A stretch of DNA of 41,033 nt from Bacillota bacterium. GTDB lineage: Bacteria > Bacillota > Dethiobacteria > DTU022 > UBA8154. The stretch spans positions 1-41,033 of the forward strand of contig JAUSPO010000104.1 in NCBI GenBank assembly GCA_030656575.1. Reading direction: 5' to 3'. The notes beneath the pieces were generated by a model. That model was given only the letters and a program-made list of their open reading frames with translations, was not told the origin of the DNA and searched no databases. The translations under genes were made by a program, and so were the position numbers. This document shows positions 1-41,033 of the stretch, in pieces (positions within the stretch are counted from its first letter, which is position 1; the number at the start of each line of letters is the position of its first letter).

Positions 1-930
1 GCCGATTGAAGAAAAGGAAAGCTATAAATGGATCAAAAGTATGGACAAAAGTCAGTCTGGCATTTCGAAAGGAATCCGCTTGGTTCACGTTGGTGACCGT
101 GAAGCGGATATCTATGAGTTTTTTGATCATGCTATCGCCAACCAGCAAGATTTTTTGATACGCGTGGTTCAGAATCGAATAACAACGGAAGCCTGCAAGT
201 TGTTTGACAAAGTCAAAAATGAACCACCAGCGGGTAAAATCGTTGTTGGAATCCCCAGGGATACGCGCAGGAATCTGGCTAAGCGAGAAGCCATACTCGA
301 AATCCGATCTAGCCGGGTGCATATGCAAGCTCCTGTCAATATGCCCAAAAAATTTATTAAAAACGGGACTGTAGCTTTATCAATCGTACATGTTCAAGAA
401 ATCAAACCTCCCGAGGGGGTGGACCCCATCGAATGGTACTTGACTACAAGTATGGACATCGTCAACATAGACGAAGCCGTAGAGAAGGTAAACTGGTATA
501 TACACAGGTGGAAGATTGAGCGCTTCCACTACATTTTTAAAAGTGGCTGTGAAATCGAAAAATTGCAAAACCGGACAGCAGAACGCATACAAAAATTAAT
601 TCTCGTCTATTCGATTATTTCTGTTCGCATCCTGGGTATGACCTACCTGGCCAGACATTATCCGGAGGAGCTGTGTACAATGTTCTTCGAGGAAGAGGAA
701 TGGAAGGTCTTGTATTGTATAGCCAATCGAACTTCCATTTCTCCCCAAACCGCTCCAACGATTAAAGAGGCCGTGTCTTATCTCGCCAAGCTTGGCGGAT
801 TCCTGGGACGCAAAGGAGACGGTGAACCTGGTGCCAAGGTGATATGGAAAGGGTTGAATGAACTCAATACTGTACTTAAACATTACAGGTACCTATCTCC
901 ATAATTTGGATGCATTGTGGGTCAAGCATA
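1..930 (+). mobile_element. IS4-family insertion sequence, right part
   Basis: The segment holds the 3' part of a transposase gene and ends shortly after its stop codon at 902-904. Permease homology starts at about 935-940, so the right end of the element must lie between roughly 905 and 935. A stretch such as TGTGGGTCAAGCATAG (about 916-931) is a candidate terminal repeat, but the left end is outside the window so the inverted repeat cannot be confirmed. The element abuts a permease that lacks its N-terminus, which suggests it inserted into that gene. Confidence 0.7.
2..904 (+). CDS. IS4-family transposase, 5' end outside window
   Basis: This DDE transposase catalyses cut-and-paste movement of the insertion sequence. 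The reading frame is open from base 2, so the gene starts upstream; the internal ATG at 41 is not the start. Numbering from that ATG, HVGDREADIYEFF (about 16-28) holds the second catalytic Asp. The IS4 YREK signature is visible as Y-x2-R-x3-E-x6-K in WYIHRWKIERFHYIFK (about 151-166), which supplies the catalytic Glu. The C-terminus (WKGLNELNTVLKHYRYL) is typical of the family. The visible part looks intact, with no internal stop. Whether the whole element is active cannot be judged without its left end. Confidence 0.9.
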   Translation, partial: PIEEKESYKWIKSMDKSQSGISKGIRLVHVGDREADIYEFFDHAIANQQDFLIRVVQNRITTEACKLFDKVKNEPPAGKIVVGIPRDTRRNLAKREAILEIRSSRVHMQAPVNMPKKFIKNGTVALSIVHVQEIKPPEGVDPIEWYLTTSMDIVNIDEAVEKVNWYIHRWKIERFHYIFKSGCEIEKLQNRTAERIQKLILVYSIISVRILGMTYLARHYPEELCTMFFEEEEWKVLYCIANRTSISPQTAPTIKEAVSYLAKLGGFLGRKGDGEPGAKVIWKGLNELNTVLKHYRYLSP

Positions 931-2041
931 GTGCCTAAAGCAGGGGGAATTTATTATTTTGTGAGCAGGAGTATGGAATACGGAGTTGGTGCAGCTGCAG
1001 GGTTTGCGCGCTGGTTTTCCATAAGTTTAAAAAGTTCGTTTGCTCTCATAGGATTAGGTGCATATGTATCCTTAATTACTGATCTGTCTTTAACGCTCAC
1101 TGCTCTCTTTTTTTGTATTTTATTTATTGCTGTTAACCTTTTAGGCATTAAACTGGTTGGAAGAATCCAGATTTATTCGGTTGTCGTCCTTTTCGCCGCT
1201 CTGCTATTTTTTGTCATCTATGGTCTGCCTGCCTTTTGTTTCTTTGGTTAAATATTCTCCTTTTATACTGGATTTTAGAGCCCTTTTTTCAACAGCAGGC
1301 TTTGTCTTTATTTCCTTTGGAGGTTTACTGGTAGTTACAGGGCTGGCCGAAGAGGTAAAAAGACCTGAACGGATTATCCCCATCAGCATGATTCTATCTC
1401 TTCTTGTTGTTGGGTTTTTTTATGGAACCGTAGTTTTTATAACTGTAGGTGTACTGGATAATTTTGTCCTGGAAAGATCAATTACTCCAGTTTCAGATGC
1501 TGCTCTGGTGTTTGCAGGAAATTTGGGAGTAATAATACTGGGAGTCGGGGCATTTCTTGCCTTAATTACTACTGCTAATGCGGGTATTGCATCTGCCTCC
1601 CGTTATCCTATGGCCATGAGCAGGGACGGCCTTTTACCCCATTATTTTCAGTATATTGGGTCCAGATTCCAAACCCCTTATTTTTCCATACTTTTTACCG
1701 GTGGATTTATGGTGGTTATTATTCTATTGTTGAAGCTCGAATTGCTGGTTGAGGTAGCGTCAACGCTGCTTATACTCACATATATACTTGTAAACATTGC
1801 TGTGCTTGTTCTGAGAAAAAGAAACGACCGGGATTATCAACCATCGTTTCGCTCACCTTTTTACCCCTGGATGCAGTTTATAGGAATAATTGGCTTAGGA
1901 CTGCTTATAGCGGAAATGGGAAAGACACCGGTTATCATAAGTCTGTTATTTGTTATCGCCACGCTAATCTGGTATTATCTTTATGCTTTACCCAGGTTAA
2001 AACAAAATGCTGCCGATGATGGTTCCGGGAATGCTGAATAG
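910..2041 (+). pseudogene. APC-family amino-acid permease, truncated and frameshifted
   Basis: Two overlapping frames together encode an amino acid/polyamine/organocation permease. The first (to 1251) gives the TM2-TM4 region, with PKAGGIYYFVSRSMEYGVGAAAGF, matching the family consensus around the first loop and TM3. The second continues with YSPFILDFRALFSTAGF, AEEVKRPER and the later membrane helices to the stop at 2039-2041. The switch lies at the T-run near 1234-1237, consistent with one extra base. The first 40-50 residues (TM1 and its substrate motif) are absent because the insertion sequence ends just upstream. It is therefore probably non-functional. A sequencing error could explain the frameshift but not the missing N-terminus. 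Confidence 0.85.
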
Positions 2042-2050
2042 GTTCCTGCT

Positions 2051-2080
2051 TCCGGTGTAAAATTTCCCGGACTTGTTTTT
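2051..2080. terminator. weak hairpin between convergent genes
   Basis: TCCGG (2051-2055) can pair with CCGGA (2067-2071) and is followed on the plus strand by CTTGTTTTT. It sits in the 61-bp gap between the convergent permease remnant and htpX. The stem is only 5 bp, so the call is tentative. Confidence 0.3.
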
Positions 2081-2102
2081 CAGGGCTTTATACTTCTTCT
2101 TG

Positions 2103-3005
2103 CTACATTTCCCTCAGCCTCTTTACTCTTTTATCCATAGGAGGATGTGTGGCAAAGATATGGGAAGCTGAACCCCTGGCACGTAAGGCAGGGTTAACGA
2201 TGTAAAGACCCTGCAGGGCCTGTTTGTCAAGGGGGCCATCCTGGATCTGCTGCCCCGAAATTTTCTCAAGGGCACTGGCCAGCCCTTCAGGATAACCGGT
2301 TAATTCCACCGCGCTGGCATCAGCCAGGTATTCTCTTTCCCTTGAAATGGCAAACTGGAGGATGCGGGCAAAAATAGGGGCCAGGATGGCCAGAACAATG
2401 ACGACCACTATAACCAGCCCCTGACTTTTTCCTGAATTTCTCCGTCTGCCGCCCATACGGCCGTACCACATGCTGCGCCTGGCAATTTCGCTTACAAATA
2501 CAATTGTCCCGGCCAGAACTATGGCCATTGTTGCAATTAGAATATCATAATTGCGGATATGGGAGAGTTCGTGGGCAATAACTCCTTCCAGTTCCAACCT
2601 GTTCAGCCTGTTTAAAAGCCCTCTGGTTACTGCCACTATCGCTTTTTCTGGACGCCTCCCGGCGGCGAATGCGTTAGGTATATCCGTTTCGATAATGTAT
2701 GTTTGAGGTGTCGGAATACCTGCAGCGATACTAAGGCCTTCAACGGTATGGTAAAGATATGGTTCTTTCTCCTTATTGACTGGATGAGCCCCAGCCATGG
2801 AAGTGACGATATTATGACCGGAATAGTAACTGATCAGGATCACAAAGACCGCGATAACAGCCGCAATAATAATGCCCATAAGGGGCTCTCCCATGTACCA
2901 TCCAAGGGCATAACCCATAGCAAAAAAAAGCAGGGAAAAGCCGAAAAAGAGAAAAAAAGTACGCGTCCGGTTTGCTTTAATATGTCCGTAAACAGGCATT
3001 AACAT
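2103..3005 (-). CDS. htpX: HtpX-like membrane zinc metalloprotease (M48)
   Basis: M48B endopeptidase that degrades damaged membrane proteins at the cytoplasmic face. At 300 residues it has the usual HtpX length. Two N-terminal membrane helices (about 16-35 and 43-62) precede the catalytic domain. The zinc motif HELSH is at 145-149 with Glu146 catalytic, and the third ligand is Glu225 in the SREREYLAD motif. Two more hydrophobic helices lie at about 155-175 and 196-216. The start at 3005 has a GAGAGG site upstream; Met3 is a possible alternative. It lies 25 bp downstream of lemA on the same strand, a frequent pairing that implies one transcript. Confidence 0.93.
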   Translation of the reverse strand: MLMPVYGHIKANRTRTFFLFFGFSLLFFAMGYALGWYMGEPLMGIIIAAVIAVFVILISYYSGHNIVTSMAGAHPVNKEKEPYLYHTVEGLSIAAGIPTPQTYIIETDIPNAFAAGRRPEKAIVAVTRGLLNRLNRLELEGVIAHELSHIRNYDILIATMAIVLAGTIVFVSEIARRSMWYGRMGGRRRNSGKSQGLVIVVVIVLAILAPIFARILQFAISREREYLADASAVELTGYPEGLASALEKISGQQIQDGPLDKQALQGLYIVNPALRARGSASHIFATHPPMDKRVKRLREM

Positions 3006-3030
3006 GGTATTCCACCTCTCAGCTTTTACA

Positions 3031-3585
3031 CTAAAATTCCACTTTTACCGCTCTTCTGGCGGCCTCTTCTTCTACCTGGAAATAGTCCCGGGTGGTAAAT
3101 TTGAAGAAACCGGCAAGAATATTTGTGGGAAAGTGCTGTATTGATGTATTGTAGGACATAACCGTACGGTTGTAGCGCTGGCGGGCATATGCAATTTTGC
3201 TTTCAATCCCGGACAGCTCTTCCTGCAGCAGTTTAAAATTTTCGTTGGCCTTAAGTTCAGGGTAGTTTTCAGCCACCGCAAAAAGGGTTTTCAGTGCTCC
3301 TCCCAGCATATTTTCCGCTTCAGCATTTTCTTTCACGTTTGTGGCATTCATCCAGGCAGAACGAGCTTTAGTGATGTTCTCCAGCAATTCTTTTTCATGC
3401 CTGGCATAACCTTTAACTGTATTTACCAGATTAGGAACAAGGTCATAGCGTTTTTGGAGCAGGGTATCAATGTTGTGCCATGAATTATCAACCATATTAC
3501 GTTTTGCTATGAGGCGGTTGTAGCCGAAAATAATAAAAAGAACTATCGCAGCCGGAACAGCCAAAAAGATATATAGGGTTTGCAT
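3031..3585 (-). CDS. lemA: LemA family protein
   Basis: LemA proteins have one N-terminal membrane helix and a long helical cytoplasmic domain; their biochemical role is not established, though they often sit beside HtpX. The membrane helix covers about residues 4-24. The family core follows: NRLIAKRNMVDNSWHNID, then KRYDLVPNLVNTVKGYA and HEKELLENITKARSAW. The C-terminal half carries the expected QRYNRTVMSYNTSIQHFPTN segment. At 184 residues the length is normal. GGGAGG precedes the ATG at 3585. It is the first gene of the lemA-htpX pair. Confidence 0.93.
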   Translation of the reverse strand: MQTLYIFLAVPAAIVLFIIFGYNRLIAKRNMVDNSWHNIDTLLQKRYDLVPNLVNTVKGYARHEKELLENITKARSAWMNATNVKENAEAENMLGGALKTLFAVAENYPELKANENFKLLQEELSGIESKIAYARQRYNRTVMSYNTSIQHFPTNILAGFFKFTTRDYFQVEEEAARRAVKVEF

Positions 3586-3763
3586 TTTTTACAGCCTCCC
3601 AGAATGAAGATATTTTTTAACTTTCCTTTATATTATTCTTCTTAGCCGGCATATATCCTTGTTTAAATCTGGAAGGATTTAATTAGATATATTATTCAGT
3701 ACAATAAATATATTGTCGTTAAAAAAATAATTAAAATAATTTATAAAATTTTGCATTGCCCTC
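3586..3763. other. AT-rich intergenic region between divergent lemA and ubiD operon
   Basis: The 342-bp gap between lemA (minus) and the first ubiD-like gene (plus) must hold both promoters. The rightward promoter is annotated separately. No leftward promoter for lemA could be assigned confidently. A short palindrome, TAAATC/GATTTA around a 6-base loop (about 3664-3681), is visible. No gene was seen here. Confidence 0.5.
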
Positions 3764-3793
3764 TTGACAAAATGAACCAACAGAAGTTATAAT
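3764..3793 (+). promoter_or_regulatory. sigma-A promoter of the carboxylate operon
   Basis: TTGACA at 3764-3769 and TATAAT at 3788-3793 are both perfect consensus hexamers, separated by 18 bp. Transcription should begin near 3800, leaving a leader of about 128 nt before the first gene. A palindrome covers the predicted start site, so this strong promoter is likely held off by a repressor. Confidence 0.85.
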
Positions 3794-3799
3794 TAAATA

Positions 3800-3813
3800 A
3801 ACAGACGTCTGTT
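3800..3813. promoter_or_regulatory. 14-bp perfect palindrome at +1, candidate TetR operator
   Basis: AACAGACGTCTGTT is its own reverse complement and begins 6 bp after the -10 box, over the predicted transcription start. This is a classic place for repressor binding. The TetR-family gene closing the same operon (14055-14663) is the obvious candidate ligand-responsive repressor. Sequence and position are seen; the regulator-site pairing is inferred. Confidence 0.65.
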
Positions 3814-3927
3814 AGTTTTTTTAAGTGGACTTTCATTTAGTTTTGTTTTTGTTAAAAGCATTTAAGTTTGATCCTAAAGGAGACTTGGCAGTTTTTAAGG
3901 GCTTAATGATCACGAGGAGGAAAGAGA

Positions 3928-5406
3928 ATGGCATACAAAGATTTACGTGAATTTATGGACTACTTAAAACATAAGGAAGAATTAATAAATATTGAAAGGG
4001 AATTGGAAAATGGCTATGAGATATCGGCACTTACCTGGGAATTGGCTGATAAGCTTGGACCGGCTGTGGTTTTTAGAGCCAAGGGTTATGATATTCCACT
4101 GGCAATGAACGTGCATGGTACCCTGAAGCGTAACTGTATGGCCCTGGAAATTGAACCGGGAGATAGTGACAAAGAAAATTTCCTGAAGATTCGCAACAGG
4201 ATTGCAGAAGTGATGGAAGATAAAAGCATGTGGAAGAAACCGGTTATCACCACTGATGCACCTTGTCAGGAAGTTGTAATGACCGGTGATGAAGTAAAAT
4301 TAAGTAAGTTACCCGTGTTTAAATGGAGCCCTTTGGATGGCGGACCATACATTACCATGACCAATATAATTACAAAGGATATGTCTAACTCCGCGAATGG
4401 ATTAAATACCGGGATGTACCGTGTAATGATTCATGACGATAGAACCACTGGTGTAATGTGCTGTGCTACTCAGGATATCGGTATTCATGTCGGTCTTGCC
4501 AGAGCTAAGGGGTTAAAGAAAATGCCACTGGCCATTGCCCTGGGTGTTGACCCTGTGATAAATATTGTTTCCACTACGAAAATGGCATCATATGTTGACG
4601 ATGAATTTGAGCTTGCAGGTGGCCTGCGTGGGGAACCTGTGGAGATGGTCAAATGTAAAACAATTGACCTTCTGGTACCATCTCATGCAGAAATAGTCTT
4701 AGAAGGAGAACTGAATATCGATCCTGCTAATGCACGTATTGAAGGTCCTTTTGCAGAATGGATGGGATATTATGAGGAACCCATGATGCTGCCGCAGTTC
4801 CATGTTACAGCAATTACCACAAGAAAAGATCCTGTCTATCAGGGTTGTATACTTGGACACCCAAATAACGAAGGCGAAATGATCAGAATGCCGGCTATTC
4901 AAGCCAACAATTTTAATGTGTTAAAGCGTACAGTAGTTGGTTTCAGGGAATTTTGGGCGCCTCATAAGTCCCGTGGTTATAAGGTCGTAGTTCAGATCAG
5001 CAAACGCTTTCCCGGATGGGGCAAGCAGGCTGGTTTGGCAGCCCTGAGCAGTGGCCAGGGAATGGCTGCTGCAAACTATGCCGTTGTCGTAGATGAAGAC
5101 ATCGATATTTTTGACCAGGAGGCTGTCGATTGGGCAATCGCTACCCGTATGGATCCCGCCAAGGATGTAATTATCATACCTGAGATGGGTGTTTACCCCC
5201 TAAATCCGGCGGCTTCCGGAAGAGAGGATGTAAATCCGGAGACGGGTTATACAGAATTCTCCTATATCGGCAAAATGGCCATTGATGCGACTAAAAAACT
5301 GGCATCAGAAAACCGTCGTCCCAGTGGTACCCCCGTCCTGCCTGATGAGGATGCCTTGGCCAAAATAAGAGCGAATTGGGATAGTTATGGGTTAAGTAAA
5401 TGGTAA
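3928..5406 (+). CDS. UbiD-family prenyl-FMN-dependent (de)carboxylase 1
   Basis: UbiD enzymes reversibly remove CO2 from aromatic or alpha,beta-unsaturated acids using prenylated FMN and Mn/K ions. At 492 residues it has a normal family length. The catalytic Glu pair is Glu272 and Glu277 in ARIEGPFAEWMGYY, with the expected spacing of five. Arg165 in NTGMYRVMIHDD is the likely partner Arg. The tail carries MAIDATKKL, also typical. GAGGAGG precedes the ATG. It is the first gene of the operon, followed 54 bp later by a PaaK-like ligase and then a second, quite different UbiD. No prFMN synthase (UbiX) is in the window, so the cofactor must come from elsewhere. The substrate is unknown; quinone precursor, phenolic acid, or ring carboxylation roles are all possible. 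Confidence 0.92.
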   Translation: MAYKDLREFMDYLKHKEELINIERELENGYEISALTWELADKLGPAVVFRAKGYDIPLAMNVHGTLKRNCMALEIEPGDSDKENFLKIRNRIAEVMEDKSMWKKPVITTDAPCQEVVMTGDEVKLSKLPVFKWSPLDGGPYITMTNIITKDMSNSANGLNTGMYRVMIHDDRTTGVMCCATQDIGIHVGLARAKGLKKMPLAIALGVDPVINIVSTTKMASYVDDEFELAGGLRGEPVEMVKCKTIDLLVPSHAEIVLEGELNIDPANARIEGPFAEWMGYYEEPMMLPQFHVTAITTRKDPVYQGCILGHPNNEGEMIRMPAIQANNFNVLKRTVVGFREFWAPHKSRGYKVVVQISKRFPGWGKQAGLAALSSGQGMAAANYAVVVDEDIDIFDQEAVDWAIATRMDPAKDVIIIPEMGVYPLNPAASGREDVNPETGYTEFSYIGKMAIDATKKLASENRRPSGTPVLPDEDALAKIRANWDSYGLSKW

Positions 5407-5460
5407 AAAATATATTCTGTAAACATTTTTAATAAACTGAAAGGATGAAGGTGGATATCA

Positions 5461-6813
5461 ATGAGTACAACAATTATTAACTATCCTCATCCACCAGATA
5501 GTTACACTATTGAAACGGCCAGCCGGGAGACTATTGCGGCTATCCAGAATCAGGGGTTTCAGCGTCTCCTGAATTCTGCCTGGCATAAAGTTCCTTTTTA
5601 CCGCCGCAGATGGCAGGCTGAGGGGATAGATATTTCTCGTATCAGGGATATGGAAGATATCCAAAAACTTCCAATAATTAGCAAGGAGGACCTGGAGCAA
5701 AGTTTACGGGATTTCCCTCCCTTTGGTGACTATCAGGGGGATTACCCCTGCTACAGAATTCAAGCCAGTTCAGGCTCCACAGGTTTCCCTAAGCCTATCT
5801 TCCATACGGCTCGCGATTGGGATATCATTACTAATTTTTGGGCAAGACGTTTGGCGGCGCAGGGTGTTCTTCAGGGAGATCTGGTGCAGATCGCTTTTAC
5901 TTATGCTCCATTTATTGTTGGATTTACTTCTACAGAGGGAGCATTAAAACTAGGAGCTACAATTATACCTGCCGGGAGCGGGGCAGTGACACCCAGTGAA
6001 AGGCAAGTAGAGATTGCTCACAGGTGGGGGACAACCGTTATCGGTACAACAGGAGCATATGCTCTCCGCCTTGCTGAAGTAGCTGAGGAGATGGGTTATG
6101 ATCTTAAGAAAGACTTTAAAATCAAAGCTATGTTTCATACAGCGGAATCTCTTACTGAAGAGATGAGGGATAGAATTGAGGGAAAATGGGGGTGTAAATC
6201 TTACAACAACTACGGTTCAGTTGAGACAGGAGCGCCCGCCTGGGAATGCCGGGAACAAAATGGTATGCATATCAACGAGGATGGTTATTTTTTTGAAGTT
6301 GTAGATCCTGTTTCAAAGCAGTCGCTTCCTGATGGAAAAGAGGGTGCACTTGTTATTACATCTCTTTTTAAAGAGGCCGCACCGGTGATCCGCTATATGA
6401 TTGGTGATATAGCTACAATTGTAAATACACCGTGCAAATGTGGGTGTACTTTCAGACGTATTATAAAAATTGCAGGGCGCACAGATGAAATGCTCAAGGT
6501 TAAAGGGATAACAGTATACCCAACTGCTGTTGAAGGGGCCTTACACCGTCTCCCCGAAATCGGCAATGAATATAGAATTGTTATTGACAAAGTAAATGAC
6601 CAGGATCATATTATTCTCCAGGTAGAAACGGATCTTCTTGGTGAGAAGCAAAAAGAGCTACACCAGAAGATAAAACATTCGTTAAAAACGCAGGTAGGCA
6701 TTCAAGTGCCAGTCGAATTTTTTTCTCCCGGTGAATTACAGAAAGAGTTAAACGTGGACCAGAGAATTAAATCGCGTCGAATATTGGATCGACGTAAAAA
6801 TAGTGGAGGGTAA
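5461..6813 (+). CDS. PaaK-like aryl/acyl-CoA ligase (adenylate-forming)
   Basis: Members of this family activate carboxylic acids, classically phenylacetate, to CoA thioesters with ATP. The 450-residue protein carries the P-loop SSGSTGFPKP (103-112), the aromatic-site motif YGSVETGAP (251-259), the ribose-binding Asp316 in RYMIGD, and the hinge region GRTDEMLKVKG (339-349). A CKCGC cluster at 325-329 resembles the metal-binding cysteines of some PaaK relatives. AAGGTGG precedes the ATG. It lies between two ubiD-like genes, so the product may be a CoA thioester used by, or generated after, one of the decarboxylases. The particular acid cannot be read from the sequence. Confidence 0.9.
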   Translation: MSTTIINYPHPPDSYTIETASRETIAAIQNQGFQRLLNSAWHKVPFYRRRWQAEGIDISRIRDMEDIQKLPIISKEDLEQSLRDFPPFGDYQGDYPCYRIQASSGSTGFPKPIFHTARDWDIITNFWARRLAAQGVLQGDLVQIAFTYAPFIVGFTSTEGALKLGATIIPAGSGAVTPSERQVEIAHRWGTTVIGTTGAYALRLAEVAEEMGYDLKKDFKIKAMFHTAESLTEEMRDRIEGKWGCKSYNNYGSVETGAPAWECREQNGMHINEDGYFFEVVDPVSKQSLPDGKEGALVITSLFKEAAPVIRYMIGDIATIVNTPCKCGCTFRRIIKIAGRTDEMLKVKGITVYPTAVEGALHRLPEIGNEYRIVIDKVNDQDHIILQVETDLLGEKQKELHQKIKHSLKTQVGIQVPVEFFSPGELQKELNVDQRIKSRRILDRRKNSGG

Positions 6814-6858
6814 TTACGATTAAAACAATTATTTTGCACGAAAAAGGGGAATTGAAAG

Positions 6859-8241
6859 ATGGGTAAAGACATGCGAACCTGGATAGGGCAGCTGGAAGCT
6901 GCAGGTGAATTACTGGAGATCAATAGTTCAGTAGATCCCTTAACAGAAATGGGAGCCTTGCTCTGGCAGTCCAGAGAGAAAGCTCTATTATTCAACAATT
7001 TAGAGGGTTTCCCCGGCTGGCGTTCCCTTGGGCAGGCACCTGCCAACTATTCCCATGCTGCCCTTGCATTTGAAACAGAGATGGAAAACCTGATTAGTAC
7101 CGTTGCTGGGAAGATGAAGAACAGATATATCCCTGAATCCGTGGAAACCGGTCCCGTAAAGGATGTAATACTTAAAGGAGAAGATGTTGATCTCTCCAAG
7201 TTTCCCATTCATATAGGAGGCACCAAGGATGCCGGCGCTTTTATCACGGCAGGGCTATGTATAACCAAAGACCCTGACACAGGCATAAGAAACATGAGTT
7301 TCCACAGGCTGCAGGTGAAAGGCCGCAACAAGACCGGGATTCTCCTTGTTCCCAGACATACCAGCATAAATCTGCAGAAATATGAAGCAAAAAATGAACC
7401 TATGCCCATAGCCATTTTCATCGGCCACCACCCCCTATACTATATGGCTGCTGCTACAACAGGTCCTTACGAGATGGATGAACTGGAGCTGGCCGGTGGG
7501 CTGCTGGGTGAGCCGGTAAAGACAGTTAAGTGCGAGACCATAGACATTGAAGTGCCCTTTGATGCAGAGATTGTTCTGGAAGGGCACGTATTACCAGGCT
7601 ACCGTGAAGATGAGGGTCCTTTTTCAGAATTCCAGGACTATTACATATCTGGAACCGGGCAAAACCCGGTAATCGAAATTCAGGCCATTACCATGCGTAA
7701 AGATGCTATTTTCAAAAACCTGCAAAACGGTTCAGAAATGGAGGGTTGTATTTTCCACAAAGTGCCAATGGGGGCGGCGATTTATGACCGAATCCGCTCA
7801 GTGGGCGGCTTTGCTGATATAAAAAATGTGCTCGTTTTGCCCGGTATTTTTGGAGTGGCAGTACAGATGACCCCGCGCTTTTACGGGGAGGCCAAAAACG
7901 TTCTCATGGCCGCTCTATCCGGAGAATATCTTCATCCTAAGGTAGCCATTGCTGTTGATGACGATGTAAATATCTTTAACTACTGGGAAATACTTTGGTC
8001 CATAAACACGCGCGTCAACCCGGATGAGGATATTATTATCTTGCCCGGCAGTAGGATCCACTCTATGGATCCCACGGCAAAGGAACTGTTTCCTCCAGGA
8101 ACCCCTTCCTGGCAGCGGGTAGGCGGAAAGATGATCATCGATGCCACCAAGCCTCCCGTTTCAGATCCTGAAGCCCGGGAAATTTTTGAACGTATTCTGC
8201 CCATGGGGCATGGAAAAGTGCACATAGAAAATTTTCTTTAG
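6859..8241 (+). CDS. UbiD-family prenyl-FMN-dependent (de)carboxylase 2
   Basis: A second UbiD homologue of 460 residues, clearly divergent from the first. The catalytic Glu pair is Glu252 and Glu257 in REDEGPFSEFQDYY, with Arg150 in NMSFHRLQ as likely partner. ELAGGLLGEP and the tail MIIDATKPP are shared family motifs. The conserved motifs suggest an active enzyme rather than a degenerate copy. AAGGGG lies before the ATG, 45 bp after the ligase stop. Having two UbiD paralogues in one operon suggests either two substrates or a heteromeric enzyme, as in multi-subunit phenolic-acid and phenylphosphate systems. That reading is inference. Confidence 0.92.
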   Translation: MGKDMRTWIGQLEAAGELLEINSSVDPLTEMGALLWQSREKALLFNNLEGFPGWRSLGQAPANYSHAALAFETEMENLISTVAGKMKNRYIPESVETGPVKDVILKGEDVDLSKFPIHIGGTKDAGAFITAGLCITKDPDTGIRNMSFHRLQVKGRNKTGILLVPRHTSINLQKYEAKNEPMPIAIFIGHHPLYYMAAATTGPYEMDELELAGGLLGEPVKTVKCETIDIEVPFDAEIVLEGHVLPGYREDEGPFSEFQDYYISGTGQNPVIEIQAITMRKDAIFKNLQNGSEMEGCIFHKVPMGAAIYDRIRSVGGFADIKNVLVLPGIFGVAVQMTPRFYGEAKNVLMAALSGEYLHPKVAIAVDDDVNIFNYWEILWSINTRVNPDEDIIILPGSRIHSMDPTAKELFPPGTPSWQRVGGKMIIDATKPPVSDPEAREIFERILPMGHGKVHIENFL

Positions 8242-8489
8242 TAAAAGTATAAAAAGGGATACGTAAGAAATGGTTGGAGTTGTTCTTAAAAAAATCTTCT
8301 GTATCTTTTGCAAGGGTGAATGTGAGGGTCACAGCTTAAACACAATGTATAGAAAATTTCAAATAGGAGTTATATTGCCCTATGTTTGCAAATTTTGAGA
8401 GGGGGGGGTGAACTTTAAGATAAAAAAAATACAAGGAACAGTCGAAGTATTTAATTTTTAATTTTTAATAAAAAAAGGGGGAATTACTA

Positions 8490-9533
8490 ATGTTTTCTCA
8501 AAAAATTCGCTATGTTGTCTGGTTTTTGGTGATAGTTTTATTCTCATCTTTAATTCTCACAGGTTGTGGCCAGAAAGTTGTGGAACCGGAGGTTAAGCCT
8601 CCTGCCGATACTGAAGGACCAGTTCCTGAGCCCGACAAGCCGGAGCCTACCAGAATTGATATCCGTTGGGGGACTATTACAGCAGGTGGGGCCTGGCAGG
8701 TTATTGGCGGTGCTATGCTGGAAGATATCAAAAAAGCCAATTCAAATATTACCGGGTCTATTCTACCCAGTACTACTTCAGGTAATGTCGTGGGAGTACA
8801 TCAAGGCCAGTTTGAAGTAGCTTTCTGCTTAACGGATACTACTGCTGAAGCCTGGGCGGGAGAAGGTTATTTTAAGGATATGGGTGAGATTAGGGATATC
8901 CGAAACCTGGCCGCTTTTTATCCCCAGACCACCCATATTGTCGTCTGGTCCGATTCAGATATTAAATCCATAGAAGATTTAAAAGGGAAAAGAGTTAGCC
9001 CGGGAGCCAAGGGACTTTCTTGCGATGTACAATCCCAGCGTTTGTTAAATTTGTATGGTATGTCCTATGATGACATGTCGGTGCAGTTTCTTTCTTTTAA
9101 TGACGCGGCTCAGCAGATGGTTGACCGGCATCTTGATGCATTGCTGTTTGTTACCGTACCTTTTCCCTTTGCCCCTGTGATCAATGTAGGTTCTCAAAGA
9201 TCCATCAGCTTGTTGTCTATTCCTGAGGATAAGTTGGCGGAATTAGCAAAATTTCAAGGAGTCGAGCCATATACCCTGCCGGCAGGGCTTTATGAAGGAG
9301 TCGATTATCCGGTGAAAGGGATAGCCGTCCGGGCACATATCATTGTGCGTGACGATTTCCCTGAAGATGTAGCTTATAGTATCGTGAAAACAATAGCTGA
9401 AAAATTTGATAGCTACCCTGATGTTCTAAAGTCCATGTCATATGCCCGGTTAGAGGATATGGCTATGGATACTGGTATTCCCATGCATCCTGGCGCAGAA
9501 CGCTATTACCGTGAGCGTGGATGGATGAAGTAA
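8490..9533 (+). CDS. TAXI-type TRAP transporter solute-binding lipoprotein
   Basis: Extracytoplasmic substrate receptor of a TRAP transporter of the TAXI subclass, which takes up carboxylates using an ion gradient. A lipoprotein signal peptide is clear: basic start, hydrophobic core, and lipobox LTGC with Cys26 as the lipidated residue. A Pro/Glu-rich linker (about 28-55) follows, then the binding domain with WGTITAGGAWQVIGGAM, the IEDLKGKRVSPGAKG hinge segment and the DALLFVTVPFPFAPV region. At 347 residues it has normal length. AAAGGGGG precedes the ATG. A 248-bp gap separates it from ubiD 2, so it may have an additional promoter, though none is obvious. Confidence 0.92.
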   Translation: MFSQKIRYVVWFLVIVLFSSLILTGCGQKVVEPEVKPPADTEGPVPEPDKPEPTRIDIRWGTITAGGAWQVIGGAMLEDIKKANSNITGSILPSTTSGNVVGVHQGQFEVAFCLTDTTAEAWAGEGYFKDMGEIRDIRNLAAFYPQTTHIVVWSDSDIKSIEDLKGKRVSPGAKGLSCDVQSQRLLNLYGMSYDDMSVQFLSFNDAAQQMVDRHLDALLFVTVPFPFAPVINVGSQRSISLLSIPEDKLAELAKFQGVEPYTLPAGLYEGVDYPVKGIAVRAHIIVRDDFPEDVAYSIVKTIAEKFDSYPDVLKSMSYARLEDMAMDTGIPMHPGAERYYRERGWMK

Positions 9534-9565
9534 TTTATTAAACCTCAAAAGATAATTGCTGATCG

Positions 9566-9596
9566 CTTCTGCACCCCTGTATCAGGGGTGCAGAAG
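9566..9596 (+). terminator. 14-bp perfect stem between receptor and permease
   Basis: CTTCTGCACCCCTG (9566-9579) pairs completely with CAGGGGTGCAGAAG (9583-9596) around a 3-base TAT loop. The T-rich stretch after it starts late (about 9602), so it is either a leaky terminator or a stem that protects the 3' end of the receptor mRNA. Either would favour excess receptor over permease. Confidence 0.7.
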
Positions 9597-9697
9597 TATT
9601 GCTCTATTCTTTTTGTATCCTTTGTTCCTGATATTTTCTTTAAAAAGTTTGGTTGGGGGTTTATTGAGGTTTTAACAACAAAAAGGGAGGTTTAACG

Positions 9698-11590
9698 TTG
9701 AATTCAAATAACCGCCCGTATTATTGGGATAGCCAAAAGTTTTATACTTGTGTAGTCGCATCGGTTGGAGTTACTTTGGCATTATTTCATATCTACACTG
9801 GTCTCTGGGGAAGTTTTGATGCCCTTAAGCAGAGAGCCATACACCTTGGCTTGGGTTTAATAATGGTATTCATTATTTACCCTATATCTAAAAAAGGAAT
9901 TTCACGTTTGCATTTTTTAGACTATCTCCTGGCTCTTGCTTCTATTGTTGTTACAGCTTATCCGCTGTTTCGTTACGATTGGATAACAGCAGAAAGATTT
10001 AGCTTGATTACACCATTGAGCACGTTGGAAAAGGTTTTAGCAGTATTAGCGATTTTGCTGATCCTGGAGGCTGTTCGCAGGATAGTGGGCAATAGTCTCC
10101 TGACTGTGGTCCTGTGTTTTCTGGCATACATTTTTGTTGGTCCTTTTTTGCCAGGGGCATTTCGTTCAGTAACTATAACCTGGACACAGTTTCTCGATTT
10201 CCAGTATCTTTCCACAGCAGGTATATTTGGCATTCCTTTGGGAGTGTCAGCAAACGAAATCGCTCTTTTTATTGTCTTTGCGGCAATATTAATGAAGAGC
10301 GGGGGATCTCTGTTAATGAATAACCTTGCGGTTTCTCTCGCCGGACGATCCCCGGGAGGCCCGGCCAAGGTCGCAGTGTTGGCCAGCGGCCTGATGGGTA
10401 CTATTTCAGGCAGCGGAACAGCTAATGTAATGACCACGGGCAGTGTAACTATTCCTATGATGAAAAAAATAGGTTATCCTGCACATTTTGCTGGAGCGGT
10501 TGAAGCGGTTGCTTCCACAGGAGGCCAGATAATGCCTCCGGTTATGGGTGCTGCAGCCTTTGTTATGTCAGCATTTAGTGGTATCCCGTACATTCAAATT
10601 CTGAAGTTTGCTATAATCCCCGCATTGCTTTTTTATTGGGGCTTACTCGTTTCTGTGCATCTCGAAGCTTTACGTCTTAACCTATCCGGGGTAGAACCAG
10701 AAATAAGTGCTAAACAAACTATTAAAGATTATGGGCATATGTTAATTCCGATTCTGGTATTGTTATTTATATTGTTTAGTGGTTATACTCCACGTATGGC
10801 TGCTGGGGCTGGTGTAATCTCGGCAATATTGTTCAGCCAGTTACGTTCAACGACCCGATTAGGCCTGAAGGATTTACTGGAAGCACTCATTAATGGAGCC
10901 AGGGGAATGCTTGTTGTTATTGTTGCTACTTCGGCTGCTGGTATAATAATTGGGAGTATTGAACTTACTGGTTCCGGCCATCGCATTGGTACTCTTTTTA
11001 TGAGTTTATCTGGAGGGTATCAAATACCTGCTTTAATTTTAGCCATGTTGTTAGCTATTATTCTTGGAATGGGTATGCCTACTTCAGCGGCTTATGTTAT
11101 TCAGGCTGCCACCGTTATACCTGCTCTCCTTTATTTTGGCATTGAACCTTATGTAGCCCATATGTTTTGTTTTTACTTTGCATGCCTGTCCTTAATTACT
11201 CCTCCGGTTGCCATTACCTCTTATGCTGCCGCAGGTTTAGCTGGAGCGAATATCTGGAAGACGGGATGGACTGCTTTCCGACTAGGTTTAGCAGGCTATA
11301 TCGTTCCTTTTATGTTTGTTTACGGGCCTGCCTTGTTATTAATAGGTTCTCCAGCTAGAATTTTATTGGTAACTGTTACGGCTTTTTTAGGAGTATTTTG
11401 TTTGGCCGTTGCAAGTGGTGGTTATTTGATCCGAAAACTGGTGTTGCTTGAAAGAGCTGTGATGATAATTGCCGCTTTATTCCTGATTGCTCCACTATGG
11501 CATACTATATTTCCAGGACTGATTCTAATGCTTTTGCTGGGTGGTAAATTATACTTGGAGAAAAAACGTTCAGGTTACGAAACAGTATAA
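9698..11590 (+). CDS. TRAP transporter fused DctQ-DctM permease
   Basis: Membrane component of the TAXI-TRAP system. The 630 residues comprise an N-terminal four-helix DctQ-like part (about 1-150) fused to a large DctM permease, the usual TAXI architecture. Family motifs include GLMGTISGSGTANVMTTG, ASTGGQIMPPVMGAAAF and GMGMPTSAAYVIQA, followed by SLITPPVAITSYAAAGLAGAN. A C-terminal hydrophobic extension also fits this subclass. Translation starts at TTG 9698 behind AAAGGGAGG. Together with the upstream receptor it should import the carboxylate processed by the neighbouring enzymes. Confidence 0.93.
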   Translation: MNSNNRPYYWDSQKFYTCVVASVGVTLALFHIYTGLWGSFDALKQRAIHLGLGLIMVFIIYPISKKGISRLHFLDYLLALASIVVTAYPLFRYDWITAERFSLITPLSTLEKVLAVLAILLILEAVRRIVGNSLLTVVLCFLAYIFVGPFLPGAFRSVTITWTQFLDFQYLSTAGIFGIPLGVSANEIALFIVFAAILMKSGGSLLMNNLAVSLAGRSPGGPAKVAVLASGLMGTISGSGTANVMTTGSVTIPMMKKIGYPAHFAGAVEAVASTGGQIMPPVMGAAAFVMSAFSGIPYIQILKFAIIPALLFYWGLLVSVHLEALRLNLSGVEPEISAKQTIKDYGHMLIPILVLLFILFSGYTPRMAAGAGVISAILFSQLRSTTRLGLKDLLEALINGARGMLVVIVATSAAGIIIGSIELTGSGHRIGTLFMSLSGGYQIPALILAMLLAIILGMGMPTSAAYVIQAATVIPALLYFGIEPYVAHMFCFYFACLSLITPPVAITSYAAAGLAGANIWKTGWTAFRLGLAGYIVPFMFVYGPALLLIGSPARILLVTVTAFLGVFCLAVASGGYLIRKLVLLERAVMIIAALFLIAPLWHTIFPGLILMLLLGGKLYLEKKRSGYETV

Positions 11591-11644
11591 CTAACGATAC
11601 CAAACTCTATTTCTTTTTAAATCGAAAAGGAGGGAAGAGATATT

Positions 11645-13324
11645 GTGAGAGTAGAGTCATGTGATGTTTTATGCCTGGGCGGAGGGGGAGCGGGAATTAC
11701 AGCTGCTGTAACAGCGGCAGAATACGGAGCTAATGTAATTTTGGTTTCAAAAGAGCCCCTTGGATATGGAGATACGCGTATTTCTATGGGGCTGACATCT
11801 TTTCCCGGGGTGGTTGAAGGTGACAGCTTGGAGCTTTTCTACCAGGATCTTTTGAAAGGGGGTGAGTATCTCAACGATCCCGAACTTGCATGGATCATGG
11901 CGGAGATGAATCCATTTGGTGTACAATTGCTGGAAAGTTATGGCCATTTGTTTCAGAGGAACAATAAAGGGCTAATCGGCAGTGATGTTGCCTATCTAAT
12001 AGGTGGTCATTCTTTACCTCGTTCTATAGGTTGCCCTCCCGGCGGGGGTATCAGTATGGGGAATGCCTTGCGGGCAGGAGCGGCAAGGTCAAATATCAGG
12101 GTTTTTGAAGAAGTCCTTGCATCTAGTCTGTTGTGCAGCGGGGAACATGTCGCAGGAGCTGTTTGCTTCGACATATGCCGGGGTGAAGTTTTTCTGATCC
12201 GTGCTGGAGCAGTAATCATAGCTACCGGTGGAGCAGGATGGCTTTATTATCCGCATACTGACTGTAACTCTGGTGTAAACGGTGACGGTTACGCTCTTGC
12301 TTATAACGTAGGGGCAAAATTAATTGACATGGAGCAAGTTCAATTCATGCCATTTGGGCTAACTCATCCCGCTTCCGTGTGTGGTGTGTATGTCGGCGAG
12401 CCAAGCTTGGCCGCACCGAAGGGACTGATTCGTAATAGAAATGGAGAGGTAATTCTTTCAGGGTTGGGGACGATGACCCGTGCTCAGGTTACTAATGCCA
12501 TGGCAGTGGAACTCTCCAGGGGTGGAGGCACTGAATACGGAGGGCTGCTTCTCGATCTGGAACCCAACCTTGCTTTACCAGAGGGGAGACAGATGTGGAA
12601 TGTGAGAAAAGAAAGGGGCCAGCTAAATATTGTCCGCTTTGCCTATGGCGAAGATGCTTATCGCTGGAAAAAGCCCTGGGATGTAACTCCCACCGCCCAT
12701 TACTTTATGGGGGGGATAATGGTTAATACTTCGGGACAAAGCAGTGTACCCGGGTTATATGCGGCTGGGCAGGCTATGGGAGGCATTCACGGTGCCAACC
12801 GCTTAGGATCGGTTTCCCTTGCTGAGCTTTTTGTCTTTGGATATATAGCCGGTAAAGCTGCAGCTAAAGAGTGTATAGGTCAGAAGCCTCTTGATTGTTC
12901 CCAGGGACAAGAAGAAGCTGCTGGGAATATTAAAAGTCTGAGTGGCCGAAAAGGTTTATATTCACCCCTTGTATTACAACGTCGACTTCAGAAAACAATG
13001 TGGGAAAATGTTGGTATAGCAAGGGTTGAAAAGGGTCTGCGCACCGCCTTGAAGGAGATAGAAGAAATTGAAGAGACTTGTGAAAATTTAAAAATTGCAT
13101 CCCAAATATCATATAACAGGGATATAGTACACACCATTGAAATAAAACATATGTTGACAGTTGCCAAGTTAATTACTGAAGCAGCTTTAATGCGCTGTGA
13201 GACGAGAGGTGCTCACCTTAGGCTGGATTTTCCGGAAAAGGATGAAAAGAACTGGCGGCGAAATATTATTGTATTCAAGGAAAATAACAATTTTAAGATT
13301 CAATCAGAGGCGGTGAAGTTCTGA
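11645..13324 (+). CDS. fumarate-reductase-like FAD flavoprotein subunit
   Basis: This flavoprotein belongs to the fumarate reductase/succinate dehydrogenase superfamily and should transfer electrons between FAD and a small unsaturated acid. The dinucleotide fold is CLGGGGAG (10-17). Catalytic-type residues present are Arg279 (TRAQVTNA), His352 (TAHYFMGG) and Arg386 (HGANRLGS). The usual QFHPT motif is replaced by QFMPF at 233-237, so the His normally contacting fumarate is missing. The covalent-FAD His is also absent (GDTRISMG at 42-49), implying non-covalent FAD. No signal peptide is present, so the protein is cytosolic. GTG start behind AAAGGAGGG. It overlaps the Fe-S subunit by one base. 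The substrate is probably not fumarate. Confidence 0.9.
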   Translation: MRVESCDVLCLGGGGAGITAAVTAAEYGANVILVSKEPLGYGDTRISMGLTSFPGVVEGDSLELFYQDLLKGGEYLNDPELAWIMAEMNPFGVQLLESYGHLFQRNNKGLIGSDVAYLIGGHSLPRSIGCPPGGGISMGNALRAGAARSNIRVFEEVLASSLLCSGEHVAGAVCFDICRGEVFLIRAGAVIIATGGAGWLYYPHTDCNSGVNGDGYALAYNVGAKLIDMEQVQFMPFGLTHPASVCGVYVGEPSLAAPKGLIRNRNGEVILSGLGTMTRAQVTNAMAVELSRGGGTEYGGLLLDLEPNLALPEGRQMWNVRKERGQLNIVRFAYGEDAYRWKKPWDVTPTAHYFMGGIMVNTSGQSSVPGLYAAGQAMGGIHGANRLGSVSLAELFVFGYIAGKAAAKECIGQKPLDCSQGQEEAAGNIKSLSGRKGLYSPLVLQRRLQKTMWENVGIARVEKGLRTALKEIEEIEETCENLKIASQISYNRDIVHTIEIKHMLTVAKLITEAALMRCETRGAHLRLDFPEKDEKNWRRNIIVFKENNNFKIQSEAVKF

Positions 13325-13986
13325 TGTGCAGAGAAGTGTCAATAGAGGTTTTTCGATATGACCCCGGAACCGATAGTTCACCTTCATGGCGTAAATATGA
13401 AATACCCTTTGAAGAAAAGAATACCGTTCTAGGAGCTTTACTATTTATCCAGGAGAAACTGGATCCCACCCTTGCATTTCGTTATGGGTGCAGGTATAAT
13501 AGATGCGGTCTCTGTTCACTGGAGGTAAACGGGAAACCCCGTATGTCCTGCCATTCCTATCTGGAGGAGGGTATGCGCCTGGGACCATTGTCAAAACTCC
13601 CTTTAATAAGGGATTTAGTAGTAGATCGTAAAGGCCTGTTTCAGGATTTGGCTAAATATGAGCTTTTCATCGAAAAAAATACAGACAATACAGTAATATT
13701 TGAGCCTGAGCAGGGAGCCAAGTTGCGTGGTTGTGCAGAATGTCTTTCTTGTCTTGCCGCATGTCCTAAATATAGTTTCGGCAGTGATGATTTCGGCGGC
13801 CCTTTCCTTTTTGTAAAGCTTGCACAGCTTCATTTTGATCCACGTGATAAAAAGGACCGTATAGAGCAGGCACACTCTCTTGGAATTAATCTCTGCCAGG
13901 ATTGTAAGAAATGTTACTGTCCTAACGGTATTAACATTTACCGGGATGCAATTAGTACTTTACTGAAAGTAAAGAAGAATGACTAA
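13324..13986 (+). CDS. fumarate-reductase-like iron-sulfur subunit
   Basis: This electron-transfer partner of the flavoprotein belongs to the SdhB/FrdB family. It has a [2Fe-2S] ferredoxin domain with Cys56, Cys61, Cys64 and Cys76 (C-x4-C-x2-C-x11-C), then a helical domain with Cys137, Cys140, Cys143 and Cys147. A third cysteine set sits at 191, 194, 197 and 199, tighter than the usual third-cluster spacing. At 220 residues it is slightly short for the family. The ATG overlaps the flavoprotein TGA (TGATG), so translation is coupled. No membrane-anchor gene follows, so electrons probably come from a soluble carrier or an unlinked membrane partner. Confidence 0.9.
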   Translation: MCREVSIEVFRYDPGTDSSPSWRKYEIPFEEKNTVLGALLFIQEKLDPTLAFRYGCRYNRCGLCSLEVNGKPRMSCHSYLEEGMRLGPLSKLPLIRDLVVDRKGLFQDLAKYELFIEKNTDNTVIFEPEQGAKLRGCAECLSCLAACPKYSFGSDDFGGPFLFVKLAQLHFDPRDKKDRIEQAHSLGINLCQDCKKCYCPNGINIYRDAISTLLKVKKND

Positions 13987-14054
13987 TTCAAATTATTAAT
14001 AAATGACTGTCTGAAATTTTTTAAATAAGCATTTGTTTTTTAGGAGGCTTAAAA

Positions 14055-14663
14055 ATGGGTACATATAAAACAAACAATCTGGAAATAGAAGGGGGCAAGC
14101 GGGAAGAAATTTTAGATGCAGCAGCAAAATTGTTCAAAAAAAAGGGTTATATAGGTACGTCTATACGAGATATAACATCAGCAGTTGGAATTCTTCGGGG
14201 AAGTATCTATTCGCACTTTGAAAGCAAAGAACAAATATTTCTTAAAATTTTACACCGGGGTGTAGATTCATTATTAAATGGTGCTGAAGATATTATTGCA
14301 AAGCAATTATCTCCTATAGATACGCTGCGTGATTTGATACAAAATCATCTTATGCATATAATGGAAAATAATAATTCACTTGTGATATTTATGCAAGATG
14401 GCGAAAATATTCAAGCAGAACAAATAACACATTATATGGAAAAAAGAGATCGTTATGAAAATATTTTAAGAAATGTCTTGGAAGAGGGCATTAAAGAGGG
14501 CGTATTTCCAGAGTTAAACATACGTTTTACAGGTTTTGCACTCTTAGGAATGTGTAACTGGGTTATTCATTGGTTTGATCCAAAAGGTCCAAATAGTCCA
14601 GAGGAAATTTCTAAATATATGAGCTCTTTAATATGTGACCAATTTCTTGTCAACCACAGTTAG
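14055..14663 (+). CDS. TetR/AcrR-family transcriptional regulator
   Basis: A ligand-responsive repressor. The N-terminal helix-turn-helix domain (about 15-62) has the family consensus: REEILDAAAKLFKKKGY, then TSIRDITSAVG and GSIYSHFESKEQIF. The C-terminal ligand-binding domain (about 75-202) resembles the group found with fatty-acid and CoA-thioester regulators. At 202 residues the length is normal. GGAGG precedes the ATG. As the last gene of the operon, 68 bp after the Fe-S subunit, it is the natural candidate to bind the palindrome at 3800-3813. The inducer may be the imported acid or its CoA ester. Local base composition is more AT-rich than the enzymes before it. Confidence 0.92.
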   Translation: MGTYKTNNLEIEGGKREEILDAAAKLFKKKGYIGTSIRDITSAVGILRGSIYSHFESKEQIFLKILHRGVDSLLNGAEDIIAKQLSPIDTLRDLIQNHLMHIMENNNSLVIFMQDGENIQAEQITHYMEKRDRYENILRNVLEEGIKEGVFPELNIRFTGFALLGMCNWVIHWFDPKGPNSPEEISKYMSSLICDQFLVNHS

Positions 14664-14728
14664 TTGCGAACTCACTATTAAAAGAATATGAAGTATGAAA
14701 AGATAAAATTGAAGATGAAGGTATTTTC

Positions 14729-15250
14729 ATGCAGGAGGTAAAATATAATCTGAAAAAAAACGGATTCATAGGTATTGTTTCTGATACTCATGTGCCTGTT
14801 CGTGCTTTATCTTTACCGGGGCAGCTTTTTACCATGATAGATGGGGCTGACCTCATTCTTCATGCCGGGGACTTGGAAGAAGAGAGTGTTCTGGATGAAT
14901 TACGTAATCTCGCTCCTGTTGAGGCAGTAGCGGGGAATATGGACCCGGTGTATTTAAAGGCCGAACTGGGCATTAAGAAGATTATACACTTAGGTGGAAT
15001 TTCCCTGGGACTCATTCACGGTTCAGGCATGCCCCGCGGCGTACCAGATTTTGCTTTACGGCACTTTCTTGATTATAAGATCCAGGGTTTGATTTTTGGG
15101 CACAGTCACGTGCCGTATCTGGAGTATCGTGAAGGCATGCTTCTTCTTAACCCTGGCTCAGCAGGAGCCCCCCGCAGGGGAGAGAAGCCATCATGTGCGC
15201 GTATTTGGGTGGAAGGGAAGCATCTGCGGGGGGAAATAATATATTTGTAG
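14729..15250 (+). CDS. YfcE/MJ0936-type metallophosphoesterase
   Basis: Small calcineurin-like phosphodiesterase with a two-metal site. Metal ligands are visible: Asp19 and His21 (SDTH), Asp48 (HAGD), Asn70 (AGNMD), His97 (IHGSG), and His125 and His127 (GHSH). The tail NPGSAGAPRRGEKPSCARI is typical of the family. At 173 residues it has normal length. The ATG at 14729 has a GAAGGT site. A strong AGGAGG lies inside the gene at about 14733-14738, so a start at the CTG near 14750 is conceivable. The natural substrate is unknown. It is separated from the regulon by a 65-bp gap and followed by strong hairpins. Confidence 0.9.
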   Translation: MQEVKYNLKKNGFIGIVSDTHVPVRALSLPGQLFTMIDGADLILHAGDLEEESVLDELRNLAPVEAVAGNMDPVYLKAELGIKKIIHLGGISLGLIHGSGMPRGVPDFALRHFLDYKIQGLIFGHSHVPYLEYREGMLLLNPGSAGAPRRGEKPSCARIWVEGKHLRGEIIYL

Positions 15251-15278
15251 AGTCAACTCTTGGCAGGTGACACTAAGT

Positions 15279-15316
15279 GAAAGCCCCACCTACGCTATGC
15301 TTAGAGGTGGGGTTTC
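15279..15316. terminator. GC-rich hairpin after the phosphodiesterase
   Basis: CCCCACCT (15284-15291) pairs with AGGTGGGG (15305-15312); GAAA before and TTTC after extend the stem past one bulged G. The position 28 bp after the stop fits a terminator, though the T-run is poor. Similar hairpins occur near ends of IS200/IS605-type elements, but no transposase or TnpB remnant was found beside it. Confidence 0.5.
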
Positions 15317-15325
15317 TATACCCAT

Positions 15326-15380
15326 AAGAAAAAATTAAAGAAATCACAGCTCAGCGTTGTGATTTCTTTAATTTTTTCTT
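15326..15380. terminator. 23-bp perfect AT-rich stem-loop, likely bidirectional terminator
   Basis: The left arm at 15326-15348 is exactly complementary to the right arm at 15358-15380, with a 9-base loop. The outer stem carries A-run and T-run on opposite arms (TTTAATTTTTTCTT on the right), so it could terminate transcription from either direction. Confidence 0.7.
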
Positions 15381-15533
15381 CTTAATAAGAGTATAAATAA
15401 AATGTAACTACAGGCAGGCATAACCGAATCATGGAATAGGATTAATGTGGGGGACATACCTCAGCTAATAGGAAGACGACGGGAACTGTTTCCATGTCTC
15501 GGGCGGAGAAGAACGGCAGGAAAGACTAAGGAT

Positions 15534-15682
15534 CTGTCCCCGTGTCTATGGAGAAAACTGTCCCCTGACACCAGCGATGGGCTGTCCTCTTAGACAACGG
15601 AACCGTCCCCTTGTCTATCTGTCAGCGGATAATGAGGTGTCAATAGAACCGTCCCCTGACACCGTCGTCCCCTGACACCGTC
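15534..15682. repeat. cluster of degenerate GTCCCC-type intergenic repeats
   Basis: This noncoding gap holds several copies of a short unit: CTGTCCCCGTGTCTAT (15534-15549), ACTGTCCCCTGACACC (15557-15572), GGAACCGTCCCCTTGTCT (15599-15616), GAACCGTCCCCTGACACC (15646-15663) and GTCCCCTGACACCGTC (15667-15682). The same core reappears near glmS, AOR, the aldolase and the CDF gene. No coding frame was seen across 15251-15762. Confidence 0.8.
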
Positions 15683-15762
15683 TTTCCGTCTTGCCGCTAC
15701 TCTGATTTCAGACTTTTGCATTTTTTTATAGGTGGTGAGCTGACATAATTATCTTTCGTGCA

Positions 15763-16449
15763 GTGAAATTTTCCACGAGGTTTCTTTGGTTTTTGCTGTT
15801 GGTGATTGCCGTTTTTTCATTTTTAGGGTGGGGCTATTCAGGGAGCAGGGTTTCCCCTGCCCAGGCAATTCTGCCTCTTTCCGGAATAATTATCGGCGTT
15901 GATCCAGGTCATGGGGGATACGATCCCGGGTCGTCGAGGGGTGATATCATAGAAAAGGATGTAGTCCTTCAAATCGCCTTATACCTGAGGGATTACCTGC
16001 AGCAGGCTGGCGGCTTAGTAGTGATGACCAGAGATGAAGATGTGGATTTATTGGAGATTCCGGCAGGGCCGAAGAAAGACCGGGATTTCCAAAACCGCAA
16101 AAAAATTATTGAGGATTCTGGAGCGGATCTGCTCATCAGTATCCATGCCAATGCAATAACGTCATCCCAATGGCGGGGTGCCCAGGTTTTTTACCAGGAA
16201 GGAAGCGAAGAAGGCAGGCTTTTGGCTTCTGCAATCCAGTACGAAATGTCACGTGTGTTGAAAAATACAGACCGCCAGATTAAAAGCAGTAACTTCTTTA
16301 TGTTAAGGGAAATCTCCGCTAAAGCTGTTATCGTGGAAGTTGGTTTTCTTACCAATCCCGAGGAGGCAGATCTTTTGTGCAGCCCTGATTACCAGAAAAA
16401 GTTGGCCTGGTCTATTTACGTGGGGATTATTAATTACCTTTCCCAGTAA
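15763..16449 (+). CDS. cwlD: CwlD-like N-acetylmuramoyl-L-alanine amidase
   Basis: This Amidase_3 zinc hydrolase cleaves the lactyl-amide bond of peptidoglycan. CwlD acts during spore cortex formation to make muramic-delta-lactam, needed for germination. An N-terminal membrane anchor or signal (about 6-26) precedes the catalytic domain. Zinc ligands are His50 (DPGHGG), Glu64 (IEKDV) and His128 (SIHANA), with catalytic Glu192 (VEVGFLTNPEE). The 228-residue length and the LYLRDYLQ and SSNFFMLRE regions match CwlD rather than larger amidases. The GTG at 15763 lies far from the nearest Shine-Dalgarno (AGGTGG at about 15730-15735). The frame is open back to 15739, and an ATA at 15745 would be better spaced. 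Confidence 0.85.
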   Translation: MKFSTRFLWFLLLVIAVFSFLGWGYSGSRVSPAQAILPLSGIIIGVDPGHGGYDPGSSRGDIIEKDVVLQIALYLRDYLQQAGGLVVMTRDEDVDLLEIPAGPKKDRDFQNRKKIIEDSGADLLISIHANAITSSQWRGAQVFYQEGSEEGRLLASAIQYEMSRVLKNTDRQIKSSNFFMLREISAKAVIVEVGFLTNPEEADLLCSPDYQKKLAWSIYVGIINYLSQ

Positions 16450-16566
16450 ATGCTGTGCGCTATCTCCTCTTAAATAAATGAAATGAGAAATTTTTCTTAT
16501 GAAATGTAGGAATTCCTCCTTCTTATGGAGAATAGTAAAGTAGCTTAATTAGGAGGGGGATTTATT

Positions 16567-18270
16567 TTGGAAGCAAATAAAGAAAATTTGTGGATGGCAA
16601 ATTATGAAAAGGGCATCAAATCATCCCTGCAGTATCCTGAAATACCGGTTTTTCATCTGCTGGAGCGCGCCGTCAGAAGATACCCCCAGAGGGTGGCAAC
16701 CAACTTTAACGGGGCTACAATGTCTTACCGTGACCTGTTTGCCCAGGTAAACAAGCTGGCTGCCGCATTGGCAGGGCTGGAAATAAAAAAGGGCGATCGC
16801 GTTGGAGTAATTATGCCCAACTGTCCCCAGGCAGTGATCAGTTATTTTGCCATATTACAGCTGGGAGCAGTTGCTGTTTTTATCAACCCCATTCATGTTG
16901 AGTTGGAAATTGTTTTTCAGATCAATGATGCAGGGATAAAAAATCTGATTATCATTGACAGCAGCTATCGTAAGATTTCGAACATAAAGGATAAGATTAA
17001 TCTTGATAACCTGATTGTAACCGGCATTCATGATTATCTTACCTTTCCATATAATGTTCTTTACCCCCTCAAGCAAAAAAGTGACGGAAGAGCAGCGGAG
17101 ATATCATATCGAAAAGGGTTATACTCTTTTGCCAAGTTAATTAAAAATGCACCATCACGGCCTGTTGATGCGGTGAAGATAAACCCCAGGGAGGATCTCG
17201 CGGTTCTACAGTATACGGGAGGAATCACGGGCACACCAAAAGGTGCAATGATTACCCATTATAATATGGTTGCCAATGTTACCCAGTTTAGAGAGTGGTA
17301 TTCAGGGTGTAAGGGAGGCGAAGAACGTGTTCTTAGCGTGCTGCCGTTTTCCCACATTTACGGCCTGACCTGTGTTTTAAATTTTGGTGTCTATATTGGT
17401 GCCACCCTTATTTTAATGCCGCGCTTTGACATAGACAAGGTTTTAAAAATTATCAACAAAAGCCGTCCCAGCTTTTTCCCCGGTGTACCAACAATGTACA
17501 TTGCTATAAATAATCATCCGGATGTGAAAAAATACGATATTTCATCCATTGATTTCTGCATTTGCGGTGCTGCTCCCCTGCCCATGGATGTTCAGGATAA
17601 ATTTGAACAGCTAACCGGTGCTAAATTGGTGGAAGGCTACGGTCTTACTGAGGCTTCTCCTATCACACACTGCAACCCTGTCAGGGGCAAAAGGAAGGTC
17701 GGAAGTATTGGACTGCCTCTTTCAGATACAATGGCAAAAATAGTTGATATGGAGACGGGCGAAAAGGAGATGGAAGTTGGGGAAGTGGGAGAACTTGTCA
17801 TATCCGGCCCACAGGTGATGAAGGGGTACTGGAACAATCCAGAGGAAACAGAAATGACGTTAAAGAATGGCTGGCTTTTCACTGGAGATATTGCCGAAAT
17901 GGACAAGGACGGCTATTTCTTTATCATAAACCGTAAGAAAGACATGATCATCTCCGGCGGTTATAATATCTACCCAAGAGAAGTGGAAGAAGTCCTCAAG
18001 CGTCACCCAAAGGTCCAGGAAGTAGTTGTTGTGGGTATTCCGGACGATTATTACGGGGAAGTCGTGAAAGCATTTGTTTATTCACGGGGAGCCACAAAAA
18101 TCCTGGAAGATGAATTGAGAGACTACTGTCTTAACAAGCTTGCTCCCTATAAAATACCGACTGTTTTCGAGATTAGTAAAGATAAACCTCACAAAAATAC
18201 AGGAGTAGGGCTTCGCCTCTCCCTGTCCAAAAAAAGGAAACGGATCCGTCCTGATAAGCAGGGCAAATAG
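16567..18270 (+). CDS. long-chain acyl-CoA synthetase-like ligase
   Basis: This AMP-forming ligase activates a carboxylic acid, probably a fatty acid, to its CoA thioester. At 567 residues it matches FadD/LcfA-type enzymes. The P-loop is YTGGITGTPKG (216-226), followed by VLPFSHIYGLT. The acceptor motif GYGLTEASP, the adenylate motif WLFTGDIAEMDKDGYF and the hinge KKDMIISGGYNIYPREVEEVL come next. The tail is unusual: instead of the common PRT(A/R)SGK motif with catalytic Lys it ends KPHKNTGVGLRLSLSKKRKR. The catalytic lysine assignment is therefore uncertain. TTG start behind AGGAGGGGG. It appears monocistronic. Confidence 0.9.
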   Translation: MEANKENLWMANYEKGIKSSLQYPEIPVFHLLERAVRRYPQRVATNFNGATMSYRDLFAQVNKLAAALAGLEIKKGDRVGVIMPNCPQAVISYFAILQLGAVAVFINPIHVELEIVFQINDAGIKNLIIIDSSYRKISNIKDKINLDNLIVTGIHDYLTFPYNVLYPLKQKSDGRAAEISYRKGLYSFAKLIKNAPSRPVDAVKINPREDLAVLQYTGGITGTPKGAMITHYNMVANVTQFREWYSGCKGGEERVLSVLPFSHIYGLTCVLNFGVYIGATLILMPRFDIDKVLKIINKSRPSFFPGVPTMYIAINNHPDVKKYDISSIDFCICGAAPLPMDVQDKFEQLTGAKLVEGYGLTEASPITHCNPVRGKRKVGSIGLPLSDTMAKIVDMETGEKEMEVGEVGELVISGPQVMKGYWNNPEETEMTLKNGWLFTGDIAEMDKDGYFFIINRKKDMIISGGYNIYPREVEEVLKRHPKVQEVVVVGIPDDYYGEVVKAFVYSRGATKILEDELRDYCLNKLAPYKIPTVFEISKDKPHKNTGVGLRLSLSKKRKRIRPDKQGK

Positions 18271-18495
18271 TTAGGCTGCTTGCGGGTTCAGCTTAGTACT
18301 GCCAGCAGTCTTTCCCGCAGTGGTTGCCTGACTGGCTGCCGGTATAAGCCCCCGGCGGAAATATGTATGAACGGTTACATTTAAAAAGATAATAAGGTAT
18401 AGCTATGTGAGAATATTTTTCTGCTTTGAGAATAATTCACTAATTATACCCTATTTTACTTTATTATGTAACTTTCATTTTAAGGAGGGTTTCCC

Positions 18496-19329
18496 TTGAG
18501 CATAATTATGGCCGGTATATCTCCTCACCCCGCGCTTCTCATCCCGGAAGTTGGAGGAAGAGAGATATCAAAGGTAAGAAATACTGTGGAATCTTTAAAA
18601 ACACTGGCAGGCCGCATAGCGGCTCTCCGTGCCGACACGGTTGTTTTTATAACACCTCATGGCCCTATGTTCCGGGATGCTGTGGTGATCCTGGCAGAAG
18701 AAAAACTTGAAGGGGATTTCAAAAATTTCGGAGCGCCGCAGGTAAAACTGCAGGTTAAAAATGATCTGGAGTTGGTAAGCTCTATTGCAGAAGAAAGTGA
18801 GAAAGAGCAGCTGGATCTGGTTTTATTGAAGAAAGATAACTCTTATTTTTTACGGGACGAAACAACCTTGGATCACGGCATCACAGTCCCCCTCTATTAT
18901 TTACAGGAAGCAGGTGCCGCAGAGCGTTGTGTGGCAGTCACTTTTGCCATGCTTTCTTTTTCTGATCTATTTCGTTTTGGAATTGCGTTGAAAAGAGCTG
19001 TGGATAATTCAGGGCGAAAGGTGGCTGTGGTAGCCAGCGGTGATCTTTCTCACCGCCTCACCAGCGATGCACCCGCAGGGTATAGCCCCCGGGGACAGGA
19101 ATATGATCAGAAAGTAGTCGATTTCCTTAAGACTTACCAGGTAGAAAAGTTATTATCAATAGATCCAGAGTTGGTTTCAGCCGCGGGGGAATGCGGGCTG
19201 CGATCTTTTATCATTATGCTGGGGAGTCTTTTTGGACAGAAAATAAGATCTGAGATTCTGTCATATGAAGGCCCTTTCGGGGTCGGTTATTTAGTGGCTG
19301 CGTTTACACCTGAGTATAAGGAGGACTGA
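18496..19329 (+). CDS. AmmeMemoRadiSam system protein B (LigB/Memo-like)
   Basis: This protein of the class III extradiol dioxygenase/Memo superfamily is the first gene of a three-gene cassette. Histidines resembling the metal site occur in GISPHPALL, VVFITPHGPMF, LDHGITVPLYY and the SGDLSH motif. At 277 residues it fits the LigB-like group. In some Firmicutes this domain is fused to AMMECR1; here the two are separate genes, 6 bp apart. TTG start at 18496 behind AAGGAGGG. True ring-cleavage activity should not be assumed, because Memo-type members often lack it. Function of the cassette is not deducible from the sequence. Confidence 0.87.
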   Translation: MSIIMAGISPHPALLIPEVGGREISKVRNTVESLKTLAGRIAALRADTVVFITPHGPMFRDAVVILAEEKLEGDFKNFGAPQVKLQVKNDLELVSSIAEESEKEQLDLVLLKKDNSYFLRDETTLDHGITVPLYYLQEAGAAERCVAVTFAMLSFSDLFRFGIALKRAVDNSGRKVAVVASGDLSHRLTSDAPAGYSPRGQEYDQKVVDFLKTYQVEKLLSIDPELVSAAGECGLRSFIIMLGSLFGQKIRSEILSYEGPFGVGYLVAAFTPEYKED

Positions 19330-19335
19330 CCGGCT

Positions 19336-19854
19336 TTGAATGAGAAAGGCACGATTTTTACAGAGATTGCACGGGGGGCACTTGAAAGCAGTGTTAAGGG
19401 GAAAAAGAAATTTCCCATTAACCCGGATCTTCCTCCGGAGTTGGAAAGGCCGGGGGCTGCTTTTGTTTCTCTTAAAAAAAGAGGTGCTTTGAGGGGCTGT
19501 ATCGGCACCATAAGTCCTGTCAAAAAAACTCTGGCCATGGAAATTGCCGCAAACGCTGTCAGTGCCGGTTTAAAAGATCCCAGGTTTCCACCTGTTTCAG
19601 AGGACGAGCTCGATGAGCTTACTTACAGTGTAGATGTTCTTACAGAACCGGAAAAGGTTGAAAACATTTCTGATCTTGACCCTCTTCGCTTTGGTGTGAT
19701 AGTGCGAAGAGGGAACCGAAGGGGTTTGCTCCTTCCGGCTCTCGAAGGAATCACTACAGCTGAGCAGCAGCTGGATATTGCCAGACAAAAAGCAGGGATA
19801 TTACCGGAAGAGCCAGTAGAGATTTTCCGGTTTGAGGTAAAACGTTACTTTTGA
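19336..19854 (+). CDS. AmmeMemoRadiSam system protein A (AMMECR1)
   Basis: AMMECR1-domain protein of 172 residues. Family motifs seen are AAFVSLKKRGALRGCIGTI (the LRGC core) and ANAVSAGLKDPRFPPVSEDELDEL. A YSVDVLTEPEKV segment and GLLLPALEGITT follow. Starts at TTG 19336; the GGAGG at the end of the preceding gene serves as its ribosome site, so expression is likely coupled. A radical SAM gene follows 21 bp later. The biochemical role of AMMECR1 is uncertain; its conserved Cys suggests a catalytic or carrier role. Confidence 0.93.
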   Translation: MNEKGTIFTEIARGALESSVKGKKKFPINPDLPPELERPGAAFVSLKKRGALRGCIGTISPVKKTLAMEIAANAVSAGLKDPRFPPVSEDELDELTYSVDVLTEPEKVENISDLDPLRFGVIVRRGNRRGLLLPALEGITTAEQQLDIARQKAGILPEEPVEIFRFEVKRYF

Positions 19855-19875
19855 CATAAAGGGGATGAAGGAAAT

Positions 19876-20892
19876 ATGCATGAGGCACGCTACTACTCCA
19901 GAGAAGGGCATGTAATTTTATGTAAGCTTTGTCCCCAGGAGTGTCACCTTACGGACGAACAGGAAGGAATATGTGGCGCGCGAAGGTTTGAGGATGGGAG
20001 ACTTGTCACACTGAACTATGGCTTATGCTGCTCTCTCTCTGTCGATCCCATCGAAAAAAAACCTCTTTATCATTTTTATCCCGGGTATGAAATACTATCA
20101 ACGGGCACGGCAGGATGTAATCTGCACTGTTCTTTCTGCCAGAACTGGACCCTGGCAAGAGGAGGGAAAAACCAGGAGCTGGAAGAGATTACAGGGGAAG
20201 ATTTTCTGGAAATCCTTAAAAACCGGCCTGAAAGGCAGTTGGGGTTGGCCTATACATATAACGAACCGACTATCTGGTACGAATATGTCCGCGATACTTC
20301 CCAGCTCATGGCGGAGAGCGGCTATAAAAACGTTCTGGTCAGCAACGGCTTAATCAACAAAGAACCCCTTCAGGAACTGCTGCCTTATATTGACGCGATC
20401 AATATCGATGTTAAGGCATTTAATGACAGCTTTTACATCCGCCATTGCAAAGGGACGGGGCTGAGTGATGTTTTACGTACTGTGGAACAATGCCTGCCAA
20501 GCTGTCATGTGGAAATTACGTACCTGATCATTACCTCATTGAATGACAGCCCTCAGGAAATTGGAAGTTTTATCGATTGGGTGGCGTCTTTGGATAAAGA
20601 GATTCCTGTACACTTCAGCCGTTATTTCCCCAGTTACCGCATGGATCTTCCCCCTACACCCCTGCAGACTATGCAAAATGCCTGGGAAATAGCAAGAGAG
20701 AAACTATCTTATGTATACCTTGGAAATGTCATGGATCAGGAGCGAAGTGCCACATACTGCTCTGAATGCAGCAACCTTCTTATAACCCGCAAGGGATACC
20801 GAATTAAAAATGAGGGGTTAAAAAGAAACATTTGTCAAAACTGTGGTAATACTATTAAGCTAACAGGGCATATTTATGGAGAGGAGAGTTAA
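19876..20892 (+). CDS. amrS: AmmeMemoRadiSam system radical SAM enzyme
   Basis: Radical SAM protein of 338 residues. The SAM-cluster motif is C81-NLH-C85-SF-C88, followed by QNW. Extra cysteines surround it: an N-terminal set (CKLCPQEC at 16-23, then GICGARR) and a C-terminal zinc-ribbon-like pair (CSEC and CQNC). The organisation resembles pyruvate formate-lyase activating enzyme-like proteins of this system. GGGGATGAAGG precedes the ATG. It completes the B-A-radical SAM cassette, which is one transcript by spacing. Substrate unknown; ORF content suggests a protein or cofactor modification. Confidence 0.92.
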   Translation: MHEARYYSREGHVILCKLCPQECHLTDEQEGICGARRFEDGRLVTLNYGLCCSLSVDPIEKKPLYHFYPGYEILSTGTAGCNLHCSFCQNWTLARGGKNQELEEITGEDFLEILKNRPERQLGLAYTYNEPTIWYEYVRDTSQLMAESGYKNVLVSNGLINKEPLQELLPYIDAINIDVKAFNDSFYIRHCKGTGLSDVLRTVEQCLPSCHVEITYLIITSLNDSPQEIGSFIDWVASLDKEIPVHFSRYFPSYRMDLPPTPLQTMQNAWEIAREKLSYVYLGNVMDQERSATYCSECSNLLITRKGYRIKNEGLKRNICQNCGNTIKLTGHIYGEES

Positions 20893-21176
<284 letters not shown>

Positions 21177-22511
21177 ATCGAAACGATATTGGAGTGGTTT
21201 CACAATACTGCTATCGTTCTTCCTTTGACCTTTTTAATACTTGCTGTGGGGATATTTCTTACATTCAGACTACAGCTGATCCAGCTAAGGCGTTTTTTCT
21301 ATATTTTAAAAAACACTCTGGGCAGCCTATCTGCAGCAGCAGGAGGCAGAAAGGCTTCCGGTGAGATAACTCCTTTTCAGGCGCTTACCACTGCCCTGGC
21401 TGCCACTGTCGGTACGGGAAATATCGCCGGTGTTGCCACGGCTATTTTTTTAGGAGGGCCTGGAGCTATTTTCTGGATGTGGGTTTCTGCTTTTTTTGGA
21501 ATGGCCATTAAGTACAGTGAGATAGTCCTTGCTGTTCATTATCGCACCACTGTTGGGGGAAGCATTGCAGGAGGCCCTATGTACTTCCTGGAAAAAGGTT
21601 TGAGGAAGCCATTTCTTGCAGTACTTTTTGCTGCTTTTGGTGCTCTGGCTGCCTTTGGTATCGGCAATATGGTGCAGGCCAATTCCGTAGCCGATGCTGT
21701 CAGGGCAAGCTTCGGGGTACCTGTATATATTACCGGTTTTATCCTTGCTTTTCTCAGCGGCCTGATCATTTTAGGGGGCATCAAACGGATTGCGCTGATC
21801 ACTTCGTCTATAGTCCCCTTTATGGCCTTTTTTTATATTTCTGCGAGCTTACTTATCTTGTTTTTCTTCAGGCAGCAAATTCCAGAGGCATTGGGGCACA
21901 TTTTCGTAGGGGCATTTTCAGGTCAGGCAGCGGTAGGCGGTGTGGCCGGAGCTACGGTCTTAAGTGCCTGGCGTTATGGTATTTCCCGGGGAATATTTAC
22001 GAACGAAGCAGGCCTGGGGAGTGCTTCCATAGCACATGCCGCCGCACGCACCACTCATCCTGTCAGACAGGGGATCTGGGGTGTAATGGAAGTTTTTATT
22101 GATACACACGTCGTCTGCACGATGACAGCACTGGTCTTACTGACAACGGGAGCCTGGGAAACGGGACTGGATGGGGCTTCTATGACGGTGGAAGCATTTA
22201 GCCGTGGGATCCCTGGAAACCTTGGTCAATATGTGGTAACGATCGGTTTAATATTTTTTGCTTTTTCAACAGTGCTGAGCTGGGCCTACTATGGGGAAAA
22301 ATGTATGGAATATCTTCTTGGAAACCGGTCGGTGAGATTTTACCGTGCCTTCTGGATTCTTTTCATATTTGTGGGTTCCCTGGGTGGGTTAAGGGCAGTC
22401 TGGGCTTTGGCGGATATTCTAAACGGTTTAATGGCATTTCCCAATCTAGTGGGCCTTTTAGGACTTAGTGGAGTACTCAGTAGGCTTACCAGAGAATATT
22501 TTGCCAGGTAA
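21177..22511 (+). CDS. alanine/glycine:cation symporter (AGCS family)
   Basis: Sodium-coupled amino-acid uptake protein with about 10-11 membrane helices. Family signatures include ATVGTGNIAGVATAIFLGGPGAIFWMW and GGPMYFLEKGL. FTNEAGLGSASIAHAAA, FAFSTVLSWAYYGE and the C-terminal helices follow. The TTG at 21189 has no properly spaced ribosome site. Reading back in frame gives ATC-GAA-ACG-ATA-TTG-GAG, i.e. METILEWF if ATC is the start. METIL is the common AGCS N-terminus, and ATC at 21177 lies 9 bases after AGGGGG (21162-21167). I therefore place the start at 21177, as a rare ATC initiation or an ATG changed by mutation or error. Confidence 0.85.
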   Translation: METILEWFHNTAIVLPLTFLILAVGIFLTFRLQLIQLRRFFYILKNTLGSLSAAAGGRKASGEITPFQALTTALAATVGTGNIAGVATAIFLGGPGAIFWMWVSAFFGMAIKYSEIVLAVHYRTTVGGSIAGGPMYFLEKGLRKPFLAVLFAAFGALAAFGIGNMVQANSVADAVRASFGVPVYITGFILAFLSGLIILGGIKRIALITSSIVPFMAFFYISASLLILFFFRQQIPEALGHIFVGAFSGQAAVGGVAGATVLSAWRYGISRGIFTNEAGLGSASIAHAAARTTHPVRQGIWGVMEVFIDTHVVCTMTALVLLTTGAWETGLDGASMTVEAFSRGIPGNLGQYVVTIGLIFFAFSTVLSWAYYGEKCMEYLLGNRSVRFYRAFWILFIFVGSLGGLRAVWALADILNGLMAFPNLVGLLGLSGVLSRLTREYFAR

Positions 22512-22577
22512 TCTTTTCAAAAAAAAGACAATTTAAAAAGGATTTGGCTGTAATAAGTCGAATTTAAAAAAAGGTAA

Positions 22578-23459
22578 ATGCACGATGGGAGTATGGGAGT
22601 TGGTTCTCTGATGTGGGAGCAAATTTTATCCGGAATTACTCATTTACGTGTGGGTTGGCGTGACATATTAGACGTTGTCATCATTTCCTACACTTTTTAC
22701 CGTCTTATTCTCCTGATCAGGGGGACCCGGGCGGAACAGCTGGTTAAAGGCCTTATTGTTCTTTTAGTTGCCCTGCTTATCAGTAATCTGCTGGGTTTAA
22801 GGACTATTAACTGGCTCTTGCAGGGACTCATGACTATGAGTCTTGTTGCCATTCCTATTATATTTCAGCCCGAACTAAGAAGAGCTCTGGAGCAGCTGGG
22901 CAGAGGCAGGCTGTTTCAAAGGACATATGATTTTGAGGATGAAGATTTGCGGGAAGTGCTTGAAGAACTGCTCAAGGCTATCCCCGTAATGGTTAAGAAA
23001 AAAATCGGGGCTCTCATTATCCTGGAAAGAGAAACCGGTTTAAAAGATATCATTGAAACCGGCATAAGAATAGATGGCGTGATGACAGCTGAACTCTTAA
23101 TTAATATTTTTATGCCCCGTAGTCCTCTCCACGACGGTGCCGTGATTATCAGGGGTAAGTCAGTGGCCGCTGCAGGGTGTTACCTGCCTTTTACAGAGAA
23201 TCCTAATCTGAGCAAGGAACTGGGTACAAGGCACCGGGCGGGAATCGGAATTACAGAAATATCCGATGCAATCGGTATTATTATTTCGGAGGAGACGGGA
23301 GTTATCTCCCTTGCCCATAATGGAAAACTGACCCGTTATCTGGATGAAAAAACACTGCGCAGTACACTATTGAATTTTTATTCTTCAGTAAGAAAAAAGA
23401 AAAGAATTTCTTCAATCTTGCCCTGGAGGTTTGCGGACAACAATGGGGACGATGAATAA
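22578..23459 (+). CDS. cdaA: diadenylate cyclase CdaA (DisA_N domain)
   Basis: Membrane-bound enzyme that makes c-di-AMP from two ATP, controlling potassium, osmotic and wall homeostasis. Three N-terminal membrane helices (about 30-95) precede the cyclase domain. Catalytic motifs are DGA at 186-188 (LHDGAVIIRG) and RHR at 218-220 (GTRHRAGIG). IPIIFQPELRRALEQLGRG is highly typical. The 5' end has several in-frame ATGs (22578, 22593, 22611). The last, giving MWEQILSG, is preceded by GGGAG and would be nearer the usual CdaA length. It overlaps the cdaR frame, so the two are coupled. Confidence 0.95.
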   Translation: MHDGSMGVGSLMWEQILSGITHLRVGWRDILDVVIISYTFYRLILLIRGTRAEQLVKGLIVLLVALLISNLLGLRTINWLLQGLMTMSLVAIPIIFQPELRRALEQLGRGRLFQRTYDFEDEDLREVLEELLKAIPVMVKKKIGALIILERETGLKDIIETGIRIDGVMTAELLINIFMPRSPLHDGAVIIRGKSVAAAGCYLPFTENPNLSKELGTRHRAGIGITEISDAIGIIISEETGVISLAHNGKLTRYLDEKTLRSTLLNFYSSVRKKKRISSILPWRFADNNGDDE

Positions 23460-24372
23460 GAAACTTACAGATAACCCAAATTTTATAAAGGTTCTTTCTA
23501 TTTTTCTTGCTTTGATTCTCTGGTTTTTTGTTTCAGGGGACAGGCAGGATGCCCTGGGCAATGAAGTGCGCCTTACTTTTACCAATATCCCCCTTGCATA
23601 CCGTAACCTGGGCCAGGACCTGGCGATCACAGGGATTCAGGAGAGCGTTACCCTTTCGCTGCAGGGGGTTCCCCAGGCTTTTGACGGGTTAACACCTGCT
23701 CACCTGGAAGCATACGTAGATCTTAACGGAAAAAAAGAGGGACATCATGAAATCCGTATTAATGCCGTTGCTCCACGGGGTGTAAGTATTGTTAGCATCA
23801 ACCCGGCAAAGGTCAATATTGTCCTCGAGGATCTTATTACCAGGCAGATGACCGTGGAAAGCATCCTGCAGGGAAAGCCCGGGGGAGGATTAGTTGTTGA
23901 CGAGGTTAATTTTACCCCTGGGGAAGTGTTTATCAGGGGTCGACTCCCCAAGGTTGACCTTATCAATAAAGTTGTTTTTAGGCTGAATATCAGCAATGCA
24001 GAAGATAGTATTGTTGACAATGCCAGGCTTGAGCCCCTGGACAGCAGGGGTAACTTTATCCAGGGAATAACCATCATTCCGGAGCAGGTAGAAGTAGTGG
24101 TCAGCTTTGTGCTGCCGCAAAAAGATATTCCTGTGGAAGTATCTTTGAAAAGTAACGGTAGTATGGTGGATACCATTACTGTTGAGCCATCAATTGTAAG
24201 GGTAAAGGCTCCCGGTGATCTTCTTGATGGTATTACTGCCATCTATACGGAGGAGATCGATCTTGAAGGGCGTGATTCTGCCTTTAGCATTGATGTGCCT
24301 CTCGTTTTTCCGGAAGGATTCATTCCCATTGATCACCATACGGTGAGGGTGAGAATTTACCTGCTTGATTAA
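23443..24372 (+). CDS. cdaR: YbbR-domain regulator CdaR
   Basis: CdaR is anchored in the membrane with extracytoplasmic YbbR domains and modulates CdaA. The N-terminal helix is visible (FIKVLSIFLALILWFFVSG), followed by three or so YbbR repeats. Telltale segments are LRLTFTNIPLAYRN-like at the start of the first repeat, then VNFTPGEVFIRGRL and ISNAEDSIVDNARLEPLDSRG. The frame opens at TTG 23431 immediately after GGAGGT. ATG 23443, 12 bases downstream of that site, is the more plausible start; ATG 23452 is possible. The gene overlaps cdaA by 17 bp. Confidence 0.9.
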   Translation: MGTMNKKLTDNPNFIKVLSIFLALILWFFVSGDRQDALGNEVRLTFTNIPLAYRNLGQDLAITGIQESVTLSLQGVPQAFDGLTPAHLEAYVDLNGKKEGHHEIRINAVAPRGVSIVSINPAKVNIVLEDLITRQMTVESILQGKPGGGLVVDEVNFTPGEVFIRGRLPKVDLINKVVFRLNISNAEDSIVDNARLEPLDSRGNFIQGITIIPEQVEVVVSFVLPQKDIPVEVSLKSNGSMVDTITVEPSIVRVKAPGDLLDGITAIYTEEIDLEGRDSAFSIDVPLVFPEGFIPIDHHTVRVRIYLLD

Positions 24373-24502
24373 GAATAGAAATAATTATATGGTAGGCTGC
24401 AACCATGATATGCCTTGCTGTTGTGACCCGGAATTGCATGCACCCAATCTAGGACAAAAGCATAGAAATATACAGCTGATAATACTGACTGGAGGATAAA
24501 AT

Positions 24503-26332
24503 ATGTGCGGTATTGTAGGATACATTGGGGAGCAGGAGGCTTATCCCATTCTTCTTGAAGGACTGAAAAAATTGGAGTACCGGGGATATGATTCCGCCGG
24601 TGTTGCTTTACTGTCCCGGGAAGGTTTAAAGATTATCAAGGCCAAAGGAGAGATTGCCGCATTAGAGAAGAAAGTGGGACAGAGATTTCCGGACGGGAAT
24701 ACTGGTATAGGGCATACGAGGTGGGCTACCCATGGTGTTCCCTCAGATTCAAATGCTCACCCCCATTGTGCCTGCACCGAGGATTTCACAGTAGTGCACA
24801 ATGGTATTATTGAAAACTACCTCGCCCTACGCCTCTGGCTGGAAGAAAAGGGCCACCATTTTTCATCTGAAACTGACACGGAAGTACTTGCGCACCTTGT
24901 AGAGCATTACTATAACGGTGATCTGCTGAAAACTGTGCAGGAAGCAATGAAAAGTGTGGAGGGCTCATTTGCTATGGTGGCAATGTGCCAGAGTGAAACA
25001 GATAAGCTGGTTTGTGCCCGTAAGGACAGTCCCCTCATCATCGGAGTGGGGGAGGGTGAAAATTTTATAGCCTCCGATGTTCCGGCAATTATCAGCCATA
25101 CACGTAAGATCTATATCCTGGAAGACGGTGAATTTGCTGTCGTTACATCCTCATCAGTGGATATTTTTACTGCAGAAGATACTTTAATTAAAAAAGAAAT
25201 AAGGGAGATAACCTGGGATGCTGTTGCTGCAGAAAAAGCCGGCTATCAGCATTTCATGCTCAAAGAAATTATGGAACAGCCCCAGGCCCTTCGCGAAACA
25301 ATGCGCGGCCGGCTGTTAAACGGCGGAAGAGAGATTAATCTTGCAGAGCTGTATCTTACTTCCGAGGAAATGAATGATATTTCCAAAATATATATTGTGG
25401 CCTGCGGCACGGCCTATCATGCAGGACTTGTTGGCAAGTATGTCATGGAAAAAATCCTGCGTCTGCCCGTGGATGTGGACCTGGCCTCAGAGTTCCGTTA
25501 CCGTGACCCCCTGTTGGATGAAAAGACCATGGTGATCGTGATCAGCCAATCCGGTGAAACAGCAGATACGCTGGCTGCATTAAGGCTGGCTAGAAGCAGG
25601 GGAAACAAGGTGCTGGCTATTACTAATGTTGTGGGCAGTTCCGTAGCCCGTGAAGCCGATAGGGCCTTTTTTACCTGGGCCGGGCCGGAGATCGCTGTAG
25701 CCTCTACTAAAGCTTTCCTTACGCAGCTCCTTTCCCTTTATCTGTTAACCCTTTACCTGGCGAAAGCACGGGGTGCCCTGGATGAGGATTCCTTTGAATG
25801 TGCCGGGAAAGCGCTCTTTGATCTTCCCGCTAAGGTGGAAGCGATTCTAAGCAGAGAACAGGAGATTGAGGAGATTGCTGGCTATGTGAGTAAATGGGGA
25901 AGCACTTTCTTTGTGGGCAGGAACCTGGACTTTGCTGTGGCTATGGAAGGAGCCCTTAAGCTGAAGGAAATCTCCTACATCCATGCTGAGGCTTATGCCT
26001 CCGGAGAGTTAAAACACGGTACCCTTGCCCTCATCGTAGAAGGTATCCCGGTGATCGCGCTCCTTACCCAGAAGGCCGTCCTGGAAAAATCAATGAGCAA
26101 TATTAAGGAGGTCAAGGCCCGCAGCGGTTACGTGATCTGCTTTGCCCAGGAAGGTGCCGAAGGTCTGCAAAACGAAGTTGATCACATTTTCTACCTGCCT
26201 GCCACAGAGGACTTTCTTACGCCAATACTATCCGTTGTTCCTCTCCAGCTCCTGGCTTACTACACTGCAGTGGCCCGCTGCTGCTCTGTCGACAAGCCCC
26301 GCAACCTGGCAAAAAGCGTCACAGTGGAGTAA
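24503..26332 (+). CDS. glmS: glutamine-fructose-6-phosphate aminotransferase
   Basis: GlmS makes glucosamine-6-phosphate, the first committed step to UDP-GlcNAc and peptidoglycan. Cys2 of MCGIVGYIG is the N-terminal nucleophile. The glutaminase domain shows EYRGYDSAG, GHTRWATHG and the DTEVLAHLVE region. Two SIS domains follow (about 290-425 and 455-590), with CGTAYHAG and SQSGETADT. The C-terminal LAKSVTVE is canonical. At 609 residues it is full length. GGAGG precedes the ATG. The 130-bp gap to cdaR contains neither glmM nor a recognisable glmS ribozyme. Confidence 0.97.
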   Translation: MCGIVGYIGEQEAYPILLEGLKKLEYRGYDSAGVALLSREGLKIIKAKGEIAALEKKVGQRFPDGNTGIGHTRWATHGVPSDSNAHPHCACTEDFTVVHNGIIENYLALRLWLEEKGHHFSSETDTEVLAHLVEHYYNGDLLKTVQEAMKSVEGSFAMVAMCQSETDKLVCARKDSPLIIGVGEGENFIASDVPAIISHTRKIYILEDGEFAVVTSSSVDIFTAEDTLIKKEIREITWDAVAAEKAGYQHFMLKEIMEQPQALRETMRGRLLNGGREINLAELYLTSEEMNDISKIYIVACGTAYHAGLVGKYVMEKILRLPVDVDLASEFRYRDPLLDEKTMVIVISQSGETADTLAALRLARSRGNKVLAITNVVGSSVAREADRAFFTWAGPEIAVASTKAFLTQLLSLYLLTLYLAKARGALDEDSFECAGKALFDLPAKVEAILSREQEIEEIAGYVSKWGSTFFVGRNLDFAVAMEGALKLKEISYIHAEAYASGELKHGTLALIVEGIPVIALLTQKAVLEKSMSNIKEVKARSGYVICFAQEGAEGLQNEVDHIFYLPATEDFLTPILSVVPLQLLAYYTAVARCCSVDKPRNLAKSVTVE

Positions 26333-26367
26333 GTGGGGGAAGTTATGGTGAGTTTGTTGTAGCACTC

Positions 26368-26400
26368 CGGACAAGGGGACGTTTCTCTTGTCCGTTATTT
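26368..26400 (+). terminator. glmS terminator made from the dispersed repeat
   Basis: CGGACAAG (26368-26375) pairs perfectly with CTTGTCCG (26387-26394) around GGGACGTTTCT, followed by TTATTTTT. The loop carries the core of the intergenic repeat family seen elsewhere in the window. Confidence 0.8.
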
Positions 26401-26564
26401 TTAATAGCCATAATAATTTTGAGACATTTATGAATGAACAACAAGACTACAAATGCCTGTAATAACAATTGAAGAAAGTATCTGCTGATAAGAAAAATTT
26501 ATTAATAAGAAACAATGAATATCAGGACAACTGGCAGGGTTGCTGGTTTAAGCAGATCTCTATC

Positions 26565-26618
26565 CGGACGAAAGAAACGTCCCTCTGTCTGCGGACGAAA
26601 GAAGCGTCCCCCTGTCTG
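26565..26618 (+). repeat. tandem pair of 27-bp repeat units
   Basis: Two adjacent 27-bp units (26565-26591 and 26592-26618) differ at two positions. Each begins CGGACGAAAGAA and ends CTGTCTG. The unit is the reverse-complement form of the repeat that supplies the glmS terminator. Confidence 0.9.
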
Positions 26619-26649
26619 TTTGTAAATATATTTCTGGGGAGGTCATTTT

Positions 26650-28401
26650 TTGTTTGGATGGTGGGGGAAAGGACTGGAAGTTGATCTTGGCAGTGGAGAG
26701 ATAGTTGTTAAACGGTTGCCCAGGGAAATATATGAAATGTACCTGGGTGGGAGGGGCCTGGGGGTGAAACTGCTCTGGGATCATCTGCAAGCCGGAATTG
26801 ATCCTCTTTCACCGCAAAATGTCATGATCTTTGCTGCCGGGCCGCTTACCGGAACGAGAGCGCCTGCCGCAGGAAGGCATGCTGTTGTCACTAAATCCCC
26901 TCTTACCGGCACAATTTTTGACGGTAATGCCGGTGGCTACTGGGGGACGGCTTTAAAAAAAGCGGGATACGATTATATTCTTTTCAAGGGACGTGCCCCC
27001 AGCCCCGTTTTTTTGCTAATCCGGGGTGACAGGGTATCTCTGGAAAGCGCTGCTTTTTTGTGGGGTAAAAATACCGATCAGACCATCAGACTGCTGAAGG
27101 ACAAGTTTCCTGCAGAGGGAAAAAGGAGATATGGAATTGCCTGCATTGGCCGGGCAGGGGAAAACGGTGTTGCTTTTGCCTGTATCATGAATGACCGGGG
27201 GAACACTTGCGGCCGGGGAGGACTGGGAGCGGTGATGGGCAGCAAAAATCTCAAAGCTGTGGTTGTCGGCGGAGAGGAAACGGTTCCTCTGGCTGATGAC
27301 GAGGCTTTTGAAGAATATCGCCGTGATATTCTGCGTCTGCTTGTCGCCTCCCCGGTTTCATCCAAGGGTCTTTCTTCTTTTGGAACTTCTGTCCTGGTCA
27401 ACCTGATCAACTATATGAAGCTTTTACCCACAGATAATTTCCGCCGTGTTTACTTTGAAGAGGCATACGAAGTATCAGGCGAAAAGATCAGAGATAATTA
27501 TGAACGAAAAAAAAGGGCCTGTTTTGGCTGTCCCATTGCCTGTAAATCCAGGGCAGGGGAGATGGAGATCCCGGAATATGAAACGTTGGCCCTGCTGGGC
27601 CCGGCCTGCAACAATTCCTCCCTGGAAAGCATTATGGAGATGAACCACCTTTGCAACGATTACGGACTGGATACGATCACGACAGGTGCTACCCTGTCCT
27701 GTTATGCAGAAATTTTGGGAAGAGACCTTCTGCAGGAGGAAATGCTGGAGCTTATCAGAGAGGTTGGTGAGCATGAGGGAGCCGGGGCGCAGCTTTCCCG
27801 CGGCTCGGCCCTCCTGGCGGCAAAGATGGGTCAGCCGGGGGCGGCTATGCAGGTCAAGAAGTTGGAGCTTCCCGGTTACGACCCCCGGGGTGCCCTGGGT
27901 ATGGCTTTGGGCTATGCCACTTCCAATAGGGGAGGATGCCACCTGCGAGCGTACATGATTGGACCAGAAATTTTTGGCAAACCCAAGCTGCTCAACCGCC
28001 TTACTTTTGTCGGGAAGTCCGGCTTGCTGCCCGTTTTCCAGAACTTCTTTACGACTATGGATAGCCTCGTGGTCTGCAAGTTTGTCTCGTTCAGCGCCGG
28101 GGAGGAAGAACTGGCTGCCATACTGAGCTCTGTAACGGGGGTTCATTTCTCTGCGCAGGATCTGTTAAGGATTGGAGAGCGCATCTGGAACCTGGAACGT
28201 CTTTTTAATCTCCGGGAAGGGTTTTCAGTCAGTGATGATACTTTGCCGGAGCGTTTTTTTCATAACAGTGACGACGGTTACGCCAAGGGCCTGAACAGGG
28301 ATGAATTTATGCGCGCCCTAAGGGAGTACTACTTTTACCGGGGATGGACGGAAGAAGGCGTTCCGACCGGGGAAAAACTGACCCAACTGGGGATAAATTA
28401 A
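26650..28401 (+). CDS. aor: aldehyde:ferredoxin oxidoreductase (tungsten/molybdopterin)
   Basis: AOR interconverts aldehydes and carboxylic acids with ferredoxin, using a bis-pterin tungsten (or Mo) centre and one [4Fe-4S] cluster. The cluster ligands are Cys291, Cys294 and Cys298 in RACFGCPIACKSR, plus Cys476 in SLVVCKF. Pterin-binding motifs are present: GGRGLGVKLLW, GRHAVVTKSPLTG and GRGGLGAVMGSKNLKAV. At 583 residues it is slightly shorter than typical AORs (about 600-620). TTG start behind GGGGAGGT. The class II aldolase starts 23 bp downstream, so they share a transcript. Substrate is not predictable. Confidence 0.93.
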   Translation: MFGWWGKGLEVDLGSGEIVVKRLPREIYEMYLGGRGLGVKLLWDHLQAGIDPLSPQNVMIFAAGPLTGTRAPAAGRHAVVTKSPLTGTIFDGNAGGYWGTALKKAGYDYILFKGRAPSPVFLLIRGDRVSLESAAFLWGKNTDQTIRLLKDKFPAEGKRRYGIACIGRAGENGVAFACIMNDRGNTCGRGGLGAVMGSKNLKAVVVGGEETVPLADDEAFEEYRRDILRLLVASPVSSKGLSSFGTSVLVNLINYMKLLPTDNFRRVYFEEAYEVSGEKIRDNYERKKRACFGCPIACKSRAGEMEIPEYETLALLGPACNNSSLESIMEMNHLCNDYGLDTITTGATLSCYAEILGRDLLQEEMLELIREVGEHEGAGAQLSRGSALLAAKMGQPGAAMQVKKLELPGYDPRGALGMALGYATSNRGGCHLRAYMIGPEIFGKPKLLNRLTFVGKSGLLPVFQNFFTTMDSLVVCKFVSFSAGEEELAAILSSVTGVHFSAQDLLRIGERIWNLERLFNLREGFSVSDDTLPERFFHNSDDGYAKGLNRDEFMRALREYYFYRGWTEEGVPTGEKLTQLGIN

Positions 28402-28424
28402 GTAAGTCCAATGGAGGAGAAGCT

Positions 28425-28991
28425 ATGTGGCGGGAAATAAACAGATTTGGCCGAAAGCTGGTAGAGTACGGCCTGGCCCATTCACATTTCGGAAATATCA
28501 GCGTGCGGACAGGAGACGGACTGCTGATCACACGCAGTGGAAGTATGCTGGATGAGATTGATGAAAATATGGTGGTGCATTGCCGCCTTTACCAGGAAGA
28601 TTGTTTCGATACCATCGCCTCGTCGGAAACTATTGTGCACCGTCGCATTTATCAGCAGACATCCGCTTTGGCTATTATTCATGTTCATTCTCCTTATGCC
28701 GTGGCCCTTTCCTTGCTCAGTGAGGAAGAGTACCTTGTTCCCCGGGATACGGAAAGCAAGTATTTCCTGCACCGCATTCCATTGGTTACGGGTGGTGTCG
28801 GCTCTGCCGAACTGGCCGCCAATCTGGCCGGAGCCCTGTCTCAGCATAAGGCGGCTATTGTCAGGGGGCACGGCACGTTTGCCGCGGGCAAGATCCTGGA
28901 GGAAGCTTATGTCAACACCTGCTCTGTGGAACACGCCTGCAAGGTACATTACCTCTGCACAAACAAAACAACAGGGGACGGCACTTTGTAA
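28425..28991 (+). CDS. class II aldolase/adducin family protein
   Basis: Zinc-dependent sugar-phosphate aldolase or epimerase of the fuculose-1-phosphate aldolase group. The phosphate-binding region is SHFGNISVR (20-28). The catalytic Glu68 is in SSETIVH. Zinc ligands are His86 and His88 (IIHVHSPYA) and His149 (VRGHGTF). I start the gene at ATG 28425, preceded by GGAGGAG at 28413-28419, giving 188 residues. The frame is open further upstream but that part overlaps the AOR gene. The last residues and the stop codon lie inside a dispersed repeat copy. Pairing with AOR could mean the aldehyde released is oxidised by it, but that is speculative. Confidence 0.88.
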   Translation: MWREINRFGRKLVEYGLAHSHFGNISVRTGDGLLITRSGSMLDEIDENMVVHCRLYQEDCFDTIASSETIVHRRIYQQTSALAIIHVHSPYAVALSLLSEEEYLVPRDTESKYFLHRIPLVTGGVGSAELAANLAGALSQHKAAIVRGHGTFAAGKILEEAYVNTCSVEHACKVHYLCTNKTTGDGTL

Positions 28992-29017
28992 AGACTGGGG
29001 ACGTTTCTTTTGTCTGT
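28975..29017 (+). repeat. dispersed repeat overlapping the aldolase stop codon
   Basis: Two degenerate units are seen: ACAGGGGACGGCACTTTGT, inside the gene, then GACTGGGGACGTTTCTTTTG after its TAA at 28989-28991. They match the loop core GGGACGTTTCT of the glmS terminator. A T-run follows, so the copy may terminate transcription. Confidence 0.7.
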
Positions 29018-29163
29018 TTTATTTGTCTAATCCTTATAAAATCCATTGAAGGCGAGTGGGAGTCAAGCGTAAACATGAACTGCCGCTTTTTGTGGGAGTA
29101 TGATAAAGCCAAGAGGGGTTCATCATCTTGCCTGGTCGTCGGCAACCACGAATACTTTAATTA

Positions 29164-30060
29164 TCATTGTTTTAGCCTGCCTGGGTTAATATGGATAAGC
29201 ACATCACCGACTTCTTGCACTGATTCCATAACCACTTCTTTTATGGATAAGGTGATTTCATGTCCTTCATGAACAGATTTTTCCGCATCTATCTCAACTG
29301 CCATATCGACGATGATGTGACGGCCGATGTATCTACCCTTTGTCCATGATATTGCCTGAACACCTTCCACCCCCTCGGCTATTTCGTTAATCCTGGCTAT
29401 CTTTTCTGCCTCAGGAGATGCATCCATGAGGTTTCTTATTGCTTTTAGCAGGATATCAACGGCTATTTTTAAAATCAGCCCCGCTACAAGAATGCCCGCC
29501 AGAGGATCAAAGTATTTTAACCATTCTATGCCGTAGTAACCTCCCATTATGCTTCCAAGAATTCCAAAGAAGGTTCCGATGGAAGAATATGCATCAGCAC
29601 GATGGTCCCAGGCATTGGCAATGATAGACTCGCTGTTTATTTTTTTCCCGATATTATAAGTAACTCTAAACATGATCTCTTTTATGACTATGGAAATAAC
29701 AGCGGCTGCGAGGGCTACAGGGTAGGGGGCAATAAATTCTTGTGAAATGAGAGACTTAATGATACTCATAACGATAAAAAAAGCAGTAATTATCAATATA
29801 AGGGCAACAGATGACGCTGCTATCGCTTCTATTTTGCCATGACCGTACATATGACAGTCGTCTGCGGGTTTTTTGGCGATTTTTAGGCATAAGTAAACTA
29901 CGAGGGTTGCAATTACATCAGAACCTGAATGTAAGGCATCGGCTACCATTGCCTTACTTCCACCTATAAATCCAACTATCCCTTTAAAAATGCTCAGGAG
30001 TATGTTACCTGCTAAACAATACAATGTTATCTTTTCACCCTTACTGTAATCAGTTTGCAC
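29164..30060 (-). CDS. cation diffusion facilitator (CDF) metal exporter
   Basis: CDF proteins export divalent metals in exchange for protons. Six membrane helices and a C-terminal cytoplasmic domain fit 298 residues. By alignment to YiiP, the TM2 metal site reads HxxxD (ALHSGSD) and the TM5 site DxxxD (WDHRAD). PADDCHMYGHGKIEA is the typical TM3 loop. The frame is open to 30126, but that extension overlaps a terminator and riboswitch. GTG 30060, 12 bases after GGAGG (30077-30073), is the likely start. A NiCo riboswitch directly upstream suggests Co/Ni export. It is convergent with the aldolase gene. Confidence 0.9.
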   Translation of the reverse strand: MQTDYSKGEKITLYCLAGNILLSIFKGIVGFIGGSKAMVADALHSGSDVIATLVVYLCLKIAKKPADDCHMYGHGKIEAIAASSVALILIITAFFIVMSIIKSLISQEFIAPYPVALAAAVISIVIKEIMFRVTYNIGKKINSESIIANAWDHRADAYSSIGTFFGILGSIMGGYYGIEWLKYFDPLAGILVAGLILKIAVDILLKAIRNLMDASPEAEKIARINEIAEGVEGVQAISWTKGRYIGRHIIVDMAVEIDAEKSVHEGHEITLSIKEVVMESVQEVGDVLIHINPGRLKQ

Positions 30061-30088
30061 TAATTTAATTAGCCTCCTTTTCTCTAAT

Positions 30089-30132
30089 AAAAAACACCTG
30101 CAAGACTTCTTTAGAAAAAGTCCCACAGGTGT
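30089..30132 (-). terminator. intrinsic terminator controlled by the NiCo riboswitch
   Basis: On the minus strand ACACCTG (30132-30126) pairs with CAGGTGT (30100-30094), and GACTT (30122-30118) with AAGTC (30108-30104) inside it. T6 follows at 30094-30089. The 5' arm overlaps the end of the aptamer, so ligand binding and termination should be mutually exclusive. Confidence 0.85.
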
Positions 30133-30190
30133 GTGTTTCCCTGCTGCCGAAAAGGCCCGACTGACGACGAAAACGTCCGCCTGATCTTGG
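30115..30190 (-). promoter_or_regulatory. NiCo (czcD) riboswitch aptamer
   Basis: The minus-strand leader of the CDF gene carries, in order, CAGGCGG, a GACG-TTTT-CGTC hairpin, GTCAGTCGGGCC-TTTT-CGGCAGCAG, and ACACACCTGTGGGAC. This matches the four-helix NiCo pattern as I remember it: CAG(U/C)CGGGC, GGCA-CAG and CUGUGGGAC blocks. The riboswitch binds Co2+ or Ni2+ and turns on exporter genes by preventing termination. The gene and terminator placement agree. The match is from memory; a covariance search against Rfam NiCo would settle it. Confidence 0.82.
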
Positions 30191-30220
30191 TCATATTAAT
30201 ATTTTATGTTCATTAATGAA

Positions 30221-30250
30221 ATTATAAAACACTGAAATATGGGCTGTCAA
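30221..30250 (-). promoter_or_regulatory. promoter of the NiCo riboswitch-CDF transcript
   Basis: On the minus strand TTGACA (30250-30245) and TATAAT (30226-30221) are both perfect hexamers with 18 bp between them. The predicted start is near 30214, about 25 bases before the aptamer. Confidence 0.85.
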
Positions 30251-30457
30251 TACTATAGACGAAATAAATTTTTGAAAGTAAAATAGAATTAACGGATGTA
30301 TCATACTTTAAATTTTATGCAATAGATCATTACATTGTGACCGAACTGACTTAATATATGGTAAAACTCTTCCCTCAAATTGGTGTTGGCGAGCCTAATC
30401 TTATATTCTTTTATTCATTCGTTCTTTTTTTTAATAGGTAGAATGATAACTTAAATA
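30251..30457. other. AT-rich spacer between the two divergent promoters
   Basis: Sequence between the leftward NiCo promoter and the rightward fluoride promoter. It is AT-rich, has no ORF of note, and no further regulatory motif that I can name. Confidence 0.5.
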
Positions 30458-30486
30458 TTGACTGCAATAGTGGTATGACTTATAAT
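30458..30486 (+). promoter_or_regulatory. promoter of the fluoride riboswitch transcript
   Basis: TTGACT at 30458-30463 and TATAAT at 30481-30486 are separated by 17 bp. The predicted start falls at about 30493, exactly where the aptamer begins. Confidence 0.85.
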
Positions 30487-30493
30487 TAAAAAA

Positions 30494-30552
30494 GGCGATG
30501 GAGCTCGCCAGGGCACCCCCCGAACCGCAGAAATTGCTAATAGCTCCTACCA
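30494..30552 (+). promoter_or_regulatory. fluoride riboswitch (crcB motif)
   Basis: GGCGATGG begins P1, which closes with CGCC at about 30506-30509. AACCGCAGAAATTGCTAAT and AGCTCCTACC follow as in the crcB consensus. The pseudoknot GGAGCT (30500-30505) with AGCTCC (30542-30547) is a perfect match. Fluoride binding stabilises this fold and prevents the adjacent terminator, switching on the antiporter. Confidence 0.95.
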
Positions 30553-30580
30553 AGCATTATTTGGTAGGAGCTATTTTATT
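30539..30580 (+). terminator. terminator of the fluoride riboswitch
   Basis: AATAGCTCCTACC (30539-30551) pairs perfectly with GGTAGGAGCTATT (30563-30575), with T-rich sequence following. The 5' arm includes the aptamer's pseudoknot strand, so the two structures compete. Confidence 0.93.
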
Positions 30581-30600
30581 CACCTTAGGAGGGATGTGTA

Positions 30601-31830
30601 TTGTTATTTAGTCTGTTAATTATCTTCTTTTTAGGGCTGGGTGCAAAGTTTCTCTTTGAGAAAATAAAACTTCCTGGCTTGGTAGGATTGGTGCTGGTGG
30701 GTGTTTTCACCGGCCCTTTCGTTCTGGATATTCTTGAGCCTGACCTGCTTGTTCTCTCAACAGAAATCCGCCTGCTGGCCTTAATTATCATCTTGCTTCG
30801 TGCTGGTTTAGGCCTTGATCGTCAAATATTACGGCGAATCGGGGGAGCAGCAATCAAAATGAGCACTATCCCCGGGCTGTTCGAAGGTGGAACCGTAATG
30901 GTTCTATCTCGCTTTCTTTTGGATTTTTCCTGGATACAGGGAGGAATGTTGGGTTTTATCATTGCAGCCGTTTCACCTGCCGTTGTAGTACCATCTATGT
31001 TGGAGCTGAGAGATCGTGGTTTGGGCATGGATAAGAACATACCTATTTTAGTCCTGGCAGGGGCATCAATCGATGACGTTTTTGCCATCACCTTTTTTTC
31101 TGTATTTCTAGGCATTGCAGGCGGAGCTGCGGCCAAAATCTCACCGTTCATCAACTTTGCAATCGTTCCTCTTGAGATTATGGGAGGTATCCTACTTGGA
31201 TTAACAGTTGGTTATCTGCTTGTACTGCTCTTTAATCGTTATCCGCTACCTCGTGTGGAGCAATTGCTGCTTGTAACGGGAGCAGGAATTGTTGTAACCT
31301 TAATTGGCCAGGCTGCTTCACTGGCAGGATTGCTTGCAGTCATGAGTCTTGGATTTATTCTTCTTGAAAAAGGCAGGGATTATGTTACTCAATTAGAAGA
31401 AAGCCTTAATCACCTTTGGTTGGCTTCATCACTCTTTCTCTTTATTCTCATCGGTGCTGCAGTAAATATACAGGTTGCCTGGCGGGCAGGTGCACTGGGA
31501 ATACTGATTATTGCAGTTGGCTTAGCTGCCCGTTCTTTAGGTGTCTTACTTGCTACTCGGCGCTCCGGACTAACTTGGAACGAACAAAAGTTTTGCGCCA
31601 TTGCATACTTACCTAAGGCTACTGTGCAGGCCGCCATCGGAGGGGTACCATTGGCCATGGGCATCCCCGGTGGAGAAATTATGCTTGCCATTGCAGTCCT
31701 ATCAATAATTATTACGGCACCCATTGGAGCCATAGCTATCATACGATTGGCCCCCTGTTTGCTTAATCAGTGTGAATTAGCGGAAGGAGGGAAATGGAAA
31801 GTTGAAAGTAAGGGAAATGATGACAACTAA
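30601..31830 (+). CDS. CPA-family cation/proton antiporter under fluoride control
   Basis: Monovalent cation:proton antiporter with about 11-12 membrane helices over 409 residues. The paired acidic site is Asp158-Asp159 in AGASIDDVFAI, the DD type. Starts at TTG 30601 behind AGGAGGG. Antiporters are one of the gene classes repeatedly found behind fluoride riboswitches, besides CrcB/Fluc and CLC-F, so a role in fluoride or associated acid stress is likely. It overlaps the CBS-domain gene by 29 bp. The exported ion cannot be read from the sequence. Confidence 0.9.
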   Translation: MLFSLLIIFFLGLGAKFLFEKIKLPGLVGLVLVGVFTGPFVLDILEPDLLVLSTEIRLLALIIILLRAGLGLDRQILRRIGGAAIKMSTIPGLFEGGTVMVLSRFLLDFSWIQGGMLGFIIAAVSPAVVVPSMLELRDRGLGMDKNIPILVLAGASIDDVFAITFFSVFLGIAGGAAAKISPFINFAIVPLEIMGGILLGLTVGYLLVLLFNRYPLPRVEQLLLVTGAGIVVTLIGQAASLAGLLAVMSLGFILLEKGRDYVTQLEESLNHLWLASSLFLFILIGAAVNIQVAWRAGALGILIIAVGLAARSLGVLLATRRSGLTWNEQKFCAIAYLPKATVQAAIGGVPLAMGIPGGEIMLAIAVLSIIITAPIGAIAIIRLAPCLLNQCELAEGGKWKVESKGNDDN

Positions 31831-32263
31831 TCTAATTACAGTAACGGAAGAAAAGACACTGAGGGAAGTAATCCAGCTAATGCTTGAGAAAAACATCAGC
31901 GGCATTCCTGTTGTAGATGGTAATGGAAAGTTGGAAGGAATTGTCAGTGAATGGGATGTCATTCGTCTTAAGCGAAAGCTGCACTTACCAGATTATATAC
32001 AGCTGCTTGAAGCGATGCTAAATAATGCACACCCGGAAGAATTCGATACGGATATTGCTCGATCTCTTGAATTGCTGGTAAAGGATTTTATGACAAAAAA
32101 AGTAATTACTGTCACAGAAAATACCAGTATGGCGGAAGTAACCCGTCTTATGGTGGAACATAAAATAAATCGAATTCCTGTTGTACGGGGGGATAAACTA
32201 ATCGGTATTGTTACACGTCGGGATGCAATACAAGCAATGGGGAAAAATTTGGGGACACAATGA
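31802..32263 (+). CDS. two-CBS-domain protein
   Basis: Small cytosolic protein of 153 residues made of two CBS domains (about 5-60 and 92-150), a Bateman module that binds adenine nucleotides. The repeats start MMTTNLITVTEEKTL and FMTKKVITVTENTS and end GIVSEWDVIRL and GIVTRRDAIQA. TTG start behind AGGAGGG inside the antiporter's 3' end, so the two are coupled. A likely role is to sense energy charge or c-di-AMP/ATP and gate the antiporter, which is inference from overlap and fluoride co-regulation. Confidence 0.9.
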   Translation: MKVREMMTTNLITVTEEKTLREVIQLMLEKNISGIPVVDGNGKLEGIVSEWDVIRLKRKLHLPDYIQLLEAMLNNAHPEEFDTDIARSLELLVKDFMTKKVITVTENTSMAEVTRLMVEHKINRIPVVRGDKLIGIVTRRDAIQAMGKNLGTQ

Positions 32264-32341
32264 AATTATTGACTAAGTAGAGGGTTTGTTTAAGATAATT
32301 ATTAGTACAGAATAAAAATAAATGGAATACAATGTAAAGAA

Positions 32342-32380
32342 AAATTCAGGACAGTATTATTTATCCTGAATTTTGTTTTT
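32342..32380 (+). terminator. intrinsic terminator after the CBS gene
   Basis: AAATTCAGGA (32342-32351) pairs with TCCTGAATTT (32364-32373) around a 12-base loop, followed by TTGTTTTTT. It lies about 80 bp after the CBS stop and closes the fluoride operon. Confidence 0.85.
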
Positions 32381-32542
32381 TAATTTACAATTTGTCCTTA
32401 AGTTAAGTGTTGATGTCCATATTTCTTCTGAAATCCTCATTTGGTATAAAGATTGTGATATAATTTTTATTGAGTTAATATCTTAGCATAGGACCTTAAT
32501 TTAAAGGATTGTTTATTTAAATGGCATTGGAAAGGGTGTATT

Positions 32543-32917
32543 ATGCAAAATATTAAAGATATATCCCTGGAGATTATATATGCGGTATTGCCTATTACAG
32601 TAGTAGTAATAATACTGCAGTTTACCTTGATTTGGCTGTCATTCGAAGTTTTCTTACAGTTTTTGGTAGGTGTTGTGCTGGTTAGTATTGGATTAATCTT
32701 TTTTCTTACAGGAGTTCATTTAGGTTTACTTCCCATTGGAGAAATGATAGGTTCAACTTTACCAAAAACAGGGAAAATAACGTTGGTGGTATTATTCGCT
32801 TTTTTAATGGGCCTTGTTGTAACTGTAGCTGAACCGGATGTAAGAGTGTTAGCCACTCAGATAGACATTGTATCCCAGGGAGAGGCTCTTCCGAAATCTT
32901 CGATATTTCGCCTGTAG
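32543..32917 (+). pseudogene. DUF1538 membrane protein, C-terminally truncated
   Basis: The 124 residues contain the family core: a first hydrophobic helix pair, GVHLGLLPIGEMIGSTLP, and the FLMGLVVTVAEPDVRVLATQ signature. DUF1538 proteins are normally at least twice this length. The frame stops soon after the AEPD motif. The next bases in another frame (TICIFVSVVGLAVMLTM) could be the continuation of a DUF1538 helix. If so, a frameshift at about 32885-32925 precedes the junction with MATE sequence. The role of the family is not well established; it is thought to be an inner-membrane transporter-like protein. Confidence 0.75.
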
Positions 32918-32928
32918 GCATTAATTGA

Positions 32929-33498
32929 CATTCTGATAAAACAAGGGCTCTAACCATCTGTATCTTTGTCTCTGTCGTTGGTCTTGCAGTAATGCTTACC
33001 ATGGGGTTAGCCCACGGATGTCAGCCTCTTATGGGTTACAGTTACGGTGCTAATAAATACAACCGCTTATTGGAGACTATAAAGAGATCTATTGCTATAG
33101 GTACTATTATGAATACCGTCTTTGCAATCCTTTTTTTCGCATTTTCCGGCTTATTGATTAGAGTGTTTATAAATGATGCTAACGTTATCGATTTAGGAGA
33201 AAAAATAATTAGAGCATTTGTACTGGCCATGCTTTTCTTAGGGATTCAAATGGTACTAATGGTCACGTTTCAATCTTTGGGTAAAACAGTGGAATCCTTG
33301 ATTATATCTCTTGGCAGGCAAGGTTTGTTCTTCATCCCTGCATTGATAATTTTTAGTTCTTTATGGGGATTTTATGGGTTTATCTTCGCCCAGCCTGTTG
33401 CAGATATTGCCACTACATCGCTTTCATTGACACTATTTCTGATTTTGAAGAAAAAACTTCTTATTTCTTCTGAAGAGATAGCAGTAAAGGATGTATAA
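32929..33498 (+). pseudogene. MATE-family efflux transporter, C-terminal remnant
   Basis: Only the C-terminal part of a multidrug/sodium MATE exporter remains, about 168 residues from the first ATG at 32992. GLAHGCQPLMGYSYGANKYNR is the conserved second-half motif, and five hydrophobic helices follow. MATE proteins are about 440-460 residues, so around 60 percent is missing. No ribosome site precedes the ATG. The frame is open back to a TGA at 32926-32928. It abuts the DUF1538 remnant, consistent with one deletion that joined two genes. Confidence 0.8.
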
Positions 33499-33545
33499 TC
33501 GTGGTGGTTCATCCGATCCCAAGCATAGTACAGAGGTGAACTTAA

Positions 33546-34151
33546 TTGGCCACAATCGGTCATATTCTTATTTGTGACGACCAGGCGATCATTCACGAGA
33601 CTATAATTGCATACTTAAAGGCAGATGGATTTACATATGACTCTGCTTATGACGGAGGAGAAGCACTTCGCAAAGCCCTTGATATTAAACCTGATTTAAT
33701 TATTTTGGATCTTATGATGCCCAAAATAAACGGTATTGACGTGTGCCGCGAACTGCGTAAGACCTCGGATATACCTATCATTATGCTCACAGCAAAAGGT
33801 GAGGAGATAGATAGAATCCTCGGGTTGGAACTGGGCGCTGATGACTATATTGTGAAGCCCTTTAGCCCGCGTGAGGTGGTAGCCCGCGTCAAGACGGTTT
33901 TGCGCCGCAGAATACCGGGCAGCAAAGAGATTAAGCCTACACTTCGCTATGACAATCTAGAGATAAATTTTTTTGCATACGAGGTGCGTCTTAACGGCAA
34001 TCTTGTCCCCTGTACGCCAAAAGAAGTAGAGGTACTTTATTTCCTGGCCTCTCATGCGGGGCGTTTTGGTGAAAAGATTTACGTGGAGAGCCAGGAGGAA
34101 AAAGGCAGTACATTTACCTTTACGTTAGCCCGTAAGCCTGCAGCTGCCTGA
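33546..34151 (+). CDS. response regulator-histidine kinase deletion chimera
   Basis: Residues 1-120 are an intact receiver domain: acidic pair Asp11-Asp12, phosphoacceptor Asp55 (LIILDLMMP), Lys104 (KPF). Residues about 133-172 begin an OmpR-type winged helix (LRYDNLEI, CTPKEVEVLYFLASHAGR). Where the recognition helix should follow, the sequence becomes FGEKIYVESQEEKGSTFTFTL, the very end of a histidine-kinase ATPase domain. The frame is maintained. An OmpR-type regulator next to its kinase was evidently fused by an internal deletion at about 34055-34070. DNA binding through the usual recognition helix should be lost. TTG start behind AGAGGTGA. It could still be phosphorylated or simply be a relic. 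Confidence 0.85.
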   Translation: MATIGHILICDDQAIIHETIIAYLKADGFTYDSAYDGGEALRKALDIKPDLIILDLMMPKINGIDVCRELRKTSDIPIIMLTAKGEEIDRILGLELGADDYIVKPFSPREVVARVKTVLRRRIPGSKEIKPTLRYDNLEINFFAYEVRLNGNLVPCTPKEVEVLYFLASHAGRFGEKIYVESQEEKGSTFTFTLARKPAAA

Positions 34152-34184
34152 TACTTATACTAAAAAACGATGATGTAAATAGCC

Positions 34185-34231
34185 AATAAATGGTATGGAA
34201 ATTTCGGTATGGGTTTTCCAAACCATTTATT
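34185..34231. other. interrupted 15-bp hairpin after the chimera
   Basis: AATAAATGGT (34185-34194) pairs with ACCATTTATT (34222-34231), and inside it GGAAA (34197-34201) with TTTCC (34215-34219), separated by 2-base internal loops. No immediate T-run follows, so it may be a terminator, a mRNA end or an inverted repeat. The rest of 34152-34368 is AT-rich and shows no gene. Confidence 0.6.
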
Positions 34232-34368
34232 TCCTAATATTAATACCCTTGCCATTTTTTTGCCACATTTTTCTGTTAAAGTTCAAACTATTATATGAAA
34301 TTTTTTTATATGAAGGTTTTTAATTAAAATAGCGTCTATATTTATAGGAGGGATAAACAAATAAAATT

Positions 34369-35643
34369 ATGTTAAATATTAAAAAGCGTAAAAAGACAAT
34401 TATTTTTGTTATTTCTTTATTACTTCTCATTGCGGCCATCCTGGCCATTAGAATCCTTGCAGCAAGAGGAAACAGCAGTGCTGCCAATGTTCCATACACT
34501 GTCCTTTCTAAAACTGAACTGATCAACAGTATCAGTGTATCGGGAACTATCGAGAGCGCAAATGCTCAAAATGTTTATTCCACCCTGACCTATCCAGTAG
34601 AAGAGATCTATGTGTCCGTTGGAGATCAGGTAGCGATGGGAGATCTGCTGGCCAAACTGGATACCGCCTCACTGGAACTGGACATTGCTCAACAGAAGGC
34701 CAGGATGCTGAATAATAGCGGAATGAATGGCGAACTGATTAATGCTGAATCAGCTCTCAAAACGGCTGGGGTAGACCTTCAAACCAAAATGACAACTTAT
34801 GAAGACAACAAAATCTTATTTGAATCCGGTTATATTTCCGCTCAGGAACTGAGTCAGTCGGAAACAAATTATTCGCTTTCAGCAGAGGCCTATGATAAGG
34901 CTCTCTCCTCTCTGGATGCTACAAAGAATAGAGTTGAACAGGAAAATAATACCCAACGAATAGCACTGCAAAAACTCGAGAAAAATCTTGCCGATTCGAT
35001 CATAAAAGCTCCGTTAGACGGTATGGTGACGGCTGTAAATGCAAAGGTAGGAGCTTCGGGCAACGGTCTTTTGTTTGTGATCGAGGATACGGAAAACCTG
35101 ATTATTACTACCTATGTGAAAGAGTATGATATCGGCCAGGTTCAGCAAGGGCAGATGGTCACCATCAGGTCTGATGCCACCGGTAATTCTGTCTTTCGTG
35201 GAAAGATAATCAAAATTGCGCCCACATCTGCTAAAAGCGCAACGGGAGAAACGATCGTCTCCAGTACGGTAGAATTCGAAACCCAAATTGCTGTCTTAGA
35301 CCATGGCGCTGGACTTAAAATTGGCATGAATACGCGTCTTAATATCATTTTAGAAGAAAGGGCCGATCTCTATGTGGTGCCCTATGACGCTGTTACCGTC
35401 AATGCCGATGGTCAGAGTATCGTTTATGTTATCACTGAAGAGCAGGAAAAACAGATTGTCAAAGAACTTGTGGTCGAAACAGGCATGGAGACGGATTTCT
35501 ATACAGAGGTGTCAGGGGAAGGGCTTTCTGATGGTGTCATGGTCGTAAATGACGCGATAAGCGTAAATGCGGGTGATATTGTCGGCCGGGATGTCGGCGG
35601 TTCAAACCGTGGGTTGATGCCTGGGATGAGGCCGCCACGATAA
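34369..35643 (+). CDS. MacA-like periplasmic adaptor (HlyD/RND family)
   Basis: This membrane-fusion protein links the MacB-type ABC transporter to the cell exterior or an outer-membrane channel. An N-terminal membrane anchor (about 9-28) is followed by a split biotinyl-lipoyl domain (VEEIYVSVGDQVAMGDLLAKLD and IIKAPLDGMVTAVNAKVG) around a helical hairpin (about 105-205), then beta-barrel segments. The C-terminus ends with a Gly/Pro/Arg-rich tail. At 424 residues it has normal length. The nearest Shine-Dalgarno AGGAGGG lies 15-16 bases before the ATG, a long spacing. First gene of a four-gene export operon. Confidence 0.9.
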   Translation: MLNIKKRKKTIIFVISLLLLIAAILAIRILAARGNSSAANVPYTVLSKTELINSISVSGTIESANAQNVYSTLTYPVEEIYVSVGDQVAMGDLLAKLDTASLELDIAQQKARMLNNSGMNGELINAESALKTAGVDLQTKMTTYEDNKILFESGYISAQELSQSETNYSLSAEAYDKALSSLDATKNRVEQENNTQRIALQKLEKNLADSIIKAPLDGMVTAVNAKVGASGNGLLFVIEDTENLIITTYVKEYDIGQVQQGQMVTIRSDATGNSVFRGKIIKIAPTSAKSATGETIVSSTVEFETQIAVLDHGAGLKIGMNTRLNIILEERADLYVVPYDAVTVNADGQSIVYVITEEQEKQIVKELVVETGMETDFYTEVSGEGLSDGVMVVNDAISVNAGDIVGRDVGGSNRGLMPGMRPPR

Positions 35644-35695
35644 ATCCAGGTGATCTTGTTCATATACATACGGCAAACTAACCGGGGAGGAAGCT

Positions 35696-36436
35696 ATGAG
35701 TGAAATAATGATCGATATTCGTAATCTTGTCAAGAAAGTGTTTATCGGCAGCCCAAACGAGTTGCAGATTTTAAAAAATATAACGATAACCATTAATAAA
35801 GGGGAATTTGTATCCATTGTCGGCGTTTCCGGTTCTGGAAAAACCACACTGATGAATGTTATCGGTGCTTTGGATCGGCCTACGTCTGGGGAATATATTC
35901 TGGATGGTGAAACTATTCAAAAAATGTCGGATAATGAACTCTCCGACATTAGAAACAAAAAAATAGGTTTTGTCTTCCAAACATTTAATCTTATCCCACG
36001 AAATTCAGCTTTAAAAAATATAGAGCTGCCTATGCTTTATGCAGGAATGAACAGACATCAAAGAATGCAAAGGGCCAAAGAGTTGTTGGAACTTGTAGGC
36101 ATGTCGGAGAGGATGCACCATTTGCCAAATGAGCTGTCAGGTGGAGAAAAACAGCGTGTAGCAATATCACGTGCCCTTTCCAATGACCCGGCCATTATCT
36201 TGGCTGACGAACCCACCGGTGCATTGGATTCAGTCACAGGCCGGGTCGTGATGGATCTATTTCACAAAGTTCACGAAACAAAGGGAACCACAGTTGTATT
36301 AATAACCCATAACCATGAATTAGCTGAAGAGACGCAGAGGATATTGACGATCAAGGACGGTAGCATAGTCGACGAAAAGAGAAACCCTCACTGGATCTTG
36401 GGAAAAAAGCGGGGTGAAATGAATGTATTTAGTTGA
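35696..36436 (+). CDS. MacB-type ABC transporter ATPase
   Basis: ATP-binding subunit of a type VII (MacB/LolD-like) ABC system. Motifs are all present: Walker A GVSGSGKT (43-50), Q-loop Gln95 ([11 protein letters not shown]), signature LSGGEKQR (147-154), Walker B IILADEP with Asp171-Glu172, and the H-loop LITHNHE. At 246 residues it is a stand-alone ATPase, not fused to its permease. GGGGAGG precedes the ATG. Overlaps the permease by 14 bp. These machines drive mechanotransmission rather than transmembrane substrate passage. Confidence 0.95.
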
Positions 36437-37709
36437 AAATATCGCCCTTGCCCTGGCTGCTTTGAAGGCAAACAAAATGCGGGCAATGTTGACGATGATC
36501 GGCATTGTTATCGGCATTGCCTCAGTTATCGCCATCGTCTCCATCGGAAATTCCCTTACGGCTTCCATTACCACGACCATGGAAAGTATGGGGGCAAATT
36601 CTATTATCGTCAGTATCAGGGAGCGCGGCAGCAACGAATTTGGCGTTGGAGGGGGCGGCCCCCCCGGCATGGCCGGCGCTTCTGCTGCTGTTCCTGAGGA
36701 AAGCGATCTTTTATCTGACGAAGATATTGAAACATTTATGGCTCGTTTTAGCGATAGGATCGAAACGATAAGTCTCTCCTATGGAATCGGGTCTGCTAAG
36801 GCGCAGGAGGGGCGGCTTTACGCTAACGTGAGTTTGACGGGAGTCAACGCCGGTTATGCAAAGGCAAACAATGTGGAGCTTGTCGCTGGACGGTTTATGG
36901 CAGAAAAGGATATCAAAGCGGTGAAAAAGGTGGCTGTTGTATCTGACAGGCTTGTAAGTAATATGTTCACCGCCGGCACAGACCCATTGGGGCAGGAAGT
37001 GAAAATTTATTCTTCTGACAGTATTGAAACATATACAATTGTTGGAGTTTACAAGTATGAGGCCTCTGCCTTTATGCCCAGTTCCGTTTCGGAGAAGGAT
37101 ACGATCACAAACTTTTTTCTTCCCATAAGCTTGGCCAAGCAGGATGCGGCAACGAAAAACTATCAAATGTTTACGGTCATCACTAAAACAGGTGTTGATG
37201 CTGCTCTTTTTACAGAGGAAATAGAAAATTATTTTGCCAAGGTTTATGAGAATAATACGAAGTGGGAGGCCGGTACCATGAATATGGAAAGTGCCATTTC
37301 CAACATGACTTCCATGTTAAGTACAGTCTCCATTGCTGTGGCAATAATAGCCGCTATTTCACTCCTGGTGGGCGGTATCGGTGTAATGAACATTATGTTA
37401 GTTTCTGTGACGGAACGGACACGTGAGATTGGGACAAGAAAGGCTCTCGGGGCGAGGAGTTCGTATATTAAAGCCCAGTTTATTGTGGAATCAGTAATTA
37501 TTTGTGTGATCGGCGGTATTATTGGTATTATCATGGGACTGCTCATTGGCGCCCTGGGAGCGAGTCTTTTGGGATTCCCTGCAATAGCGTCGCCTGCCAT
37601 CATAGCCATCAGCGTTTCCGTGACCGTACTGATCGGTATATTTTTTGGTTATTATCCTGCCAACAGAGCAGCAAAACTTGATCCTATTGAGGCGCTGAGA
37701 TATGAGTAA
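36423..37709 (+). CDS. MacB-type ABC transporter permease (FtsX domain)
   Basis: Four-helix MacB-type permease with a large extracytoplasmic domain between TM1 (about 19-41) and TM2-TM4 (about 300-420). Typical segments are ANKMRAMLTMIGIVIGIASVIAI, GGIGVMNIMLVSVTERTREIGTRKALGA and the ending YYPANRAAKLDPIEALRYE. A Gly/Pro-rich insertion (about 77-92, GGGGPPGMAG) is unusual. At 428 residues it has normal length. It starts inside the ATPase gene, so translation is coupled, and its last codons overlap the next frame. Confidence 0.95.
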   Translation: MYLVENIALALAALKANKMRAMLTMIGIVIGIASVIAIVSIGNSLTASITTTMESMGANSIIVSIRERGSNEFGVGGGGPPGMAGASAAVPEESDLLSDEDIETFMARFSDRIETISLSYGIGSAKAQEGRLYANVSLTGVNAGYAKANNVELVAGRFMAEKDIKAVKKVAVVSDRLVSNMFTAGTDPLGQEVKIYSSDSIETYTIVGVYKYEASAFMPSSVSEKDTITNFFLPISLAKQDAATKNYQMFTVITKTGVDAALFTEEIENYFAKVYENNTKWEAGTMNMESAISNMTSMLSTVSIAVAIIAAISLLVGGIGVMNIMLVSVTERTREIGTRKALGARSSYIKAQFIVESVIICVIGGIIGIIMGLLIGALGASLLGFPAIASPAIIAISVSVTVLIGIFFGYYPANRAAKLDPIEALRYE

Positions 37710-37722
37710 AGGAGAGGATGGC

Positions 37723-39066
37723 ATGTTTAAAAAAGGAAGGATTATTTTTAGTTTGGTCGTTGCCGCCAGCATTTTCTTCAGTGGATTAGCTGCAGTGCAG
37801 GCTGCGTCGGTGATCACCCTGGAAAAAGCAAAAAGTATGGCCAGGGAGCAGGGCAGCCAACTGAAGATGGTGGGAATCTCTTTCTCCCAGGCGGAGACCT
37901 CCCTGGCGCAGGTGAGAAGCCAGCATGGTTTGGGCTCTTATTATACAGTTGACGATCTCAAAAAAGATATGGACCAGTTAAAGGCCATTATTGATGAAGG
38001 GGTTAACGCCATTAAGCTGCTGGAGGAGAGTATCGCCGGGTGGGAAGAGGAAATTACCCAACTGGACCCGGGGGATCCCGCGGCAAGTGAACTGCAAAAA
38101 AACATCGATCAGGCTTACCGGGATATGGCTGAGTACAAACGGCAGGTAGACGAGCTGCGACCGGCCTACGCGAGTATGGTGCCGCGCTATTACGAGCAAA
38201 AAGCCCGGGAAGATCAGGCAAGGCCTCAGCTCCGCTCAGCTGAAGCAAGTTTAGAGTCAGCCCAGGACGCACTGATTACACAGCCTCAGATTATGGACTA
38301 TAACGTAGAGCAGACCTATCTCTCCCTGCTGGCCGTGGCCGGGCAACGGATCCACCAGGAACTGCTCATGCAAAACCTGGAGAAAATGCTGCAAAGAGAG
38401 CAGAAGCTGTTGGAACTGGGCCGGAGTACCCCTTTAAGTATGGCCCAGGCTGAGGAGAGGCTGCGCCAGGGGCAGGAAACTTCCCTTACGCTTAAGAACA
38501 GAGAAGAGAGCCTGCAGAGAACATTCCGGCGCTTGCTGGGCTTGCCTGATTCGTTCAAGTTTAATTTGGCGGAGGTAAATCTTAATGTTTCCGGCGAGAA
38601 CTTGGTAATTGACGAAGAGATGCCTGATTTAACCTCTTCGCTTACATACAGGCGTGCCCAGGAGGCTCTGGAGAAAAAAAAGAAAGACCTGAAGGATACC
38701 TCTACAAGCGACCGCAACAATTACCGCTCAGCCGAGCTGGCCGTGGAGGAGGCCGAGCTGAGCCTCCAGAATACCCTCACCTCCCTGACAGGCAATTACA
38801 TGGCCAGATCTGAAGCCCTGGATCTGGCGGCTGAAGCCCTGCGCAACGCCGAGTTTAGCATGCAAAATGTCGCTAATGTGTTGGAGAAGGCAAGGCTGCA
38901 GTATAAGCTGGGTATGATCGCATCACTGGACTTCGAGCAGCAGGAGATCTCCTTCAGAGAGGCCGAGTTGAAGCTTTTTACTGCCCTCCAGGATTATCGC
39001 CTGTCCCTGTTGGCCTATCGCTTGGCTCGTGAAGGCATCGACCCTGATACGGCTTCATCCCGGTAA
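37723..39066 (+). CDS. TolC-like efflux protein
   Basis: Outer-membrane efflux protein (OEP) family. A signal peptide ends after LAAVQA-AS, and two long helical repeats follow (about 30-220 and 225-440), with typical AEERLRQGQE and VANVLEKARLQYKLGMIASLDFEQQEI segments. A charged coiled-coil stretch at about 65-180 looks expanded. The frame is open from 37702, overlapping the permease stop, but AGGAGAGG lies 5 bases before ATG 37723, which I take as the start (447 residues). In a monoderm, such proteins must act in the wall or as a periplasm-like adaptor; in a diderm Firmicute it would be the channel. Confidence 0.85.
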   Translation: MFKKGRIIFSLVVAASIFFSGLAAVQAASVITLEKAKSMAREQGSQLKMVGISFSQAETSLAQVRSQHGLGSYYTVDDLKKDMDQLKAIIDEGVNAIKLLEESIAGWEEEITQLDPGDPAASELQKNIDQAYRDMAEYKRQVDELRPAYASMVPRYYEQKAREDQARPQLRSAEASLESAQDALITQPQIMDYNVEQTYLSLLAVAGQRIHQELLMQNLEKMLQREQKLLELGRSTPLSMAQAEERLRQGQETSLTLKNREESLQRTFRRLLGLPDSFKFNLAEVNLNVSGENLVIDEEMPDLTSSLTYRRAQEALEKKKKDLKDTSTSDRNNYRSAELAVEEAELSLQNTLTSLTGNYMARSEALDLAAEALRNAEFSMQNVANVLEKARLQYKLGMIASLDFEQQEISFREAELKLFTALQDYRLSLLAYRLAREGIDPDTASSR

Positions 39067-39186
39067 AGATTATTTATTCAGGTCCAATGTCAACGGATGT
39101 TTTGCGAAATAACTGCATATTGATATTTTATGTATTTCACTTATAATATAAATATGCAAGAAAATAAAAATAAAGGAGTCATGATT

Positions 39187-39582
39187 ATGAATGAAGTTCT
39201 TAAGTTCTTAACCGACAACCCTACATTTTACATTGCCACTGTTGATGGCGATAAGCCTAAGGTTCGTCCTTTTGGTTTTGTTATGGAGTTTGAGGGCAAG
39301 CTCTGGTTCTGTACAAACAATAAGAAAAATGTATACAAGCAGTTAAAAACAAACCCGTGTTTTGAGGTAAGCACAACATCGCCCGATAGAAACTGGATCC
39401 GCCTTAAGGGGAAGGCCGTGTTTAACTCCACTACGGCTGCCAAAGCAAAGGCACTGGAGGTAGCGCCTATCCTTGCAACCATGTACTCAGTCGAGGACTC
39501 TATTTTTGAGGTGTTTTATGTAGAAGAAGGTGAGGCTACATTCTACTCAATGACGGGCGATTCTAGAACAATTAAGCTATAG
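39187..39582 (+). CDS. PNPOx-fold flavin-binding protein
   Basis: Pyridoxamine-5'-phosphate-oxidase-like split-barrel protein, 131 residues. Typical family features are FYIATVDGDKPKVRPFGF, GKLWFCTNNKKNVYKQL, NPCFEVSTTSPDRNWIRLKGKAVF and a C-terminal EATFYSMTGDSRTI. Such proteins bind FMN or F420 and reduce unknown small molecules. ATG 39187 lies 8 bases after AAAGGAG, better than the ATG at 39181 or the distant ATG at 39130. It stands alone between the export operon and the convergent anti-sigma gene. Confidence 0.88.
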   Translation: MNEVLKFLTDNPTFYIATVDGDKPKVRPFGFVMEFEGKLWFCTNNKKNVYKQLKTNPCFEVSTTSPDRNWIRLKGKAVFNSTTAAKAKALEVAPILATMYSVEDSIFEVFYVEEGEATFYSMTGDSRTIKL

Positions 39583-39664
39583 AATTCAAAAAAATCAAGA
39601 GGAAATGTGAAGCCACCGTTGCTTGATTGCCTTTTGAACGTTTGGATGTATTGGCGGTAACCTT

Positions 39665-39690
39665 GTAGGGGCGGATTCCATATCCACCCT
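39665..39690. repeat. short intergenic quasi-palindrome
   Basis: GTAGGGGCGGATTCCATATC followed by CACCC forms GGGCGGAT/ATCCACCC with one mismatch. This resembles a small repeat that recurs between genes in many Firmicutes, from memory. The rest of 39583-39842 holds a 7-bp stem (TAAGCGG 39717-39723 with CCGCTTA 39733-39739) but no gene. Confidence 0.5.
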
Positions 39691-39842
39691 TCCTTTTGGT
39701 TTTAAACCGAAATAAATAAGCGGCCAATAAGACCGCTTAAGAAATATATTAAAAGAGGGGGTCAACTAAGCTTAATTATATATGAAGATTATTACACAAA
39801 TATTTCAGTGAGTTTATCTTTTGGTTACATTTAATTAAAATA

Positions 39843-40631
39843 CTAATGTTCATAAGGCTTGACAGACTGGGCTAATGATAACGCTTCCTCAACTGTTGAA
39901 TTAACGTCCAGCTCAAAGAAATAGCCGTCTTTCATCCATTTAACGCCAACTATACCATAACGATGTTCAACAACCATGTATTCCACGCCATCTATGCGAT
40001 GCAGAGAAACTTCTGTGCCAGCGCCGAATCCCATTCCAACACCGCCTTTTTCACCAGCATTTCTTTGCCTAAAAAGGATATCCTGGTGTCCTACATAAAA
40101 ATCCATCACAATATTGCAGTGATCGAGAGGTCCAATATACTCAACTGTTTTTAAAGTGCTAATAGATATGTCCTGGGGATAGTATAGTACATTAGGATAG
40201 ATATGGAGAAGTTCCTCTATAGTAGTTTCTATAAAAGTGGTATATGCAGGGCCGATTTCAATTACCTCAAGATCCAGGAAAGGCTCGCTTGGTTTAAGTA
40301 TCGAATCCTCTCCATAACTAAACTGAATATGGATCTGGTCATCAAGAATAAGCTTTTTAAAATCCTGAAACACATGCCCGAAGGGTAAAGCTTCACCTAC
40401 CGGTGTAAATGTGATAAGAGCGCATAGAAAAAATAATACAGAAAAAGCAGCAGCAATTTTAAACCATAATCTCCTTTTTATTCGCTTTGTTAATATTTTT
40501 TGGGAGTTATCTACCAACCCTATTGTATGTTCGATCCTCCGCCATATCCTTTCTATATCAGGCGGAGGACAGCTTTCCATTTCCATCTCAACTGCTTTTT
40601 TTATTATATTTTCCCAGCGTTCGTCATTCAT
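39843..40631 (-). CDS. anti-sigma-like membrane protein with DUF4367
   Basis: 262-residue protein with an N-terminal cytosolic part (about 1-55), one membrane helix (about 57-77) and an extracytoplasmic DUF4367 domain. The DUF4367 core is GVEYMVVEHRYGIVGVKWMKDGYFFEL followed by STVEEALSLAQSV. It is the downstream partner of an ECF-type sigma gene and overlaps it by 4 bp (ATGA). Such proteins usually sequester the sigma factor and sense envelope signals. As the sigma gene is truncated, its present role is unclear. A G-run in the 3' end of the sigma gene lies just upstream. Confidence 0.85.
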   Translation of the reverse strand: MNDERWENIIKKAVEMEMESCPPPDIERIWRRIEHTIGLVDNSQKILTKRIKRRLWFKIAAAFSVLFFLCALITFTPVGEALPFGHVFQDFKKLILDDQIHIQFSYGEDSILKPSEPFLDLEVIEIGPAYTTFIETTIEELLHIYPNVLYYPQDISISTLKTVEYIGPLDHCNIVMDFYVGHQDILFRQRNAGEKGGVGMGFGAGTEVSLHRIDGVEYMVVEHRYGIVGVKWMKDGYFFELDVNSTVEEALSLAQSVKPYEH

Positions 40632-40885
40632 GACGGGACCCCCCCCTCACCAGAGGAAAAATTTGTATTATTTTCCTGTTTGTACTTTAAGAAGTGTTTT
40701 TTCAAGGCCGCACGTGCCCTACTCAAACGGGTTTTCACAGTTCCTACAGGCAATTGAAATATTTCCGCTATTTCTTTCTGGGGCATTTCCAGGAAGTAAT
40801 AAAAGATGATCGACGCTTTTAATTCTCCCGGGAGAGTATCTATAGTTTTTTGTATCTCAAGAATAAGTACTTTTTCATCATGACG
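40628..40885 (-). pseudogene. ECF sigma factor remnant (region 4 only)
   Basis: Translation of the minus strand gives LPGELKASIIFYYFLEM, then PQKEIAEIFQLPVGTVKTR and LSRARAALKKHF, a clear sigma-70 region 4. Upstream of DEKVLILEIQKT the frame hits a TAG at 40888-40886 and no start codon or region 2 is seen. About 90-100 N-terminal residues are missing. The TGA overlaps the ATG of the anti-sigma gene, as in an intact pair. A G8 run (40646-40639) codes for the Gly-Gly of the tail. Confidence 0.8.
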
Positions 40886-41033
40886 CTATATTATAAAACT
40901 GACAGTATTAGGGACAAAAACAAAATAAAGCCCTGGCTTACAAGTAGGAAAAGGAGGGGTACTATTGCAATTTTAGTAATCATCAGCATATTTTCTACCT
41001 TGGGACTATGTATAAGCTGCACTCAAGATATTG
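40880..41033 (+). CDS. partial membrane or lipoprotein-like frame running off the window
   Basis: From ATG 40880 the plus strand is open to the window end (51 codons). It encodes a charged stretch (KIKPWLTSRKRR) and then a hydrophobic helix IAILVIISIFSTLGLCISC. The positive patch plus helix resembles the last membrane segment of BlaR1/M56-type proteins, or a lipoprotein signal. It starts exactly where the sigma-factor homology stops, so it may be a rearrangement product. No good ribosome site is visible before the ATG; AAAAGGAGGGG occurs within the frame (40952-40962). Confidence 0.4.
   Translation, partial: MTLYYKTDSIRDKNKIKPWLTSRKRRGTIAILVIISIFSTLGLCISCTQDI

What the first reader, a model, noticed from the sequence alone, without database searches (positions are those of the whole stretch)
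3764..14663. TetR-gated operon joining two UbiDs, a PaaK-like ligase, TAXI-TRAP uptake and a fumarate-reductase-like pair
All genes for import, CoA activation, (de)carboxylation and flavin-dependent reduction of one carboxylate appear in a single regulated transcript. I know of UbiD plus ligase gene sets and of flavin-dependent enoate reductases, but not of this combination with TAXI-TRAP and a soluble SdhA/SdhB-type pair. It could be an undescribed anaerobic route for an aromatic or unsaturated acid, possibly using it as an electron acceptor.
Basis: partly seen in the sequence, partly recalled or inferred. Interest (0 to 1): 0.72.

Follow-up and report, generated by a model that had tools for sequence, protein, structure and literature searches.

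The report
Regulated operon for anaerobic aromatic-acid use
This is a real, conserved gene set with its own on/off switch that an oxygen-avoiding bacterium probably uses to import, decarboxylate and activate an aromatic acid; most of it matches a known kind of pathway, but its soluble fumarate-reductase-like enzyme pair belongs to a widespread, apparently uncharacterised group with a changed active site.

Summary
In detail: eight genes on the + strand, ubiD1-paaK-ubiD2-TAXI receptor-fused TRAP permease-sdhA-like-sdhB-like-tetR (3928-14663), behind a perfect TTGACA-18-TATAAT promoter (3764-3793). The order recurs completely in one relative and up to the contig end in a second. A 14-bp palindrome just downstream of the promoter is identical in all three and unique in each genome. 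The looser motif AACANNCGNNTGTT finds seven distinct sites in all loci held, all in front of ubiD1 or tetR, including a rearranged cluster in another family. A dedicated TetR regulon is well supported. The genome also encodes benzoyl-CoA-pathway and phenylphosphate-carboxylase markers, so an aromatic-acid catabolic role is likely. TAXI-TRAP uptake with CoA activation and UbiD decarboxylation is already known for anaerobic phthalate use, so that combination is not new. The SdhA/SdhB-like pair is the unusual part: it keeps three catalytic/carboxylate residues, lacks two fumarate-binding residues and the flavin-linking histidine, has an extra cysteine at the [3Fe-4S] site and no membrane anchor. 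I read it as a soluble 2-enoate reductase. In the other family an acyl-CoA dehydrogenase takes its place. The substrate is unknown.

The parts
3764..3793 (+). promoter, TTGACA-18-TATAAT
   Evidence: 12 of 12 consensus, best of the scan; also present in G010 and G001 sequence with one change in the -10 hexamer context visible by eye
3800..3813 (.). putative TetR operator AACAGACGTCTGTT (perfect palindrome)
   Evidence: identical in three genomes and unique in each even with 1 mismatch; motif AACANNCGNNTGTT expected 0.03 times in the window by chance
3928..5406 (+). ubiD1, prFMN-dependent (de)carboxylase
   Evidence: Pfam UbiD/UbiD_N/UbiD_C, TIGR00148 over cut-off; R165, E272, E277 invariant; 87, 86 and 78% identical relatives in G010, G001, G301
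5461..6813 (+). PaaK-like AMP-forming aryl/acyl-CoA ligase
   Evidence: below the PaaK equivalog cut-off (271.8 vs 646.3)
6859..8241 (+). ubiD2, UbiD nearest in PDB to 6h6v/6h6x (PtHmfF)
   Evidence: HmfF furan-specificity histidine aligns with Gly
8490..9533 (+). TAXI-family TRAP solute-binding lipoprotein
   Evidence: TIGR02122 and NMT1_3; PDB TAXI hits
9564..9594 (+). conserved RNA hairpin between receptor and permease genes, without a T tract
   Evidence: stem kept in three genomes, about -28 kcal/mol, with one T-A to G-C compensatory pair in G010
9698..11590 (+). fused TRAP permease
   Evidence: TIGR02123, DctM
11645..13324 (+). SdhA/FrdA-like flavoprotein of an altered-pocket subfamily
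   Evidence: pocket table; tree
13324..13986 (+). SdhB/FrdB-like iron-sulfur subunit with an extra cysteine (C194)
   Evidence: cysteine columns
14055..14663 (+). tetR (TetR_N + TetR_C_24)
   Evidence: relatives in G010 (inverted) and G301, 72 and 40% identical

Best explanation
A TetR-repressed catabolic operon of an anaerobic, aromatic-degrading Dethiobacteraceae-type bacterium. The TAXI-TRAP system imports an aromatic carboxylic acid. The PaaK-like ligase makes its CoA thioester, and the two prFMN-dependent UbiDs remove carboxyl group(s) so that the product enters the benzoyl-CoA pathway encoded elsewhere in the genome. The soluble FrdAB-like pair reduces a carboxylate-conjugated C=C bond of the substrate or an intermediate (a 2-enoate reductase working like urocanate reductase, not fumarate reductase), with electrons from a low-potential soluble carrier through one [2Fe-2S] and two [4Fe-4S] clusters. 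TetR binds AACANNCGNNTGTT at the promoter until an inducer, probably the acid or its CoA ester, releases it. Shown by sequence: gene content, conserved order, promoter, operator motif, active-site residues, genome background. Inferred: substrate, reaction direction and order, electron carrier, cluster types, inducer.
For: Conserved order in G010 and, as far as its contig goes, G001. Operator identical in three genomes, unique in each; in all loci held the motif occurs only in front of ubiD1 or tetR, including three exact sites in the rearranged G301 cluster. Both UbiDs keep R-E-E. Own genome over curated cut-offs: oah 568.4 (464.45), had 479.3 (338.65), BzdQ 441.6 (380.2), phenylphosphate carboxylase alpha 620.6 (564.6) and beta 743 (468.95); UbiX-type ORFs by sequence reading at L033:12700-13308 and L035:1422-2018. 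Published Dethiobacter MAG with a complete benzoate pathway (PMC8115662). FrdA-like: FrdA R287, H355, R390 kept; H232 to Met/Ile and T244 to Gly, the pattern that in urocanate reductase keeps the carboxylate clamp and loses fumarate (PMC7921117). Extra Cys in every subfamily member compared. In G301 the same ligase/TAXI/TRAP/TetR/UbiD1 set carries, next to the permease, an acyl-CoA dehydrogenase (best model acryloyl-CoA reductase, 352 bits, cut-off 640) and no FrdAB.
Against: No substrate is shown. Stand-alone FrdAB-like pairs with the same pocket change lie outside any UbiD context in other Bacillota, so the pocket is not a special adaptation to this operon. The ubiD2-TAXI and TAXI-permease gaps (248 and 164 bp) would allow separate transcripts. 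The benzoyl-CoA genes are on other contigs of the same MAG (binning caveat) and were not sought in G010 or G001. G301 lacks ubiD2 on the contig seen.
Confidence: 0.5

Rival explanations
1. It is specifically a phthalate-isomer (or other aromatic dicarboxylate) operon: the ligase makes the aroyl-CoA, one UbiD decarboxylates it to benzoyl-CoA, and FrdAB is a side activity.
For: TAXI-TRAP plus CoA activation plus UbiD is the published o-phthalate architecture (PMC13040137); PaaK-like ligase plus UbiD for isophthalate (PMC9516798); benzoyl-CoA pathway markers in the genome.
Against: Phthaloyl-CoA decarboxylase structures are the weakest of 40 PDB hits for both UbiDs (79 and 84 bits vs 201 and 244 for the best). 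Gives no role to a second UbiD or to FrdAB.
Confidence: 0.15
2. The FrdAB-like pair is not a pathway enzyme but a redox partner, for example oxidising prFMNH2 to mature the UbiDs without oxygen, or passing electrons to another enzyme.
For: sdhAB-like pairs sit beside different aromatic enzymes: another UbiD (L029), a molybdenum-hydroxylase-type trio plus PaaK plus TRAP receptor (L030); oxidative maturation is a known UbiD requirement (abstract of PMC13040415).
Against: Three substrate-carboxylate/proton-donor residues of fumarate reductases are kept throughout the subfamily; many members have no UbiD nearby.
Confidence: 0.13
3. The imported enoic acid serves as terminal electron acceptor.
For: A related reductase is used that way elsewhere (UrdA, abstract of PMC10882135).
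Against: No membrane anchor gene in the operon, no signal peptide visible in the sequence, and the three-Cys [3Fe-4S] pattern is replaced by a four-Cys pattern; ligase and UbiDs would be superfluous.
Confidence: 0.12
4. The UbiDs run as carboxylases, activating an unsubstituted or hydroxylated arene.
For: UbiDs are reversible and carboxylating UbiDs are proposed in anaerobes (PMC8988006); the genome has phenylphosphate carboxylase.
Against: A dedicated solute-binding-protein carboxylate importer in the same operon points to an acid as input; the carboxylase set of this genome is elsewhere (C90).
Confidence: 0.08

Closest known systems
Anaerobic o-phthalate clusters of denitrifiers (Azoarcus, Aromatoleum, Thauera)
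   Same: TAXI-TRAP uptake, CoA activation and UbiD decarboxylation encoded together, feeding benzoyl-CoA (PMC13040137)
   Different: those use a CoA transferase and carry UbiX and phthaloyl-CoA decarboxylase; here a PaaK-like ligase, two UbiDs not close to that enzyme, and FrdAB
Isophthalate activation in Syntrophorhabdus aromaticivorans (IPCL + UbiD)
   Same: PaaK-type ligase with UbiD in a fermenting anaerobe (PMC9516798)
   Different: no FrdAB mentioned in the passages read; no TRAP uptake system described there
HmfF, 2,5-furandicarboxylate decarboxylase (6h6v/6h6x)
   Same: closest solved relative of UbiD2 over its whole length
   Different: specificity His (PtHmfF 296) aligns with Gly in UbiD2
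Urocanate reductase UrdA
   Same: keeps the carboxylate contacts Arg/His/Arg and replaces the fumarate-specific His
   Different: single polypeptide with FMN domain; here a two-subunit FAD plus Fe-S enzyme
Fumarate reductase TfrAB (CoM/CoB type) and E. coli FrdAB
   Same: TfrA/TfrB are the best curated models and FrdAB among the best structures for the pair
   Different: below TfrA/TfrB cut-offs, no C-terminal TfrB part, altered pocket, extra Cys, no membrane anchor

Membership tests
UbiD family | UbiD domains with R-E-E catalytic network | tested here: met
   TIGR00148 over cut-off; R165, E272, E277 invariant in both UbiD groups
TAXI-TRAP transporter | TAXI receptor plus fused TRAP permease | tested here: met
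   TIGR02122 and TIGR02123 over cut-off
Anaerobic phthalate operon | UbiD closely related to phthaloyl-CoA decarboxylase | tested here: not met
   8oz5/8pmk weakest of the 40 hits listed for each UbiD
Anaerobic phthalate operon | UbiX in the cluster | tested here: not met
   no UbiX in 3928-14663; UbiX-type ORFs on other contigs; adjacent to ubiD1 in G301
Phenylacetate-CoA ligase PaaK (equivalog) | score over TIGR02155 cut-off | tested here: not met
   271.8 vs 646.3 bits
HmfF furandicarboxylate decarboxylase | specificity histidine | tested here: not met
   PtHmfF H296 aligns with Gly; role of the residue (H297 in HmfF) in PMC7976604
Fumarate reductase / succinate dehydrogenase | R287, H355, R390 (E. 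coli FrdA) | tested here: met
   all three kept
Fumarate reductase / succinate dehydrogenase | fumarate residues H232 and T244 | tested here: not met
   Met and Gly here; hydrophobic and Gly throughout the subfamily
Fumarate reductase / succinate dehydrogenase | flavin-linking His45, membrane anchor, three-Cys [3Fe-4S] site | tested here: not met
   Asp at His45; no anchor ORF in the operon; extra Cys194
CoM/CoB fumarate reductase TfrAB | score over curated cut-offs and C-terminal TfrB part | tested here: not met
   378.4 vs 718 and 173.1 vs 385; matches only TfrB positions 3-214 of 488
2-enoate reductase (function) | reduction of a 2-enoate | not testable with these tools
   inferred from retained residues and the UrdA parallel

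The most novel reading that the evidence does not exclude
The FrdAB-like pair founds a widespread, uncharacterised subfamily of soluble, low-potential, two-[4Fe-4S] 2-enoate reductases, and this operon is a new anaerobic route in which such an enzyme works with two UbiDs on one aromatic acid.
Probability: 0.3. Interest if true: 0.68.

Novelty: new variant of a known kind. Interest (0 to 1): 0.48.

Why it matters
It extends UbiD/TAXI-TRAP aromatic-acid operons to Dethiobacteraceae-type Bacillota, supplies a ready operator for testing inducers, and singles out a common 'succinate dehydrogenase/fumarate reductase' annotation that is probably wrong: the subfamily members compared, from several lineages, share a pocket unable to bind fumarate in the usual way and a changed cluster-ligand pattern.

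Tried and rejected
UbiD2 as furandicarboxylate decarboxylase (specificity His absent). UbiDs as phthaloyl-CoA decarboxylases or as phenylphosphate carboxylase alpha/beta (scores far below cut-off or weakest hits). Pair as fumarate reductase or TfrAB. TAXI-permease hairpin as a terminator: no T tract, not reported by the scan. tRNA-Tyr called inside sdhA (12269-12359): taken as a false positive. Literature searches for a UbiD plus fumarate-reductase operon gave no description of this combination in the titles and abstracts returned; only a few papers were read. A search for the FrdB Val-to-Cys cluster conversion found no paper with that term, so that point rests on memory. No structure prediction was run.

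Full report
What is there. The window is a whole contig (G000:C33) of a 2.99-Mb genome in 195 contigs, 99% complete. ORF and domain searches confirm eight co-directional genes. Gaps are 54, 45, 248, 164, 54, -1 and 68 bp. The promoter at 3764-3793 matches the sigma-70 consensus at 12 of 12 positions.

Is it more than chance? A search of 98 genomes of the class found ubiD1 and ubiD2 relatives at high identity only in G010 and G001. G010 (contig QZJM01000077, titled Dethiobacter sp. SURF_39) has the whole series at 71-88% identity; G001 (its sdhA contig is titled Desulfovibrio sp. DeMMO6_36, although the tool places the genome in the same family as ours) has ubiD1-paaK-ubiD2-TAXI and then runs off the contig inside the permease; its sdhAB lie on another contig behind a different UbiD. 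The LemA gene upstream is also shared. tetR is inverted in G010.

Regulation. AACAGACGTCTGTT starts 6 bp after the -10 hexamer and is identical in the three genomes, while the surrounding DNA differs. It is unique in each genome, allowing one mismatch. In G301, a genome of another family with a rearranged cluster (paaK-TAXI-TRAP-acyl-CoA dehydrogenase-tetR, then ubiD1-ubiX), exact matches to AACANNCGNNTGTT lie in front of tetR (one) and ubiD1 (two, plus one with a mismatch); G010 has AACAAGCGTTTGTT in front of tetR. All exact matches in the 106 loci held at that call reduce to these seven sites. The motif was partly derived from these sites, so the count is not an independent test; the uniqueness and conservation of the window's palindrome are. 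The window's own tetR lacks an exact copy upstream. There are no binding data.

Decarboxylases and ligase. Both UbiDs keep the R-E-E residues and are 32% identical to each other. UbiD1 is nearest to a phenolic acid decarboxylase and E. coli UbiD, UbiD2 to HmfF, but neither reaches a specific equivalog. A second ubiD2 copy in G001 and distant ones in G453 and G465 lie beside genes that I read as tripartite-tricarboxylate-type transporters (unannotated ORFs), so this UbiD tends to travel with solute-binding-protein uptake systems. The ligase is PaaK-like but below the PaaK cut-off.

The FrdAB-like pair. It falls in a subfamily of 17 rows with 100/100 support, away from E. coli FrdA and NadB; the four aromatic-context members (window, G010, G001, G017) form a 100/99 clade. 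Against E. coli FrdA it keeps R287, H355 and R390, and replaces H45, H232 and T244 (literature numbering, one less than the gene position for the pocket residues). Urocanate reductase keeps the same three contacts and lacks the same histidine, and does not reduce fumarate (PMC7921117). The FrdB-like subunit has an additional cysteine in all subfamily rows compared where E. coli FrdB has Val208 of the gene product; from memory, the Val-to-Cys change at this place in E. coli converts the [3Fe-4S] to a [4Fe-4S] cluster. No anchor subunit is encoded in the operon. So I infer a soluble, non-quinone-linked 2-enoate reductase. Against a pathway-specific role: relatives with the same pocket stand alone in other Bacillota.

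Genome background. Over curated cut-offs: oah, had, BzdQ and phenylphosphate carboxylase alpha and beta; 4-hydroxybenzoyl-CoA reductase alpha-like at 659 bits, below its cut-off of 994.55. Ten UbiDs in all, several beside TAXI/TRAP genes. The organism therefore looks like an anaerobic aromatic degrader, in line with a published Dethiobacter MAG carrying a complete benzoate pathway (PMC8115662).

What it is. A regulated peripheral aromatic-acid operon, a variant of the TAXI-TRAP plus CoA-activation plus UbiD arrangement known for phthalate (PMC13040137), with an unusual FrdAB-like reductase. In G301 an acyl-CoA dehydrogenase whose best model is acryloyl-CoA reductase sits beside the permease and FrdAB is absent, which fits a C=C redox step but is a single instance.

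Noticed in passing
G000:C90:37401-38411 (L032:16734-18358): A second sdhAB-like copy in the same genome whose sdhA lacks its N-terminal half; looks like a pseudogene.
   Followed up: partly
L033:15963-19258 (G000:C90 end): Phenylphosphate carboxylase beta and alpha over cut-off with a HAD-type protein between them; suggests phenol carboxylation.
   Followed up: partly
L088 (G000:C57): Benzoyl-CoA pathway block: had, oah, BzdQ and a second BcrAD-type ATPase, with a PaaK-like ligase.
   Followed up: partly
L106 (G301:C73): Related cluster in another family: paaK, TAXI, TRAP, acyl-CoA dehydrogenase, tetR, ubiD1, ubiX, flanked by repeated LysM-like ORFs at both contig ends.
   Followed up: yes
L030 (G017:C108): sdhAB-like pair between a molybdenum-hydroxylase-type trio and a PaaK-like ligase plus TRAP receptor, behind an aldehyde-ferredoxin-oxidoreductase-type fragment and a ferredoxin-like subunit (reading of sequence).
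   Followed up: partly
window 9564-9594: Conserved hairpin with a compensatory change between TAXI receptor and permease genes; perhaps a message stabiliser that favours the receptor.
   Followed up: partly
window 30485-30556: Fluoride riboswitch (Rfam RF01734, 50 bits) upstream of a transporter-like ORF at 30601.
   Followed up: no
window 15558-15679: Three copies within 122 bases of a CCGTCCCCTGACACC-like repeat; a fourth on the other strand at 35508.
   Followed up: no
L090:9457-12048 (G000:C53): Fused protein with two HGD-D domains (double-cubane-reductase-like) next to TAXI/TRAP genes.
   Followed up: no

Follow-up and report, generated by a model that had tools for sequence, protein, structure and literature searches.

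Back-to-back NiCo/czcD and fluoride riboswitches in a Dethiobacteria genome: a probable juxtaposition of two independent ion-resistance units

Two riboswitches of different classes, NiCo/czcD on the minus strand and fluoride on the plus strand, stand back to back in a stretch of 41,033 nucleotides from a bacterium of the class Dethiobacteria (contig JAUSPO010000104.1 of assembly GCA_030656575.1, here genome G000); the whole stretch is referred to as the window. The pairing most probably represents two independent and ordinary ion-resistance units that were juxtaposed in one lineage by rearrangement or lateral transfer. Each unit is conserved apart from the other, and the pair is not conserved as a pair. 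The window's pair is thus a caution against inferring function from adjacency. The initial annotation had described fluoride and Co/Ni-type riboswitches back to back at 30089-30580, each with a near-consensus promoter and about 200 bp apart; these coordinates fit both leaders, and the RNA classes and the promoters were both borne out. The features, in window coordinates, are as follows.

29164-30060, minus strand: CDF-family cation exporter of 298 aa (Pfam), with a GTG start at 30060 read from the sequence
30132-30094, minus strand: intrinsic terminator of the NiCo leader, 18 pairs and a T tract (fold), which includes the 3' strand of the aptamer
30199-30116, minus strand: NiCo/czcD riboswitch aptamer (Rfam RF02683 covariance match and independent model)
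30250-30221, minus strand: sigma-70-like promoter TTGACA-N18-TATAAT, 12/12 in the hexamers (sequence)
30251-30457, no strand: spacer between the two -35 boxes, which are 207 bp apart; presumed junction, without homology to either source lineage
30458-30486, plus strand: sigma-70-like promoter TTGACT-N17-TATAAT, 11/12 in the hexamers (sequence)
30485-30556, plus strand: fluoride riboswitch aptamer (Rfam RF01734 and independent model R1)
30539-30575, plus strand: intrinsic terminator of the fluoride leader, 16 pairs (fold), which overlaps the 3' pseudoknot strand of the aptamer
30601-31830, plus strand: Na_H_Exchanger antiporter, CPA2/NHA2-like, 409 aa, TTG start (PF00999, E 1.9e-42)
31802-32263, plus strand: tandem CBS-domain protein (PF00571, E 1.3e-38), its gene overlapping that of the antiporter

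The CDF half and the antiporter half lead to different sets of nearest relatives. The CDF protein is 69%, 64% and 63% identical to its counterparts in G012, G020 and G004, respectively, three genomes that belong to the window's own family and in each of which the CDF gene stands behind a NiCo RNA, and 55% identical to that of one genome of its order. The leaders of these three genomes and of G031 have the same plan as the window's NiCo leader. The antiporter is closest to proteins from another family within the class (81% identity to G075 and 74% to G087), the best match within its own family being 56% (G008), and the tree places it with G075 and G087 at 99/99. The antiporters of G075 and G087 likewise stand behind a fluoride RNA (58 and 29.7 bits) and are followed by a CBS gene, whose product is 72-74% identical to the window's CBS protein and travels with the antiporter; no NiCo RNA was found near them in the 19 kb examined. 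Since the CDF tree is poorly resolved, a vertical origin of the NiCo-CDF half is suggested mainly by identity.

At the DNA level, similarity on the CDF side covers 29172-30229 at most and extends to NiCo-CDF relatives only, and on the antiporter side it covers 30457-32240 at most and extends to G075 and G087. The blastn blocks end at 30187-30229 on the CDF side and start at 30457-30481 on the antiporter side; 30230-30456 has no DNA similarity to the NiCo-CDF relatives or to G075 and G087. In its relatives, each unit stands without the other beside it. Because similarity to each set of relatives stops at 30230-30456, the sequence comparison indicates two cassettes with different nearest relatives that abut in a non-homologous spacer of about 230 bp. 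The fluoride-antiporter-CBS unit, promoter included, behaves in these alignments as a self-contained cassette. We propose that a NiCo-CDF gene, the presumed resident, was joined to this cassette via rearrangement or lateral transfer; paralogy followed by loss is a possible alternative origin of the halves. The initial annotation had named an arrangement unique to this genome and placed by recent rearrangement as the outcome that would count against its reading. The presence of the divergent pair in the window alone among the places searched, the different relatives of the halves and the non-homologous spacer largely agree with that outcome, in its uniqueness and probable rearrangement more than in its recency.

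Beyond the antiporter-CBS cassette, 32543-34151 consists of gene fragments: a DUF1538/UmpA-like protein is represented by its N-terminal half and a MATE transporter by its C-terminal part, and an odd-ended response regulator closes in what resembles (by eye) a histidine-kinase tail. Fragments in this position, 3' of the cassette, fit a rearranged place.

The divergent two-riboswitch locus is not conserved in the sampled class and phylum genomes. Among 97 genomes of the class, a set without a genus-mate of the window's organism, NiCo RNAs occur in 18 genomes, at one place each, and fluoride RNAs in 14 genomes, at 15 places. Three genomes (G000, G092 and G093) have both riboswitches, which are together in the window alone. 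The flanks of all 18 NiCo places were searched with the fluoride model, over at least 1.5 kb or to the contig end, and the divergent pair was found at none of the 17 others. In a phylum sample of 398 genomes, NiCo RNAs are present in 99 genomes (111 listed places) and fluoride RNAs in 156. Flanks of about 4 kb, or to contig ends, were searched in the same way at 110 of the 111 places, the window included, with one place (G296:C1:2293332) covered on one side only, minus its first 141 bases. At the other phylum places with both sides examined, the divergent pair was again absent (0/109). The search for the same pair in relatives, which the initial annotation had called for, thus came back empty. 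A reverse search over up to 1.5 kb on each side of 43 fluoride-RNA loci (30 of them drawn from over 150 listed phylum places, the other 13 from the class) gave one clear NiCo match, in the genus g172 (L080). Several of the searched flanks stop at contig ends. The class and phylum scans scored part of the candidates in each genome (for NiCo, 9-53 of hundreds) and so miss weak riboswitches; the fluoride RNA of G087 escaped the class scan and was recovered, at 29.7 bits, by the flank search.

Several weak matches were set aside as chance. With the fluoride model these were, near NiCo places, L249 (17.8 bits, E 0.037) and L248 (13.8 bits, E 0.61), together with L177 8880-8908 (12.1 bits) and, on the minus strand of the window, 30558-30586 (12.2 bits); with the NiCo model they were L179 5249-5365 (18.6 bits, E 0.002), L004/L103 (15.1 bits) and L110/L034 (12.2 bits).

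A fluoride RNA lies near a NiCo RNA at seven phylum places, namely the window and six genomes of g172 (G244, G270, G364, G387, G408 and G429). In six of the seven sampled NiCo-bearing genomes of this genus, NiCo-CDF and fluoride-crcB units are 1.0-2.3 kb apart; in the seventh, G294, no fluoride RNA was found near the NiCo RNA. The order, all on one strand, is NiCo RNA, CDF gene, a gap of roughly 50-1,340 bases, fluoride RNA, crcB and a further crcB, and in G364 a promoter-like site of its own precedes the fluoride RNA (Pfam was run on the G364 genes and one G270 gene only). These clusters (L094-L098 and L100; L094 is an example) resemble the window in that RNAs of both classes lie near one another, here within 1.0-2.3 kb. 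They differ in being tandem, on the same strand and equipped with CrcB, whereas the window's units are divergent and include an antiporter, and the CDF proteins of the two are only distantly related. The g172 cluster is an independent association of the NiCo and fluoride classes.

Such recurrence bears on the proposal that the window holds a selected toxic-ion island, in which metal export and a fluoride response are kept and used together, each RNA sensing its own ion. CDF and antiporter families are proton-coupled as a rule, and fluoride would, on this proposal, disturb both divalent-metal and pH balance; the independent linkage in g172 might mean that linkage is favoured. Operons with fluoride exporters also hold divalent cation transporters more often than expected, and antiporters, which are tied to pH homeostasis, are the next commonest fluoride-riboswitch genes after the exporters (PMC11139923, accessible text). 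However, the divergent pair occurs in 1 of 97 class genomes and 1 of 398 phylum genomes, in both cases the window itself, and the 45 genomes with both riboswitch classes do not clearly exceed the expected 38.8. Chance alone would give about 0.14 pairs within 2.5 kb in the other 44 of these genomes (P of at least one about 0.13), so that one further lineage is weak evidence. As the pair was the reason for choosing the window, the linkage statistics rest on that one lineage, g172, and are not convincing. Linkage of NiCo and fluoride riboswitches can recur, yet it is too rare for proof of coupling, and we consider a selected island unlikely. The initial annotation's suggestion of a toxic-ion resistance locus is a fair description in that both targets are ion exporters or antiporters, but with the divergent pair found in the window alone among the places searched, there is little to favour a dedicated locus.

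The literature searched, mostly without subscription papers, yielded no description of NiCo and fluoride riboswitches as a divergent pair. A Listeria plasmid has both fluoride and NiCo riboswitches, on separate contigs (PMC9484302, accessible text). A review of tandem riboswitches, in the part available, counts 783 NiCo riboswitches with no tandems and places fluoride and NiCo among the non-tandem classes (PMC9481103). The window resembles the architectures treated there in having two riboswitches near each other, but its pair lies in two separate transcripts and is hence no tandem in the sense of the accessible text.

By sequence and structure, the plus-strand RNA can be assigned to the fluoride riboswitch class. 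The aptamer scores 50 bits against RF01734 (gathering score 34; E 4.7e-11 over the window) and 58.6 bits against R1, a window-free model of 29 other RNAs. The leader folds at -36.3 kcal/mol (z -5.2), which none of 200 shuffles equalled, and the CUCC pseudoknot strand, read from the sequence rather than folded, falls inside the terminator at 30539-30575, so that aptamer and terminator would exclude one another. Folded alone, the two aptamers of the window are no more stable than shuffled sequence (z 0.40 and -0.03), as may be expected when a pseudoknot or bound metal lies outside the fold calculation. Since the terminator of each leader takes in the 3' part of its own aptamer, both riboswitches are predicted to be ON switches. 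Binding of Mg-complexed fluoride to the plus-strand RNA would block the terminator and allow transcription into the genes for the NHA2-like cation/proton antiporter and the CBS protein. Their role would be repair of pH or sodium balance in fluoride stress, export being less likely. Matches of mir-246 to this terminator reflect a strong hairpin and are far under the cut-off of that family. At L177:11815-11857, about 1.7 kb from the real one, the hairpin of the fluoride-leader terminator recurs as a stray copy (44 bases, 89%) with no recognisable aptamer.

Along its whole length the antiporter aligns with NHA2 of the PDB (E 2.8e-46), the Asp-Asp pair included, in keeping with a CPA2/NHA2 protein; this pair marks electrogenic CPA2 antiporters. 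The full-length match and the Asp-Asp pair are what it shares with mammalian NHA2 (SLC9B2) and bacterial CPA2 antiporters. It differs in being a bacterial protein behind a fluoride riboswitch, with a CBS partner, and in scoring under every NCBIfam antiporter cut-off.

Neither CrcB (PF02537) nor CLC (PF00654) was detected in the window's 99%-complete genome; 10 and 12 of 14 controls, respectively, were positive. CrcB is present in 4 of 97 class genomes, a count too low for testing whether antiporters replace it. Of the 15 class fluoride RNAs, 12 precede Na_H_Exchanger genes (some broken, truncated or weak tblastn matches only), one precedes two crcB genes (G036) and two (L032 and L033) have no target assigned. 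The genome's fluoride sensing, as far as it is detectable by sequence, would be wired to antiporter genes only. The window's leader therefore resembles known RF01734 (crcB) riboswitches before Na+/H+ antiporters in its aptamer above the cut-off, the pseudoknot strand common to the terminator and the antiporter target, and differs in a genome without detectable CrcB or CLC and in the CBS-domain protein that follows the antiporter. How antiporters confer fluoride tolerance becomes a testable question in such a near-complete genome. A more ambitious account would see an ion-stress module with two inputs, both read by RNA alone, its units repeatedly united since fluoride stress releases or unbalances cytosolic Fe2+, Co2+ or Ni2+, with the NHA2-like antiporter as the genome's only detectable fluoride response; we hold this account to be improbable.

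A second fluoride RNA of the genome (C27:7035-7113, 34.9 bits) precedes a truncated Na_H_Exchanger frame of 179 aa. At the corresponding locus (L101:4036-5416), a hexapeptide acyltransferase-like gene comes after the truncated antiporter, and the whole has the appearance of a decayed copy. The fluoride-riboswitch antiporters at L102:841-2484 and L103:3643-5310 carry a universal stress protein domain fused at the C terminus, in place of the separate CBS protein seen with others.

The 801 bases scanned hold 7 promoter-like sites, where shuffled sequence gives 2.7 +/- 1.7. The plus-strand promoter has identical hexamers and spacing before the fluoride RNA of G075 (DNA 72% similar), and its predicted transcription start lies at about the first base of the first helix of the fluoride aptamer (30494). 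Under the preferred reading of two juxtaposed units, each would have its own promoter and work alone. Two strong promoters pointing apart across 207 bp could instead be coupled through supercoiling or a common regulator, with each ion tuning both genes, but the spacer is without homology in the relatives compared and the promoter hexamers of the fluoride unit are retained where it stands without the NiCo unit, which makes shared control very improbable.

The minus-strand RNA scores 34.1 bits against RF02683, under the gathering score of 37, and was detected there by E-value only (9.6e-6; 8.4e-6 over the whole genome). Against a covariance model aligned from 25 NiCo RNAs of other genomes, the window excluded, it reaches 49.4 bits (E 3.1e-15 over the window), and nothing else in the window matches this model at E up to 10. 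The aptamer keeps CGGGCC, GGCAGCAGG and GUGGGAC, and the conserved guanines of the GGGC and GGGAC segments are present in the alignment, in which a few pairs are mismatched. Conserved guanines are metal ligands in this class (PMC7689651, accessible text); the matching of the guanine numbering in that paper to these segments is our own reading. The leader has a minimum-energy fold of -35.7 kcal/mol (z -3.5; 0/200 shuffles equal). By its sequence and structure, the RNA would be placed in the NiCo/czcD class. The score of 34.1 against 37 and the mismatched pairs might suggest a decayed or chance look-alike and no true metal riboswitch, but this is hardly credible beside the kept core segments, the downstream CDF gene, the consensus promoter and terminator and the same leader plan in G012, G020, G004 and G031, and a spurious call is ruled out by the 49.4 bits of the window-free model.

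A Shine-Dalgarno sequence, AAGGAGG, lies at 30079-30073 before the CDF gene. Its product, taken as the longer frame to 30126, carries Cation_efflux (PF01545, E 4.5e-46) and ZT_dimer (PF16916) domains, as expected of a CDF protein, and its PDB relatives are FieF/YiiP (E 7e-20). The best specific NCBIfam relatives, the magnetosome proteins MamB (239.7/350 bits) and MamM (211.1/350), are well below the cut-offs, so the substrate cannot be read off. The term Co/Ni-sensing used in the initial annotation agrees with the NiCo/czcD class, but the literature on the metal of this class is split between Co/Ni and Fe(II), and inside cells Fe(II) may be sensed at least as much as Co/Ni (PMC11477304 and PMC7689651, accessible text of both). 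Fe2+, Co2+ or Ni2+ bound to the minus-strand RNA would block the terminator at 30132-30094, transcription would enter the CDF gene and the metal would be pumped out.

Compared with RF02683, the window's NiCo RNA shares the conserved G-rich core, a terminator overlapping the 3' end of the aptamer and a downstream CDF gene, and differs in a score just below the gathering cut-off and in shortened helices, as in its family relatives. Because 4 of the 18 class matches, all four genuine-looking, score below the RF02683 gathering score, annotation at this cut-off undercounts NiCo RNAs in the class. The cut-off is conservative for the window's clade, where it loses likely real members.
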